Assembly: GCA_903928075.1 (NCBI GenBank)
Contig: CAIYPD010000061.1
Span: 1-64,000, forward strand
Length of the DNA: 64,000 nucleotides
Reading direction: 5' to 3'
Source of the DNA: Candidatus Firestoneibacteriota bacterium
GTDB lineage: Bacteria; Oederibacteriota; D2-FULL-39-29
Every line of letters begins with the position of its first letter. The stretch's first letter is position 1. Below are positions 1-64,000 of the stretch, piece after piece. The notes beneath the pieces were generated by a model. It did not search any database. It was given only the letters and a program-made list of their open reading frames with translations, and was not told where the DNA came from. The translations under genes were made by a program, and so were the position numbers.

Positions 1-661
1 ACTCATCTATTTTCTCAAATATTTCCTGATAAGCAGAGATAACATCCCTCCACCCCCCCGACTCTAAAATAAATTCCCATGGTTTTTTTCTGTAAATATC
101 CTCATAGCTTTTCAAATTAAAGTCTACTTTTATTTTACCATCTTCCGGTTTTATGGCAACACTCTTTTGACTCCTTAAATCACCATCTTGGAACATTTTG
201 CTATTAAAATATATCCATCCTGATTTACGACATAAGTAATATGGATCGATAAAACCACCCACCTGTTGATAGTGACCTTTATTGTAATATTGAATCAAAT
301 ATCCCTGCTCGAATAACGGATGACTCACTTTAACAGTTTGACGTGAAAACCAAGAACCCAGAATAATCGGGAAATGAAAAGTTGTTTTAGGCGATATTAA
401 ATATTTTCCATTCTCATCAGAAAATACAACTTGCTCTGCGCATGTCCCACCAACATCAAACATCTTTTGTTTATACCAAATGCATTTAATCTCTGCATTT
501 TGAATTGGTTTTCCAGTAACTCCATCTATAATGAGGCCTTCTATTTGCAAAGTAGTATGAAAAGGAAACCATTCTTTTACCAAAAAAAATGAATATACAG
601 AACTTACCCCGTAAATGAAAATCACTGCAAATATTATACTATTTATTTTTAAACGGTTCAT
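1..661 (-). CDS. Partial hypothetical membrane-anchored protein (N-terminal hydrophobic segment, possible carboxypeptidase-regulatory-like beta domain); runs off the window edge
   Basis: Read by hand: ATG at 661..659 on the minus strand, open to position 1 (MNRLKINSIIFAVIFIYGVSSVYSFFLVKEWFPFHTTLQIEGLIIDGVTGKPIQNAEIKC...). Missing from the ORF track because no stop lies in the window. Confidence 0.75.
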   Translation of the reverse strand, partial: MNRLKINSIIFAVIFIYGVSSVYSFFLVKEWFPFHTTLQIEGLIIDGVTGKPIQNAEIKCIWYKQKMFDVGGTCAEQVVFSDENGKYLISPKTTFHFPIILGSWFSRQTVKVSHPLFEQGYLIQYYNKGHYQQVGGFIDPYYLCRKSGWIYFNSKMFQDGDLRSQKSVAIKPEDGKIKVDFNLKSYEDIYRKKPWEFILESGGWRDVISAYQEIFEKIDE

Positions 662-770
662 ATGCCACCCTGAACTTTAAAAATACATGCAAACCGACGA
701 ACGCAATTATTTACCAATCCTTTAATTCTTATTTTCACTTATTTCTTCGCCTATTTTTATCCGTCATACA

Positions 771-1742
771 TCATCTATTATCTATTGATTTATTATTTTT
801 AGCCAAATACACCGCCATTTTCGCCGCCTCTATGAAGCTACTTGGATTCGCGATGCCCTTCCCTGCTATATCGTAAGCCGTGCCGTGGTCGGGAGAGGTG
901 CGTATTATGGGAAGGCCCAGGGTTATGTTGACACCGGTCTCAAAACCGACCATTTTCAATGGGATTAAGCCCTGGTCATGATACATACAGACAATAGCGT
1001 CATATTCGCCTTTCATTGCCTTGTAAAAAAGTGTATCAGGAACTACCGGGCCCATAATTTCAACACCTTTTATCTTTTTTGCGGCTTTTATCGCGGGGAA
1101 TATCTCTTTTATTTCTTCCTTGCCGAACATCCCGCCTTCCCCGGCGTGCGGATTCAAAGCCGAAACGGCTATGACGGGTTTTTTCAATTTCATATATTTC
1201 TTTAACCAGTTGGCGGTGAGAGTTATTTTTTTCAGGACCTTTTCTTTTTTAATAAGCCCGGGAACACTGGCAAGGGAGGTATGTATAGTGACCAATACTA
1301 CCCGGAGGCAATCCCCCGTGAGCATCATCGCGTAATCTTTTGTACCCGTAAGGTCAGCAAGCATTTCGGTATGGCCGGGATATTTAACACCCGCCGCATG
1401 AAAAGCTTCTTTGGTGATCGGAGCTGTGACCATAGCGTCTACAATTTTTTCCTGTGCAAGCCGTATGGCGAGCTCAATATATTCATAAGACGCTCTTCCG
1501 CAAATGGCGTTTACCTTACCCGGAACTACCTTTTTGGAAATATTTGCCATATCTATATAGAAGACATCCGGAACTCTTATTTTAAAACGGCCGGCTTCTT
1601 TGCGAAGAAACTCATAATCGCAGATAACAATAGGTTCGCAAATTTTCACGAGTTCCCGGAGAGACTTTAAGACTACCTCGGGCCCTATCCCCGCAGGATC
1701 CCCGATGGTGATAGCAATATTTGGTTTGCGTCTATAGCTCAT
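771..1742 (-). CDS. pdxA: 4-hydroxythreonine-4-phosphate dehydrogenase PdxA
   Basis: ITIGDPAGIGPEVV N-terminus, MYHDQGLIPLKM and GLPIIRTSPDHGTAYDIAGKG motifs. Confidence 0.96.
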   Translation of the reverse strand: MSYRRKPNIAITIGDPAGIGPEVVLKSLRELVKICEPIVICDYEFLRKEAGRFKIRVPDVFYIDMANISKKVVPGKVNAICGRASYEYIELAIRLAQEKIVDAMVTAPITKEAFHAAGVKYPGHTEMLADLTGTKDYAMMLTGDCLRVVLVTIHTSLASVPGLIKKEKVLKKITLTANWLKKYMKLKKPVIAVSALNPHAGEGGMFGKEEIKEIFPAIKAAKKIKGVEIMGPVVPDTLFYKAMKGEYDAIVCMYHDQGLIPLKMVGFETGVNITLGLPIIRTSPDHGTAYDIAGKGIANPSSFIEAAKMAVYLAKNNKSIDNR

Positions 1743-1769
1743 AAATATTTTAGCACACTCCTCATATTA

Positions 1770-1815
1770 CATCTTAAATTCTAAGATCAAAATTCTAAAT
1801 TCTAAACAACATCTT
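1770..1815. repeat. Dispersed AT-rich repeat family A (copy 1)
   Basis: attctaagatcaaaattctaaattctaaacaa in the intergenic region upstream of pdxA. Confidence 0.65.
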
Positions 1816-1868
1816 TGAAAATATATAATCACAAAGCTTTTGTTTCGAATTTAGTGCTTGCTTTTATG

Positions 1869-2651
1869 TTACTTCTGGCATTTCGGGCAATACTCGGTGC
1901 CTCTCCCGGCCACGCTTACCGTTTCCAGTTTATGGGTCAAGGGGCACCGGCCCTTCTTTTTACCATGTACCGAAAAATCGCCGCTGTGCTCTCCGGTTAT
2001 CTTCCCTTTTATTTTTTTTCTTATCTGTTTGATCGCGGTCTTAAGCGTATCCACTGTGGAGTGAAAAAGAATTTTTATATTTTTTTCTTCAAGTCCGCCG
2101 GCAACCGTCTGGGGCCTTATTTTGGCATTATAGCAAATCTCATCGGCATAAGCACTGCCGATGCCTGTAATCTTCTCTTGATTGAGCAGAATATCTTTTA
2201 CTGCGTTTTTCGGCATATCCTGTATGAGTTTTCTAAAAAACTGCAGAGTAAATTCCGGAGCTAAGGGGTCCATAACTGACTCCCCCCTGGTATCAAAGCG
2301 CAGCTTGAGCCACTGGGTATGGTCTTTAAAAACAAGAACTTTTTTATCAACAAAATAAAAAGCCGCAACCGTATATGCCGGCAAGAGCTCTTTTTCCTTC
2401 ATATAATGTAGTTCACCGTGAATCATCAGATGCAAAAGCAGAGTCTTTCCGTCGTCGAAAGTAAAGAGTTGTTGTTTGCCCACCCGCTTTACAGATTTGA
2501 TTATCTTACCCTCGACTGCGGCAACAAACTCCGTAGGGGTCAAAGGCAGAACCGGGTTTTCCTTAATTACCGCTACTTTCTTTATCTTTTTTCCCGCCGT
2601 GTTTTTGTTCAGATTTTCGGCAAGCACTTCAAGATCTGGTAGTTCAGGCAT
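1869..2651 (-). CDS. Fpg/Nei-family DNA glycosylase (atypical zinc finger)
   Basis: MPELPDLE N-terminus, GIGSAYADEICYNAKI H2TH region, C-terminal YCPKCQK. Confidence 0.9.
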   Translation of the reverse strand: MPELPDLEVLAENLNKNTAGKKIKKVAVIKENPVLPLTPTEFVAAVEGKIIKSVKRVGKQQLFTFDDGKTLLLHLMIHGELHYMKEKELLPAYTVAAFYFVDKKVLVFKDHTQWLKLRFDTRGESVMDPLAPEFTLQFFRKLIQDMPKNAVKDILLNQEKITGIGSAYADEICYNAKIRPQTVAGGLEEKNIKILFHSTVDTLKTAIKQIRKKIKGKITGEHSGDFSVHGKKKGRCPLTHKLETVSVAGRGTEYCPKCQK

Positions 2652-2653
2652 AA

Positions 2654-3532
2654 TTACTCCTTGTGGGAAAAGTCGGCCTTAATTATCGCGCCTGCCTTAA
2701 CCATTGTTCTGCTGTTTGGATCCCATTTTATTATTTCATGTTCGTAAAAAATAAGATTATAGCCGCCGGTCTTTTTATCTTTTAGTTCCTTTATAATTTC
2801 TTCCGCGCCCGGAGGCTCCCGGGTGAGCCGCCGCTGCAATATTATTTCCAGATTTTTATCTCCGTCAAGGTCAAAATAGCGTTCTTCAACCCAGGCCCCT
2901 TCAAAAGAATATATTTTTTTGAACTTCCCCTCTTCGAGCACATAAAAAAATCTTTTACTCCAGGTATCATCACCGGCAAACATCATGGCAACCAGCACCG
3001 GAATGTCATTTTTAGAAAACTTTATCGTCTTAAATCCGTAGAGCGCTGCCGGAAGCATACCTTCAAGTTTTATCTCCGCAAGTCCCTTATTTGTTTCTTC
3101 AAAAAAAAGAATATTTCTTTCCTTTTCCCCTCTGTAGTACGCAGCATAGTAGTTTGCGCCGGCATAGACAAAAGAATCACAGCTTTTAAATTTCAATTTT
3201 TCCACGCCACCCGCAATTTCTTTTGGCAGGCCAGGTTTTGAGTTACCTGCTCCTTCGGCCATGTTCATCACATACGGATTTTCACCGCTGAGCTTGCCTA
3301 TATTCTTCTGCTGAATTTCAGCCAGTGCTTCTTCTATTTTATTCTTTGCGCCGGACTGCTCCCAAAGAAGAAGGGCTTTTTCCATCCGGGCAAAAACGGT
3401 GCCTTCGGGCGTCAAATCCTTTTTCCCTGCATCAGAGACCAAAGAGTCTTCGCTGTTCTCAAAGTAATTATAGAGAAGCGCGCAGCCAACCACCAGTACC
3501 AACGCCGTCAAAACGCCAGCCATTCTTTTCAT
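2654..3532 (-). CDS. Hypothetical protein with N-terminal signal/anchor
   Basis: Full-length ORF with hydrophobic N-terminus, tightly spaced with neighbours. Confidence 0.7.
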   Translation of the reverse strand: MKRMAGVLTALVLVVGCALLYNYFENSEDSLVSDAGKKDLTPEGTVFARMEKALLLWEQSGAKNKIEEALAEIQQKNIGKLSGENPYVMNMAEGAGNSKPGLPKEIAGGVEKLKFKSCDSFVYAGANYYAAYYRGEKERNILFFEETNKGLAEIKLEGMLPAALYGFKTIKFSKNDIPVLVAMMFAGDDTWSKRFFYVLEEGKFKKIYSFEGAWVEERYFDLDGDKNLEIILQRRLTREPPGAEEIIKELKDKKTGGYNLIFYEHEIIKWDPNSRTMVKAGAIIKADFSHKE

Positions 3533-3533
3533 C

Positions 3534-4175
3534 TTAAAAAACCCTCAATCCGTCAACGAGCCTGAGTGCTTCGTTAAAAAAATTAAGCATATTATACTGT
3601 TTTGAACCAAGAGCGATTATTCCGGCCAGCATCAAAAGATTGACCAGGTAGATAAAGGTAAAAGAAAAGAGCAGTCCAAACTCCTTAATATCCGTCTGTT
3701 TTTGTTTTAAGGAATAGAGCGTCAGGGCCAGGTGAAAACTGTAGGTAAAACCTATTAAAAACATTATATAATCAACATATTTTATATCAACTATTATATA
3801 GACCAGAAGCGCCAGGACCGTATAAAATGGGAAAAAATACGGCGCCAGAACCACAAGAAAATTTGATTTGTCCATGGTAACACTACCGCCCTCATGAGAA
3901 ACATTTAAGGCCTTAACTTTTCCGCCAAAAAGCGTGGCCCAAAAGGCATGCGTTAACTCATGAGCCATAACATGCATAAAAACCGGGCGATAAAGAATAA
4001 AATGAAGGAGGAGGTAACTTATAAAACCCGCAAGCAGAACTATCTCGCCATGCTGTATTTCTTTAAAATAAAGAAAATTTTTGAAAAAGGCCACAGTCAG
4101 CACCGCATTTACCGGAAGCAGAAGGAGAGCAATAATGAACCGGAACAATCTCACAATACCTCCGAGAGACAACAA
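3534..4175 (-). CDS. M50-like membrane protein with HEXXH motif
   Basis: HVMAHELTHAFWATLFGGKV with several predicted TM segments. Confidence 0.7.
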   Translation of the reverse strand: MLSLGGIVRLFRFIIALLLLPVNAVLTVAFFKNFLYFKEIQHGEIVLLAGFISYLLLHFILYRPVFMHVMAHELTHAFWATLFGGKVKALNVSHEGGSVTMDKSNFLVVLAPYFFPFYTVLALLVYIIVDIKYVDYIMFLIGFTYSFHLALTLYSLKQKQTDIKEFGLLFSFTFIYLVNLLMLAGIIALGSKQYNMLNFFNEALRLVDGLRVF

Positions 4176-4230
4176 GACTACAAGATAACAAGGGACAAGA
4201 AAGAAGCTTAAAGCATTGCACTTACATAAA

Positions 4231-4348
4231 TATCCCTCAACGGTTTTAGACCTTACAAACCTTACAGACTTTATAGACCTTTACGGACTTTTACAGACCC
4301 TTAACACTATCCTTCAACGATCTTAGACCTTACGGACTTTACAAACCT
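4231..4348. repeat. Degenerate decamer array TTAYRGACYW (family B), two half-arrays each headed by TCAACGRTYTTAGACCTTAC
   Basis: TTATAGACCT TTACGGACTT TTACAGACCC TTAACACTAT at 4271-4310; direct repeat 4231-4256 / 4309-4334 with 3 mismatches. Confidence 0.8.
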
Positions 4349-5062
4349 TTATATCTCTTCATCTTCATCAACTTCCATTGTCTTGTCGTTAAACGGCTTA
4401 ACTACCACACAAAACTCACCGAGTATTTTCTTCGAAGTAAAATAATCTATGACCTCCGTCGCAGTACCCCGCACTGTTTCTTCAAATTTTTTTGTAAGTT
4501 CCCTGGAAACCGAAATAAAAACTTCACCCAGAACCGTTCGGACATCATGAAGTGCCTTGATTATCCGGTGCGGCGACTCATAAAAAACAATTACCATATC
4601 CGAATTCTTTAACGCTTCCAGTTCCTTCCTGCGTTTAGAAGGTTTTTTCTTTAAAAAACCCAAAAAAACAAATTTATCCGCCGGCATACCGGCGACCGAT
4701 AAGGCTGAGATTACCGCAGAGGGCCCGGGCACAACTTCGACCTTAATTCCGTTATTTCTTGCCTCAGCAACCAGCTGCCAGCCGGCATCGGAGATACAGG
4801 GCGTACCCGCATCAGACACAACAGCGATACTTTTACCTTCCAACAGAGAGGAAATAAGATTATTGCCTTTAAAATTTTTGTTGTACTCATGATAACTGGT
4901 TAGAGGCTTTTCAATGCCGTAATGGGTCAGAAGTGTTTTTGTGACCCGGGTATCTTCTGCCGCAACAAGATCAACTTCTTTTAAGATCCTAACTGCACGA
5001 AAGGTAAAATCTTCAAGATTTCCTATCGGCGTACCTATTATATAAAGCGTCCCGCTGCTCAC
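4349..5062 (-). CDS. rsmI: 16S rRNA (cytidine1402-2'-O)-methyltransferase
   Basis: LYIIGTPIGNLEDFTFRAVRILKEVDLVAAEDTR and SDAGTPCISDAG motifs. Confidence 0.95.
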   Translation of the reverse strand: MSSGTLYIIGTPIGNLEDFTFRAVRILKEVDLVAAEDTRVTKTLLTHYGIEKPLTSYHEYNKNFKGNNLISSLLEGKSIAVVSDAGTPCISDAGWQLVAEARNNGIKVEVVPGPSAVISALSVAGMPADKFVFLGFLKKKPSKRRKELEALKNSDMVIVFYESPHRIIKALHDVRTVLGEVFISVSRELTKKFEETVRGTATEVIDYFTSKKILGEFCVVVKPFNDKTMEVDEDEEI

Positions 5063-5577
5063 TATTTCACCTGCAGGAGCGACTCCACTCTCATTTTATT
5101 AATTTTATACTTTTCTTCGTCCGGTTTTAACTTCATGCTCTTTTTGTAGGCAGAAAGTGCTTTTCCCAGGTACTCTATTTCGGGATCAATAGCAGCTTCC
5201 CCTGTTACTTCTTTGCCTGCTGTTTTTGATTTATCCCTTCTATCGGCTTTCTTTTTCATGAAAAAACCGATGTTCTCATAAGTTATCCCCAGATTGTTCC
5301 AGGCGTTATGGTTAGCCTCATCTTCTTTTACCGCTTTTTCCAGCCAGATCAGGGCTTCGTCCCATTTACTGTCTTTTATCAGCGTAAAACCTATGTTATT
5401 ATAGGCCCAGGCCTTTGCCACATTTTCTTCTTCTTTACAAAGAGCAAGCGCTTTCTTAAACCACTTTATAGCTTCTTCGCTGGTTTCTGCCTCATGCCCT
5501 TTATTAAACGCATCGCCTCTTTCACCGCCCAGGACAAACGCCGCCGCAACTAATAGCAATGCAACTGTTTTTTTCAT
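5062..5577 (-). CDS. TPR-repeat protein, secreted or periplasmic
   Basis: Signal-like N-terminus; TPR-like [28 protein letters not shown] and [13 protein letters not shown]. Confidence 0.8.
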
Positions 5578-8174
5578 TCCAATTCTCCCTGAGCATCTGA
5601 GTCGTCATCGTCTTTTGCCGCAAGCTTCGCTACATTAGCGACCTTATCACCGGTTTCTAATTTAATTAACCTGACACCCGAGGTGGAACGCCCGGTAGTT
5701 CTTATAGCTTTTACTTTGGTCCTGATTATCTGCCCGGAGGCGGTTATCAACATCACTTCATCCTCGTCATTTACTTCCCGTATCCCGACAACCTTCCCGG
5801 TCTTTGCATTGGCTTTCAGGTTGGTCAAACCCTTGCCGCCCCGGCCCTGCACGCGATACTGATTCAGTTTGGTGCGCTTGCCGTAACCATTCTCGGTCAC
5901 GGTCAATAGATCGGCTTTTTCGGTTACAACTTCCATACCGACGACCACATCCAGTTTCGCCGCTTTCCCGAGTTTAATACCCTTAACACCTATTCCGGCC
6001 CGGCCTATCTCTCTGACATCATCTTCTTTAAACCTGATGGCAAAACCGTTCTGGGTGGCAACAATTATATCCTGGTTCTTTTTGGCTACCTTAACCCCGA
6101 CAAGTTCATCCCCGTCGCGAAGACGCAGAGCAATAACTCCGGTAGACCGCGGGTGGGCAAACTCACTCATCTGGGTCTTTTTTATCATCCCCTGCTTGGT
6201 GGACATATGCAGGAAGACATCGTTTTTGAATTCCTTTGTCGAAAGCGCCGCAGTCACATTCTCCTGGCCTTCAAGTTTTATAAGGTTTACAATTGCTTTA
6301 CCTTTGCCGTACCTTCCGGCCTCAGGAATTTCGTAGACTTTAAGCCAGTAGCATTTACCGCGGTTGGTGAAGAACATTAGGTAGTCCTTTGTGGTAGTTA
6401 CAAATAAATCCTCCACAAAATCCTCATCCTTAGTCTCCATACCGGTAATACCTTTTCCACCGCGTTTTTGCGCCTTATAACTGGTGACCGGGATCCTCTT
6501 GATGTACCCGGCATGGGAGAGAGTTACAACCACCTCTTCATCCTTAATAAGGTCCTCAACATTTATATCTTCAAACTTGCCGATTATCTCGGTTCTTCTC
6601 GGGTTGTTATACTTTTGTTTTACCATAAGCAGTTCTTCTTTTATAAGGTCCAGGACTTTTTGAGGATCAGCCAGAATATCTTTTAACCGGTCAATGGTCT
6701 TGCTAAGTTCCTTATATTCTTCCTCAATTTTATTTCTTTCCATATTGGTTATCTGGTGAAGCTGCATAGCCAGAATTGCTTCGGCCTGAAGGAGGGAAAG
6801 GCGGAAGTTCTTAATTAAAGCGTTCTTTGCCGTTTCCTTGTCTTTGCTTTCCCTGATTGTCTTTATTATTGCGTTTAATTCTTTAAGGGCGATTCTTAAG
6901 CCCTCAAGTATATGCTGTCTTTTTTCGGCTTTTTCAAGTTCAAACTTTGTTCTTCTTACAACAATTATCTTTCTATAAGAGATAAATTGAACCAGAACGC
7001 CTTTTAGATTTAGAATCTTGGGCTGCTGATCCACCAGGGCAAGCATAATAACGCCAAAAGAAGTCTTCATAGCCGTATGCTTGATAAGGTTGTTAAGAAT
7101 TATCTGGGTGTTTTCTTCCCGTTTTATTTCAATGACGATGCGCATGCCGTCTTTATCCGACTCATCCCGCACATCGGCAATCCCCTCTATCTTTTTATCC
7201 CGGACTAAATTGGCTATAGCCTCGATAAGCGTCGACTTGTTAACCTGGAAAGGTATTTCATAGACTATAATTCTTTCTCTGCCTTTTTTATCCGTCTCAA
7301 TTCTTGTTTTTGCCTGGCTTACTATCGAGCCCCTGCCGGTAGTATAGGCGTCTTTAATTCCGTCCCGTCCGAGAATATAGCCGCCTGTCGGAAAATCCGG
7401 GCCTTTAATAACGGTCATAAGTTTTTCTACAGTCGTCTCCGGATCGTCAATGATCATCACCGCGCCGTCAACCACTTCGCCGAGATTATGCGGCGGGATA
7501 TTTGTCGCCATACCCACAGCTATACCTGCGCAGCCATTAATAAGCAGGTTCGGTATCTTTGCCGGAAGCACGGTTGGCTCTTCACGGGACTGATCATAAT
7601 TAGGAATAAAATCCACAGTATTTTTTTCTATATCGGCAAGCATCTCTTCGGCAATGGGCGCCAGGCGGATTTCGGTGTAACGCATAGCAGCCGCGGGGTC
7701 ACCGTCGACGCTGCCGAAGTTACCCTGTCCGGCTAAAAGCGGATACCTTAAAGTAAAATCCTGGGCAATTCTAACCATGGTTTCATAGACCGCTGTATCG
7801 CCATGAGGATGGAAATTACCGAGAACTTCACCGACGACCTTTGCGGATTTTCTATAAGGCTTATTGTGATGCAGTCCCATTTCGTTCATCGCATGAAGTA
7901 TCCGGCGCTGAACGGGTTTTAAGCCGTCACGCACATCAGGTAAAGCGCGTCCGACAATAACGCTCATCGCGTACGAAATATAGGAAGCTTTTATTTCTTC
8001 CTCAATATAAATAGGAACTATATGTTCTTTAATATCCGGAAGTCCCTGTTGAACAGGAATAGGCAGTTTAGCCTTCTCATCCTTGGGTGTTGAAGTCTCC
8101 GGCGTGTTTTTTGGCGTTTCTTTATTTACCTTACCTGCCAACTTTTTGGGTTTATTCTGTTTCTTCTTAGCCAA
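5574..8174 (-). CDS. gyrA: DNA gyrase subunit A
   Basis: [52 protein letters not shown]; GyrA-box-like QKRGGKG; TTG start preceded by GGGGG. Confidence 0.97.
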
Positions 8175-8184
8175 TGTTCCCCCT

Positions 8185-8214
8185 AAAAAAACAAAAACCC
8201 CGCTCTAAAAGCGG
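8185..8214 (-). terminator. Intrinsic-terminator-like hairpin in the gyrA leader (possible attenuator)
   Basis: Minus strand CCGCT-TTTAG-AGCGG followed by GGTTTTTGTTTTTTT, about 10 nt before the TTG start. Confidence 0.65.
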
Positions 8215-8231
8215 TCGCTATTTAATACCTA

Positions 8232-8260
8232 ATTATAACAGAAACCCCTTTGTTAATCAA
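8232..8260 (-). promoter_or_regulatory. Sigma70-like promoter for gyrA
   Basis: Minus strand TTGATT-N17-TATAAT (-35 at 8260..8255, -10 at 8237..8232). Confidence 0.7.
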
Positions 8261-8284
8261 TACTTTTAGGGAAAACAGCCCCCT

Positions 8285-8321
8285 GATTACACAGGTAAAC
8301 AAAGGAGGTTACACAGATAAA
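8285..8321. repeat. Two tandem copies of GRTTACACAGRTAAA (family D), 22 bp apart
   Basis: gattacacaggtaaa at 8285-8299 and ggttacacagataaa at 8307-8321. Confidence 0.6.
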
Positions 8322-8377
8322 AGAAACTGCGGATGTTTACGCTTTTTTGAAAGACGTTTTGGCAGCAAAAACCATCT

Positions 8378-9175
8378 TTAGCACGAAAGCGTATATTTCT
8401 TTATCAAAGAAGCCGCAAGGTTTGCCTCTTTTTTGGTCAGGCTTTCTTCGGCAAATGTCGTATTATAAGTCTCTTTAAAACTCAAGACCAGCTGTTTGCA
8501 TATTTCAACTTTTTTTGGCTCTTTACCGAGGACGGCATCAAGGGCGGTAACTTTTTCTTTGAAATCTTTTTTTGCTGTGGAAACATCACTATCGAGTTTT
8601 ATTACGGAAAGCATTTTGTTCAGGTCGTTCAAGTTTAGCAGGATGGATCCGTGTTGTAAAAAGAGTTTTCCGTTCCTTCTCTGGGCGCTGCCGACGAGTT
8701 TTTTTCCGCCGGAGACCACATCATACTTCGACGGGCGCACAAAACAGTAGACGCTTTTGTCTTTTGGATCGGCTTTTCCCCGGTAAGTTGCAGTTACGCC
8801 GAGGTTATTTATGCCTCTTACAATAAATTCCTCAAGGCAGCGGTAAGACTCGTCAACATTCACCGGCACAAGAGGGCTGGGAAGCGCCGCAGTTATAGAG
8901 TAGGTCAACTCGGCATGATGGTAGATGGCTCCGCCGCCGGTCATTCTCTTTGTAATATCTATACCGAATTCTTTACACCGGAGAAGGTTAAGAGTTTCTT
9001 TTGGTTTTTGAAAATAACCGAGAGAGATACAGGCAGGTTCCCAGAAATAGAATCTTAGAGTACCGTCAAACCCTGATTTTTCGCTTTGCAGAAAAAGTGC
9101 TTCGTCTATCGCCATATTCTCCGGGCCTGTTTTGGCCCCGGAAAAAAGCAACCGCCAGTTACCGCTTTTTTTCAT
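8378..9175 (-). CDS. Lipoate-protein ligase A / octanoyltransferase LipM family
   Basis: GNWRLLFSGAKTGPENMAIDEAL, KRMTGGGAIYHHAELTYS, GGKKLVGSAQRRNGKLFLQHGSILL. Confidence 0.92.
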   Translation of the reverse strand: MKKSGNWRLLFSGAKTGPENMAIDEALFLQSEKSGFDGTLRFYFWEPACISLGYFQKPKETLNLLRCKEFGIDITKRMTGGGAIYHHAELTYSITAALPSPLVPVNVDESYRCLEEFIVRGINNLGVTATYRGKADPKDKSVYCFVRPSKYDVVSGGKKLVGSAQRRNGKLFLQHGSILLNLNDLNKMLSVIKLDSDVSTAKKDFKEKVTALDAVLGKEPKKVEICKQLVLSFKETYNTTFAEESLTKKEANLAASLIKKYTLSC

Positions 9176-10586
9176 ACTTCAGGATGGGATTTCTTGCCGC
9201 GTTAACTTCGTCAAGCCGTCTTACCGCCGTATTAAAAGGTGCGTCACTTATCAGTTCCGGAGTTTGCTCTGCCTCTTCTTTTATTTTAATGAGCACTTCG
9301 ATAAAAGCATCCAGTGTTTCCTTATCCTCTGTCTCGGTCGGTTCTATCATAAAAGCTTCGTCAACTATTAGCGGAAAATAAATTGTCGGCGGATGGTACC
9401 CGTAATCAAGAAGCCGCTTGGCAATATCCAAGGCCCGGATGCCTTTTTCTTTAAAGGTGTTAATTGACAGGACAAACTCGTGCTTGCATAACTCATTATA
9501 TGGAAAATTGTAATGTTTTTTTAAAAGTTCTTTCATATAATTGGCGTTTAAGACGGCCATTTCGCTCACCTTTCTTACGCCTTCTTTTCCGAGCATGCGG
9601 AGATAAACATAGGACTTAAGTATCACATTGAAATTTCCGTAAAAAGACTTAACCTTACCGATAGACTTAGGCAAATTGTAATCCAGGCTGTATTTATCAC
9701 CGCTTTTTCTGACCACCGGAACCGGCAAAAATTCTTTCAGAAATTCTTTCACACCGACCGGACCTGAGCCGGGTCCTCCTCCGCCATGCGGTGCGGCAAA
9801 GGTCTTATGCAAATTAAAATGCATTATATCCACTCCGAAATCCGCGGGACGGGTAATACCCATAATAGCGTTAAAATTCGCGCCGTCCATATACAAAAGA
9901 GCACCGGCTTCATGTACCATCTTCGCGATGGCTTCAATATTTTTTTCAAACAAGCCCAAAGTATTCGGATTAGTGATCATTAAAACAGCCGTATCCTCAT
10001 TAAGGTTCCCCTTAAGGTCCTCAAGGTCAATATTTCCGTCTTTGGATTTTACGGTTACAACATGATAGCCCGCAATATGAGCGCTTGAAGGATTGGTTCC
10101 GTGCGAGGTATCAGGCACGATAACCCTGGTCGGTTTTCGCCCCTTGCTCTTGTGGTAAGCCTGCGCAATAAGTAGTCCCGTAAACTCGCCGTGAGCCCCT
10201 GCCGCCGGCTGCAAAGTCAAAGCGTCCATACCGGAAAGCGCTTTCAGCATATACTCAAACTCATACATTACTTTTAGCGCACCTTGAACATCCTCTTCGT
10301 TTTCAAAAGGATGTATTCTCGTAAATCCCGGAAGCGCAGCAATATCTTCATTTACCTTCGGATTATATTTCATTGTACAGGAGCCGAGAGGGTAAAAGCT
10401 GCTGTCCACGCCGATATTTCTCTTTGAAAGACCGGTGTAATGCCTTACTATCTGTAATTCCGAAACCTCCGGCAGGTTTGTAAGGTTCCTGCGCAGGAAT
10501 TTATCCGGCACGGCACTGGTTCCGAACTTTTCAGAAAGCGTGTAGGCTTTTCTTCCTTCTTTTGTTTTTTCAAATATTAATTCCAT
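9159..10586 (-). CDS. gcvPB: Glycine dehydrogenase (decarboxylating) subunit 2
   Basis: GSCTMKYNPKVNE, NLHKTFAAPHGGGGPGSGPVGV (PLP lysine region). Confidence 0.97.
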   Translation of the reverse strand: MELIFEKTKEGRKAYTLSEKFGTSAVPDKFLRRNLTNLPEVSELQIVRHYTGLSKRNIGVDSSFYPLGSCTMKYNPKVNEDIAALPGFTRIHPFENEEDVQGALKVMYEFEYMLKALSGMDALTLQPAAGAHGEFTGLLIAQAYHKSKGRKPTRVIVPDTSHGTNPSSAHIAGYHVVTVKSKDGNIDLEDLKGNLNEDTAVLMITNPNTLGLFEKNIEAIAKMVHEAGALLYMDGANFNAIMGITRPADFGVDIMHFNLHKTFAAPHGGGGPGSGPVGVKEFLKEFLPVPVVRKSGDKYSLDYNLPKSIGKVKSFYGNFNVILKSYVYLRMLGKEGVRKVSEMAVLNANYMKELLKKHYNFPYNELCKHEFVLSINTFKEKGIRALDIAKRLLDYGYHPPTIYFPLIVDEAFMIEPTETEDKETLDAFIEVLIKIKEEAEQTPELISDAPFNTAVRRLDEVNAARNPILKYEKKR

Positions 10587-10588
10587 CT

Positions 10589-11932
10589 TTACACCTTGCC
10601 CAGTACTTCAACCAGCCGAGTTATTTCTTCTTTTGTTCTTTTTTCCGTGACACAAACCAGAAGATTATTTTTGAGCTGTGGGAAAAACCGCCCAAGGTCT
10701 ATAAGATTTAAGATTCCATTTTCCAGGAGGGCTTTATTTACCTGAGCCGCGCTTTTTTTTGATTCAATAACAAATTCCTTAAAGAACGGCGCGGAAAATT
10801 TAAGTTTATAGTTTGTATTTTTAGCTATAAGGCCGGCGGCAAATTGCGCCTTGGCTGCGCACTGCGAAGAAACCTCTCTTATTCCTTCCCTGCCCAGCCA
10901 GGAGAGATAGATTGTTGCCATAGTTGCACAGAGCGCTTCATTGGAGCAGATATTAGAGGTAGCTTTCTCTCTTCTTATATGCTGTTCTCTTGTCTGCAGA
11001 GTCAGGGTAAAAGCCCTTTTACCCTCTTTATCAACGGTTTCGCCTATAATCCGCCCCGGCATTCTTCTTACAAATTCCTTTTTAGCCGCGAAGAACCCGA
11101 GAAGTGGGCCGCCAAAATTCATTTCGTTACCCAGGCCCTGACCCTCGCCAACAACTATATCGGCGTTATAGTCCCCAGGGGGGATAATCAGTCCCAGTGA
11201 AAGCGGATCCACGGAAACAACAAAAGTGGCGCCCGCCGCATGCGTAATTTTTTCTATTTCGAAGACATCTTCAAGACAGCCAAAAAAATTCGGCTGCTGG
11301 ACAAGAACACAGGCTATATCCTCTTTGCATTTTTCTTTGAGCAGAGAGAGCTCTGTCGTCCCATCAAGGAAAGGGATAATCTCTATGGAGATATCCATAT
11401 TATGCGTGTAAGTCTTAAGGACCTGTATGGTCTCCGGGTTCATAGCCCCGCAAATAAGTACCTTCTTTCTCCCGTGGACATTATAGGCCATTAAAACCGC
11501 TTCGGCAAGCGCCGTAGCGCCGTCATACATTGAAGCATTACTGACATCCATATTTGTAAGTTCGCAAATCATAGTCTGATATTCAAAATAAATCTGCAGA
11601 AGGCCCTGCGATATCTCGGCCTGGTAAGGGGTGTAGGAGGTGTAAAATTCCGAACGGCCGGCGAGATGCTTTACTATAGAAGGAATATAATGATCATAAG
11701 AGCCCCCTCCTAAAAAACTCACAAACCGGTCGGCGTCTTTATTTTTTTGTGAAAGCAGAAGAAGTTCTTTTTTTATTTCGGCTTCGGCAGCCGCAGATGG
11801 GAGCAGTAGCCTCCCCTTGAAAAGAATTGAGGCAGGGATATCCGCAAAAAGACTGTCTACGGAGGAAACTCCAAGGACTTCAAGCATCTGCCTTATATCG
11901 TCGTCGGTATGAGGCAGAAACGGAGTCTGCAT
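10589..11932 (-). CDS. gcvPA: Glycine dehydrogenase (decarboxylating) subunit 1
   Basis: FLGGGSYDHYIPSIVKHLAGRSEFYTSYTPYQAEISQGLLQ. Confidence 0.97.
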   Translation of the reverse strand: MQTPFLPHTDDDIRQMLEVLGVSSVDSLFADIPASILFKGRLLLPSAAAEAEIKKELLLLSQKNKDADRFVSFLGGGSYDHYIPSIVKHLAGRSEFYTSYTPYQAEISQGLLQIYFEYQTMICELTNMDVSNASMYDGATALAEAVLMAYNVHGRKKVLICGAMNPETIQVLKTYTHNMDISIEIIPFLDGTTELSLLKEKCKEDIACVLVQQPNFFGCLEDVFEIEKITHAAGATFVVSVDPLSLGLIIPPGDYNADIVVGEGQGLGNEMNFGGPLLGFFAAKKEFVRRMPGRIIGETVDKEGKRAFTLTLQTREQHIRREKATSNICSNEALCATMATIYLSWLGREGIREVSSQCAAKAQFAAGLIAKNTNYKLKFSAPFFKEFVIESKKSAAQVNKALLENGILNLIDLGRFFPQLKNNLLVCVTEKRTKEEITRLVEVLGKV

Positions 11933-12321
11933 TAGTGCAGGCCTTCGGTCTTAATGTATTTTTCGTAGTCCTCGCTGCTCATAAGTTTGTTAAGTTCTCC
12001 GGCCTCGCTCATTTCCAGTTTTACCAGCCAGCCATCCCCGTAGGGGCTTTTGGAGATTATATCCGGGGCGGTATTAAGCGCCCCGTTAACAGCCGTAACC
12101 CGGCCTGAAACCGGCGACAAAAGTTCAAAAACTGCCTTTACGGACTCAAGCGAACCAAACGGAGTACCGGCTTTCAACTCCTGTCCGGCCTTCGGCAGCT
12201 CGAGATAGACAATATCTTTAACCTGCTCTATCGCAAAAACCGTAAGACCTAAAGTTGCGCTGTTTCCTTCTACTCTTACATATTCATGGCTTTTGGTGTA
12301 TTTTAATTCTGCCGGGAACAT
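11932..12321 (-). CDS. gcvH: Glycine cleavage system H protein
   Basis: KYTKSHEYVRVEGN and GSLESVKAVFELLSPVSG lipoylation motif. Confidence 0.97.
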   Translation of the reverse strand: MFPAELKYTKSHEYVRVEGNSATLGLTVFAIEQVKDIVYLELPKAGQELKAGTPFGSLESVKAVFELLSPVSGRVTAVNGALNTAPDIISKSPYGDGWLVKLEMSEAGELNKLMSSEDYEKYIKTEGLH

Positions 12322-12392
12322 TAGCTTTTCTCCTCCGCTTCTTTAGCTTAAATAATTATACCCTAAATAACTGCGTATGAGTTTATCAATAA

Positions 12393-13454
12393 TTATCTTT
12401 TTGATAATTTCACATAGGCTTCATTGTAATAAAGCGCATTTTCTACGGGCGTGTTAACCGGAATATGATTGCCTACCGCCAGAATAAATCCAGGATAGGT
12501 TTTCCCGGTGTTTATACATCTTTCAACCTCTCTGTAAATGTCTTCCTTCGTTCCTAAAAGTAGAATCCGGGTATCTGCATTCCCGACAAAACCGTGCGTT
12601 CTTCCGAATTTTTTAGCGAATAATTCCATATCATTATAGGGCTCAAAGACCAGCATACCGGCGCCGCACCCCGTTATATCCTCATAGAACATATCGTATT
12701 TCCCGTCAGAGGTAAATATAAGTTTCTTTCCGGCCGCCAAAAGCGGCTGCCAGAGCTTTTTGTAATAGGGAAAAATATTTTTTTTGTACCAGGCCGGGGC
12801 CGCCACCGGGCCGTTACTCCAGCAAATATCGTCATGGCACATAAAAACTTCTATTCCGGTTTTCGCCCAGGCTTCAAAAAACTGCTTTGACCAGTTAAAA
12901 TAACTTTCTACGACTTTATTGAATTTCTTCTCATCAGTTCCAAGTGCCAGCAGGAGCATCTCCCAGCCGAATATTTCTATAAGCCCGGAAAACAAAGTAT
13001 GGTATACACCCCCCATGGTCACGGTGCTCCCGCCAAAGCTGTCTTTATTTTCCCGGTAGATAGCGTTTAGTTTTTTTACAAGTCCCGCCTGCTCAAATTC
13101 CCCGTAGACCTTACAGGGATCAAAGCTTAAAGCGGCTTCAACAGTTTTAAAAGGGCAGTTGACCTCGGGACTAAAATCCTTGCCTCCCTCGGCGTATTCA
13201 GCGTGGCCCATACTGGTTCCAAAACCGCTCTTTTGTATATGCTCCCCGAGCGAATAGGGCGTATCCCACTTAAAAGCGTAGTCCCATTCTCTAATGAATT
13301 CTTTGGAGGCTTTTTTTCTGTTTTCTTCTATTTCCGTATCTATGCCCGTAACTGCTTTAACAAGCGGCCAGTGATTTTCCGCAGAATATTCTGTCCTTGG
13401 TACCCTGTCGGTCATTTTCAGGTTTAGCGCATTCATTCCGCTCTTATAGGACAT
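12393..13454 (-). CDS. Uroporphyrinogen decarboxylase superfamily protein
   Basis: URO-D-fold pattern (DRVPRTEYSAENHWP..., KKLIFTSDGKYDMFYEDITGCG). Confidence 0.75.
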   Translation of the reverse strand: MSYKSGMNALNLKMTDRVPRTEYSAENHWPLVKAVTGIDTEIEENRKKASKEFIREWDYAFKWDTPYSLGEHIQKSGFGTSMGHAEYAEGGKDFSPEVNCPFKTVEAALSFDPCKVYGEFEQAGLVKKLNAIYRENKDSFGGSTVTMGGVYHTLFSGLIEIFGWEMLLLALGTDEKKFNKVVESYFNWSKQFFEAWAKTGIEVFMCHDDICWSNGPVAAPAWYKKNIFPYYKKLWQPLLAAGKKLIFTSDGKYDMFYEDITGCGAGMLVFEPYNDMELFAKKFGRTHGFVGNADTRILLLGTKEDIYREVERCINTGKTYPGFILAVGNHIPVNTPVENALYYNEAYVKLSKR

Positions 13455-13483
13455 TTTTCACCTTTTTTTCCGGCGTAACGGTA

Positions 13484-14554
13484 TCAAATTCTGACTTTTC
13501 GCAAGGCATCAAGATAATACCTGTAGTTATCAAGCGATACATCCGGAGGGATAAGATGATCGGGAAGAGGCACAAATCCGCCTTCTTTCATAACCGGCAG
13601 TCTTCTTTTAATCTCCGCATCAATGGCTTCTTTGCCTTTGCCAAACTGGTTTTTATTGATACCGCCAAATATCCGGAGTTCTTTGCCGAATCTTTTCTTA
13701 TACTCGGCCGAGTCGGCATTCCAGGTCCCGATCTCTAAAGGAAACATAGTATTTACTCCGGCATCCAGCCAGTGCGGAAGCAGCGCGTCGACCAAACCAT
13801 CACAGTCCACCAAGTACTGTTTAACCCCGTGAGACCTTAATTTCTCTGCTATTCTTTTGTAATTTGGTACGGCGACTTCTTTAAAAATATCCGGACTAAG
13901 CAGCGGGCCATTCTTAAAACAAATATCCTCCCAGCCCCAACCCGTATCTATTTTTACTTTCGGAAGTATTTCATCCAGACTCCAGAGCACCAGGTCAGTT
14001 ATCGTGTCGCTCATTTCTTTCAGCAAATCACGGTTGTCATAGGCAATGTAGGCAAGGTTTTCCACCCCCACCCAGTTGCGTATCCAGCCTATCATGGAAG
14101 CGGTATTGACGCTTACAACGGAATCCGCAGATTTTGCTTTTTCAATCCTTTCGAAAAAATCTGCGGGAATTCTTTTTTTATCCGGCTGCAGCCTTTTTTT
14201 ATATTCACTCCAGCCCTGGCCTTCCGTGCCTTTTATCGTAAAATCCACAAAGTGGGGAATACAATCCCGTTTTTTCCAGTGCTGGGCAATAACCCCATCA
14301 GACTGCCGGAAAATTCTGTACTCTTCGGTATCTTCAAGCGTTTCTTCTTCAAAAGCCGGAAACAGGCCTAAATTAATATCTATCGGATAGTTGAGCGGGG
14401 CCGCGCCGAAAAACTCCGCTTGACTGACCTTTTCAGGCAGGCCTTCTTTCAGCCAGCGGCGATAGGTCTCCGGCCAGCCGGCCCAATGAATAATAGGCAT
14501 CCGGTCAACTTTCTCGTAGTTCATAAGCGCCATATATAATTCTCTATTCTTCAT
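13484..14554 (-). CDS. Uroporphyrinogen decarboxylase superfamily protein
   Basis: GWGWEDICFKNGPLLSPDIFKEVAVPNYKRIAEKLRSHGVKQYLVDCDG is typical of URO-D/MtaA-like proteins. Confidence 0.85.
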   Translation of the reverse strand: MKNRELYMALMNYEKVDRMPIIHWAGWPETYRRWLKEGLPEKVSQAEFFGAAPLNYPIDINLGLFPAFEEETLEDTEEYRIFRQSDGVIAQHWKKRDCIPHFVDFTIKGTEGQGWSEYKKRLQPDKKRIPADFFERIEKAKSADSVVSVNTASMIGWIRNWVGVENLAYIAYDNRDLLKEMSDTITDLVLWSLDEILPKVKIDTGWGWEDICFKNGPLLSPDIFKEVAVPNYKRIAEKLRSHGVKQYLVDCDGLVDALLPHWLDAGVNTMFPLEIGTWNADSAEYKKRFGKELRIFGGINKNQFGKGKEAIDAEIKRRLPVMKEGGFVPLPDHLIPPDVSLDNYRYYLDALRKVRI

Positions 14555-14647
14555 AGCTCTCTCCTTCAGTTTGATTTTAACAAATCATAGCATACAGAAA
14601 CTAAAATATCCAATATATAAAAACTTGATGGAATTTCCGTTTATTAG

Positions 14648-14656
14648 TGCTATAAT
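14648..14656 (+). promoter_or_regulatory. Extended -10 promoter element upstream of the oxidoreductase fusion
   Basis: TGCTATAAT at 14648-14656; GGGGGAG ribosome-binding site just before ATG at 14690. Confidence 0.5.
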
Positions 14657-14689
14657 TCTGCTTTAGCAATATTACACAGGGGGAGTAAA

Positions 14690-16675
14690 ATGCCAAAAAC
14701 ACTAAATTGGGGTATTTTGGGAACCGGAAGCATCGCAACAAAGTTTGCCATAGGACTTTCTAAAGCAAAATACGGAAAGCTCTTTGCCACAGGCAGCAGA
14801 AGCGCGGCTAAAGCAGAAGAGTTCGCAAAAAAACACGGAGGTAAGGCTTACGGCAGTTACGAAGAGCTGCTTGCCGACCCGCAGGTAGAGGCCGTCTACA
14901 TCTCCACACCCCATCCCCACCACGCCGAGTGGGCTATTAAAGCCGCGGAAGCAAAAAAGCATATCCTCTGCGAAAAACCCATTGGATTGAACCACGCTGA
15001 AGCCATGGTCATAGTAGAAGCTGCACGGGTAAATAATGTTTTCCTTATGGAAGCCTTCATGTATAGATGCCACCCGCAGACAAAAAAACTCGTGGAACTC
15101 TTAAAAAATAAGGCCCTCGGCGAGATAAGGGTCATCCAAGCCGCCTTTTCCTTCAATGCAGGTTTTTCTCAGGAATCGCGGCTTTTTAAGAATTCACTGG
15201 CGGGCGGCGGCATTCTAGATGTCGGCTGTTATTGCATCTCAATGTCCCGCCTTATTGCCGGAGTGGCAAACGGAAAAGATTTTATTGAACCCCTTGAAGT
15301 GAAGTCCCTGGGGCATTTTACAGAAACAGGAGTAGACGGCTGGAGCGCGGCAATATTGAAATTTCCTGGTGACATCCTCGCCGAAGTTTCAACCGGAGTG
15401 CAGGTGAATCAGCAGAATGTTGTCCGGATCTATGGTTCAGAAGGCAGTATAGAACTCACTTCCCCCTGGTTTTGCGACGGGAAGATCCTTCTCACGAAAG
15501 CAGGGAAAACCGGAGAAATAGACTACGACAAAAGCGAAAATCTTTACGGTATTGAAGCCGACACGGCGGCAAATTATATAAAAGAACTTAAAGCGGTTTC
15601 GCCCGCAATGACCCCGGAGGATTCTCTCGGAAATATGAAAACCCTGGATCAATGGAGAACAGGTTTTAATTTCTTTTATGATTGTGAAAAAGCCGGCGCA
15701 GAAATAGCTACCGCCGACAGACGGCCGCTTTTAGCAAGAAAGACAAACAGGATGAAATACGGCGAAGTACCGGGAATAAATAAAAAGATCTCCCGGATCG
15801 TCATGGGTTCCATGATGGATGGCTCAGTCTCGTCCAGGGTAACAGCCCATCTGCTTTTTGATGAATTCTTCAGGTATGGCGGAAATTGTTTCGATACAGC
15901 CCACATCTACGGAGGCGGAATCTCCGACCTGGCCCTCGGGCAGTGGATAAAGAACAGAAATATCAGAGAAAAGGTAGTGATCCTGGCCAAGGGCGCGCAT
16001 ACGCCCGCCTGTAACCCGAAAGATTTAAAGCTTCAATTTTTTGAATCTCTGGACAGGATGAAAACGCCATATGTGGACCTGTATATGTTACACCGGGACA
16101 ACCCGTTAATACCGGTCGCAGAATTTATTGAGGTCTTGAATGAATTAAAAGAAAAAGGATTCCTGAGAGCCTTCGGCGGTTCAAACTGGTCCATAGCCAG
16201 AATTGAGGAAGCTAACAAATACGCAAAAGGAAAAAACAAAACGGGCTTCTCGGCAATAAGCAATAATTTCAGCCTCGCCGCGCTGGTGGAACCGGTGTGG
16301 GCCGGCTGTATCTCCTCTTCGGATGAAGAATCAAAAAAGTGGTTTGAAAAAAATCAGTTCCCGCTTTTTTCCTGGTCCAGCCAGGCGGCAGGTTTCTTTT
16401 CCGGCAGGGCAGACCCTAAAGACAGATCCGACAAAGATCTGGTAAAAAGCTGGTACCGTGAAGATAACTTCAAAAAGTTAGAACGGGCTAAAGAACTCGC
16501 TAAAAAGAAGAGCGTACAGCCGGTAACCATTGCCGCGGCTTATGTCCTTGCCCAAAAATTCCCGATCTATGCTCTTATAGGTCCGAGAAGTCCTTTTGAA
16601 ATGGCAGGAACCATGGCGGCACTCGATCTGGAATTAACGCAAGCCGAAATTAAATGGCTCAACCTGGAGAATTAG
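14690..16675 (+). CDS. Fusion: Gfo/Idh/MocA-family oxidoreductase (N) + aldo/keto reductase (C)
   Basis: N: WGILGTGSIATKFA, ILCEKPIGLN; C: FDTAHIYGGG, AKG, DLYMLHRDNP (AKR Asp/Tyr/Lys/His set). Confidence 0.92.
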   Translation: MPKTLNWGILGTGSIATKFAIGLSKAKYGKLFATGSRSAAKAEEFAKKHGGKAYGSYEELLADPQVEAVYISTPHPHHAEWAIKAAEAKKHILCEKPIGLNHAEAMVIVEAARVNNVFLMEAFMYRCHPQTKKLVELLKNKALGEIRVIQAAFSFNAGFSQESRLFKNSLAGGGILDVGCYCISMSRLIAGVANGKDFIEPLEVKSLGHFTETGVDGWSAAILKFPGDILAEVSTGVQVNQQNVVRIYGSEGSIELTSPWFCDGKILLTKAGKTGEIDYDKSENLYGIEADTAANYIKELKAVSPAMTPEDSLGNMKTLDQWRTGFNFFYDCEKAGAEIATADRRPLLARKTNRMKYGEVPGINKKISRIVMGSMMDGSVSSRVTAHLLFDEFFRYGGNCFDTAHIYGGGISDLALGQWIKNRNIREKVVILAKGAHTPACNPKDLKLQFFESLDRMKTPYVDLYMLHRDNPLIPVAEFIEVLNELKEKGFLRAFGGSNWSIARIEEANKYAKGKNKTGFSAISNNFSLAALVEPVWAGCISSSDEESKKWFEKNQFPLFSWSSQAAGFFSGRADPKDRSDKDLVKSWYREDNFKKLERAKELAKKKSVQPVTIAAAYVLAQKFPIYALIGPRSPFEMAGTMAALDLELTQAEIKWLNLEN

Positions 16676-16702
16676 CAACCGCAATTTTACCGGTGATGGC
16701 GT

Positions 16703-17275
16703 TTATTTTTTACTACCTCTTTTGGTTAAAGGCACGCCTTTCGCACACAAAGGACATTTTTCTGCCTGGTAGTTTTCTACTTTCATTGTAAGTAAAGCTT
16801 CTTTTCTCACTCCAAAATCTATTTTGCCGCCGCTGCGATCCGCCAGAAGCCCCACACCGACAATATTGGCTCCGGTGGTTTTAAGTGCTTCTATAACTTC
16901 CAATACAGAACCTCCGGTTGTTATTATATCCTCAACAATAAGCACCCTTTCGCCGGGATTAATCTTGAAACCCCGTCTCAAAGTCATTTTCCCCTCTTCC
17001 CTTTCGGTGAAGATTCCCCTCACCCCGAGATTCTTTGCGGTTTCATAAGCAAGAATAATTCCTCCGGTCACAGGCCCGACCACCACACCTATATTATCAT
17101 TTTTAAAGCGTTCCGCAATTTCTTTACAAAGGAGACCGGTATACTCCGGCCACTGCAGCACCTGGAACTTCTCAAGATACTGGCCGGAATGAAGCCCGCT
17201 GGTCAATTTGAAATGGCCCTCTAATAGAGCGCCAGACTTTTTAAAGATCTCCAAAACATCTCCGTTAGACAACAT
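16703..17275 (-). CDS. pyrE: Orotate phosphoribosyltransferase
   Basis: HFKLTSGLHSGQYLEKFQ, VLIVEDIITTGGSVLE; start re-set to MLSNGD (17275) with a GGGGG upstream. Confidence 0.95.
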   Translation of the reverse strand: MLSNGDVLEIFKKSGALLEGHFKLTSGLHSGQYLEKFQVLQWPEYTGLLCKEIAERFKNDNIGVVVGPVTGGIILAYETAKNLGVRGIFTEREEGKMTLRRGFKINPGERVLIVEDIITTGGSVLEVIEALKTTGANIVGVGLLADRSGGKIDFGVRKEALLTMKVENYQAEKCPLCAKGVPLTKRGSKK

Positions 17276-17289
17276 AAAACCCCCAATTA

Positions 17290-17331
17290 GTTCAAATTCT
17301 AAGATCAAAACACTAAATTCTAAACAATAGC
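17290..17331. repeat. Dispersed AT-rich repeat family A (copy 2)
   Basis: attctaagatcaaaacactaaattctaaacaa; near match to attctaagatcaaaattctaaattctaaacaa upstream of pdxA. Confidence 0.65.
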
Positions 17332-17457
17332 GTCGTAATATATTAACATAAATATTAAAAGATTATTACCTATTTTTAGTTGGTTTTGAGAAGATGTTCT
17401 TCAACGATCTTGTTTAGTTCGCCATTCTTTTGGGCGGATTGATCTTGGAATTTACAT

Positions 17458-18156
17458 TTAACTGATTTCTTTCAGTATTTTTTTCGCGGCTTCTGCGGGA
17501 TTGTCTGCTCCGGTTATAGGCCGGCCGACAACAATATAATCCGCGCCTCTTTCTATGGCTTCTTTCGGTGTAACGACTCTTTTCTGGTCGTTTTTTTCAG
17601 ACCAGGAAGGCCTGACCCCGGGAACAATAATTTTAAAACCAGCTCCGCAATTCTCTTTTATCCGGGTTATTTCTTCGCCGGAGGCAACAACCCCTCCCAG
17701 TCCGGCCTTTTTTGCAAGTTTTGCCAGATGCACGACCTGCTCTGCGGCGGATAAATCTATATTTAAGTCTTTTTTAAGGGTTTTTGAGTCCATACTGGTC
17801 AGGACGGTGACTCCGATAAGCAGCGGAGGATTTTTTGTTTTCCCAACTTCCAAGGCGGTTCTTTGCATCATCTCAAATCCGCCGGAGGCGTGAACATTGA
17901 AAATATGCACCTGCAAAGCAGAAGCGGAAAGAGCCGCTCTGGCTACCGTGTTGGGAATGTCATGAAGCTTTAGATCCAAAAAAACCTTGCCCCCAAAAGC
18001 GTGAATTTTTGAGATAACTGAAGGGCCCGCAGAAATGAAGAGCTCAAAACCCACTTTAAAAATACCGGCATAAGGCGCCACACGGGCCGCCATACTTAAA
18101 GCCTCTTGCTCCTGCGAATAATCAAGCGCGACTATTATTTTATCTTTGGCCTGCAT
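17458..18156 (-). CDS. pyrF: Orotidine 5'-phosphate decarboxylase
   Basis: IIVALDY, FLDLKLHDIPNTV, YIVVGRPITGADNP; start re-set to MQAKDK with GAGGAAAAT upstream. Confidence 0.95.
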   Translation of the reverse strand: MQAKDKIIVALDYSQEQEALSMAARVAPYAGIFKVGFELFISAGPSVISKIHAFGGKVFLDLKLHDIPNTVARAALSASALQVHIFNVHASGGFEMMQRTALEVGKTKNPPLLIGVTVLTSMDSKTLKKDLNIDLSAAEQVVHLAKLAKKAGLGGVVASGEEITRIKENCGAGFKIIVPGVRPSWSEKNDQKRVVTPKEAIERGADYIVVGRPITGADNPAEAAKKILKEIS

Positions 18157-18226
18157 ATTTTCCTCATAGCTTGATTCCAAATTTTTCTTTAAGCTAATTT
18201 CGTTTTAGAGTTTGCCGGACCACTGT

Positions 18227-18247
18227 CCTCTGCCTTCCGTCCTCAGT
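18227..18247. repeat. Pyrimidine-rich repeat family C (copy downstream of the coiled-coil gene)
   Basis: cctctgccttccgtcctcagt, 20/21 identical to 56146-56166. Confidence 0.7.
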
Positions 18248-18249
18248 TT

Positions 18250-21200
18250 TTATCTCGGTTCGTTTGGATACCATAGCCAGAGAACAAATTTAAACCGGCT
18301 TCGAAGCCCCTTAAGAGAAACACTCAGGTCCTTTAGTTTTCTTTCAATTTCGGAATGCTTCTTTAAAAGCTTTTCTTTTTCCTCAGTTTCTTTTATCACC
18401 TGCGAGGCCAAAGTGTTGTTTTCGGCATCAAGGACTGTCACCCGGTTTTCAAGTACGCTTATATTGCCTTCCAGCGCAATAATGTGACCTTCAAATACTT
18501 TAACTCTGCTTTCAAATTCTTTTATTTTTGAGGCAGAATTTTCCAATTCCGCCTGGAACTGTTTGCGTTTGGCTTCCGAATCATTATTCAAACGGGCAAT
18601 GGTTGCTTCCATATCCGCCATCTGCCCCCGAACCTCTTTTTCTTTTTCTTTTTGGGAGCTCCATTGTACTTCTCTTAATGCGTACTCCGCCTGCAGGGAT
18701 TGGATTTTTTGTTTTTCGGCTTTAATTTCTGTCTCGTACCTGTTGTTAATTTCTTTCATTTGCATCTGTAACCGGCTGATTGCAAGTTTCAACTCTTCTT
18801 CTTTCATTTCGTAGTCATTAACAATTCTCTTTTCAAACTCAGAAACTTTTGCTTTCGCCGTTTCCAGGTCTCTTTCTTTTATTTTAAGCGCTTCCGCCAG
18901 AGCTTCTATCTTGCCGCTAAGGTCGGCATTAAGCTCCAAGAACCTGGCATCTTTTTCTGCCGCCACCTTCGAAAGCTCTTCCGTCCGTGTAACCAGGCCG
19001 CCCATTTCTATCTGGAGCTTCTGATTTTCCATCTCTTTATTTTTCAGCAGCTCCGCCGCCCTTAATGTTTCTTCTTTCGCCGCACGGAGATTTTCACCTG
19101 CGACAGAAATATCTTTTTTAAGTTCTTCTATACCACGGTTCTGTTCTTCCAACCGGGACAGATTGGTATCAATGCTTCCGTTTATGCGGGATAACTCGCT
19201 GTCGCGCTTTTCAATTTCTTCTTTAAGCTGCCCGATGCGCTCTTCGAAAGCCAGTACGGTTTCATCCTTTTGGTGTATTTTCTCATTAAATTCCTCTTCC
19301 AGTTTCCGCCGCTGTTCTTCAAGCTTTCTCTGATTCTCTATCTTAACAGACTCTAAAACATTCTCCTTATTAATAACCTCGGCTTTTAATCTGTTAATAT
19401 CCTCGAAAAGAGTGTTTTTTCCCTGGTCAAAACCAGAAGAAGAAAGGCGCTTAAATTCCTCTGTCTCCTCTTTTACTTTCTGAAGAGCCGCCGCAAGTTT
19501 GCTTTTTTCGGCTTCCAGTCTTAATTCATAGGCCTGGTGTGTTTCATAGGACTCGTTTTTAAGCCGTTCTATTTCACTTTGTGCAGCAGAAAGCTCGCTA
19601 ATGACAGTTTGGCGGTCAGAATCCAGACCTGCCAGTTTTAACTCTAACTTATTTTTATCTTCCGTTAAATTAGAGATGGAATCCATAAACTCTTTGAACT
19701 CTTTATTTCTTACTTCCTCTTTTTCGCTCTTCTCCAGAATAAGGTCCTTCATAGCGGCCTTTTCTTTCTCTACCTTAACAATTGTATCATTCAGGCTCCG
19801 GATGATAGTTTCTTTATCTGATAGCTGCACCGGAAGTGCAGCGCCCGAAGAAAGCTCAACTTGAGCCCTAAGTTCCTTGCGCAGCCGTTCTAACTCGGCG
19901 TTAAGGAATAACTTATTTGTGTTTTCAAGATTGTATTCGCTCTCTACTCTGGTGTTCTCCTCATTTAGCCTGCCCAGAGAAACCCTTAAATTATCTATGA
20001 CGGAATTTTTTTCTTCGAGCATACGCTGAAGCTTTTCGTAATCCTGTTTCAGGTTATTGTGTTCCAGCGGCGCAACTTCTTTTACCCTGCCAATCTCGGC
20101 CTTACTTCTTTCCAGATCTTCCTGCAGCATCTCTTTGTCATGTTCCAGCTGCCTGATTTTATGGCCCAGCTCCCTTATATTTTCTTCTCTTTCAAAAATA
20201 ACATTACTTTTGGCTTTCAGTTCGTTTTCAAGCCGCCGTTTTTCCGTATCCTTTTCATTAATGGTATTTTCAAGAAGCCTAATATGCTCCCGGCTCTTTG
20301 TGTACTCGAGAGCCCTTTCTTCTTCAAGCTCTCTTATTACCGCGACCTGATCTTCCACAAGTTTTTTAAATTGCCTTTCCTTTTCTTCAAATTGAGAAAC
20401 AAAAAGCCGGTATTCCTGCTCTTTTCTGATAAGAGCACCGCCTTCCGCCTGCAGCTTTAGAAGCAGAGCACGGTTCTCTTCCATGTGTTTATAGGTGATT
20501 TCATCCTTTTCAGAGAGTTTAGAATAAAATTGTTTTGTTTGAGCTTCCAGGCGGGTCGTCCAGTCCTCTTCATTTTTTTTGATTTTTTCAGACAGGAAGC
20601 TTATCTCCTGTTCTTTCTTGGCCATTTCTCCGGAAAGCTCATAGTCTTTAAGAGCTATTTTTTCCGCCCACACTTCTTTTTCCTTGAGAAAACCTGCTTT
20701 GGCTTCTTCTACTTCGACTTTTTTTGATTCAAGTATTCCTTTAAAAGCCTCTTCGTGCCGTAAAAGAGCCTGCCTGATATCCGCAAGTTCTGCTTCTTTA
20801 AGTACTATGCGCTGTTTCCAAAGCTCTTCGTTATCGACGACCTTTTTTACCGCTTCTGTGGCCCGCGCTTCATATTCCGAGACCCGGCGCCGGAGTTCCG
20901 CTTCCTTGTCTAAAAACTCCCGTATCAATAAAACATTTTCCTTCTCTTTCGCTTCAACACGGGCTTTTGCGTCGTTTTGCGCGGCCGCCGTCTCTTTTTC
21001 CTTAGCAGCCAGTACTCCTCTTAATTCCGACTTCAGCAATTCAATTTCTTTTTCCCGGCCCTCGATTACTCTTATATATTCCTTGCGTATGCTTTCAAGC
21101 TCTTCTTGCTTTATCTTTGAAGCGGCAGCTATTTCCCGGCGTAAAGACTCCATCTCGGCCGCGCGGTTTTCCAGGACTTTTCTTAATTCTAAATTGATAA

Positions 21201-22419
21201 CTTTTATTTCTGCATCTTTGGTGTTGAGCAGAATCAGTAATTTTTCCCGCTCCTGCCCGAAAACACCTTCCCTTTCTTTAAGCGCCGTTTTTTCTTTTTC
21301 CACCGACTCTTTCAGGTCTTTTTCTTTTTCCTTAAACTGGGCTTTCAGTACCGTTATCCATTCCTCGCGCTCCACCCAGAGATTTTTTTCGCGTTCTTTG
21401 AGTTCCTGGTCAAACTTGGCAAGCGCCAACTTTCCGTCCATCTCGACTTCTTCAACTTTATTTAAAAAATATTTCTCCCGGTCCAGATAGGACTCTTTGA
21501 GCGCGGCAATCTCCTTTTCTTTTCCCGCCAGGGCTTCAAGAATACCTTCTTTCTCTTTATTAATCAATTCCGACTTTTCCCGTATAGCCCGGTCGGAACT
21601 ATCGCCCATTTCTTTAAGCTCGGATTGTTTTTTCTCAAGCACAGAGCGTAGTTTGGAATCCTGCAGATTTATCTCCACCTTCAAGGAATTTATTTCATCC
21701 TCTTTGGATCTTAAAGTCCTGAGCCAGGTTTTCTCCCGCTCTTCCTGCAGCCGTTCTTCTGCGTCTTTAAGCTCTTTGAGCGCTTTTTCCTGCAGGTCTC
21801 TTACTTCCTGTTCTTTTCTCTTCCAGCCGCCCTCTAGCTCCTTAAGACGGCCTTCCAGCTCAGTATTCCTTTTTTCAAGCAATTTCTTTTCTTCCATGGC
21901 CCGGGAATATTCCCGGTTGAGCCTGGTTTTTATTTCTGACTCCGCTTCCTGAATCTTTTCACTTACAACTTTATCCTTGCCGGTTAAAGCCCCGCGAATA
22001 CGCCGGACCTCCGACTCTTTTTCTATAATAAGTTTATTCCAGTCTTCTTTTTCTTTAGCCAGCCGGTTTTTGTAGGTGTCTAACTCTTTTTTGAGTTCGT
22101 TCTTTTGCGCCTCAAACCTGAGCCTGAACTCTTCGAGCTTCCGGCCGCTCTTTTCTTTTATCTCATTTATTTCCAAATCTTTCCTTTGCAGGTTGCTTTG
22201 CGTGGTTAAAAGTTTATCGGCAAGTTCTTTTTCTCTCTGCAGGGAAAGAGGTGTTTTAGAAAAGGATTTTTTTAAAACGGGAGCTGTTGCAATGTTTTTA
22301 TTGGGTGGAGCGGATCCAGCGATGCCTTGTTTATGAAAAATCGGTGCGGAAAGCTCAGTAATTCTGTTTTTATTTTTTCCGCCTTTCGGCCTAGGCGGCA
22401 AACTCATATCATCTGCCAC
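18250..22419 (-). CDS. Very long coiled-coil protein (about 1390 aa), function unknown
   Basis: Continuous Glu/Lys/Leu heptad-like sequence; the ORF begins at 22437, but a GTG start at 22419 has GGAGG 4 nt upstream. Confidence 0.85.
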   Translation of the reverse strand: MADDMSLPPRPKGGKNKNRITELSAPIFHKQGIAGSAPPNKNIATAPVLKKSFSKTPLSLQREKELADKLLTTQSNLQRKDLEINEIKEKSGRKLEEFRLRFEAQKNELKKELDTYKNRLAKEKEDWNKLIIEKESEVRRIRGALTGKDKVVSEKIQEAESEIKTRLNREYSRAMEEKKLLEKRNTELEGRLKELEGGWKRKEQEVRDLQEKALKELKDAEERLQEEREKTWLRTLRSKEDEINSLKVEINLQDSKLRSVLEKKQSELKEMGDSSDRAIREKSELINKEKEGILEALAGKEKEIAALKESYLDREKYFLNKVEEVEMDGKLALAKFDQELKEREKNLWVEREEWITVLKAQFKEKEKDLKESVEKEKTALKEREGVFGQEREKLLILLNTKDAEIKVINLELRKVLENRAAEMESLRREIAAASKIKQEELESIRKEYIRVIEGREKEIELLKSELRGVLAAKEKETAAAQNDAKARVEAKEKENVLLIREFLDKEAELRRRVSEYEARATEAVKKVVDNEELWKQRIVLKEAELADIRQALLRHEEAFKGILESKKVEVEEAKAGFLKEKEVWAEKIALKDYELSGEMAKKEQEISFLSEKIKKNEEDWTTRLEAQTKQFYSKLSEKDEITYKHMEENRALLLKLQAEGGALIRKEQEYRLFVSQFEEKERQFKKLVEDQVAVIRELEEERALEYTKSREHIRLLENTINEKDTEKRRLENELKAKSNVIFEREENIRELGHKIRQLEHDKEMLQEDLERSKAEIGRVKEVAPLEHNNLKQDYEKLQRMLEEKNSVIDNLRVSLGRLNEENTRVESEYNLENTNKLFLNAELERLRKELRAQVELSSGAALPVQLSDKETIIRSLNDTIVKVEKEKAAMKDLILEKSEKEEVRNKEFKEFMDSISNLTEDKNKLELKLAGLDSDRQTVISELSAAQSEIERLKNESYETHQAYELRLEAEKSKLAAALQKVKEETEEFKRLSSSGFDQGKNTLFEDINRLKAEVINKENVLESVKIENQRKLEEQRRKLEEEFNEKIHQKDETVLAFEERIGQLKEEIEKRDSELSRINGSIDTNLSRLEEQNRGIEELKKDISVAGENLRAAKEETLRAAELLKNKEMENQKLQIEMGGLVTRTEELSKVAAEKDARFLELNADLSGKIEALAEALKIKERDLETAKAKVSEFEKRIVNDYEMKEEELKLAISRLQMQMKEINNRYETEIKAEKQKIQSLQAEYALREVQWSSQKEKEKEVRGQMADMEATIARLNNDSEAKRKQFQAELENSASKIKEFESRVKVFEGHIIALEGNISVLENRVTVLDAENNTLASQVIKETEEKEKLLKKHSEIERKLKDLSVSLKGLRSRFKFVLWLWYPNEPR

Positions 22420-22448
22420 AAAACCTCCACTACGCATAATCCTATCAA

Positions 22449-22477
22449 ATTATATATAAATATTGAGAAATTGTCAA
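22449..22477 (-). promoter_or_regulatory. Consensus sigma70 promoter TTGACA-N17-TATAAT for the coiled-coil gene
   Basis: -35 TTGACA (22477..22472), 17-nt spacer, -10 TATAAT (22454..22449) on the minus strand. Confidence 0.8.
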
Positions 22478-22726
22478 GATTTTAAACGTTTTTGTCCGAT
22501 AAAATTGTACTGATAACAAAGGAGTAAGGAGATATTACTAAATTTCATGTTTCTGTTTATGCGTAACTCTTTACCTGTCAGCATTAATATTAATTAAAAG
22601 ACGATTTTGTTTTATTTATACTCATTTTTATACTTTCTATAAATAATTGCTTTTCTTAAAACTTTGGCAAAAATACTTTTTATATGACTAAAAATTGCAT
22701 TTTAACCGCTTTTCGCTGTAAAATAC

Positions 22727-23101
22727 TTATTCCCTGAGCAAATCCTTTATTTGTTTCTCCATTCCCGCATTTATCTGGCTATATAATTGCAAGAGGTAAG
22801 GAATAGAAATCAGCGTTATTATTATCCCGAGAGCAAAAGAGATCCAGACCCACATTTTTGCTTTTTGGGAATAGGTTTCCATCTCGTCATAATTTCCGTT
22901 AAGAAAACTTTTATTTACCCTGAGGCCATAGAAAAAAGAAATCAGGGCCGTAGGGATACAGGAAAGCAGGAGCAAGACAGAAAAAACCATATAGTTCTTA
23001 GGCTTTACCTTTTCCTGCCGCAGTTCATGCATATCCGCGCCACAGGTAACACACTTCCACGCATTGTCGTCATTTTTAGAACCGCATTTTCGACAGAACA
23101 T
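22727..23101 (-). CDS. Zinc-ribbon + CD225/dispanin-like membrane protein
   Basis: MFCRKCGSKNDDNAWKCVTCGA zinc ribbon; two TM segments with YGLRVNKSFLNGNYDEMETYSQKAKMWVWIS between; start re-set to MFCRKCG. Confidence 0.8.
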   Translation of the reverse strand: MFCRKCGSKNDDNAWKCVTCGADMHELRQEKVKPKNYMVFSVLLLLSCIPTALISFFYGLRVNKSFLNGNYDEMETYSQKAKMWVWISFALGIIITLISIPYLLQLYSQINAGMEKQIKDLLRE

Positions 23102-23260
23102 AGACTCTCCTTGAAAAGGATTCTCCGCCAGTGACAAGCTCTCATCGCAGGCAGACAACATAAGAACAAATTCGAAATTTTAAGCTCGAAATTCGAAATA
23201 AAACTGACAAAAAGAAAACAAAGAAATCTTGTAAACTTTAAAGACTTTATGAACTTCGTT

Positions 23261-23647
23261 TTATCCTGCCGGATAAAACGGAATATTTCGTAGCACCGTA
23301 AATACTATTATCAAAACTATTATAACCCACAAAAACACCCTATTATTAAAAACATCCGGGAGTTTCTTTGAAAAGAGCGCTTCCGCAAGATATACCGTGA
23401 TACCATAAATCAGAACCGGCAAAAGCACCACGAGCAGGAGATTAAACTTCACCGCTTCTTTAAAATTGAGATGGAGCAAGCTATGCACCGCCCGCAAGGT
23501 TCCACAGCCTGGACAATTCAAACCCATAAATATTCTTGTGGGGCATTTCGGATAAATACCATCCCCTCCCGGTTTAACTAAATAGATAAATAGAAGCCCG
23601 ACAATCCCAAATACAAGCAAAACTTTGGCAATAGCTTTCTTAGACAA
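23261..23647 (-). CDS. DUF2752 membrane protein
   Basis: CPTRIFMGLNCPGCGTLRAVHSLLHLNFKEAVKFN. Confidence 0.85.
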   Translation of the reverse strand: MSKKAIAKVLLVFGIVGLLFIYLVKPGGDGIYPKCPTRIFMGLNCPGCGTLRAVHSLLHLNFKEAVKFNLLLVVLLPVLIYGITVYLAEALFSKKLPDVFNNRVFLWVIIVLIIVFTVLRNIPFYPAG

Positions 23648-23690
23648 TCAATTCCCCTGTAATTATTATCATTTTTTGAGTCTGTCCCTT

Positions 23691-23717
23691 TGTGACAGTC
23701 ACAGTGTGACTGTCACA
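23691..23717. repeat. Near-perfect 27-nt inverted repeat overlapping the ogt stop codon
   Basis: TGTGACAGTCACA-G-TGTGACTGTCACA: 13-nt arms with a single central base, followed by T7 on the plus strand. Confidence 0.85.
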
Positions 23718-24205
23718 CTTTTTTTGACTTTGTTCGGTGATTCTAACTTTAACAGATACTTTTTCCAGGCTGTTCCGCCGCCAAAACCGCCTAAACTGCC
23801 GTCTTTCTTTATTACTCTATGGCAGGGAATAAGAACCGGAACGGGATTTTTACCCAGGGCATTTCCTACGGCTCTTGCGGCTTTTGGCCTGCCAAGATGC
23901 CTTGCTATCCATTCGTAAGACCTTGTTTCTCCAAACGGGATAGAATCTGTCTTTTTCCAGACAGCGACTTCAAATTCTCCGAAACCCGAAAGATCCAAGG
24001 GGCAGGTAAATTTAATTTTTTTGCCGCTATAGTAGGCCTGCAACTGCTTTCCGGTTTTTTTTATAAAAACCGGCGGTTTAATTCCATCGGGCTTCGTTAC
24101 CGCTCTTGACGGAAAAGATATTTCCCTTATTCCTTTTTTTGAGTAAGTGATCTTCACTTGACCCGGCTTGACTCTGACCGTAAAAATCCGTTCATCCCGG
24201 CACAT
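23699..24205 (-). CDS. ogt: Methylated-DNA--[protein]-cysteine S-methyltransferase
   Basis: VLIPCHRVIKKDGSLGGFGGG active site. Confidence 0.93.
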   Translation of the reverse strand: MCRDERIFTVRVKPGQVKITYSKKGIREISFPSRAVTKPDGIKPPVFIKKTGKQLQAYYSGKKIKFTCPLDLSGFGEFEVAVWKKTDSIPFGETRSYEWIARHLGRPKAARAVGNALGKNPVPVLIPCHRVIKKDGSLGGFGGGTAWKKYLLKLESPNKVKKSVTVTL

Positions 24206-24207
24206 AT

Positions 24208-25797
24208 TTATTTTTCTCCTGTAATTGGCGAAGCAGGCAATGGCGCCGTTTTTTCAGAAGTTATCTGCTTTTCCCCTGAAAGGAGCCCCTTATCTACAGG
24301 GGTTATTTCTATCCGTTTAACCTTTTTAACTTCTGCCGGAAGAGTAGCCGGTGATTTTTTTAAAGTGAAATAAGAACTATCCCTCTTAACGGGCTTTCCC
24401 GGAAAAATCCCTTTTACAATACCCGCGTTATCTTTTACTATCCGGCCGTTCACCAGAACCATCTCAATACCCTCGGAGTATTCCCCCGGACTTTCTACGG
24501 TCGCTTTTTCTTTGATTTTTTCCGGATCAAATATTACAAGGTCAGCGTCCGCACCCTCTTTAATCCTGCCTTTATTCTTCATTGCAGAGGAGACTCCTTC
24601 AAGCCGCCGGGCCGGATAGTAGCTGCACATAGCTATGGCCTGCGTTAGTGTTAATAGTTTTGTTTCTTTGACATATTTCTGAAACAAGCGGGCATAGCAG
24701 CCGGCTCCGCGAGGATGGTTATTTTTATCCGGTTCTATTATTGTGTCACTTCCGATAATCATCCCCGGAAATAAAAGAGCCGTGACAATGTCTTTTTCGG
24801 GAACAGCATAAGCCACCGTAAGAGGATTATTATAAGGAGCCTTCATTTTTTTAATAGTTTTGAATTTTTCTTCAGTCAGGCGTTCCGGCTGATTCGCAAT
24901 CTGGAGATCTTTATAGGTTATTTGAAACCTTTTTTGCCAGTCGCCGTCGAATCTGGCGGAGGCCAAATAAGTGGCCCAGGAGTCATAAGGGTACATATCG
25001 AGAGTTATATCCAGACCTTCTTCATTTGCTTTTTTTATAAGATCAAGCGAGGCCGCCATGGAAAAAGTACCCCCGGTGCTGTTTATATGATCTATCTGAA
25101 AAGAAACGCCGGTCTGCCTTACCAGCTCGATGACCTCCCGGATAGCATCAATATTTGTTTTTTTATCAAACATAGTAGAATATCTGATGTGTCCCGTCAT
25201 GAGCGCATTCCACTTTTTTGTGACTTTTGCAAGTTCAAGCTCTTCTTCAAAAGTAGTGCCGGGAAGATACTCGGTACTTAGATTAAGGCCTAAGGCTCCG
25301 TTAGCATAAGCCTTTTCTGCCAGCTCGCACATACTCTGTATCTGCACCGTGCTCGGTTTTTGATAAGCATCCATAAGCCCGACAGAGTATCTCAGGCGTA
25401 TTTGACTTATGGCTCCGCCCTGATTCAGATAAAGTTTGTTTTTTGTGTTTTCAAAATACTTTTCAAAATTCACCATCGAGGCCCCGTGCATCGAAAGGTT
25501 GGTAGTAACACCGTCAGCGGCCTTATAATATTCTCCTGTTCCGTTTTGGTCATAGGATAAAAAGTCTATGAAACCGGGACTTACCACCAACCCGGCTATA
25601 TCAATCGTTTTTTTTGTCTCTACCGCTTCAGTTCCCAGATAGAATATTTTTCCTGCTTTTATGCCTATATTTCTTACAATATCCGTATCGCTCTCCGGAT
25701 CTATAACTCTCCCGTTCAAAAGCGCAAGTTCGCAGACTTCGTCCGCAAAAACAGCGCCGCCCATAATTAGCATTAGTAGTAGAATTTTTGTTTTCAT
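24208..25797 (-). CDS. Secreted N-acyl-D-amino-acid deacylase-like amidohydrolase superfamily protein
   Basis: Signal peptide; LLNGRVIDPESDTDIVRNIGIKAGKI, VVSPGFID, ADLVIFDPEKI. Confidence 0.85.
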   Translation of the reverse strand: MKTKILLLMLIMGGAVFADEVCELALLNGRVIDPESDTDIVRNIGIKAGKIFYLGTEAVETKKTIDIAGLVVSPGFIDFLSYDQNGTGEYYKAADGVTTNLSMHGASMVNFEKYFENTKNKLYLNQGGAISQIRLRYSVGLMDAYQKPSTVQIQSMCELAEKAYANGALGLNLSTEYLPGTTFEEELELAKVTKKWNALMTGHIRYSTMFDKKTNIDAIREVIELVRQTGVSFQIDHINSTGGTFSMAASLDLIKKANEEGLDITLDMYPYDSWATYLASARFDGDWQKRFQITYKDLQIANQPERLTEEKFKTIKKMKAPYNNPLTVAYAVPEKDIVTALLFPGMIIGSDTIIEPDKNNHPRGAGCYARLFQKYVKETKLLTLTQAIAMCSYYPARRLEGVSSAMKNKGRIKEGADADLVIFDPEKIKEKATVESPGEYSEGIEMVLVNGRIVKDNAGIVKGIFPGKPVKRDSSYFTLKKSPATLPAEVKKVKRIEITPVDKGLLSGEKQITSEKTAPLPASPITGEK

Positions 25798-27384
25798 TTA
25801 TTTACCCCGCTTAAACTTTTTGAAGACAGCTTCCGTGAACATTCTAGCTTCTTCGATTTTTAACAGCCGAGCCAGACCCAGGTAAACCGGTAAAGCCAGC
25901 GCTATGGGAAGAAATACAGTAAGTAACCTCTGGCTCAAAGTAATCTCAGGAAAAAGCACCGCCAGCCCCTCCGAAGAACCCCGGACAACAAGAGCCATTA
26001 AAGACGAAGCCAGCAGGACTTTAAAGAAAGTTTTAATAATACTTTTTCCCCCGAGCGGCCCCATAACCTTTCTCAAAAAATAAAACAAGAGTAAAAAATT
26101 CAAAAGAGTTGAAATAGTATTTGCCAGAGGCAGGGCAGCATAGCCCATGGACTCCATAAGCATAATGCTGAAAAAAATGTTTATAACTATTGCCGCAATA
26201 CCGGAAAACACCGGGATTGCCGATTTTTTCAACGCAAAAAACGCGGGCGTAAATATCTTATTTAAAGACAGTAAGGAAAGGCCCAGCGCATAATAGATCG
26301 TTATCTCTGAAGTTGCCCGGGTTGCTTCCTCCGTAAAGTTACCGTGCCGGAATAGAAGATCCGTCACCCTGTAACTCAAAGCTACCAGCCCCAGAGTCGC
26401 AGGCAGAGTAATAAACAAAGAAAGCCGGGTTGAGGTGGAGATAGTTTCCACGGCATCTTTTGTCTTCCCCTGCGAAATAAAAGAAGCAAACATCGGAAAG
26501 GAGGCCGTGGCGATGGCCACACCAAAGAGGCCGATGGGCAGCTGCATCAGCCGGAAGCCGTAGTAAATATAAGAAATTACACCGGCCCCGAGCAGGGAAG
26601 CAAGAAAAGTATTTACGAATACTACATTTATCTGGCCTACGGAATTAGAAAAGATTGCCGGCGCCATCATTCTTGCCATCTGGCGGATGCCGGGCTCTTT
26701 AAAGTTTACTTTAAATTTAAATTTGAAACCTTTTTTATAAATTACAGGCAGTTGAATAAGAAGCTGGAGCAGGCCTGAAAAAAGAGCCCCATAGGACCAA
26801 ACCAGCACCTGTGCTTCCGGTTTACCGGAAAAAAGAGGACAGAGCTGCCAGCCTGTTATTATCATTACAATATTGCCGGCAGCAGGAGCAAGTGCCGGTA
26901 CGGTAAAATGCCCCTCCGAATTCAACATTCCCATAATTACGGTGGCAAAACCCATGAAGGCAATAAAAGGAAAAAGTATCCGGGTCAATAAAACTGCCAG
27001 GCGCACACCCTCCATAAGAAAACCGGGCGCAATAACCTTAATAAGAAAAGGCGTAAAGAGATAAACGAGAATTATCAAAACAGAAAAAAGGATGCATAAA
27101 ACAGAGATAACAACATTGGCAAGCCGGTAGCCTTCTTCCCTGCCACCTTTGTTTATGTAGTCCATAAATGCAGGCACAAAAGCAGAGCTTAGCGCGCCTT
27201 CAGCCAGGAGGTCCCGGAACATATTAGGTATCCGGTAAGCGACATAAAATGCATCGGAAATCAGCCCGGTTCCAAATAAAGCGGCATTTAGCTGGTCCCG
27301 AATAAGCCCGAGAATCCGGCTTAGACCGGTTGCCAGGGTCATTATCCCCGCCGATTTCCCTATTATTTTTGTCTTTTCGTTCAA
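25798..27384 (-). CDS. murJ: Lipid II flippase MurJ (MviN family)
   Basis: TGLSRILGLIRDQLNAALFG, AYRIPNMFRDLLAEGALSSAFVPAF. Confidence 0.96.
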   Translation of the reverse strand: MNEKTKIIGKSAGIMTLATGLSRILGLIRDQLNAALFGTGLISDAFYVAYRIPNMFRDLLAEGALSSAFVPAFMDYINKGGREEGYRLANVVISVLCILFSVLIILVYLFTPFLIKVIAPGFLMEGVRLAVLLTRILFPFIAFMGFATVIMGMLNSEGHFTVPALAPAAGNIVMIITGWQLCPLFSGKPEAQVLVWSYGALFSGLLQLLIQLPVIYKKGFKFKFKVNFKEPGIRQMARMMAPAIFSNSVGQINVVFVNTFLASLLGAGVISYIYYGFRLMQLPIGLFGVAIATASFPMFASFISQGKTKDAVETISTSTRLSLFITLPATLGLVALSYRVTDLLFRHGNFTEEATRATSEITIYYALGLSLLSLNKIFTPAFFALKKSAIPVFSGIAAIVINIFFSIMLMESMGYAALPLANTISTLLNFLLLFYFLRKVMGPLGGKSIIKTFFKVLLASSLMALVVRGSSEGLAVLFPEITLSQRLLTVFLPIALALPVYLGLARLLKIEEARMFTEAVFKKFKRGK

Positions 27385-27519
27385 GTCTTATCCTCCCCGC
27401 CTGAACCAAAGGATTTGCGGGTAAACCGACCTCTCGTTTATTACATTATCTGCCAAAGATGTCCTTGAGAAACCTTGCCTATCTTCGGACCTTTTAGGCG
27501 TATAATTCTTACTTTTTTT

Positions 27520-27557
27520 ACTTGCCAAGCATCCAATCCTCTAACCCTCCAAACATC
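27520..27557. repeat. Repeat family C (copy upstream of the rpsT promoter)
   Basis: acttgccaagcatccaatcctctaaccctccaaacatc; degenerate copy of 56173-56209. Confidence 0.6.
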
Positions 27558-27569
27558 AAGCAAATTGCC

Positions 27570-27598
27570 TTGACTAGGGCCCTTATTTTTGCTATATT
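27570..27598 (+). promoter_or_regulatory. Sigma70-like promoter of rpsT
   Basis: TTGACT-N17-TATATT. Confidence 0.75.
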
Positions 27599-27643
27599 AC
27601 TCGGGTATTATATTGACGAACACAAAATCTATGGAGGTGTAAG

Positions 27644-27901
27644 TTGCCGTTATTAAAATCTTCGATAAAAGCAGCAAGAAAGACCAGGAAAATGACGCTT
27701 GTTAACAGGTCAGCCAAGCAAAAATTAAGGACAACCGAGAAACACCTTCTAAGTTTAAAAGACTATGAAGTCGCGGCCAAGTTGCTAAAAACACTTATTC
27801 CTTCAATCCAAAGAGCAACCCTTAAGAATCTTCTCCCGAAAAATACCGGTGCGAGAAAGATATCCAGATACACAAAGTTTGTAAAATCACTTAAGAAGTA
27901 G
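27644..27901 (+). CDS. rpsT: 30S ribosomal protein S20 (TTG start)
   Basis: SSIKAARKTRKMTLVNRSAKQKLRTTEKHL; GGAGGTG upstream of TTG. Confidence 0.93.
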   Translation: MPLLKSSIKAARKTRKMTLVNRSAKQKLRTTEKHLLSLKDYEVAAKLLKTLIPSIQRATLKNLLPKNTGARKISRYTKFVKSLKK

Positions 27902-27919
27902 CATTATTTAGTTTTTTAT

Positions 27920-27957
27920 AAAGCCGTTGGATTAAAACTCCTGCGGCTTTTCTATTT
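27920..27957 (+). terminator. Terminator-like hairpin after rpsT
   Basis: AAAGCCGTTGGA-TTAAAAC-TCCTGCGGCTTT (12-bp stem, one mismatch) then TCTATTTT. Confidence 0.6.
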
Positions 27958-27988
27958 TGATACCTTGCCGGAGAGATAATTTGTTTCC

Positions 27989-28996
27989 TTATTTCTCCAG
28001 CATTGAGTAAACCATCTTTTCCATTATCTGCACAGGTAACTTGCCGCTGCCGGCACCGCCTTTTGCTTCGTCATCCGCTATTGCAAGCGCCTTAAAATAT
28101 CTGCTTAGAGTTTTCTCGTCCATTTTTTTTGCTTCTATTATAAAATCACCGACAAAATAGGGACTAACCCCAAGCCGATGGGCCATAGCATCTCCGGCTG
28201 AAAGCCCCTCACGCAAGAGAGCCCTGGTCATCCAAACCTTTTTAAAATGAGAGTAGACCGCCCCGACAACCAGTGGTCCGGCGTAGCCGTCTGCATAAAA
28301 TATTTCATTGAGTAGTTTCAAGGCTCTTAACAAATTTTTTCCTGTAATAGCATTTATAAGATCAAAAACGCTTTTGACATCGACCCCGCTTACGAGGAAA
28401 AGAACATCACTTTCTTCTATATTTTTTTTCTGACCAATATACAGACCTATCTTTTCAATCTCCGAATCAAGGTCCCGCATATTACTTCCTACCCTTTCCA
28501 CCATAATATCACAGGCCTCGTCGGATATACTTTTCCCAAGCTGAGTGAATTTTTTTCTGACCTCAGCAGCGAGATCTTTCGCATACAGCCGGTAATAGGT
28601 GTCAGGTGTTATAATTTTACACAGATTTTTATACTGGGCTATATCAAGAAAATCGGTTTTTTTCACATCTTTGGTAACCAGAATAAGGACTGTATACTCA
28701 GCAGGGTCTTCGACATATTCTTGCAGCTCTTTTTTTAATTCTTTGGCGAGATTTTCGAAATTGCGGAGCACGACTACGCGCTTGTCGGCAAGAAAGGGAA
28801 CAGTGTTTACGGCAGAGTCAAAGTCAAAGATAAAATCTTTTTGACCGGCGCAATCCTGGTCCAGGTAGTTTAAATCACGGTTCTCGGCGGGCATTGTTTT
28901 TTTTACTACTTCTTTAATCTTCTTTTCCTTGTTATACTCGTCATTCCCCGCAACAAGATAGACCGGTGAAACCGGCCTAGTAATTTTCCCAGCCAT
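27989..28996 (-). CDS. holA: DNA polymerase III subunit delta
   Basis: PVYLVAGNDEYNKEKKIKEVVKK, FDLINAITGKNLLRAL; start re-set to MAGKITRP. Confidence 0.92.
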   Translation of the reverse strand: MAGKITRPVSPVYLVAGNDEYNKEKKIKEVVKKTMPAENRDLNYLDQDCAGQKDFIFDFDSAVNTVPFLADKRVVVLRNFENLAKELKKELQEYVEDPAEYTVLILVTKDVKKTDFLDIAQYKNLCKIITPDTYYRLYAKDLAAEVRKKFTQLGKSISDEACDIMVERVGSNMRDLDSEIEKIGLYIGQKKNIEESDVLFLVSGVDVKSVFDLINAITGKNLLRALKLLNEIFYADGYAGPLVVGAVYSHFKKVWMTRALLREGLSAGDAMAHRLGVSPYFVGDFIIEAKKMDEKTLSRYFKALAIADDEAKGGAGSGKLPVQIMEKMVYSMLEK

Positions 28997-29501
28997 AGAT
29001 GACCCTGTTAACAATACCCTCGGCCAGACTACGGTAAATTCTCTGCCTGGCGGCAAACTCGGTTTCTATATTAGTCCCCGAGACCATAAAAGTGGTAGCG
29101 CCCCCGGAAAGACCGCCAACCTCTTTTTGCTCCCATTCCATTTTGCCTGTTTGAAGATTTGTATATTTAATATCGAGGATTATCTTTACACGATAAGAAA
29201 TAATAACACCGTTAACATCATAGGCTAGCGGTTGCAGCTGGTATTGTCTCAAGGTTCCCTCTATTAGCGCATCCGCCTGACTTTTTTGCACCACCTGCAG
29301 GCGCCCGTCTATTAAAAACTGTTTTATTATAATATCTGTTATATCTGTATCTATACCATATTGTGAGGTACCATTACTAACCACCGGTATGGCTATTTTC
29401 TTAATAGAAGACGCTATTTTCGGCTTCATAGATGAACACCCTGAAATAAGCAATGCCCCGGTAAACATAGCGGTCATAAATAAATATGATATTTTTTTCA
29501 T
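28977..29501 (-). CDS. lptE: LptE-family LPS assembly lipoprotein
   Basis: Lipobox LLISGCSS; KKIAIPVVSNGTSQYGID; located between leuS and holA. Confidence 0.85.
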   Translation of the reverse strand: MKKISYLFMTAMFTGALLISGCSSMKPKIASSIKKIAIPVVSNGTSQYGIDTDITDIIIKQFLIDGRLQVVQKSQADALIEGTLRQYQLQPLAYDVNGVIISYRVKIILDIKYTNLQTGKMEWEQKEVGGLSGGATTFMVSGTNIETEFAARQRIYRSLAEGIVNRVIYGWENY

Positions 29502-29691
29502 AGTTCCTCCCTGCTAATATACCTATTGTACTTATATTTTAACGAGATTTCAACAACATACTCCCCTACACCGGAATATGTTTTGTGCGCTAAGTAATCA
29601 GTTGCGGAAAGGATTAAGTAAATTTTTAAACGCCGCAATTCATTATCACTCATAGCACTATTTTATTATTCATAAAACAAAATATTCAAAA

Positions 29692-31104
29692 CTAATTAAG
29701 ATATGCGATCTTGTTTTTACCTGTCTGCTTTGCTTTATAGAGACCTTGATCAGCAACAACTATAACCTCTTCCGCTGATTTACCGTCCTTAGGGTAATAG
29801 GCATAGCCTATGCTCATAGTGACTTTTACTCTGTCCATGTAACCGGTAAATTCGGCATCCGTACTGCTTTTTATATTTTCAAGAAAACCTGGCAGGTCTT
29901 CATTATTGCCTTCCCGTAAAACAACAAATTCATCGCCACCATAACGGGCAAGAAGGCAATCTTTAAATTCCCTTTTTAAAATACCTGCCAATTTTCGAAG
30001 ATAGATATTTCCTGACATATGTCCGTAAGTGTCGTTATAGGCCTTGAAATTATCCAGGTCTATCATTATGACCGCAAAATCTCTGTTTTCCGCAATTTTA
30101 TTGTCAGCTTGTTCAAGAAAATAACCATAGTTGTAAAGTTCCGTTAATCTGTCTGAGTTTGCAAGATTTTTTATTTGTTCATAAAGCCTGTCTCGTTCCA
30201 AAGCAATGGCAAATTCTCCGGCCAGCGTCATAAACAAGTCCTGATCCTGAGAGAAGAATTTTTCAAAACTAACAGGCTCTATTCTTAAAAAACCCGAAGC
30301 TTTCTTCTCCCTTGTCTGAGGAAAATAGATATAGCGCTCGCCTCTGTAAACTTCGCTTTTATTGATGAGTCTTTCCACTATCTCCGGCTCCAGGTCTCTC
30401 GCAACCACCTCCGTACCGGCGCGAAGAAGCTTAAAGGTTGCCGTGTTTTCATTAAATACCCCTATCTCCCAATCCGAAACAACCTCCATCTTCTTAAAAA
30501 ACGGTTCCAGAAGTTTTACCATAACATTGTAATCCATATTTTCGTTCACAACATCCGTTATAGCCAGAATAAGCCGGAGATCCTTGACATGTGATTCTTC
30601 TTTCTTTACGGTCTCCGAGAGAAAGCCGGTAAAAAGTCCCACTACAAAAAGAAATGGTATTCTCATATAAATATTAGCGTCATAAAGATTTACATCCGCA
30701 TCTTTTTTCATTATGATCCAGAAATAAAGAAGAGAGGCTACAACGGTCGCAATAATACTTGCTTTCAGATCCTTTCCCAGAGCCGTAATTACTATCACAA
30801 GAAAATAGAGGAGAAAAAAATCAGTACTACCGCTCTTGGTTAGATATATGGCCAGAGTCACAAAAACAATGTCCCCCAAAAAAACAAAATAACGAAAGTT
30901 TCTGCTTTTAAAAAATTCGGGGCTCAAAAAATAGAGAAATATATTTGAAAGTATAAAAAATAGCACCAGAGCATTAATATAGTTGACCTCTGTAAATACG
31001 CTGTGTTCAGCCGAAAAAACAGCCATATAGCCGGCGGCAATGACTATCAGCCAGCGCAGGTTAAGGAAGTTGTATTTAAATTGGCTTATCTCGTTTTCTT
31101 TCAT
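29692..31104 (-). CDS. Membrane-bound GAF-like + GGDEF diguanylate cyclase
   Basis: Several N-terminal TM segments; [41 protein letters not shown]. Confidence 0.92.
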
Positions 31105-33593
31105 AACACCACCCAGTTAATTAATTTATCCTGAACATATATGATTTTTACAACTTTTTTTCCCGCTATAGCGGCAATAACCGTTGGGAGAATTCCGGCC
31201 CGGGCAAGCGCCTCTTCTTTAGAGGTGCCTGCGGAAATGATTATTCTTCCCCTCAATTTCCCGTTTACCTGGACAGGCACTTCCTTTTCTTCCGCTATCA
31301 CAAAAGCAGGATCAAATTCCGGTAATCTGTTTAAAAATATACTTTCTTTATGACCCAGGCGTTCCCATAACTCCTCGCAAATATGCGGCGTAAAAGGAGC
31401 AAGAAGTAGAAGTATATCTTCGGAAGACAGTCTGAGCAAAGCTCTGTATTCCTTTGAGTTTTTTTGCTCCTCCGAAGGTTCAAAAGCATAAAGAAAATTA
31501 ACAAACTCCATGAGAGCGGCTATTGCCGTATTAAAATGAAATTCTCTCTCTACATCTTCTTTTACTTTTTTAATGGTTTTATTCAGAGTAATATAGAAAG
31601 CCTTGAGTTCTTTAGGAAGTTGTTTTGGCACGACAGGCCCGGCATCTTTTATAAGCGGCAGGGTATTATCTATAAACCTTTCTATGCGGCCTAAAAATCT
31701 CCATATACCTTCAATTCCTTTATCGTTCCATTCCATTTCTTTTTCCGGAGGGGCTGCAAACAGAACAAAACCCCTGACCGTATCGGCTCCATATTTCTCT
31801 ATCAAAGGGTCGGCTTCCACGGTATTCCCTTTGGATTTGCTCATAACTTGCCCGTCTTTGAGAACCATACCCTGCGTAAAAAGGTTCACAAAGGGTTCGT
31901 CAAAGTTTATAAGTTTAAGATCAAAAAGAAACTTCGTAAAAAACCTGGCGTAAAGCAAATGCAGTATAGCGTGTTCTATTCCTCCGACATATTGGTCAAC
32001 AGGCATCCAGTACTTTATTTTTTCAATATCAAAAGCCGCATTGTCATTTTTTGGGTCACAGAATCTGAGAAAGTACCAGGAAGAGCAGATAAAAGTGTTC
32101 ATGGTATCCGTCTCTCTTTTACCCGCACCGCCGCACTTGGGGCAGGGCACTTCTACAAATTCTTTTATGGCAGCCAGAGGAGAAACCCCGCCTTTTGGTT
32201 GAAAATCAGCAACAAACGGAAGTTTTACCGGCAAATCTTTCTCCGGCACCGGGACGATGCCGCATTTATCGCAATAAATCACAGGTATGGGGGCACCCCA
32301 GTAACGCTGCCGGGAAATCAACCAGTCACGCAGCTTAAAGTTTATTGTTTTTTTGCCAATTTTGTTCTTTTCGGCGTATTCAGACATCAAAGCAATAGCT
32401 TCTGTATTTTTCTTCCCGTCAAATTCTCCTGAATTTACCTGAATACCTTCGGAAATATAGGCCTCGGTTAAATCCGCTGCCGGCCGCCCGTTGTTATCAG
32501 GCTTTTGAATAACCACTTTGACCGGAAGATTGTATTTTTTCGCAAAATCAAAATCTCTCTGATCATGGGCCGGAACCGCCATAACCGCGCCCGTGCCATA
32601 TTCCATAATCACATAGTTGACCGCATAGACGGGCACCCTTTCGCCATTAAACGGATTTATGGCATAAGCCCCGATAAACAAACCTTCCTTCTCGGTAAGG
32701 TCAGAGGTCCTGGAGATTTCCGACTGTCTTTTAAGTTTAGCCGCAAACTCTTTAAGCGGCGCCTCATATTTTGTGCCTCTTGCAAGTTTTTGCGCTAAAG
32801 GATGCTCCGGGGCTATAACCAGGTAGGTAACGCCAAAAATAGTATCCACCCGCGTCGTATAGACAGAAATTTTTTCTCCGGCGGGGGAGTTTTCAATTTT
32901 AAAATCCAGTTCCACACCATAGGATTTGCCTATCCAATTCTCCTGCATTATTTTTACTTTTTCCGGCCAGCCTTTCAATTTTTTTATATCGTCTAGCAGC
33001 CTATCGGAGTAATCCGTGATTTTGAAGAACCATTGCTCGAGTTCTTTTTGTGCTACCTCCGTCTTACAACGCCAGCATACCCCGTCTACAACCTCTTCAT
33101 TAGCCATTACAGTTAAGCACTTTGGGCACCAGTTTGCTTTTTTAGTCTTCTTATATGCCAACCCCTTCTCAAGAAACTTTAGAAACAACCACTGGGACCA
33201 TTTATAATAATCCGGAGCGCAGGTTGTGATCTCCCGGCTCCAATCATAGCAGATGCCTATTTTTTTGAGTTGTTTTTTCATTACCTCTATGTTCTTATCG
33301 GTCCATTCTCCGGGATGAATGTTGTTCTTTATCGCGGCATTCTCCGCCGGTAAACCAAAAGCGTCCCAACCCATGGGATGAAGGACATTAAAGCCCTGCA
33401 TTTTTTTATACCTTGAGATAACATCCCCTATAATATAGTTTTTACAATGCCCCATATGCAGCCAGCTGCCGGAGGGATACGGAAACATCATCAAAACATA
33501 ATATTTAATTTTTTTTGAATAATCATCAGCTTGGAAAAGTTCCCGGGCAGCCCACAATTCCTGCCATTTTTTATCAAGTGTGTTACTTATCAC
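31101..33593 (-). CDS. leuS: Leucyl-tRNA synthetase
   Basis: [40 protein letters not shown]. Confidence 0.97.
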
Positions 33594-33975
33594 CTTTTGA
33601 CTCCTTTTTTACAGGTACACTTTCTTTTTTTGATTTTTCCTGTTTTGAACTTTCTTTTTTTGCTTGTTCCGAACTTCCGTCCTTCCGCCCTTCCGAACTT
33701 CCGGTCGCGGCCTTACGGCCTCGGCCTTCCTCTCCTACACTCTTAGCTGACTCTTCAACCTTCGACTTTCCCAATTCTCCGGAAGCCCCTTCAGTTTTCT
33801 TGCCGTAATCATTAACATAAAATCCTGAGCCTTTAAAAACAAAACCTACCCGCATCGCGGGAAGCTTTACGGCTCTATTTCCGCATTTTTCGCATTTCTC
33901 CGTTTTTACATTTTTTGTCTGAAGAACTTCAAAGACATTGCCGCATTTCGAGCATTTGTAATCATAAATTGGCAT
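33583..33975 (-). CDS. FmdB-family zinc-ribbon protein with low-complexity tail
   Basis: [19 protein letters not shown]...EKCEKCG...[11 protein letters not shown]. Confidence 0.92.
33664..33700. repeat. Family C-like repeat units embedded in the fmdB coding sequence
   Basis: cttgttccgaacttccgtccttccgcccttccgaacttccgg; shares cttccgtcct with 18235 and 56155 regions. Confidence 0.5.
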
Positions 33976-33994
33976 TTTTACCTTTTCACATTTT

Positions 33995-36900
33995 TTATGA
34001 CATTAAACTTTTAATGTCTTTTTCAAGAATTGTAGACTTCATTATCTTTTTCCCGGCCAGGAATTCCTGATCCTTTTTCTCATCGTTATTAAAGAAAATT
34101 ATTCTTTCCGCGAATTTGGGGTCGCCTTTCTTTATGGACTCAAAGAATTCCTTATAATCGCCGTCTGCCAAATTTACATTCAAAACAACATTTCTGTAAT
34201 TTCCGAGCGATAATTTTTGTTTGGCAAGCTTTACATTTCTCGCTATGTAAACGCTATAACCCATATTGTAAAGACTGTCGCCAAAAATCTTTATTATCTC
34301 CCCCTGATCATCAACAACAAGAAGATTGTTTTCTTGTTCCATCTCTTTTTGGACTGTGTTTGCATCCTGCGCCTGTTCTGCCTTTGCTCCGGCCTCAGAA
34401 TTATCTGTATTTTCCTGTAAAACTTTTGCTGCGTTCAGCTCATTAAGGGCTTGCGTTTTTTCGGCTTTTACTTCTTCCAATTCTTTGCTCAGAACTTCGT
34501 ATTGTTTCATAGCCGCATCCCGCTCCGCTTTTAACCGGCCGGCATCCAATTCCAGCTCTTTTATCTTTTCTTTTGTCTGCTGCTGGCTTTCCCCGACTTT
34601 TTGCATAAGTGACTGTGCTTGTTTGTCGGTTTCTTTTTTTCTACCCTCTACCAGAGTAAGCGCTTCCTTTACCTGTCTGTTCTCGTTCATAAGAAGAACA
34701 TACTTATGCTCAAGTTCCTGTTTGGCCATTTCCAGTTCTTTAACTTTCCTGTCGGTTTCCAGGCGTTTAGTAGCGTCAGAAACCGTGTTTAGCACTTTCT
34801 GCTGGCCTGAAGCCGCAACCTCGGCAAGCTGTTTAGCCAGCTCCGCCTTCTCCTTGTTTAAAGTCTTAATAGCCGACTCCAGTTGATTTACACTGTCCTC
34901 ATGCCCGGAGATAATTTTCTTCATTTTAGCAGCCGGGATGAACTCCGCAGGATCTCCCGCTTTCACTTCTGCAGCTTTAATTTTGTTCTCAAGTTCCTGT
35001 ATTTTAAGAACATAGTTCTTTTTTTCTATTTCTAGACGGGTATTAACTTCTTGTACCGGAATAAATTTAGAAGGATCCAGCTCGACAAGCTTAACAGAAT
35101 CAGTTTTGATTTTATTTTCCAGCTCTACTATACGCGCTGCGCCTACATTGACTTGTTTATTTAATTCTTCTATTTTCCGGGACTGCCCCTTCTTTTCCTC
35201 TTCAAACTTATTTACCAGAGTATTGGCCAAATTACGGCCTTCGTTTTCAAGTAACTCAATCTTTTGTTCTAGCTCCCCGTTTTGTTTCTTTAATTGCTCA
35301 AAACTGTTTTTAAAGCCGTCATTGCTCCTTTGCACTTCGCCCAGCCGCTGCGCAAGACGCTGCTGTTCTTCAAGCTGCCCTGCACTCCCCGTCACACTCA
35401 ATTCCTTTACCCGCTCATTTAGCTTTATTTTTTCTAATTGAGCTTCTTTGAGCCCGGCTTCCAGTTCAGCTCTTGACTTTTCGAATTCCTTTAATTTTTC
35501 AATAAAACTTTGCCCGTCGGCCTCAAGCCTGGATTTATATTCTTCAAGACTTATGTATTTACTGAGATCAACGGCCGGCACCTGCCGGGAGGCCTGACTT
35601 TGAATTATTAGTTTGTGATTCTCTTCCGTTTTATCCTGCATCCTGCGTTCAGTTTCCTCTTTTTCTATTTCGAGTTCTTTTATTCTTAAATTAAGGGTTT
35701 TTCTTTCGGAATCAAACTGGTCATTTATTTCCTTGGCGTGAATATATTTTGAAAACCCGACTTCCGGCGCCGGTCTGGACCTGCTCTGCGCCAATTTGAG
35801 CTCTTCGGTACTTTTTTCCAGCAGAACGGACAACTCCTCATTCCTGGAATTGAGTTCTGCAATCTTTGCTGCAAAAACCTCCTGCTCTTGCGGAGTCAAG
35901 GCAGGTCTTTCCACGCTCTCCTCAAGCATATTGTCTTTTGTCGAAGCCAGAGCGCGCTTTTCGTTCCGGGAAGTGAAACCGGCCAGAATTACCATCAATA
36001 ATACAGAAAGTGCCATTGCTACAATCCCGGCCTTCAGTGCAAAAAAGTTGATGCTCCCTTTTTGCGCCTTAATGGTTGTTGTTGAGACGGCCGCCGATTT
36101 TTCCAGATTGGCCGCAGGAATGAAAAGACCGAAAGTAAATCCGCCAGTACGCAGGGGGAAATGCACAAAGTAATACTCATTTTTTCCCAGCTGTAAACTC
36201 TCTATTCCGCCGAGAGCATCGTCGGCGGCGGTGTTATCCCAGAACCGGGGATCTATAACACGGGCCAGAGAACTCTTAAATTTTTCCGTACCGTATTTTT
36301 TCAGTTCCGCCTGCAAAGGATTATCCGCGCTGACTTTGAGCTGGTCATAGCCGTAAATTGACGAGGCAACCAGCAGGCCGCTTTTTGAGATCAAGACTGG
36401 AAAAGTATCGTCGTAGCCGAATTTCTTCACCTGATCCTTGCCTATGAGCATCTCAAGAAGTTTTTGGACTGAAAGATCCATACCCAGGACGCCCTTATAA
36501 GCTTCGTCAAGATAGAGCGGCATAAAATAGGAGACCATCCAACAGCCATTTTCTCTGCTCCAGTACGGTTCACTCCAGATCTCCAGCCGGGTTTTATTTG
36601 ATTTCGGCCCCGCAATGGTATAAGGAGAATTCTCTTCGTTAACAAAGAGAGAGTCGGGCCTTACTTTATAATTACCTACGGTAAACATACCCGCTTTTAT
36701 CAGATTGTCCGCCGCCGACACCCAGGGAAATTTTCTTAATGCGGTATCAGTCATTACATAAACGGAACTGACTACGGCGCCGTTCGGATTTTCTTTTGAC
36801 ATCAGGTTTCTTTTTCCCAGAAGCAGGGTGCTGTCAAGATAGGCTCCGATAACAGGGATTCTCCCTTCTTTTGAAACGGTTTTATACGCCCCGCAGACAA

Positions 36901-37264
36901 ACAGATTGGCTGTTTCTTTTTCCGGGTTCCAGTAAAACTTGCCGGAGGTTTCCGGTTTTATTCTTTTATAATCGTCCAGAGTGAAAAACGCGTTCTGCCT
37001 TTTAAAAACACCTTCTATTACATCACTCGACATCCGCCCGGTAAGCTCGACCTTTCTAAGAAGCATTGTAAGATACCAGGAGTTCCTGGCGGTCATCGAG
37101 ATTGCCGAATCTTTTTCGCTTTTTAGCACATTCGGGGTATTGGGCTTGCCTGCGGGCGGCTCCGGCAGGCCAAAATATGCAAAATAGATAGTAAGAAGAA
37201 GTACGGGAAGAAGACCAATTACGACAAAACGCAGAGTTAAATTTTTCTTTCTTTTTTTGTCCAC
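33995..37264 (-). CDS. Cache-like periplasmic sensor + long coiled coil + C-terminal pseudo-receiver domain protein
   Basis: TM segments near aa 12-33 and 410-432; PYWSRENGCWMVSYFMPLYLDEAYKGVLGMDLSVQKL; coiled coil; LLVVDDQGEIIKIFGDSLYNMGYSVYIARN...VVLNVNLADGDYKEF. Confidence 0.85.
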   Translation of the reverse strand: MDKKRKKNLTLRFVVIGLLPVLLLTIYFAYFGLPEPPAGKPNTPNVLKSEKDSAISMTARNSWYLTMLLRKVELTGRMSSDVIEGVFKRQNAFFTLDDYKRIKPETSGKFYWNPEKETANLFVCGAYKTVSKEGRIPVIGAYLDSTLLLGKRNLMSKENPNGAVVSSVYVMTDTALRKFPWVSAADNLIKAGMFTVGNYKVRPDSLFVNEENSPYTIAGPKSNKTRLEIWSEPYWSRENGCWMVSYFMPLYLDEAYKGVLGMDLSVQKLLEMLIGKDQVKKFGYDDTFPVLISKSGLLVASSIYGYDQLKVSADNPLQAELKKYGTEKFKSSLARVIDPRFWDNTAADDALGGIESLQLGKNEYYFVHFPLRTGGFTFGLFIPAANLEKSAAVSTTTIKAQKGSINFFALKAGIVAMALSVLLMVILAGFTSRNEKRALASTKDNMLEESVERPALTPQEQEVFAAKIAELNSRNEELSVLLEKSTEELKLAQSRSRPAPEVGFSKYIHAKEINDQFDSERKTLNLRIKELEIEKEETERRMQDKTEENHKLIIQSQASRQVPAVDLSKYISLEEYKSRLEADGQSFIEKLKEFEKSRAELEAGLKEAQLEKIKLNERVKELSVTGSAGQLEEQQRLAQRLGEVQRSNDGFKNSFEQLKKQNGELEQKIELLENEGRNLANTLVNKFEEEKKGQSRKIEELNKQVNVGAARIVELENKIKTDSVKLVELDPSKFIPVQEVNTRLEIEKKNYVLKIQELENKIKAAEVKAGDPAEFIPAAKMKKIISGHEDSVNQLESAIKTLNKEKAELAKQLAEVAASGQQKVLNTVSDATKRLETDRKVKELEMAKQELEHKYVLLMNENRQVKEALTLVEGRKKETDKQAQSLMQKVGESQQQTKEKIKELELDAGRLKAERDAAMKQYEVLSKELEEVKAEKTQALNELNAAKVLQENTDNSEAGAKAEQAQDANTVQKEMEQENNLLVVDDQGEIIKIFGDSLYNMGYSVYIARNVKLAKQKLSLGNYRNVVLNVNLADGDYKEFFESIKKGDPKFAERIIFFNNDEKKDQEFLAGKKIMKSTILEKDIKSLMS

Positions 37265-37740
37265 TTTTTACCGGCCTTTTGTATGATTTTGGTTGTCGAT
37301 CTGCCTTTAATAAACGGGATATTTATAACTTTCCCGCCGTTCTTGATAACAAAATCCCCCCCAACAATATTTTTTACGGGCCAATCGCCCCCTTTTACCA
37401 GCGCATCAGGAAGAACGGCCTTAATCACATTGAAAGGGGTCGCCTCATTAAATTTTACGACAAAATCAACAAAAGGAAATTCTGAGAGAACTTCCATTCT
37501 ATCGGTTTCCGGATTTACCGGCCGGCCGGGACCTTTTAGTCCCCGGACCGAGACATCGCTGTTTACGGCCACGACAAGCACATCCCCGAGCTTTCTTGCG
37601 CTCTTCAAATATCTGGTATGCCCTACATGAATAATATCAAAACAGCCGTTGGTAAAAACAATTTTTTTGCCTTTTTTCTTTAATATATTAACAGCACATA
37701 CGAGTCCGCTAAGTTTTTTTATTTTCTTAGAAATTTTCAT
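37237..37740 (-). CDS. rfaE2: D-glycero-beta-D-manno-heptose 1-phosphate adenylyltransferase
   Basis: GKKIVFTNGCFDIIHVGHTRYL; start re-set to MKISKK. Confidence 0.95.
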   Translation of the reverse strand: MKISKKIKKLSGLVCAVNILKKKGKKIVFTNGCFDIIHVGHTRYLKSARKLGDVLVVAVNSDVSVRGLKGPGRPVNPETDRMEVLSEFPFVDFVVKFNEATPFNVIKAVLPDALVKGGDWPVKNIVGGDFVIKNGGKVINIPFIKGRSTTKIIQKAGKKWTKKERKI

Positions 37741-38710
37741 GTAAAGCCTGCCTGACCTCAGCCAGAGAAAGCGGTGCGGTACCCACCTTTCCGACCACCA
37801 CTCCGGCAGCAATATTTGCCAGATAGGCGGACTCAAGAAGATTCGCTTTTGCCGCAAGAGCCATGGAAAGTACGGCGATAACCGTGTCCCCTGCCCCGGT
37901 CACATCAAAAACCTCCCGGGCAAAAGTGGGAATATGCTCGGGTTTTCTTCCTTTTTCAAACAAAGACATACCATGCTCTCCGCGTGTGATTAAGACGGAG
38001 TCGCTTTTGACCCGGGAAAGAAGTTCTCTGCCCACGGCAAGTAATGATTTTTCGCCGGTAATCTTTTTATGGACGGAATCTTCGGCTTCTTTGGTGTTGG
38101 GCGTAATGACCGTAACACCCCGGTAATGCAGGCAGTAGGCCGGCTTGGGATCCACTGCTATTTTTTTCCGGTTCTTTTTTGCCAGACGAATTACTTCTTT
38201 GAATACAGAAGGAATCACGACGCCTTTTCCGTAATCTGAAATAATAACGACATCTACCCCTGCTACCAGTTCTTCTGCTTTTGCAAGCAGAGCTCTCGCC
38301 GTTAAAGCTCCAATCGGAGTCTTTTTTTCATAATCTATGCGGACGATTTGCTGCTGCTGTGCCAAAACGCGCGTTTTAAGAACAGTGGGCCTTTCGGAAT
38401 CAAGGATCAACCCGGCAGGAGAAATACCTTTTTTTGAAAGTTCTGAAGAGAGTCTGCCGCCGTTGGCATCATCGCCGATAATACTTAAAAGTTCAACACG
38501 GCCCCCCAAACTTCCTATAAGAGAGGCCACATAAGCAGCTCCACCGGGAAGAAAAGACCTGGACTCTTCTTCAACCACAGGAACCGGGGCTTCAGGAGAA
38601 ATACGGCTTACTTTTCCGAATATATATTCATCAAGAATAACATCCCCGAGGACCAAAACGCGGGTATCTTTGAACTTTTTAAGTATGGTTTCAAGTTTTT
38701 TTGGATTCAT
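37727..38710 (-). CDS. rfaE1: D-glycero-beta-D-manno-heptose-7-phosphate kinase
   Basis: VLGDVILDEYIFGKVSRISPEAPVPVV; DVTGAGDTVIAVL. Confidence 0.95.
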   Translation of the reverse strand: MNPKKLETILKKFKDTRVLVLGDVILDEYIFGKVSRISPEAPVPVVEEESRSFLPGGAAYVASLIGSLGGRVELLSIIGDDANGGRLSSELSKKGISPAGLILDSERPTVLKTRVLAQQQQIVRIDYEKKTPIGALTARALLAKAEELVAGVDVVIISDYGKGVVIPSVFKEVIRLAKKNRKKIAVDPKPAYCLHYRGVTVITPNTKEAEDSVHKKITGEKSLLAVGRELLSRVKSDSVLITRGEHGMSLFEKGRKPEHIPTFAREVFDVTGAGDTVIAVLSMALAAKANLLESAYLANIAAGVVVGKVGTAPLSLAEVRQALHENF

Positions 38711-38997
38711 TATATATACCCTATGATATGCGAAAGTTCGGCTTTTTTCAATAGAAGCCTACAGTTATATATTATACATTATAGGAGGTTAAAAGTTAAG
38801 TATAAATACGCCAAAATCACTTGATTTTTCCACTAAAAAACAGCTTTATTTGATTTAGGAATATTATTATTTGTATATTAGGAAGGAGGCAAGAGGTTAC
38901 TAAATTTATGGAATTTACCCCCTTTAACAATAATTCTCTTGATTTGCCGTCATAGTTTAATATACATTCATACTATAATACCATTTTAGGAGGCTCC

Positions 38998-39579
38998 ATG
39001 AAAAAGCTTTTCACGCTACTTGCAGTAATATATGCGTTCGTTACACCGGTATTTCCTGCAGACAATAACGACAAAGACAAAGAAAAACGGTATGCCGATA
39101 TCCGGAAAATGATGGAAGCTTCCCGGGCCACGAAAATGTTTGACCAGATGAAAGACGGTATAAAAGCCAACGCTTTAAAAATGATACAGAATACTGAAAC
39201 AAAACTCGAAGACCTGGAGATGACTGACGAAGTTAAAAAACTTTATGATGAGTTTGCGGAAAAATCAATTGATCGGGCCATGAAACTTGTTAACATGGAA
39301 GAGCTCATCAATGACATGGTGCCTTGCTACGATAAGTATGTTTCCAACGAGGATATAAAGACCATTACAGCTTTTTACGAAACTCCGGCAGGTAAACGTT
39401 TCCTGGACGCTGCGCCAAAAATAACTATGGATTATATGGCCATAATGATGGACAAAATGGGCGGACGCATGAAACAAATGCAGGCCGAAATTGAAAAAAG
39501 TTCAAAAGAGTTCGCAGAAAAGTTAATTGCCCTGAAAGAAAAGCAGAAGAAAGAAAAAGGCAGCAAAGAAACGAAATAA
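38998..39579 (+). CDS. DUF2059 secreted protein
   Basis: Signal peptide; ISNEDIKTITAFYETPAGKRFLDAAPKI-like motif (read as VSNEDIKTITAFYETPAGKRFLDAAPKI). Confidence 0.85.
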   Translation: MKKLFTLLAVIYAFVTPVFPADNNDKDKEKRYADIRKMMEASRATKMFDQMKDGIKANALKMIQNTETKLEDLEMTDEVKKLYDEFAEKSIDRAMKLVNMEELINDMVPCYDKYVSNEDIKTITAFYETPAGKRFLDAAPKITMDYMAIMMDKMGGRMKQMQAEIEKSSKEFAEKLIALKEKQKKEKGSKETK

Positions 39580-39602
39580 GCTGCTCCGGGTAGAGAACTA
39601 GC

Positions 39603-40736
39603 TTAGTATTTTTGCAGCTTTTCTGCCGTTTCCAGCATAGTCATAAAATTATCGTAATTTGTGCCGACGGCAATACTATGCGTGCTTCCAAAAATATAAC
39701 GGCCGCCCGGTTTGCAATGCTTCATCGAGTATTCCACATCATTAATAATGTCCTCTTTTGAACCCCGGACGAGATTCTCGACTTTACAGCCGCCCCAGAG
39801 AGTTATTTTCTTTCCGTATTCTTCTTTAAGTCTCTTCATCTCCATTCCCGCCGATATTTGTATTCCCTGGTAGGCGTCATAGCCTGCTTCAAGAAACAGG
39901 TCCATTAGCAGCCAGTTATTACCGCAGGCATGTTTAATTATTTTAAGGCCCTCGTTGTGAAGCTTCTTTACCCGCATTTTTATAAACGGCAGGGCCAGGT
40001 TCCTGAAAATATCCGGAGAGATCATCGGTCCGAGATTACTCGAGTAATCCTGTCCCCAGACAGTACCGTCTATCTTGCTATTTTGATAATACCTGTCTCT
40101 TTTTGAGGCAGCATTCGTCCAGGCTTGCAGAGTTTTTTTAATGAGTTCCGGCCGCTCAATAAGTTCGACATAACCGCGCTCCGAGCCGCCTAAAAACGGC
40201 AGTTCAATGCCCCCTCCGGTATTACCGAGAATATACTTGGAATCCCCGAACTCTTTTATAACCGGGTCGACGGCTTCAAAAACCGAAGGATCGACCGGAG
40301 GAACTTCCGGGTCCAGGTCAAAATTCTCGCTTATTTCCCTGGTCCACTGGTTTGGATCATGCACAATGCTTAAATCCTTTGTCAATTCTGAATATTTCAG
40401 AATCCTCCCGTCTTTGTATTCCCAGGTTGTTTCGTCAATTTTTTTCGGGGCTTCCGGTTTGTAGCCTTTTGGCGGGGCATAGATATGAGCAATATGTATT
40501 ATATCCATGATATCAAGCTTTTTAAAGAGCGCTATGCAGTCTTCCTTCCAGGAGTCCACAACTTCCTGTCGTCTGCCATCCCAGAAAGCAATCATACACT
40601 TTGCTTTCGCACGGAAATAGGTTTCATGGCCCAGTATTCTTTCCACGGTGTCGCTATCAACCGCAAATTCACCCAGCGGGACTTTATCCGGGATTTCTCC
40701 TTCTAAAACTTTTCTCACCCTTTCTTTTGACAGCAT
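39603..40736 (-). CDS. Uroporphyrinogen decarboxylase superfamily / MtaA-like methyltransferase
   Basis: GLKIIKHACGNNWLLMDLFLEAGYDAYQGIQ and LWGGCKVENLV (H-x-C ... C pattern). Confidence 0.88.
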   Translation of the reverse strand: MLSKERVRKVLEGEIPDKVPLGEFAVDSDTVERILGHETYFRAKAKCMIAFWDGRRQEVVDSWKEDCIALFKKLDIMDIIHIAHIYAPPKGYKPEAPKKIDETTWEYKDGRILKYSELTKDLSIVHDPNQWTREISENFDLDPEVPPVDPSVFEAVDPVIKEFGDSKYILGNTGGGIELPFLGGSERGYVELIERPELIKKTLQAWTNAASKRDRYYQNSKIDGTVWGQDYSSNLGPMISPDIFRNLALPFIKMRVKKLHNEGLKIIKHACGNNWLLMDLFLEAGYDAYQGIQISAGMEMKRLKEEYGKKITLWGGCKVENLVRGSKEDIINDVEYSMKHCKPGGRYIFGSTHSIAVGTNYDNFMTMLETAEKLQKY

Positions 40737-41303
40737 TTAAATATTATATAAGAACGGAAGCACCAATGTAAACCCGTTAATCATAAATATTATGCCGGCA
40801 GCGCCGAAAATCATACCCACATACCAGAGCATATTCTTTTTCAACAGGGCGGCTATGGAAGAAAGCATTATTGCGACCTGCAGCAGCATAACTGCATCGG
40901 AAAACTGGCCGCCACGCAATTTAAAGGTATCCTGCTCCTTGTTCAGTTTTTCCGCATCAGACTTTATTACTTTCTCCTCTTCCTCGTACTGCTTGATCTT
41001 TTCGTTGTAATATTTTAGTTTGCTGTCATAATATACTTTTTTTTGAGAATCCGGCTCGTTCATACATTGCGCTTTAAAATTATCCTGCTGCAGCTGCATG
41101 AGATATTTTTTTATACTTTTCGCCTGATAGAACTGCCACTGATTAGATTCTTTTGTAGTCCAGATTTGCACTTTGGTTGAATTACTTGATCCTTTCATTG
41201 AAGAGACGGCGGCGCAAACAGCAAGAACCGTGGTGGTAAGCGCCACCCAGCGAACCCATCTATCCTGAATTATTGGAGAACTACTTTTTTCGGTTTTTTT
41301 CAT
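40737..41303 (-). CDS. DUF4337-like membrane protein
   Basis: WVRWVALTTTVLAVCAAVSSMKGSS...ESNQWQFYQAKSIKKYL and C-terminal TM segments. Confidence 0.75.
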   Translation of the reverse strand: MKKTEKSSSPIIQDRWVRWVALTTTVLAVCAAVSSMKGSSNSTKVQIWTTKESNQWQFYQAKSIKKYLMQLQQDNFKAQCMNEPDSQKKVYYDSKLKYYNEKIKQYEEEEKVIKSDAEKLNKEQDTFKLRGGQFSDAVMLLQVAIMLSSIAALLKKNMLWYVGMIFGAAGIIFMINGFTLVLPFLYNI

Positions 41304-41398
41304 TTGTTTTCCTCTTTTTCCGGATTTGCCTTATAAAGAATCCTAACTCACCGGACATTAAAGCAATTCTAAAAATACTTTGCCCTCGCTCCCTTCTG

Positions 41399-43948
41399 CT
41401 ATGCCTTATTATTTTTTGCCAAATATTTAAACAACTCAAACCAGGAAACGCTTACGGCGCCGCAGATAAAACAAATTACCAGATCGTTGAAATGCAGTGC
41501 CGAAAAATGAAAGAGATTCATAATAGCCGGCACAAACAGAACAAGGTTCAGCATCACCGCAACACCGACGACCACATAAATTAGCGCTTCGTTTTTCGCT
41601 TTCAGCATCGAAACAATTGATCTCGTCCAGGAACGGTTTGTCAGAATAAGCCCTAAATTAGAGATAACCAGGGTCGTAAAAGTTAAAGCTCTGACCTCCC
41701 CGTCCGTTTTTCCGAGATAGCGCGCCGTAAAATAAACAGCACAGATAATAAGCAGGATACTTAGACCTTGAAGAAGACTGAGCACCACTTTTTTCTTATT
41801 GAAAAGAGGCTCCTTTATATCGCGAGGGGGTTTGTCCATAATATTTTTTTCTTCTGTTTCCGCCTCAAAAATAACTGAACAGGTAGGATCAATTATTAAT
41901 TCCAGGAAAACTATATGTATCGGCCAAAACACTATCGGAAAATCTTTAAAAACTACGGGTAGAAGCGACATTCCGGCTATCGGAATGTGGATGGACAAAA
42001 TATATCCCATCGCTTTACTTAGATTATCAAAAATCCGCCGGCCCAGCCTGACCGCCGCGACAATTGAGGAAAAATCATCATCCAGTAGGACCAGCGCCGA
42101 AGACTCTCGGGCCACATCAGTACCCCGGCCGCCCATGGCGATACCTATGTGGCTTGATTTTAAAGCAGGCGCGTCATTTACTCCGTCGCCGGTCATGGCC
42201 ACAATTTCGTTATTTGCTTTCAAAGCATTTACTATTCTAAGCTTTTGCTCCGGGACAACGCGCGCAAAAATATTTACATCTTTAATTCTAACTTTTAGTT
42301 CCTCTTCGGTTAATTTTTCCAGCTCGCTGCCGGTTATACATTTTTCAGGACTGCGAAGCCCTATTTGTTTTCCTATATTTTCGGCTGTTACAGGATAATC
42401 TCCGGTTATCATAATGACTTTAATTCCCGCTTTATAGCATTCCTTTATCGCATCCTTTACCGAAGGCCTTATGGGATCGGAAAGTCCGATCAAGCCTATA
42501 AATTCAAAATGAAAATCATGCTGGCCCTGCGGCAAATCTGTCTTTTTGAAAAAAGCCTGCGCAACACCCAGCACTCTTAATCCGCTTGCCGCCATTTTTT
42601 CTATCGCAACAGTCACTTCTTTTTTGGTTTCCTCCGGCAGGTGGCATAAATCCATAATTGCTTCAGGCGCGCCTTTTGCGGCAATAAAATACTCCTTACC
42701 ATCCGGCGACCTCCAAACATGGGACATTGCAAGCAACTCTCTTGATAAAGGGTATTGATGTACCAGACCCCAGTCCTCGTGTAAATGCTCGGTGTTGCTC
42801 AACTTTAATCTGCCCAGCTCCGCTATGGCTTTTTCCATAGGATCAAACGGGTCTTTCTGGCTGGCCAGGATACCATATTCAACCAGGTGGTGGAATTGTT
42901 CCGGTAAACCATCATTCAAAATTTTATCAAGCTTGATATATTCCTTTTTTGTGTAAATAGTATCTACTGCCATTTTGTTCTGGGTCAAAGTTCCGGTCTT
43001 GTCGGTGCAAAGGACCGTCGCAGAACCCAGTGTCTCAATTGCAGGAATTCGGCGTGTCAAAACATTTTTTTTAGAAATTCGCCAGGCCCCCAGCGCCATA
43101 AAAATGGTGAGCACCACGGGGAACTCCTCCGGTAAAATAGCCATAGCAAAGGTTATTCCCGCAAGAAAACCATTTACCATGTCCCCCCGGATAAAGCTAT
43201 AGGCTGCTATTATAATCACGCACAAAACGGCGCCAACCGCAAGGATCGTCTTTACTATCTTTCTTGTCTCTTTCTTTAGATTTGTCTCCTCTTCCACGAC
43301 ACCTTGTATGGCCTTGCCTATTTTACCGAGTTCTGTCTCCATCCCGGTCGCTAGCACTTTGGCATAAGCCTGACCCTGCGTCACCATAGTTCCCGAATAA
43401 ACAAAAGGCAGATCATCCCCGCCCGGCTGGACTTTTTCTGTTTTTCCGTCCCAATCCGTTTTCCGCACCGGCACCGATTCACCGGTAAGGAGAGATTCTT
43501 CCACGCTCAGATTTATTGAATCCAATACCAGCGCGTCTGCGGGAATCCTGTCACCTTCCCTTAAAACAATCATGTCATCTTTTACGACTTCCCGGCCTGC
43601 TATGCGTATTTCAGCACCGTCCCTGATTACCAGGGCCCGCGGGCTTGAAAGGTCTTTTAGTGCTTCCAGAGCTTTTTCAGTTTTTCTTTCCTGATAAAAA
43701 GTAATACCCATAATTATAAAAACAAAACCCAAAAGCATCATGGCTTCCTGAAAATCTCCGAGAAACAGATACAAGCCCCCGCATATAACAAGAAGAATGA
43801 ACATGGGTTCTTTTATAACTTCAAAAGCAATATGAAATGCCGTCTTGGGCTTCGAGGAAGGGAGTTCATTATACCCGCAGGCTTTAAGACGCTCGCTAAC
43901 CTCGGCCGAAGTAAGGCCTTTTATAGATTTAATATCAAATAATTTCAC
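41399..43948 (-). CDS. Cation-translocating P-type ATPase (P2 type, Ca2+-like)
   Basis: LCTDKTGTLTQNKM, MTGDGVNDAPALKSSHIGIAMG, FAMAILPEEFPVVLTIFMALGAWR. Confidence 0.95.
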   Translation of the reverse strand: MKLFDIKSIKGLTSAEVSERLKACGYNELPSSKPKTAFHIAFEVIKEPMFILLVICGGLYLFLGDFQEAMMLLGFVFIIMGITFYQERKTEKALEALKDLSSPRALVIRDGAEIRIAGREVVKDDMIVLREGDRIPADALVLDSINLSVEESLLTGESVPVRKTDWDGKTEKVQPGGDDLPFVYSGTMVTQGQAYAKVLATGMETELGKIGKAIQGVVEEETNLKKETRKIVKTILAVGAVLCVIIIAAYSFIRGDMVNGFLAGITFAMAILPEEFPVVLTIFMALGAWRISKKNVLTRRIPAIETLGSATVLCTDKTGTLTQNKMAVDTIYTKKEYIKLDKILNDGLPEQFHHLVEYGILASQKDPFDPMEKAIAELGRLKLSNTEHLHEDWGLVHQYPLSRELLAMSHVWRSPDGKEYFIAAKGAPEAIMDLCHLPEETKKEVTVAIEKMAASGLRVLGVAQAFFKKTDLPQGQHDFHFEFIGLIGLSDPIRPSVKDAIKECYKAGIKVIMITGDYPVTAENIGKQIGLRSPEKCITGSELEKLTEEELKVRIKDVNIFARVVPEQKLRIVNALKANNEIVAMTGDGVNDAPALKSSHIGIAMGGRGTDVARESSALVLLDDDFSSIVAAVRLGRRIFDNLSKAMGYILSIHIPIAGMSLLPVVFKDFPIVFWPIHIVFLELIIDPTCSVIFEAETEEKNIMDKPPRDIKEPLFNKKKVVLSLLQGLSILLIICAVYFTARYLGKTDGEVRALTFTTLVISNLGLILTNRSWTRSIVSMLKAKNEALIYVVVGVAVMLNLVLFVPAIMNLFHFSALHFNDLVICFICGAVSVSWFELFKYLAKNNKA

Positions 43949-44012
43949 TTTATTCTCCCTTAAAAATAATTACCGCTTAACAAGAATTAAGGATTGTTAA
44001 TTTAAAAAATGT

Positions 44013-44261
44013 TTACCGGGGCGGATGGAAGACATGCTTGACAAGATTTACTTCGCCTAACTCCTGTTTGCTGCAGATAAAATGGGTATCTTTGTTAGAA
44101 TCAATTGAAGAACAGGTATTTTCTACAAACGCAGAATCATCAATATTGCAAAAATCAGAGCATTCCATGGTGCCTATTGTATATTTATAATTCAAAGAAA
44201 AACCGGTATCCTCTATACAAATACTCAACAATATTACGATTATCAATATACTTGTCTTCAC
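44013..44261 (-). CDS. Small secreted Cys-containing protein, unknown
   Basis: GTG start with GGAG 8 nt upstream; hydrophobic N-terminus; mature part has four Cys. Confidence 0.5.
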   Translation of the reverse strand: MKTSILIIVILLSICIEDTGFSLNYKYTIGTMECSDFCNIDDSAFVENTCSSIDSNKDTHFICSKQELGEVNLVKHVFHPPR

Positions 44262-44423
44262 AGTAAATACTCCGTTTCCGCACCGGTGACATCAAGATTT
44301 CATCAACACATGCAATCTTTCAATATTTCAGCTTCCGGCTATCTCAAAACCCGCAGAAGTATAACACAATCAAAAATCAAAATCCAGAAAAATGGCGGGA
44401 GAACTCTTTCGGGGCAGTTTCAC

Positions 44424-44460
44424 CAAAAAAAACGGAGGCTGCGATAGGCCCACAGCCTCC
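44424..44460 (-). terminator. Rho-independent terminator downstream of the MuiA-like gene
   Basis: Minus strand GGAGGCTGTG-GGCCTAT-CGCAGCCTCC followed by GTTTTTTTT. Confidence 0.9.
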
Positions 44461-44468
44461 GGGAGTTA

Positions 44469-46133
44469 CTACTCACCTATAAGCGGTAACGTTTTATCTT
44501 TCGGATACTCAACGGTATACTCGTAGGTTATTTCCTTCTTTTCACCCGGCTTTAGTTCCAGATTCCACTTAAGGAAACCTTCTTTTGTGTTTTCCGCGGG
44601 TTCAGGCATAACTTTTCCGAGAGCCACTTTTATTTCCTCGTTTTGTGAAACAGGAATTCTTTCGGAAAGCAGGAGTTTCACGGTTTCTTTCTTAAAGTTT
44701 TGCACTATTACCCGGAACTGTCTGCTGAGTTTCTTATTGGAGCCGGTCAGAAACCAGCCCGAGGAACTTTCCTTGTTCTCTTCTCTCTTTCTCTCTATAC
44801 TTATACTGTCATCAACTCCGAGATAAGCCTCAAATTCTTTGCCGGGCGCAATCTCTTTTATTAAAGAATTACCGACATAGTTATCCTCAAGAAAAATATT
44901 CAACTCTCCCGAAAGTATAGGCGTTTCTTTATTTTTTATTTTCGCTTTAAAATACGCGTAATTTGAGAGTTCCGGAGTGGCCTCGTATTCCATTTTCGCT
45001 TCAAATTTTTCTAAAGCAACGGGTACTTTATGGGGATTGGAATCCGAAGGAATGGACATTTTCTTTTTTATTTTAAAGAAGACCGAAGTACGGCCGGTCT
45101 CTAAAACGGCACTTGCTATAGCAAGGTTGCCGGAGATCTGCTCCTTGTCATACTGTTGGTCTTCCTCCTCAAGTTTTTTTTCCCCGAAACGCAGCGGAGA
45201 ATTACTTCGCAATCTCTGGGCATTCAATCCTGAAACATCAGACTTATTCTTAAACGAAAAATAATTCAGGTACCAGGGTCTTAACTGAGGCGCAGTTCCT
45301 GCAAGATACGGTTTGGCGGTAGAAAGTGCTAACTCAATATCATTCCAGTCCTCCCCGGTATTTTGTGTAACCATCCCGGAGTAGGAAAATTCCACGGAAT
45401 TAGAAGCTCCGGCTCTTACATCGTAGACCGGGCGCCAGCCGGCGCCAAAGATAACATAGCTTAATTCTATTCCATATTTGCCGGCAGCAGGCGCTTCCAC
45501 GGACACTTCGGCATTTTTAAAAGTATTCTGATTTCCCTGAGCAATGGAATTCCTTTCATTTTTAAGTAATTCCAGTTTTTTTTCCAGTTTTCTGGTTTCC
45601 AATACAAGCGCCCTCTGCTTCCCGGCTGTTTCGGTCAAAGTCTCTTCCACATAAGTAAGCAGTTCTTTGATCTCCTTAACTGACATTCTATTTTCACCGT
45701 CTTTTGTTTTTGAATTACTTTTGAGTAACTCAAGATACTTCATCTTCTCAATCAGCGTGTTCTTGCTGTCTTCCAGAATCTTTCCGGCATCGACGGCCTC
45801 CTGAATCTTTTCATCAAGCTCAGCAAGTTTCGGGTTAAACGCCAGCTCATTCATCCTCTCGAGTATATCAAGGCCGAGGATTTTCAGCCGCTTATCGGCA
45901 CCGCTAACCCGGAGGGAGTTTCTGTCTATATTTAAAGGTATTTTATCAAAACTGATCACTGAAACACCTGTCTTAATTTCAACTATGGCCTGTCTAGTCA
46001 CCAGCGCCCTGTCAGAATAGACCGTTACCCCGCTTATTTTTGACTGAACCAGCAGTTTTTCCTCCGCCTTTAAACTTCCGGTCAAAAGCAAAAGTCCCGC
46101 AAAACAACAGAAAACAAACTTTGCTTTAATCAT
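44469..46133 (-). CDS. DUF4139 / MuiA-family protein
   Basis: VTVYSDRALVTRQA, LSYVIFGAGWRPVYDVRAG, EYSGMVTQNTGEDWNDIELALSTAKP-like (FSYSGMVTQNTGEDW). Confidence 0.92.
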   Translation of the reverse strand: MIKAKFVFCCFAGLLLLTGSLKAEEKLLVQSKISGVTVYSDRALVTRQAIVEIKTGVSVISFDKIPLNIDRNSLRVSGADKRLKILGLDILERMNELAFNPKLAELDEKIQEAVDAGKILEDSKNTLIEKMKYLELLKSNSKTKDGENRMSVKEIKELLTYVEETLTETAGKQRALVLETRKLEKKLELLKNERNSIAQGNQNTFKNAEVSVEAPAAGKYGIELSYVIFGAGWRPVYDVRAGASNSVEFSYSGMVTQNTGEDWNDIELALSTAKPYLAGTAPQLRPWYLNYFSFKNKSDVSGLNAQRLRSNSPLRFGEKKLEEEDQQYDKEQISGNLAIASAVLETGRTSVFFKIKKKMSIPSDSNPHKVPVALEKFEAKMEYEATPELSNYAYFKAKIKNKETPILSGELNIFLEDNYVGNSLIKEIAPGKEFEAYLGVDDSISIERKREENKESSSGWFLTGSNKKLSRQFRVIVQNFKKETVKLLLSERIPVSQNEEIKVALGKVMPEPAENTKEGFLKWNLELKPGEKKEITYEYTVEYPKDKTLPLIGE

Positions 46134-46262
46134 TTTATACCTCCGTTATTCTTTTTTCCTTCCTGTATTTAGACAAAGCCACCAGGGAAAAGTTCCAAAA
46201 ATTAAAGTATACCGGTTTCTTGAATAAATATTTACCAAAGCCAAAATCCTTTAGCAGGTTGC

Positions 46263-47738
46263 TTAGTATTTTTGAAGCAGCTCCAGCATTTTCCTGTCCA
46301 GCTTGTGACCCCGGAAGTCTTCATAAACAACATCTTTCCTGTTGCTGTCCAACATACCGAACTCACCGCGGAAATTCCACAAAGCCCAGCCCCAGCCGGC
46401 CTCCTTCCAATTAATAAGACAGTCTTTCATCCAGTCCAGGGTCACCGCATGCGGTGTATAACAAAAAGCTCCCCATTCTCCGACAATAATTCCGGAACCC
46501 TTGGCTTCCAGTTTTTTCCAGGGCAGGATATTTTGCTTCCACATATATTCCCTATCCACCATCTCCGCTGTTTTAAAAGGCGAGGAACTATTTTGGGCAT
46601 CGTAAACCACTACGGCCTGTTTTACACCCCACTGCATATAAGGACGAAGAACCGCTTTATTGATCTCTATTTCCGAAAAGGTCATCCAATCGCCTTCGGT
46701 ATTTTGAATTTCAATCCGGCCGGTTCCGGCAGGAAGGTCGCAAAAAAAGTCTTTTTCGTAAATATTCTGGTAAATTTGCCATTCTTTATTATAAAATTCC
46801 TTCTTCCATTCCCCTTGTCCGGGCCCGCATTTTAATAATTTATTTACGGTTTCCCGGCCGTCAACTTTTATTACGAGCCGGGAGAGACTGGAAACGGTAT
46901 CGATCCTTATCCGGAGTTTTGTTTTTTCTTTAATATTACATTCAATTACCAGGGGCGACATCAAATCTTTTTTTCCTGAACCGTATAGAAAACTATTCAG
47001 CTTAGGCATCGGCCACACAGGCACAGGATACCTGTCGGCGCCTTCAACCCAGGAGGCAAGGTAATGGCTGACATTTGAAGGGAAATACCCCCGGGTGGCC
47101 TGGGCCACTTTTAACGACAGTATTTTTTCCGCAGGCACGGTCCCCCACTCTAAACCATCCGCGATGATAAGCCGTCCGGGGTCATGTTCTCTGATAGCAT
47201 CCGTCATAATTTTTGCAACTTTAAAATAAACTTCTTCGTCTATCCCCTTGGGCTCGTTAAAAAGGTTAAAACTAAGGTCTTTACCCGGTATATTTTTATA
47301 TCTTTTTGCAAAAAAAGCCCAGTGGAACGCGCAAGCTTTTTGAGCTTCAGTGTCTGTCCACAAATCTGTTTTTTCCTTTGGATTTTGATTTACCGAATAC
47401 CCCGGCGCCCGGTGAAAGTTGATACACACATGGATTCCATACTTCCTGCCGTATTCCACCGCCAGGTCTATTTCTTTCATAACGCTTTCATTTATTTGGT
47501 AAACATCATTGTCTTTTATCCAAACCCTGTAATCCATAGGCAGACGGACAAAATTAAAACCCAAAGAGGATATCATTTTAAAGTCCTCTTCACTAAAAGG
47601 TTTATTTGACCACTCCTTGGAGAACTTCTCCAAAAGATTAAAACCCCGCCATACAGGCAAATGCCGGTAGTCCGCCTGTTCTTCCGCCAGCACCGGCAAG
47701 AAGCACACAATTACCAATAGAAGAATATATTTTTTCAT
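46263..47738 (-). CDS. Glycoside hydrolase family 5 (cellulase-like), with an insert in the barrel
   Basis: LGFNFVRLPMDYRVW, FNLFNEP (acid/base), VGEWGAFC (nucleophile), GWALWNFRGEFGMLDS. Confidence 0.92.
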   Translation of the reverse strand: MKKYILLLVIVCFLPVLAEEQADYRHLPVWRGFNLLEKFSKEWSNKPFSEEDFKMISSLGFNFVRLPMDYRVWIKDNDVYQINESVMKEIDLAVEYGRKYGIHVCINFHRAPGYSVNQNPKEKTDLWTDTEAQKACAFHWAFFAKRYKNIPGKDLSFNLFNEPKGIDEEVYFKVAKIMTDAIREHDPGRLIIADGLEWGTVPAEKILSLKVAQATRGYFPSNVSHYLASWVEGADRYPVPVWPMPKLNSFLYGSGKKDLMSPLVIECNIKEKTKLRIRIDTVSSLSRLVIKVDGRETVNKLLKCGPGQGEWKKEFYNKEWQIYQNIYEKDFFCDLPAGTGRIEIQNTEGDWMTFSEIEINKAVLRPYMQWGVKQAVVVYDAQNSSSPFKTAEMVDREYMWKQNILPWKKLEAKGSGIIVGEWGAFCYTPHAVTLDWMKDCLINWKEAGWGWALWNFRGEFGMLDSNRKDVVYEDFRGHKLDRKMLELLQKY

Positions 47739-47760
47739 TTCTTTTTGCCCTCTTTTTCCT

Positions 47761-47810
47761 TTAAATACCTTTATAGACCATTACGGACTTTTACAGACCA
47801 TTATGGAATA
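47761..47810. repeat. Decamer array TTAYRGACYW (family B), five units at exact 10-nt period
   Basis: TTAAATACCT TTATAGACCA TTACGGACTT TTACAGACCA TTATGGAATA. Confidence 0.85.
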
Positions 47811-47814
47811 TTTT

Positions 47815-49107
47815 TTACTTTATCGGGTTCGCAAAGCTCACCAAATCTATCTGGGACGGGTCGTTTTCCGGCGTATTTTCTATGTTTACTATCCAGGGAA
47901 CAATATATAAACGCCCTGCGGGGTGCGGAATCACCGAATGGGTAAGAGCCATACAGCGGCCGTCCTCGAGCCGGATTATTCCCCAATCGTTATATTTTTC
48001 AGTGCGCAGATTATAAGTTATGAGCTTCAGTATTGCACCTTTATGCCCGTATTTTATCGGGTCCTGACCATAGGCCCTCGGAATACCTGTAATATAGTAG
48101 ATGGTTTCGTTATCCGGATCGATAGAAAGCCCGCCGTAGCCATAGTGATAAGGCTCGTATTCGCCGCTCTCGCGGATGGGCTTGGCAGAAAGGCGTTCAA
48201 TAAGTTTTATCTCGGGCTTGGAAGGGTCAAAGCTGAAAAGGTAGCCGGTCCTGGGGTGTGTACCGTAAAATACCTGGTTAGCTTCGTTCCAGAAGATTTC
48301 CCGCCAGTTATAGGCCATATGCCCGGGTTTATGCGGATCGTGTTGACCAAACATATCCCGACACATAGAAACACCTTCAAATTTCTCTATCTTGTCTTTG
48401 GCATAATTATAACGAAAGATGGTCCCGTCTGAATGGGTAAAAAATACGGAACCATCAACAGGATAGACCGCAAGCGCGCGGCAAAGGACAAGGTAGCGGT
48501 CCCCCATTCCCACTTCCCCGTCCAGGAAGGAAGGACCGAAATCATGGTAACGCTTTTCCTCTATGTCATAATAAGCAAAATGGCCGTTCGGCCAGGTAAT
48601 CATGTAAAGGCGTTTGCGTTTCTTGTCCATATTGAAGGTGATGATGCCTTCGTTCTTCACGGGTATGCCAAAGTCTGTTACCTCGCCTGTTTTCATATCA
48701 TAACAGGCGCAATGCCCGCCGGGATACGGTTTATACCCCTCGGGAATTTTTGAAGCGGGAATTTCTTTGCGTCCTTCGCTGATAAAATATCCTATGTGTG
48801 TGGAAAAATAAAGTTTATTATCAAGTTCAAAGAAGGGGGCATGGCTCTTGCCCTGAGATACGGTCTTGGTCTCGCTCTCTCCCAACGCCTCACCGAAATT
48901 CGCAACTACCTTTACTTCATCCTTCGCGGGATCATACCGGCACATTGAAGCATGTTTATCATGTTTATGGGTGCATAAGGTATAATAGATACAGCCATCG
49001 CTCCCGAGGGTCGCGGAATAAAAATGTGAATCCGTCTCCGCACCTGCAGGATGAACTTTCGCCCTAAGCACCGGTTCCTTTCCAAAATAATTTTTTGCTT
49101 CCGTCAT
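47815..49107 (-). CDS. Predicted beta-propeller-like protein, unknown
   Basis: Repeated blade-like segments (HFYSATLGSDGCIYYTLCT, KRLYMITWPNGHFAYYDIEEKRY, NETIYYITGIPRAYG). Confidence 0.65.
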   Translation of the reverse strand: MTEAKNYFGKEPVLRAKVHPAGAETDSHFYSATLGSDGCIYYTLCTHKHDKHASMCRYDPAKDEVKVVANFGEALGESETKTVSQGKSHAPFFELDNKLYFSTHIGYFISEGRKEIPASKIPEGYKPYPGGHCACYDMKTGEVTDFGIPVKNEGIITFNMDKKRKRLYMITWPNGHFAYYDIEEKRYHDFGPSFLDGEVGMGDRYLVLCRALAVYPVDGSVFFTHSDGTIFRYNYAKDKIEKFEGVSMCRDMFGQHDPHKPGHMAYNWREIFWNEANQVFYGTHPRTGYLFSFDPSKPEIKLIERLSAKPIRESGEYEPYHYGYGGLSIDPDNETIYYITGIPRAYGQDPIKYGHKGAILKLITYNLRTEKYNDWGIIRLEDGRCMALTHSVIPHPAGRLYIVPWIVNIENTPENDPSQIDLVSFANPIK

Positions 49108-49164
49108 TTGCGGCTCCTTTTCTTTATAGTAGTTCTACCGGAATTCAAATACCGGTCTCCTATT

Positions 49165-49971
49165 TTATCTGTAAAGTTCCGCGGCATTCTTAAACTTTTT
49201 GCCGTCCCATTTATAAATAACAATTTTGGTGACCATGGCCGCCAGCATAAGAACTCCGGAACCAGTATTCTTGATTTTGCCTTTCAGGGCTTCGGTCAGT
49301 TCTGCCGACTGCCGCATATTGTTTATTTCCACCAACTCACAGATACCGTCATTATCAAGATCTTCAAATACAACCTCGACTCCTTCCCCATATACGGAAT
49401 ATATTTCACGAAGGCTCCCATCCGCCGTTAAACCGTAGATTGCAGAAGTCGGACTGCAAGAACATACCCCGTATTCCATAAACAGATAGTCGCCGGTTTC
49501 TTTTCCGGGACTAAAAACAGAAACATTAAAGAAGGTATTACCCTCCTCTTTAGATTCAAAAACCTCACGGTAACCGCCGTCCTCCGCTTTTTGTAATATA
49601 GAAGCAACAAGGCTCTCCGGCTCTGTTTCAAGAGCATAAAGTGCCAGAAGAAACTCTTTTTTATTAAACTCAACGCGGGATAGCTTTTTTAATTTCCTCC
49701 TGGCTCCTTCGACAGATAATCCGTAGGCTTTTGCATTAGCTAAAGGAATTTCCTCTTGAACTGCAGTAAAACAACCTTTTGTTTTTTTCTCCGAAGCGCT
49801 ATATTCAAGATACGCTTTCGCAAGCGCGGCTTTGCTGCTCTTTTTTTCTTTCCATTCTCTGACAAAAGTCTCTAAAGAAAGCTCGCTTTGAACCGGTTTT
49901 TCCGGGGTCTTTTGCGAAGCCGCACAACCGGACAAAAGAACCACTATTAGCCCCAATATTAAACTTCTCAT
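49165..49971 (-). CDS. Hypothetical lipoprotein
   Basis: Lipobox VVLLSGCAAS. Confidence 0.7.
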   Translation of the reverse strand: MRSLILGLIVVLLSGCAASQKTPEKPVQSELSLETFVREWKEKKSSKAALAKAYLEYSASEKKTKGCFTAVQEEIPLANAKAYGLSVEGARRKLKKLSRVEFNKKEFLLALYALETEPESLVASILQKAEDGGYREVFESKEEGNTFFNVSVFSPGKETGDYLFMEYGVCSCSPTSAIYGLTADGSLREIYSVYGEGVEVVFEDLDNDGICELVEINNMRQSAELTEALKGKIKNTGSGVLMLAAMVTKIVIYKWDGKKFKNAAELYR

Positions 49972-50012
49972 TTATCCCCGCTTGCTTTTCTAAATAGTTT
50001 CATGTTTACCGG

Positions 50013-50786
50013 CTAATGAGTATAGGCATACACTATAAGGTTGGCCATCATCATCACTGCCTGGGAATTCTTGTCTACAGAAAAAAGTTCGTCGTTCCAG
50101 CCGCAATGAATATCATTACTGCTTAAAAATACGGACAAGCGCCCTTTGTCATCATTCAGCCCGAAACCTCCGTGCGGCACGCCTTGCATATAAGGCAGGC
50201 CGTTCGGCAGATTATACATACAATGGTAAACCTCATGATCCAGCGGCAGCAGTTCCATTTTTTTTCCCGGAAAGATATCTGTTTGTATCATTTTCTTAAA
50301 GCTTTTAAAGAAAAGGTCGCTGATATAGCGGTAGGGCCGTTTATAGCCCGGCGTAGCTACGGTGGTCATCGGAAAAAACTTATGATAGACGCAGTCCTCC
50401 GCGAAGATAAAACCTCCCCGGTTCAGATATTCCCGCATATTGTCTTTTTCCTGCTTTGTCATGGTCAGGGTTCCCGAGGCATGCATAAAAATAAAAGTGA
50501 AGTCCGTCAATTTATTCAGATCTTTAAAATCAACCAGGTAAACATTTTTATCAACCTTGAAAGTTGTCAATTTTTCGAGATATTTAAGAAGCCTTTCACA
50601 GGTCTCATCCTTGCCGTCTATGATTTGTATATCCCAAAGACCTGCATCAACTTTGTCCGTAAGCAGATGCTCTTCCTCTACATCAAATTTGGCACGGGCT
50701 AATTTAAAATCTGCGCCCTGTGTTGGAACGGGAGGCAATAAAAAAACCAAAAGCAGTATAGTTGAAATAATTATTTTCCGGGTCAT
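50013..50786 (-). CDS. DUF4159-domain secreted protein
   Basis: FIFMHASGTLTMTKQEKDNMREYLNRGGFIFAEDC. Confidence 0.85.
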   Translation of the reverse strand: MTRKIIISTILLLVFLLPPVPTQGADFKLARAKFDVEEEHLLTDKVDAGLWDIQIIDGKDETCERLLKYLEKLTTFKVDKNVYLVDFKDLNKLTDFTFIFMHASGTLTMTKQEKDNMREYLNRGGFIFAEDCVYHKFFPMTTVATPGYKRPYRYISDLFFKSFKKMIQTDIFPGKKMELLPLDHEVYHCMYNLPNGLPYMQGVPHGGFGLNDDKGRLSVFLSSNDIHCGWNDELFSVDKNSQAVMMMANLIVYAYTH

Positions 50787-51730
50787 TTCACACCTTCTTT
50801 GTAAAAATTCTCAAGACCCTTTTTCAGAAGCGCTTTCCTTGCCGGATCAATTTCACGGGCAGCCATCATTTTTCCGATTTTAATAATACTTTCTATGTCT
50901 CTGTTTTTTAAGATATTAAGTGCTGCTTTCCTCATGTCTTCATCCTCATCCATTAAAAAACCTATTAACGGTGAAAGTGACTGCTCTAATCGAATTTTTC
51001 CAACATTCTTTATTATTCCCAGCCTTACATCTTTCCTTTTGGATTCAAGACAACTGAGCAGGGGATTGAGGGCATAGGGCCCGCCAATGTCCCCGATGGC
51101 GTCAAAAGCCGCAGTTCTTACCTCTTCCTTACCGCAAAAAAGCGCAGGGTAAATAACATCCAGCATTTCTTCTTTTTTCCCTAGAGCCAGACCGTGAAGC
51201 ACCGCTGCCACCAGAGGGTAATTCATCTCAGTTTTTTTGATCCGCTCATCAAAGAATTCCCTTTCAAAAGTTTCCTGCATTACGGGAAGAGCTTCTATAC
51301 CGCCGGCTTCCAAAAGAACTAAAACGGCAGTTAGTCTCAGTTTATCATTATCTTTGGCCTTCAAAAGGAAAGAATTTAAAGCTATCTCATTCTTTTTTTT
51401 CTGAAGTTCATAATCATCAAGAATCTTAATATCGGTTGTTGTTAACTCCTTCGGGTTTTTCAAAATCTCTTTGGGTACGGACTGTAACCGCGGTTTTTGC
51501 TCTTGAAAATCATCCCTGATAATATCTCTACAGACCACTACCAGTTCGGCCGGATTCGCTTTAGCGAGCTGAAGCAGCGCCACTTTTCGGGAAGGCACGG
51601 ACTGTCTCTTGTCTTTTACGGTTTGCAGGAGGCCCTTGAGATTTTCAGGAGAGTTCTGTGCAATTAAAACTCCGGCTAACATACAAACCGTCAGCATGGA
51701 GATTTTATTTAACTGTCCCGGTATAGACAA
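50783..51730 (-). CDS. HEAT-repeat protein
   Basis: VRTAAFDAIGDIGGPYALNPLLSCLESKRKDVRLGIIKNVGKI. Confidence 0.85.
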   Translation of the reverse strand: MSIPGQLNKISMLTVCMLAGVLIAQNSPENLKGLLQTVKDKRQSVPSRKVALLQLAKANPAELVVVCRDIIRDDFQEQKPRLQSVPKEILKNPKELTTTDIKILDDYELQKKKNEIALNSFLLKAKDNDKLRLTAVLVLLEAGGIEALPVMQETFEREFFDERIKKTEMNYPLVAAVLHGLALGKKEEMLDVIYPALFCGKEEVRTAAFDAIGDIGGPYALNPLLSCLESKRKDVRLGIIKNVGKIRLEQSLSPLIGFLMDEDEDMRKAALNILKNRDIESIIKIGKMMAAREIDPARKALLKKGLENFYKEGVK

Positions 51731-51781
51731 AATATACGCCCTTTAGCTCTAAATATTTTAATAATCTGTCAGCTTAAATAA

Positions 51782-53368
51782 TCAATCTACAATAAACGGT
51801 CCCGGAAGATTGTATTCTCCGGGAATTCTTCTTTCTTTCTTGCCGTTGGAAACAATAAAATAATAATCCGTTACCGGTTCGGCCAAAGAATAATCACAGG
51901 TAAACCTTACCGACTTCATATAATTGGCGTCCACACCCGTTGACATCGCAAAGTGCTTCCCGTTTATCACCGCTTCCACTTTAGCCGCAGGCAGCTCATT
52001 AGCATCAAAATAATAGCCGTAGAACTTTACAGCTTCACCTTTTTTGCCGTTATTCTTATCAACATCCCCGGCCATAAAGTAAGGCGGCTGGATCTCGTCA
52101 GCTTTGAGCTCAAAATATTTTGCGATAGAACGGACGATCAACTCGCCGTCCTGCATTATATCCTCATTCCGTCTGAAAACAGGTTTTTCCGTTTTTAAAT
52201 ACTCCGCGGTCATAACAAATGAATTTTCCCCCTGGAAGGTAATGGCTTTCGGAAAAACATTCAGAAAACTATTACCCATAAACCCTTTATTGGCTTTACC
52301 AAACTCCGCCGTAGTTCTCCATGGAAGATTTGCCTTCAAAAGTTTCAATAACTTTTTAGAGTTTTGCCTGTTTTCCTTGGCAAAGTCGCCCTGGTGGAAG
52401 CTGGGAAGGTTATAGTCAGAATGATTGGTCAGGAGTATATCTATTTCTTCGCCTTTACCTTTAATTTTGTTCCAGAAGTCTTTCATTAACCTAACTTCAT
52501 TATAGACGGATTCTTCCCCCCACTGGTCGGGAAAATGAACAAACCCGGTACCCTTCGGGTCAAGAGGGTAATTTGTAGTTCCCATAGCCACCCCGTCAGC
52601 CGAAAGCAGCGGGAATATGTAGAAAACAGTGTTCTTTATAACCTCTTTTGAATCCGTATCCCCAGACAAGAGAAATTTAATCATACCTTCCGCAACCCAG
52701 GAACCCCCGGCCTCGTAGGAATCTTCCCTGCCCACTATAAGCACCTTCTTTTTAGCCGGGTCCGGAACGCTTTTATCGGTAATCCTGAAATAAGTTATGG
52801 GTAGGTTCTTGAATTTTGAATTACCAATGCTGTCAATCGTAACTCTTGGGTCTGCTTTAAGTCTTTCCGCCAGATTTGCCAGGGTTGTATTTGTCCAAGG
52901 CGGGAAATATGAAACCAGGGCCTCATCCTCCCTGAAAACATGGGAAAAGGATTGAAGCAGATTTCCTTTATAAGTCGTGCCGGAAAGTGTTGACGGGTCT
53001 TTCGGTGCAAAAATGGTATTTTTTACTATCTCGTAACCCTTGCCGTCATAGGTAACCATAGCCGTGTCTTTGCATGCCCATATGCTGGCCAAGTCCTGAA
53101 AGCGGTCTTTCTTCCATTCAAATACAAAATTGACTTTTTTATTCTTCACGCCCTTTAGCTTAAAAGAATACCAGGTATTTTTATCACCGCTTAAAGGCCC
53201 GAAACTTATCGTATCCGTCCCGGTTATCTTGTAGTCAACCGCCGCACCGTTCTCAAAATTTGCATCCAAGGAAATATTGGCGCGTAAATTCAGAAGGAAT
53301 CGCGGCGCAAAACAGAGACATAAAATAACCATTATTGAGATCCGCAGTATTATCTTTATTTTTTCCAT
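51782..53368 (-). CDS. M14 (zinc carboxypeptidase)-like protein with altered first metal motif
   Basis: IVGREDSYEAGGSWVAEGMIKFLLS aligns by eye with the M14 pattern IVGRxHPGExxGSW; preceded by a cytosolic-carboxypeptidase-like N-domain. Confidence 0.7.
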   Translation of the reverse strand: MEKIKIILRISIMVILCLCFAPRFLLNLRANISLDANFENGAAVDYKITGTDTISFGPLSGDKNTWYSFKLKGVKNKKVNFVFEWKKDRFQDLASIWACKDTAMVTYDGKGYEIVKNTIFAPKDPSTLSGTTYKGNLLQSFSHVFREDEALVSYFPPWTNTTLANLAERLKADPRVTIDSIGNSKFKNLPITYFRITDKSVPDPAKKKVLIVGREDSYEAGGSWVAEGMIKFLLSGDTDSKEVIKNTVFYIFPLLSADGVAMGTTNYPLDPKGTGFVHFPDQWGEESVYNEVRLMKDFWNKIKGKGEEIDILLTNHSDYNLPSFHQGDFAKENRQNSKKLLKLLKANLPWRTTAEFGKANKGFMGNSFLNVFPKAITFQGENSFVMTAEYLKTEKPVFRRNEDIMQDGELIVRSIAKYFELKADEIQPPYFMAGDVDKNNGKKGEAVKFYGYYFDANELPAAKVEAVINGKHFAMSTGVDANYMKSVRFTCDYSLAEPVTDYYFIVSNGKKERRIPGEYNLPGPFIVD

Positions 53369-53405
53369 TAGCCAACTCCCTTTTTTGTTTTTCGCTCTAA
53401 ACAGT

Positions 53406-53972
53406 TTACGGAAACAGTTTTTCTTCGGCCAGTTTGCAAATAATATGGAGCACCGCTGAATGGGCTTCCTGTATGTGCCAGGTTATACGGCTTGGTATCT
53501 TAATTGAAACCGTAGCAAGTTTGTCTGAGAGTGCAGGTTTTTGACCGGTAAAAGCTGCTGTAAAACAACCTATCTTTCCTGCAGTTTTAAGGCCTTCAAG
53601 AACATTAGCCGAATTACCGCTGGTGCTGATACCGATAACTACATCCTCTTTACTTGCAAAGGCCTCGACTTGTTTTGAAAAAACATATTTAAAGCCAAAA
53701 TCATTCGAAGCGGCCGTAACTGCAGAACTATTTGCGGCAAGGGCAAGCGCCGGCAGAGGACGCCGGTTTTTGGCAAATCTTACCACAAATTCCGCGGCAA
53801 AATGCTGGGCATCGGCAGCAGAGCCCCCATTCCCGAATACGATAAGCTTTCCACCCAGCAAATAGCTGCTATAGATGGCATCTATAATAAGCTCAATATT
53901 ACCGGAGAGCTTCTTTGTTGCCGCGATGGTCCTGGCTGACTCCGCCAGTTCTTTCTCAATTTCTTTTTTCAT
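53406..53972 (-). CDS. gmhA: Phosphoheptose isomerase
   Basis: FGNGGSAADAQHFAAEFVVRF, ISTSGNSANVLEGLK. Confidence 0.93.
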   Translation of the reverse strand: MKKEIEKELAESARTIAATKKLSGNIELIIDAIYSSYLLGGKLIVFGNGGSAADAQHFAAEFVVRFAKNRRPLPALALAANSSAVTAASNDFGFKYVFSKQVEAFASKEDVVIGISTSGNSANVLEGLKTAGKIGCFTAAFTGQKPALSDKLATVSIKIPSRITWHIQEAHSAVLHIICKLAEEKLFP

Positions 53973-54012
53973 GTAAACCTCCGAAATAGATTAGATAACA
54001 AGGCTATTCTAA

Positions 54013-55056
54013 TTAAAAAAATAATTTAAACAGCTTTAATATTCCCTGTTTCCAGGGTTCCCGGTGGGAAATACCGGAACTTTTCTGGAAATAATCAATA
54101 TTTGCCACATACCAAATATAATTTCTAAGTAACGCATCCTGATTGGAGAACTTCGGCGCATAACCCAGAATTTTCTCTGCCTTTTCAATGGAGACAAATG
54201 AATCCTTAGAGGCCGTCTCATAGACCCATTTGTACAAAGGTGAAAGATGCAGCAATTCAAGAGCCCGGAGAGTCATAATTACCGGCCAGGCCGGAAAGCC
54301 TTTTATTTTTTTACCGTAACCGGCGTAATCAAGAACCACCTGGTAGTCCGCCTTCATAGTGGTAAACTGCTTGGCACCTATATTAAAAGTATCATTAACT
54401 ATTTTTTCATCTTTTGTCGCAGTAAGGTAGATGGCTTCGCAAAGATCCTCCACATCCAGGAACTGATAACGGTTATTGCCGCTGCCTATCATGGGAAAAC
54501 CCCGCCCGCTTTTGGCCCAGTCATAAAAAAGAGCAAAGACCCCGAGCCGTTCCGGCCCAATAAAGGATTTTGGCCTTATAATAGGGATAACCATGCCTTT
54601 TTTCCTGTATTCAAGGCAGACTTCTTCGGCCAATATTTTCGCTTTACCGTACGGCCCGACTCCGTCCATTTTGTCAGTTTCCACAAGCGGATGATGATCG
54701 GGAATCCCATAAACCGCCGTAGAGGATATATGAATGACTCTCTTCACTTTTTTATTAAAGGCCTCTTCGAGAACATTTCTCGTGCCGTCTATGTCCGTGG
54801 AAAAAATATCTTCTTTTTTGTAAAGAGGCAGGGCAGCGGCGGTATGAACCACTATATCAATATTTTGCATTGCCTTTTCAAGGCACTCTTTATTCCTTAT
54901 ATCTCCGTTGATTACCGTAACCAGATCTTTTACATCCTTATAAGTAAACTCTGCAAAATCATAAGAAACAACCTCGTGCCCTTTGGCCAGCAAATATCTG
55001 ATTAAATTAATGCCAAGAAATCCCGCTCCGCCTGTCACCAAATATCTCTGCCCCAT
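54013..55056 (-). CDS. NAD-dependent epimerase/dehydratase
   Basis: YLVTGGAGFLGINLIRYLL; VYGIPDHHP...YGKAKILAE. Confidence 0.9.
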   Translation of the reverse strand: MGQRYLVTGGAGFLGINLIRYLLAKGHEVVSYDFAEFTYKDVKDLVTVINGDIRNKECLEKAMQNIDIVVHTAAALPLYKKEDIFSTDIDGTRNVLEEAFNKKVKRVIHISSTAVYGIPDHHPLVETDKMDGVGPYGKAKILAEEVCLEYRKKGMVIPIIRPKSFIGPERLGVFALFYDWAKSGRGFPMIGSGNNRYQFLDVEDLCEAIYLTATKDEKIVNDTFNIGAKQFTTMKADYQVVLDYAGYGKKIKGFPAWPVIMTLRALELLHLSPLYKWVYETASKDSFVSIEKAEKILGYAPKFSNQDALLRNYIWYVANIDYFQKSSGISHREPWKQGILKLFKLFF

Positions 55057-55131
55057 CCGCTTCTCCTTTTACCGCAGTCAACGGTCACTTAATCATTTAT
55101 TATCTATCATCTATAATATATTTTTTTATTA

Positions 55132-56088
55132 TTACAAATACTTCCCTTCCTTCAGATAGCCGGCGTAATCCTTAACTGCTTCATTCAGACCGGAAAAATT
55201 TTTTTTGTAGCCCGCAGCCCGCAGTTTATCTGTATCCGCAAGAGTAAAGTATTGATACTTGTCTTTCAGGACTTCCGGCATATCAACATAGGTTATTTCC
55301 GGCTTCCGGCCTGCCGCGGCAAACATAGCTTTAGCCAGATCATTCCAGCTTTCCGCCCTGCCCGTCCCCACATTGAAAATACCTGTTTTTTTTGGATGAA
55401 GAATGAAATACCAGACAACCTCCAGGACATCCTTAATATAAATAAAATCCCTTTTCTGTTCCCCGTCTTTGTAATCCTTTCTGTAAGATTTGAAGAGTTT
55501 CATACCCTGACCCTTCAGAATATTCGGGTAGGACTTTGCGATAAGGCTCTTCATATCTCCTTTGTGATATTCATTGGGCCCGAAAACATTAAAGAACTTA
55601 AAACCGGTCATTTTTTTGTCATAACCGTTTTCCAGGAGCCAAAGATCAAATATTTGCTTGGAGTATCCGTAAGCATTTAAAGGCTTAAGTAACGGCGTGT
55701 TATTATTAGCATCAGAATAGCCCTGACTGCCGTCGCCGTAGGTCGCGCCCGACGAGGCGTAGAGAAATTGCGTTTTATTTTTAAGCGCCAGGAGCGCCAG
55801 TTTTTGAGTATACCGGTAATTATTTTCCATAAGGAAAGAAACATCTGTTTCCGTGGTGGAAGAACACGCGCCCATATGCAAGATAAGATCGCATTTGTGC
55901 TTTGCAAGATAATCAAAGAGCGCCTCTTTATCAAGATACTCGGTGAACTGTTTACCCACAAGATTTTTCCAGCTCTCGGACCTGCCAAGTTTATCGACAA
56001 CAATTATGTCCCTGATACCTTCCCGGTTTAATTTATGAATAAGACAACTGCCTATAAAACCCGCCCCCCCCGTAACAACTACTCTCAT
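55132..56088 (-). CDS. hldD: ADP-L-glycero-D-manno-heptose-6-epimerase
   Basis: VTGGAGFIGSCLIHKLNREGIRDIIVVDKLG; YGYSKQIFDLWLLEN; FNVFGPNEYHKGDM. Confidence 0.95.
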   Translation of the reverse strand: MRVVVTGGAGFIGSCLIHKLNREGIRDIIVVDKLGRSESWKNLVGKQFTEYLDKEALFDYLAKHKCDLILHMGACSSTTETDVSFLMENNYRYTQKLALLALKNKTQFLYASSGATYGDGSQGYSDANNNTPLLKPLNAYGYSKQIFDLWLLENGYDKKMTGFKFFNVFGPNEYHKGDMKSLIAKSYPNILKGQGMKLFKSYRKDYKDGEQKRDFIYIKDVLEVVWYFILHPKKTGIFNVGTGRAESWNDLAKAMFAAAGRKPEITYVDMPEVLKDKYQYFTLADTDKLRAAGYKKNFSGLNEAVKDYAGYLKEGKYL

Positions 56089-56140
56089 AAAAACTCCTTT
56101 TCCGTTAAACTTTGCAATTCTTTTATTCTGTCCTCGATCT

Positions 56141-56279
56141 TCCGCCCTCCGCCTTCCGTCCTCAGTCTCTTACTTGCCAAACATCCAAACCTCTGACCTT
56201 CCAAACCTCCAGCCTCTATCCTCTTGCTTTTGCCAAACATCCAAACCTCTGACCTTCTAAGCCTCCGACTTCCGTCTTC
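56141..56279. repeat. Pyrimidine-rich repeat family C array with a 28-nt exact direct repeat
   Basis: ttgccaaacatccaaacctctgaccttc at 56174-56201 and 56230-56257. Confidence 0.85.
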
Positions 56280-56282
56280 CAG

Positions 56283-57269
56283 CTATTTGGGAACCACCGC
56301 GTTTATCAGTACCGCATTTATCGAGCCTACAAACGCTTTGCTCTTCATCATGAGCGGTATATGAGGTTCTTCTACCGAAACCCAGACGGTAACTTCGCCT
56401 TCCTGTTTAAAAATGCTTTCAAAATTCATGAACGGCCGGACGGCATACGCCTCATAACGGCCTAAAGGTATTCTAACCATTTCTTTTCTGAGAACACTGG
56501 CCGTCATCTTGTTTACCTTCCCTTCAGCATAGACAGGGATTTCAATATTCCTTCCGACCCCGAGCGTGTGTGCCCGGAAATAATAGAAAGCAGAAAGAAT
56601 GTCCTGGCAAAACTCAGAAATATTATACAGCTTATCGCCTTCTTTGACCAGCCCGTTGTTCTGGTCGAAGTACTGCGTCGTCTCACTTTCATAATTTCCT
56701 TCAACAAGCTTCTTATAGAGTTTTCTGGAATATAAGCCTTGTATATCTATAAAGCTTTCCACGGTATCGTCCACCCTGTAAACAGCGGCGAAAAGAGGAA
56801 CAACTTTAGCGTTTGAGACCAGGCGATAGGCCGGCTGACCTTCTATCTTGACTTTTTCTTTTATTTCAAAGGTTGCCGTCGCGGCGGTAATCCCCAGATA
56901 CTGAACAGCAAACTCAAATTTTTCGCCTACACCAAATTCCTTATATTTGAATTTTCGGCTCTTTGTTTTAGGCGCGGGGTCCGGCGGCAGATTCTGCATT
57001 ACCGGACTGCTTTTTTCTTCTGTTATCGCCTTTCCGTCCGGGAAAACTGATTTAGGACTTTCCAGGTAAACCTCAGGGGCAGCCGGAAGAATTGCTTCTT
57101 TTTGCAGAAGGGGTTCAAATGAAAAGCGTTCAGCTGTAATTTCGCGCATATTTTTAAATTCATCCTTTTTGGCTTGTGCACTGCTTTCTATAAATGAATA
57201 TTTACCTTTTGTTACACATCCAAAAAAGACGAGAACCATTACCAGCAAGATACCCGTAAATATTTTCAT
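56283..57269 (-). CDS. DUF3108-domain protein
   Basis: GEKFEFAVQYLGITAATATFEIKEK...ILSAFYYFRAH...EVTVWVSVEEPHIPLMMKSK; lipobox-like VFFGCVTK. Confidence 0.88.
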   Translation of the reverse strand: MKIFTGILLVMVLVFFGCVTKGKYSFIESSAQAKKDEFKNMREITAERFSFEPLLQKEAILPAAPEVYLESPKSVFPDGKAITEEKSSPVMQNLPPDPAPKTKSRKFKYKEFGVGEKFEFAVQYLGITAATATFEIKEKVKIEGQPAYRLVSNAKVVPLFAAVYRVDDTVESFIDIQGLYSRKLYKKLVEGNYESETTQYFDQNNGLVKEGDKLYNISEFCQDILSAFYYFRAHTLGVGRNIEIPVYAEGKVNKMTASVLRKEMVRIPLGRYEAYAVRPFMNFESIFKQEGEVTVWVSVEEPHIPLMMKSKAFVGSINAVLINAVVPK

Positions 57270-58294
57270 AAAAACAATTTAACCTTTTCTAAAATCTCGG
57301 CAACAGAAATCATATCCAGACAATTATAGTGAACACATTTATTTCCGGTGCATTTTTGACAGTTTTCCAGTTTTGGTTTTATCACAAAGGCTTTGTTTCC
57401 CCACGGCCCCCATCTCTTCTCGCTAACCACATAGACCGGAGAAAACAAAGATATGGTCGGTGTTTTTACTGCCGCTGCGATATGCATGGTTCCGGTGTTT
57501 TTGCTGATAAATATAGACATTTTTTTTAAAACGGCCCCGAGTTGTTTTATATCCGCACTGCCTTTTAATACCGGCGGAGGATTTTGCATCAGTTCAAAAA
57601 GCTTTTTTGTAACTTTATCCTCTCCCTTTCCTTCAATCAAAATAACTTTTACTTTCAGTTCTTCCCGGAGCGCTTCTATCAGCCGCGCATATTTTTCCAG
57701 GCTCCAATTACCGAGCATTCCGTCGGCCCCGCCCGGATGTACTGCAACTATTTTTCCGCTGAGCCCGTGTTTTCCGATAAACTCGGCGGCAAATATTTCA
57801 TCCTGCCGATTAAGCCAGAGCGCAATATTTTTGTCCTTTATTGGCACAGAAATTGAGCTTAATAAATCAAGATTATATTCAAGTTCGTGCTTTTCTACTT
57901 TGCTTCTGTGAATAGCGGCCCTTTTATTATAAAGAAAAGAGTACCACCTTGAAGAAACCCCCACTCTTATAGGGATACCTGCAAGAAAAGCGGCCAGAGA
58001 AACCTTAAAACGGGGAAAGACCTGAAGAACGGTATCAAATTTTGCGCGGCGCATTTCCGCTGTGAGCCTGAAAAGACCGCCAAGGCCGGCATGTTTGCCT
58101 TTAGGGTCGTAAACTATAAACTCATTAAGATAGGGATTGTCTTCAAGAACTTTTTTACTGTACTCTGTGCCTAAAAAAGCAATGTAAGCCTTCTCATTCG
58201 CCAGACGCAGATTGGTAATAACAGGGAGCGTAAGCAGCACATCTCCGATACGGTCAGTACGGCAAATAAGTATTCTATTATAAGAAGCCATCAT
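57266..58294 (-). CDS. GT9-family heptosyltransferase
   Basis: NRILICRTDRIGDVLLTLPVITNL; FISKNTGTMHIAAAVKTPTISLFSP; start re-set to MMASYNR (ORF track start lies beyond the tRNA). Confidence 0.92.
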   Translation of the reverse strand: MMASYNRILICRTDRIGDVLLTLPVITNLRLANEKAYIAFLGTEYSKKVLEDNPYLNEFIVYDPKGKHAGLGGLFRLTAEMRRAKFDTVLQVFPRFKVSLAAFLAGIPIRVGVSSRWYSFLYNKRAAIHRSKVEKHELEYNLDLLSSISVPIKDKNIALWLNRQDEIFAAEFIGKHGLSGKIVAVHPGGADGMLGNWSLEKYARLIEALREELKVKVILIEGKGEDKVTKKLFELMQNPPPVLKGSADIKQLGAVLKKMSIFISKNTGTMHIAAAVKTPTISLFSPVYVVSEKRWGPWGNKAFVIKPKLENCQKCTGNKCVHYNCLDMISVAEILEKVKLFL

Positions 58295-58300
58295 AATCAA

Positions 58301-58329
58301 ATTATACCATAGAGATAATGCAGTGTACA
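58301..58329 (-). promoter_or_regulatory. Promoter of the heptosyltransferase gene, predicting a leaderless or near-leaderless mRNA
   Basis: TGTACA-N17-TATAAT; -10 ends 6 nt before ATG. Confidence 0.55.
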
Positions 58330-58378
58330 GAAGCAGAAACAAAAACAAATAATCCGTAAGAGTTTGCCTAGCTTTTAA

Positions 58379-58407
58379 TTGATAATTGCAGCATTTTTTG
58401 GTAGAAT
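58379..58407 (+). promoter_or_regulatory. Promoter of tRNA-Met
   Basis: TTGATA-N17-TAGAAT, 12 nt before the mature tRNA 5' end. Confidence 0.65.
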
Positions 58408-58419
58408 GGTACTCCATGT

Positions 58420-58495
58420 GGCGGTGTAGCTCAGTTGGTAGAGCACGGGAATCATAATCCCATGGTCGGGGGTTCAAGTCCCTCCGCCGCCACCA
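58420..58495 (+). tRNA. tRNA with CAT anticodon (probably elongator Met), CCA encoded
   Basis: GGCGGTGTAGCTCAGTTGGTAGAGCACGGGAATCATAATCCCATGGTCGGGGGTTCAAGTCCCTCCGCCGCCACCA folds as a cloverleaf; loop ATCATAA. Confidence 0.93.
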
Positions 58496-58559
58496 ATTAT
58501 AAAAAGATAGTCTAAAAGTCAAAAGTCCGTAAAAAAAAGTACTTTTTTTGTTTTTGACC

Positions 58560-58592
58560 TTATAGACCTTCGACCTTACAAACCTTAGGGAC
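58560..58592. repeat. Family B-like degenerate units
   Basis: ttatagaccttcgaccttacaaaccttagggac. Confidence 0.5.
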
Positions 58593-58598
58593 GGTATT

Positions 58599-59513
58599 AT
58601 GCTCCTGGTCATTGGGTTAAATAATGCTTACCAGAAAGTCTTTGTTTTCGACGCTTTTTTTGAAGGCCGGGTTCTTCGGGCCAAAGCCTCCTATACCTCT
58701 GCCAGCGGGAAGGGTCTCAACACCGCAAGAGCTCTAAAAACCCTGGGCGGAAATGTAGTTGCTTCAGGTTTAATAGGAGGGAGCAACGGCAGGCATATCC
58801 TCGAAGAACTAAAAAAGGAAAAGGTCCGTTCTGCTTTTGTTTCTACCGCCGCCAATACCAGACTCTGCCTGACTGTCGTAAACAATAAAAAACATACTTT
58901 TACCGAGCTTATTGAACCGGCGGGGAAAATATCTACCTCCGAAAATGCGGCTCTTAAGAGAAAACTCTCAGAACTTCTCAAAAAAGCAAACCTAGCCACT
59001 GTCTCCGGCACACTGCCGCCGGGAGTTCCGGAAAATATCTACAAATGGATAATACAAGAGGCGGCAAAAACCGGAACACGGGTTCTGGCTGATATAAGTA
59101 AAGGCCCTATGCTTTCGGCCGCTACGGCAAAACCCTACCTTATTAAAATGAACCGCGAAGAATTTTCGGATACCTTCAGAACTAAAAATGTTAAAGACCA
59201 GATATACAAACTCTTCAAAAAGGGGATCTGCTGGATAATTATTACCGACGGCAGAAAGAATTTTATGGCAGGAGTTTCCGGAAAAATATTCCTGGTTACC
59301 CCGCCAAAAATAAAAGCGGTTAACGGAGTCGGGGCCGGCGACGCCATGCTGGCCGGACTGGCCTACGGAATAGACAAAGGGTTTATCCCTGAAGAAACAC
59401 TGAAAATCGCCTCGGCTGCCGGAGCGGCAAGCGCAATGACAATAAGGCCTTCAGAGTTCAAACCGGCAATGCTGAAGAAACTTATATTAAAAGTCAAAGT
59501 AAGGCTGCTCTAA
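58599..59513 (+). CDS. PfkB-family sugar kinase (1-phosphofructokinase / tagatose-6-phosphate kinase-like)
   Basis: ASGKGLNTARALKTLGG; VNGVGAGDAMLAGLAYG. Confidence 0.9.
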   Translation: MLLVIGLNNAYQKVFVFDAFFEGRVLRAKASYTSASGKGLNTARALKTLGGNVVASGLIGGSNGRHILEELKKEKVRSAFVSTAANTRLCLTVVNNKKHTFTELIEPAGKISTSENAALKRKLSELLKKANLATVSGTLPPGVPENIYKWIIQEAAKTGTRVLADISKGPMLSAATAKPYLIKMNREEFSDTFRTKNVKDQIYKLFKKGICWIIITDGRKNFMAGVSGKIFLVTPPKIKAVNGVGAGDAMLAGLAYGIDKGFIPEETLKIASAAGAASAMTIRPSEFKPAMLKKLILKVKVRLL

Positions 59514-59589
59514 AATTTATACCAACGGGTCTGTTTTTTACGCTGCAGGACAACACTAACCATCCCGGTAAAAACACCACAACTAATTT

Positions 59590-60075
59590 CTACTTTTTTA
59601 TTTCATAGCGCATTTCTTTTGTGTGTTTAAAGCCCAGCCGTTTGTAAACACTTTCGCCCTGCTCAGAGGCATGGAGTTCTACTCTCGGATACCCGTGTTT
59701 TTTGGCCCATTTTATCGACTCTTTAACGACCAAGGTTGCCAGACCTTGGCCTCGATATTCTTTCTCGGTGTGAACGGAGAGGAGATAGGGGACTTCTTTT
59801 TTCTTTGCCAGCGGCCTGGACTGTACTTCTTCCAGCCACAAACACCCGCCAGAAACAACCTTTCCCTCGCCATTTTCTATCAAAAACCCAAAATACTTTC
59901 CTTGCTTGAACTTCTCCCTAACCCAACTTACATATTCCTTGTCTCCGGAACTTGCTTCCTTCCTCGAAAAGATACCCATGTCAGAAAACATTTCCCTGCG
60001 TTGATATGCGAGGATATCCAAGTCTTTTAAAGTGGCACGGCGTACTTTGAATTTTTCCTTCAGTTTGGACCGCAT
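59590..60075 (-). CDS. GNAT-family N-acetyltransferase
   Basis: LLSVHTEKEYRGQGLATLVVKESIKWAKKHGYPRVELHASEQGESVYKRLGF. Confidence 0.92.
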   Translation of the reverse strand: MRSKLKEKFKVRRATLKDLDILAYQRREMFSDMGIFSRKEASSGDKEYVSWVREKFKQGKYFGFLIENGEGKVVSGGCLWLEEVQSRPLAKKKEVPYLLSVHTEKEYRGQGLATLVVKESIKWAKKHGYPRVELHASEQGESVYKRLGFKHTKEMRYEIKK

Positions 60076-60081
60076 ACTGAT

Positions 60082-62745
60082 TTACTCCCCGCTCTTCTTT
60101 AACTCGTTAAGCACATTAATGGCTTCGATAGGGCTTAGGCCATTTACATCGATCCCTTCGAGTTTTTTCAGGAGTTCTAGAGCTTTTACCGTCTCTTCAG
60201 ATTGCTTTGGCACCCTGGCGTCAAATATCGACATCTGGGAGATAACCGCAGCCCCGCCGGCTATTTTCGACTTGCCTTCTTTATCGTAGTTGGCTTCTTC
60301 CAGATTATGGAGAATCTCTTTTGAGCGCTTGAGGACTTCTTTCGGCAGTCCGGCTAATCTGGCGACCTGAATACCATAACTCCGGTCCGCAGCGCCTTCA
60401 ACAATTTTTCTCACAAATATTATCTCGTCTTTCCATTCTTTTACCAGAATATTGTAATTTTTTACACGGGGCAGAGTTAGAGCGAGTTCAGTAAGTTCAT
60501 AAAAGTGCGTCGCAAATATTGTTTTGGCACCGAGTTTTTTCTCGTCATGGAGATACTCCACGACCGCCCAGGCGATACTGATACCGTCAAAAGTCGCAGT
60601 GCCGCGGCCTATCTCGTCAAGAATTATGAGAGAACGCTTGGTCGCATTATTTAAGATATTCGCTGTTTCCAGCATCTCCACCATAAAGGTAGACTGCCCA
60701 AGTGCCAGATTATCGGAAGCCCCCACGCGGGTGAAAATGCGGTCTACCACGCCGATAACGGCAGAGTCGGCAGGGACAAAAGAGCCTATCTGCGCCATAA
60801 GCACAATCAGCGCTGTCTGCCTCAGATAGGTGGATTTGCCTGCCATATTAGGCCCGGTGAGAATTATTATCTGGGAATCTTTATTGTCAAGCACCGTATC
60901 ATTGGAGACAAAACCGTCCGGGACTATCAATTCTATGACCGGATGCCTGCCGCCCTTTATGGAGATAAGATCAGTTTCATTTATCTCCGGTTTCACATAT
61001 TTATTTACTGCAGCGGCTTCCGCAAAGGCCGCCAGCGTGTCCAGAGAGCCCGCAAGCTGCGCGTTTTCCTGCAACTCGGGGAGTTTCTGCGCCACTTTTT
61101 CTCTGAGCCCGCAAAATATCTCATACTCCAGGGCCGTTATCTTCTCTTCACTCGAAAGCACGAGGCCTTCATATTCCTTCAGTTCCGGAGTAATGAACCT
61201 TTCCGCGTTTGTGAGAGTCTGCTTTCTGGTATAATTATCCGGCGCCTTGGTCATGTTGGCTTTGCTTACTTCTATATAATAGCCAAAGACCGAAGTATAG
61301 CCCACTTTTAACGAGGAGATGCCCGTCCGCTTTCTTTCCCCCTCCTGAAATTTTGTAATCCAGTCCTTGCCGCCGCGGCTGACATTTTTAAGCTTGTCCA
61401 ACTCTTCATTTATACCCGCCTTGATAATATTCCCTTCCTTGATGGTAAGCGGCGGATTTTCTTCAAGATGAGTTTCCAATTGTTTGGCAGTTTCTTCCAG
61501 CAAATGAAGTTTTTCTTTTATATCAAGGATAATTTTTGATTTACACTTTTCGAGTATTTTCTTCAGCCCAGGCAGTTCTTTCAGGGAATTTTTAAGCGCC
61601 GCGAGTTCCCGCGCGTTAACAGTTTTACAGCCTATCTTTCCCGAAACCCTTTCAAAATCCGTAAGCGCATTCAAAGCTTTTCTGATATTTTGTCTGAGAA
61701 TGTAATCCTCAAGTATTTCGGCAACACCTTCCTGCCGTTTTATTATTTCCTTAACATCCAGAAGCGGTTCCAAAAGCCATCTTTTAAGCACCCTGCCGCC
61801 CATAGCGCTGACTGTTTTATCGAGCACCTGAAAAAGCGTGCCTTCCTGGGTTTTATCGGCCATTCTCTCAAAAAGTTCGAGATTCTTTCTGGTAGAACCA
61901 TCCACGAGCATAAAGTCACCGGGATTATAAGGGCTTATCTTGTTTATATGCGCTACCACGCCTTTCTGGGTCTCTTCAATATATTTTAGTGCAACTCCGG
62001 CAGCGCCCACGGCAGAGTTATACTCTAGAATACCAAAACCGTCCAGCGAGGCAACTTTAAAATGTTTCTTTAATGCCTCCCTGGCAATTTCGGTGTCAAA
62101 GTAGTAGTCTTCAAAGTAGTTCACAAGAATATTATTTACCGCCAGGTATTTTATAAGCAGAGGTTGTCCGGCTTCAAAGGTCTGCGGGAGAATTATTTCT
62201 TTGGGCCTGAATTTATTTAACTCGTCAAAAGCCGCGTCCGGACCGGCTTTAACATTCACTTCGGTTACAAGAAATTCTCCGGTGGAAATATCTATAAAAG
62301 CCAAACCTGCCGTGCCGTTATCCAGCTTTAAACAGGCCAGAAAATTATTGGACTTTGCTTCCAGGAGCCCGTCTTCAAGCACCGTGCCCGGGGTAATGAG
62401 TTTAACCACTTCCCTCTTTACCAGGCCCTTGGCCAGTTTCGGATCTTCCACCTGTTCGCAAATGGCCACCTTATAGCCGTTTTTAATGAGCCGGGTGATG
62501 TAATTAAGCGAAGAGTGGAAAGGAATGCCGCACATCGGTGCGCCGGTATCTGTTTTTTCCGCGCCGCCCCGCCCGCCGCCCCTTTTGGTAAGGACTATCT
62601 GGAGGACTTTTGACGCAAGTTTGGCATCCTCAAAAAACATCTCGTAAAAATCCCCGAGCCGGAAGAAGAGGATGGCATCCGGATACTGTTTTTTTATTTC
62701 CCGGTACTGCCGCATCATAGGCGTAAGTGAATCTAAGTTTTCCAC
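60082..62745 (-). CDS. mutS: DNA mismatch repair protein MutS
   Basis: TPMMRQYREIKKQYPDAILFFRLGDFYEMFFEDA; LTGPNMAGKSTYLRQ; DEIGRGTATFDGISIAWA. Confidence 0.97.
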   Translation of the reverse strand: MENLDSLTPMMRQYREIKKQYPDAILFFRLGDFYEMFFEDAKLASKVLQIVLTKRGGGRGGAEKTDTGAPMCGIPFHSSLNYITRLIKNGYKVAICEQVEDPKLAKGLVKREVVKLITPGTVLEDGLLEAKSNNFLACLKLDNGTAGLAFIDISTGEFLVTEVNVKAGPDAAFDELNKFRPKEIILPQTFEAGQPLLIKYLAVNNILVNYFEDYYFDTEIAREALKKHFKVASLDGFGILEYNSAVGAAGVALKYIEETQKGVVAHINKISPYNPGDFMLVDGSTRKNLELFERMADKTQEGTLFQVLDKTVSAMGGRVLKRWLLEPLLDVKEIIKRQEGVAEILEDYILRQNIRKALNALTDFERVSGKIGCKTVNARELAALKNSLKELPGLKKILEKCKSKIILDIKEKLHLLEETAKQLETHLEENPPLTIKEGNIIKAGINEELDKLKNVSRGGKDWITKFQEGERKRTGISSLKVGYTSVFGYYIEVSKANMTKAPDNYTRKQTLTNAERFITPELKEYEGLVLSSEEKITALEYEIFCGLREKVAQKLPELQENAQLAGSLDTLAAFAEAAAVNKYVKPEINETDLISIKGGRHPVIELIVPDGFVSNDTVLDNKDSQIIILTGPNMAGKSTYLRQTALIVLMAQIGSFVPADSAVIGVVDRIFTRVGASDNLALGQSTFMVEMLETANILNNATKRSLIILDEIGRGTATFDGISIAWAVVEYLHDEKKLGAKTIFATHFYELTELALTLPRVKNYNILVKEWKDEIIFVRKIVEGAADRSYGIQVARLAGLPKEVLKRSKEILHNLEEANYDKEGKSKIAGGAAVISQMSIFDARVPKQSEETVKALELLKKLEGIDVNGLSPIEAINVLNELKKSGE

Positions 62746-62747
62746 AA

Positions 62748-63335
62748 TTAATCCTTCATCTGTAAAGCCCTCTTTACCTTGCGCATAAATTTAAGCATCT
62801 CGTAGGTAGAAAGAACCTCTTTTACAAATTTTTGTGTTTCCGGAAAAGAAATTACAACCACGGCACGGTCAGAGTCTCCCCGGTAATTTTTGTGCCATTC
62901 ATCCGCTTTTACGGTACCGGCATTGTAAGCTGCCAGGGCAAAAACCAGGTTGCCGTTATATCTCTTTAAAAGTTTGACTATATAGAAATAACCGAGATGA
63001 ATATTTATCTCGGGATTATAGAGATCTTCAACATTAACATAGTCAAGATTTATCTCATGCGCCAGAGCTTCGGCCGTAGCCGGCATCAACTGCATAAGGC
63101 CCAAAGCGCCCTTTTCGGATTCGGCCACCGGGTTGAAAGCGCTCTCGCTCTTGATTATAGCTGCCACCAGAAGAGGGTCTATCTTATACTCTTCTGAATA
63201 CCGCTGCAAAATATTATTTTGAGTTACAGGGGAGATAACATTCCAAAAAAAGTCGCTGCTTATGAGATAGACAGCAATCAGCAGGAAAAGTACCGCAACA
63301 AGGAATATAAACATTCGTGTTTTTTTTATTTTCAT
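62748..63335 (-). CDS. Lytic transglycosylase (SLT domain)
   Basis: YKIDPLLVAAIIKSESAFNPVAESEKGALGLMQLMPATAEAL; YNGNLVFALAAYNAG. Confidence 0.93.
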   Translation of the reverse strand: MKIKKTRMFIFLVAVLFLLIAVYLISSDFFWNVISPVTQNNILQRYSEEYKIDPLLVAAIIKSESAFNPVAESEKGALGLMQLMPATAEALAHEINLDYVNVEDLYNPEINIHLGYFYIVKLLKRYNGNLVFALAAYNAGTVKADEWHKNYRGDSDRAVVVISFPETQKFVKEVLSTYEMLKFMRKVKRALQMKD

Positions 63336-63372
63336 ATTCGCGCCTTTTTAAAAACCTTCTTTCTCCGTATCG

Positions 63373-64000
63373 TCATTCCTGGTTTAAGCGGTAGATGCTG
63401 CAAGTTGTTGTTCCGAGTACCGGAGAAAAAGCAGATGTAAATTCACGGCTTCTCACAAAAGCCAGCGCAGGGTCCGGACCATACTTGCTCTTATTCCGTA
63501 AGAGTTCTCCAAAATTTACCAGAGCGTAAGAGATGTCTTCATTTTGTAAAACCTGCTTTAAACCGCCCTCAGTTGCTTTACTACCGGCTATATATTCGGA
63601 TAAAGGCGTTTTGTCATAAACACTTCCGGCAATCGAAGGCTTGATACAGTAATATGTCCTGGCCTCACCTATAAAAAGAACTTTACCGGGCATCTTCTCA
63701 AGTTTATTGATGTAATTAAGTGCTTCAAAATAGGGATTTGGATAGGAAGGCCGGGCCTTTGACAGGTATTCTTCTTTTGTCAGCTTCCCGGAGGCATAGC
63801 TTAACGGGTCAATATTTCTTATATTAATATTGCTGACCCAAATAATATTATTTATGGCTATTACCGCCAGAACCAGCACCACAGAAAACCGGAAATACTC
63901 ATCTTTGGCTTCTTTGAGATATTTAATTACGGTGTAAGAAATAAGAAGTGAAAATATCAGTAAACCCGGCAGAAAAAACCGGACAAGACGCGTTACCGGT
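63373..64000 (-). CDS. Partial membrane protein, C-terminal part (possible PMT/GT39-like glycosyltransferase)
   Basis: The ORF track starts at 63882 (GTG), but the frame is open to 64000 by hand reading (...PVTRLVRFFLPGLLIFSLLISYTVIKYLKEAKDEYFRFSVVLVLAVIAINN...). Confidence 0.6.
   Translation of the reverse strand, partial: PVTRLVRFFLPGLLIFSLLISYTVIKYLKEAKDEYFRFSVVLVLAVIAINNIIWVSNINIRNIDPLSYASGKLTKEEYLSKARPSYPNPYFEALNYINKLEKMPGKVLFIGEARTYYCIKPSIAGSVYDKTPLSEYIAGSKATEGGLKQVLQNEDISYALVNFGELLRNKSKYGPDPALAFVRSREFTSAFSPVLGTTTCSIYRLNQE

Follow-up and report, generated by a model that had tools for sequence, protein, structure and literature searches.

Oriented arrays of a degenerate 9- or 10-nt repeat at gene ends in one bacterial family: a probable gene-end signal

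The array of five decamers at 47761-47810 was found to be one member of a genome-wide family of intergenic arrays, in each of which RACY(N)TTAYR is repeated directly 3 to 16 times. The arrays began within about 20 nt of the end of a protein or tRNA gene, were oriented with respect to that gene, and often had an inverted array facing the other gene of the gap. The unit was under sequence constraint, and the arrays persisted at orthologous gaps. Rather than being peculiar to one locus, the arrays probably function as a signal at gene ends. Our leading explanation, which is held tentatively, is that they form a lineage-specific, non-coding gene-boundary family that would be read by a putative sequence-specific factor at gene ends. 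The window, that is, the whole 64,000-nt stretch analysed, represents contig 61 of a 2.72 Mb genome, labelled G000 here.

The array and its two flanking genes were located as follows.

47758..47807, + strand: array under study, with 10-nt units RACYNTTAYR on the + strand, filling most of a 76-nt gap
47815..49107, - strand: gene upstream of the array, 430 aa, no match in the Pfam search
46263..47738, - strand: gene downstream of the array, GH5 cellulase family (PF00150, E 7e-24)

Both flanking genes lie on the - strand, and the mRNA sense of the array is GTCYRTAANG. The stop codon of the upstream gene is 7 nt from the array, and the ribosome-binding region of the GH5 gene starts at the end of the array. 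The five units started at 47761, 47771, 47781, 47791, and 47801, in the exact 10-nt register that had been described by the sequence-only reading. The three inner units fitted the family consensus TTAYRGACYN, while the first (TTAAATACCT) and the last (TTATGGAATA) were degenerate edge units. The resemblance to 4271-4304 over about 34 nt was also recovered, with positions 47771-47804 identical at 31 of 34. As for the neighbours that had been named, the GH5 assignment was supported by Pfam, but the gene called beta-propeller-like (47815-49107) matched no Pfam family. With up to 3 mismatches, TTACAGACCNTTATRGA matched the window 7 times against an expected 0.69, and 7 matches were reached in none of 100 shuffles. 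The arrays at 47761-47810 and 4247-4353 scored 40 and 64 bits, respectively, compared with a maximum of 20.4 among 40 shuffled windows; the scoring matrix (a cyclic unit model) had been set by eye on these same arrays, and the independent test is the genome-wide pattern count given below. In the Rfam search, a tRNA alone reached the threshold within the window, with no match for the arrays.

Further arrays and related elements were found in the window.

4247..4353, + strand: second array, in which units of 9 nt and of 10 nt are mixed; it overlaps the stop codon of an rsmI-like gene (4349-5062, - strand)
4230..4251, + strand: head motif ATATCCCTCAACGGTTTTAGAC at the intergenic end of the 4247..4353 array
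4307..4328, + strand: second head-motif copy ACTATCCTTCAACGATCTTAGAC, inside the 4247..4353 array
58556..58592, + strand: sense arm of a third array, preceding a PfkB-family gene (58599-59513, + strand)
58521..58540, - strand: weak inverted partner of the third array, 26 nt beyond the 3' end of tRNA-Met (58420-58495, + strand)
23224..23256, + strand: weak or decayed array (22 bits, marginal), 4 nt from the stop of an ORF starting at 23261 (- strand)

Across G000, the 10-nt-spaced pattern TTAYRGACYNTTAYRGAC occurred 114 times and the 9-nt-spaced pattern TTAYRGACYTTAYRGAC 55 times, and the reversed controls occurred 0 times. The earlier proposal was upheld in that the decamers belong to a dispersed family that favours a particular period, of which the array under study was the second member seen. 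The distance between anchors was 9 nt in 100 cases and 10 nt in 117, with one case each of 8 and 11. The exact 10-nt periodicity that had been claimed was true of the copy at 47761-47810 but not of the family, in which both lengths were used. The 9-nt spacing was preferred in the sister species (G001) and in the more distant G004. The autocorrelation of intergenic DNA, which the sequence-only reading had named as a check, peaked in G000 at lags 10 (z 14) and 20 (z 12), with a further series at 9 and 18; that of G001 was dominated by 9, 18, and 27. Within G000 arrays, the 9-nt spacings lay toward the intergenic end and the 10-nt spacings toward the gene (68 versus 22 pairs; reached in 2 of 2000 permutations). 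The middle units between two anchors gave the consensus GACYNTTAYR for 10-nt units and RACYTTAYR for 9-nt units. Conservation was 90-99% in every column other than Y, Y, R, and, in 9-nt units, the first base; changes at the variable positions were almost purely transitions.

The placement relative to genes was analysed in stretches of G000 (376 kb) and of G001, G002, and G004, most of which had been picked for holding arrays, so that densities are biased; the genes were longest-ORF calls. Of the 77 arrays in the sampled G000 stretches, 5 fell within called ORFs. The array tail, which is the 3' end in the GACY orientation, lay within 30 nt of a stop codon in 43 cases and within 30 nt of a start codon in 13, and heads were rarely near genes. 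The tail-to-stop distance was at most 22 nt in 43 of 51 cases, mostly 0-20 nt past the stop codon. In co-directional gaps, 58 of 63 arrays pointed toward the nearer gene (58 versus 5, p 2e-12), 37 of them antisense in the first half of the gap and 21 sense in the second half, with 5 exceptions. Furthermore, nearby arrays of opposite orientation were always arranged '-' then '+', that is, outward (33 versus 0 inward, in three genomes). About half of the arrays, including that at 47761-47810, were single and had no inverted partner. Divergent gaps were avoided: among gaps of at least 120 bp, arrays were present in 2 of 30 divergent ones versus 64 of 175 others (p 6e-4). In addition, antisense arrays were found past the 3' ends of tRNA genes, at 26 nt for tRNA-Met in the window and at 6 nt for tRNA-Arg in G001 (L188). 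Because the arrays abut tRNA 3' ends, translation is not needed. One rule would describe this placement: whichever way a transcript runs beyond a gene, it is predicted to read (GUCYRUAAN)n first.

Paired arms formed hairpins (z -5.0 for L087), and the transcript of the 47761-47810 array folded modestly (z -1.8). The complementarity of an arm to its own partner was barely higher than to other arms (permutation p 0.026, 0.54, and 0.05). When even weak inverted partners were looked for beside the lone arrays, none were found. The hairpin was accordingly rejected as the conserved feature: arms that are hardly partner-specific and arrays that have no partner do not indicate pair-by-pair selection. 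The replacement of intrinsic terminators by arrays was not supported, as terminator hairpins were no commoner in gaps with arrays (2 of 35) than in others (9 of 63).

The comparison with the sister species showed that the arrays are kept in place. The G001 ortholog of the 47815-49107 gene was 84% identical, with an array flush with its stop codon and upstream of the GH5 gene; this array was spaced 10, 9, 9. Among 19 orthologous gaps, an array was present in both species in 7, in G000 only in 2, and in neither in 10 (p 7e-4). The orientation was identical in 7 of 7 shared gaps. Because the G001 sample was biased toward stretches with arrays, the number of shared gaps is inflated; the agreement in orientation is unaffected. 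For one pair that could be aligned, L088/L230, the two substitutions within the array were both at the degenerate Y. The array stands there immediately before a conserved intrinsic terminator, and because that terminator follows directly, the array would be part of the 3' UTR. Other copies therefore had both a preferred period and conservation, the lack of which would have spoken against the earlier proposal. That proposal had recognized the decamer family and its period; it had missed the two unit lengths, the gene-facing polarity, the inverted pairs, the placement at 3' ends, and the head motif.

The main rival is that the arrays are a selfish or passenger dispersed repeat, a miniature element of the REP type whose copies land or survive only just past gene ends and whose unit is conserved by its own copying machinery. 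This is possible, though not probable. Longer arrays often started, on the intergenic side, with the head motif ATATCCNTCAACGATTTTAGAC, and this motif was amplified, with 91 copies in G000, 13 in G001, 4 in G002, 3 in G004, and none in G003 or G005 (reversed controls 0). The difference between 91 copies in G000 and 13 in its sister species indicates recent copying or spreading within G000. The presence of arrays also differed between orthologous gaps, as a passenger would predict. The array at L093:9685-9998 had no counterpart in G001, where it was lost or never present, and behind the G001 ortholog of rsmI (L242) the place of decamers was taken by an unrelated array of 7-nt units, which had an inverted partner. 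REPs, too, lie no more than 20 bp from the 3' ends of ORFs and are avoided in divergent gaps (PMC3733652). However, the unit consensus was kept in old copies dating from before the species split, the array at 47761-47810 had no head motif, and Y1/RAYT genes carried their own unrelated palindromes and had almost no adjoining arrays: 16 of 17 Y1 genes were without an array within 800 bp, and the other had one at 146 nt. Origin from a RAYT/REP system was therefore ruled out, with the Y1 genes being flanked by other palindromes. An origin from phages was rejected: in 2.9 million viral contigs, the 9-nt pattern gave 2 short matches and the 10-nt pattern none.

Among 45 genomes of this small phylum, arrays were restricted to one family, where they occurred in both species of the G000 genus that were included and in two of the three members of the sister genus. 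The genomes of other families gave no array match or one chance match. The genome of G003 (1.7 Mb), from the same genus as G002 and G004, had at most one array match and no Y1 transposase, while its congeners had both. Since this family member has essentially none, the element is dispensable.

Other repeats were observed in these genomes. Two contig ends (G000:C2:6-228 and G000:C46:4-92) carried the head motif at 67-bp intervals, which suggests that the assembly was interrupted by a larger satellite array. A dispersed repeat, ATCCGTGTATCTGTGTCATCTGTTTTTATCCATGCCCGCC, was commonly next to the head motif on its intergenic side (L076, L077, L085, L093, and L095). A hairpin element of the form GCAAAGCTTTTCTCG..GATATATAGATGTCAAC-loop-GTTGACATAGCGAGATAAG was seen beside or within arrays (L077 from 13842 onward, L079, L080, L083, and L091), and also in the other genus (L194 and L196 of G004). 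A (GGTNCTA)n family, with units of about 7 nt and an inverted partner, was present at gene 3' ends of G001 (L242 and the downstream flank of L184:4538-5273). At 23691-23717 of the window lies the palindrome GTGACAGTCACAGTGTGACTGTCAC, which is the REP-like palindrome flanking Y1 transposase (RAYT-like) genes in G000 and G004 (L226, L231, and L232). A 40-bp tandem repeat (CCACAAAGCGTTGGCGGATCTCGCTACTCTGC...) was found at a G001 contig end (L214:3550-3871, the end of G001:C38), with palindromic relatives in G000 (L093:2978-3064 and 18023-18072).

A device acting at the DNA level is unlikely. It would consist of a protein that binds cooperatively along one face of the DNA, at sites roughly a helical turn (9 or 10 bp) apart, and acts at gene ends as a polar roadblock or as an anchor of the nucleoid. 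The spacing, which was confined to 9 or 10 bp, does come close to one helical turn, and the polarity was the same whichever strand was transcribed; the Y/R degeneracy together with the invariant GAC..TTA might suit indirect readout of DNA. However, mixed 9/10 spacing drifts out of helical phase, and in arrays of 9-nt units each unit falls short by more than 1 bp. Moreover, no candidate protein was found, and a roadblock would be costly in the 76-nt gap between two probably co-transcribed genes.

A neutral minisatellite, produced by replication slippage or foldback at gaps, is disfavoured and very improbable. The array length did differ greatly between orthologous gaps, for example, 160 versus 42 nt. 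However, the polarity was strict and the placement conserved, and at the two degenerate positions included in the test, neighbouring units resembled each other no more than random units did, with other positions fixed: for the Y and R after TTA, the agreement between adjacent units was 0.47 versus 0.45 expected and 0.49 versus 0.49. Slippage gives alike neighbours and conversion homogenizes every position, and both slippage and gene conversion are therefore disfavoured. Since neighbours were uncorrelated at these two positions, the Y/R variation appears to be saturated, and the pattern fits a unit under purifying sequence constraint. An element related to translation, either back-up stops in all frames or mimicry of ribosome binding past the stop codon, is largely refuted and has scarcely any likelihood left: the mRNA-sense unit contains UAA, which the 10-nt spacing spreads over all frames, and TAAAGG resembles part of the Shine-Dalgarno complement, but arrays abut tRNA genes too, sense-oriented arms precede start codons, and back-up stops were ruled out by the next in-frame stop being no closer in gaps with arrays (median 10 codons) than in other gaps (11 codons) of G000.

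The arrays are a new variety of dispersed intergenic repeat, with REP-like placement but neither palindromic nor linked to RAYT genes. REP/BIME elements are dispersed and intergenic, lie within about 20 bp of ORF 3' ends in co-directional or convergent gaps, and often form pairs of opposite orientation (PMC3733652). The present arrays were similarly intergenic, near ORF 3' ends, and rare in divergent gaps, and they formed opposite-orientation pairs, all outward, with about half of the arrays single. Unlike the REP, a 20-40 bp palindrome with a GTAG or CGTC tag, their unit is a non-palindromic, untagged direct repeat of 9 or 10 nt in variable copy number. The nearest direct-repeat analogue is the TAACTGA heptamer of Beggiatoaceae, Cyanobacteria, and Bacteroidetes, a short direct repeat present in many intergenic sets with a preferred gene orientation (PMC4679880). 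It has one exact 7-nt unit and lies mostly just upstream of start codons (PMC4679880). The arrays share the intergenic sets and the gene-related orientation; in contrast, their units are 9 or 10 nt long, degenerate, and of other sequence, they form inverted pairs, and their tails are mostly at stops rather than at or before starts.

The STRR (short tandemly repeated repetitive) sequences of cyanobacteria are short intergenic tandem repeats with heptanucleotide units, dispersed through the genome. The arrays are likewise short, intergenic, tandem, and dispersed; their sequence, two-length spacing, and gene-facing polarity are not known among STRR. A search of the literature (open papers) found no description of such a 9/10-nt array. 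Like rut sites and terminators, the arrays lie at predicted transcript ends, with UC regularly spaced, and Rho is encoded in the genomes that carry them. However, a rut site is C-rich, G-poor, and unstructured, whereas the mRNA sense of a 3' arm, GUCYRUAANG, has more G than C. Unlike intrinsic terminators, which have a G+C-rich hairpin and a U run, the arrays have no U-tract hairpin. Rho is also encoded in array-less relatives.

As the hairpin, the stop back-up, and the replacement of terminators were unsupported, recognition of the repeated sequence itself is the best reading. A putative sequence-specific factor, binding several adjacent units, would read the repeated motif either in the RNA of the 3' UTR or in the DNA that the polymerase has just passed. 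The likely effect would be that the 3' end of the transcript is set or protected and the gap insulated. Such setting or protection of 3' ends, with insulation of gaps, is a role proposed for REP/BIME elements. Inverted pairs may additionally fold into long hairpins; since about half of the arrays stand alone, as does that at 47761-47810, pairing is not required. A stronger version, which we regard as unlikely, is a new gene-end code, in which a degenerate 9/10-nt repeat read first by leaving transcripts would be bound by a dedicated, putative RNA- or DNA-binding factor, and transcript ends would be defined by this factor in a single bacterial family.

Intergenic repeats like these are usually set aside as junk. 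The polarity, the placement at both protein and tRNA genes, the saturation of the degenerate positions only, and the persistence at orthologous gaps argue that a non-palindromic repeat without a known transposase marks gene ends. The arrays are thus a test case for whether REP-like placement arises from a host function at transcript ends or from tolerance of a passenger. Moreover, the array-less relative G003 provides a natural comparison for the search for a partner factor.
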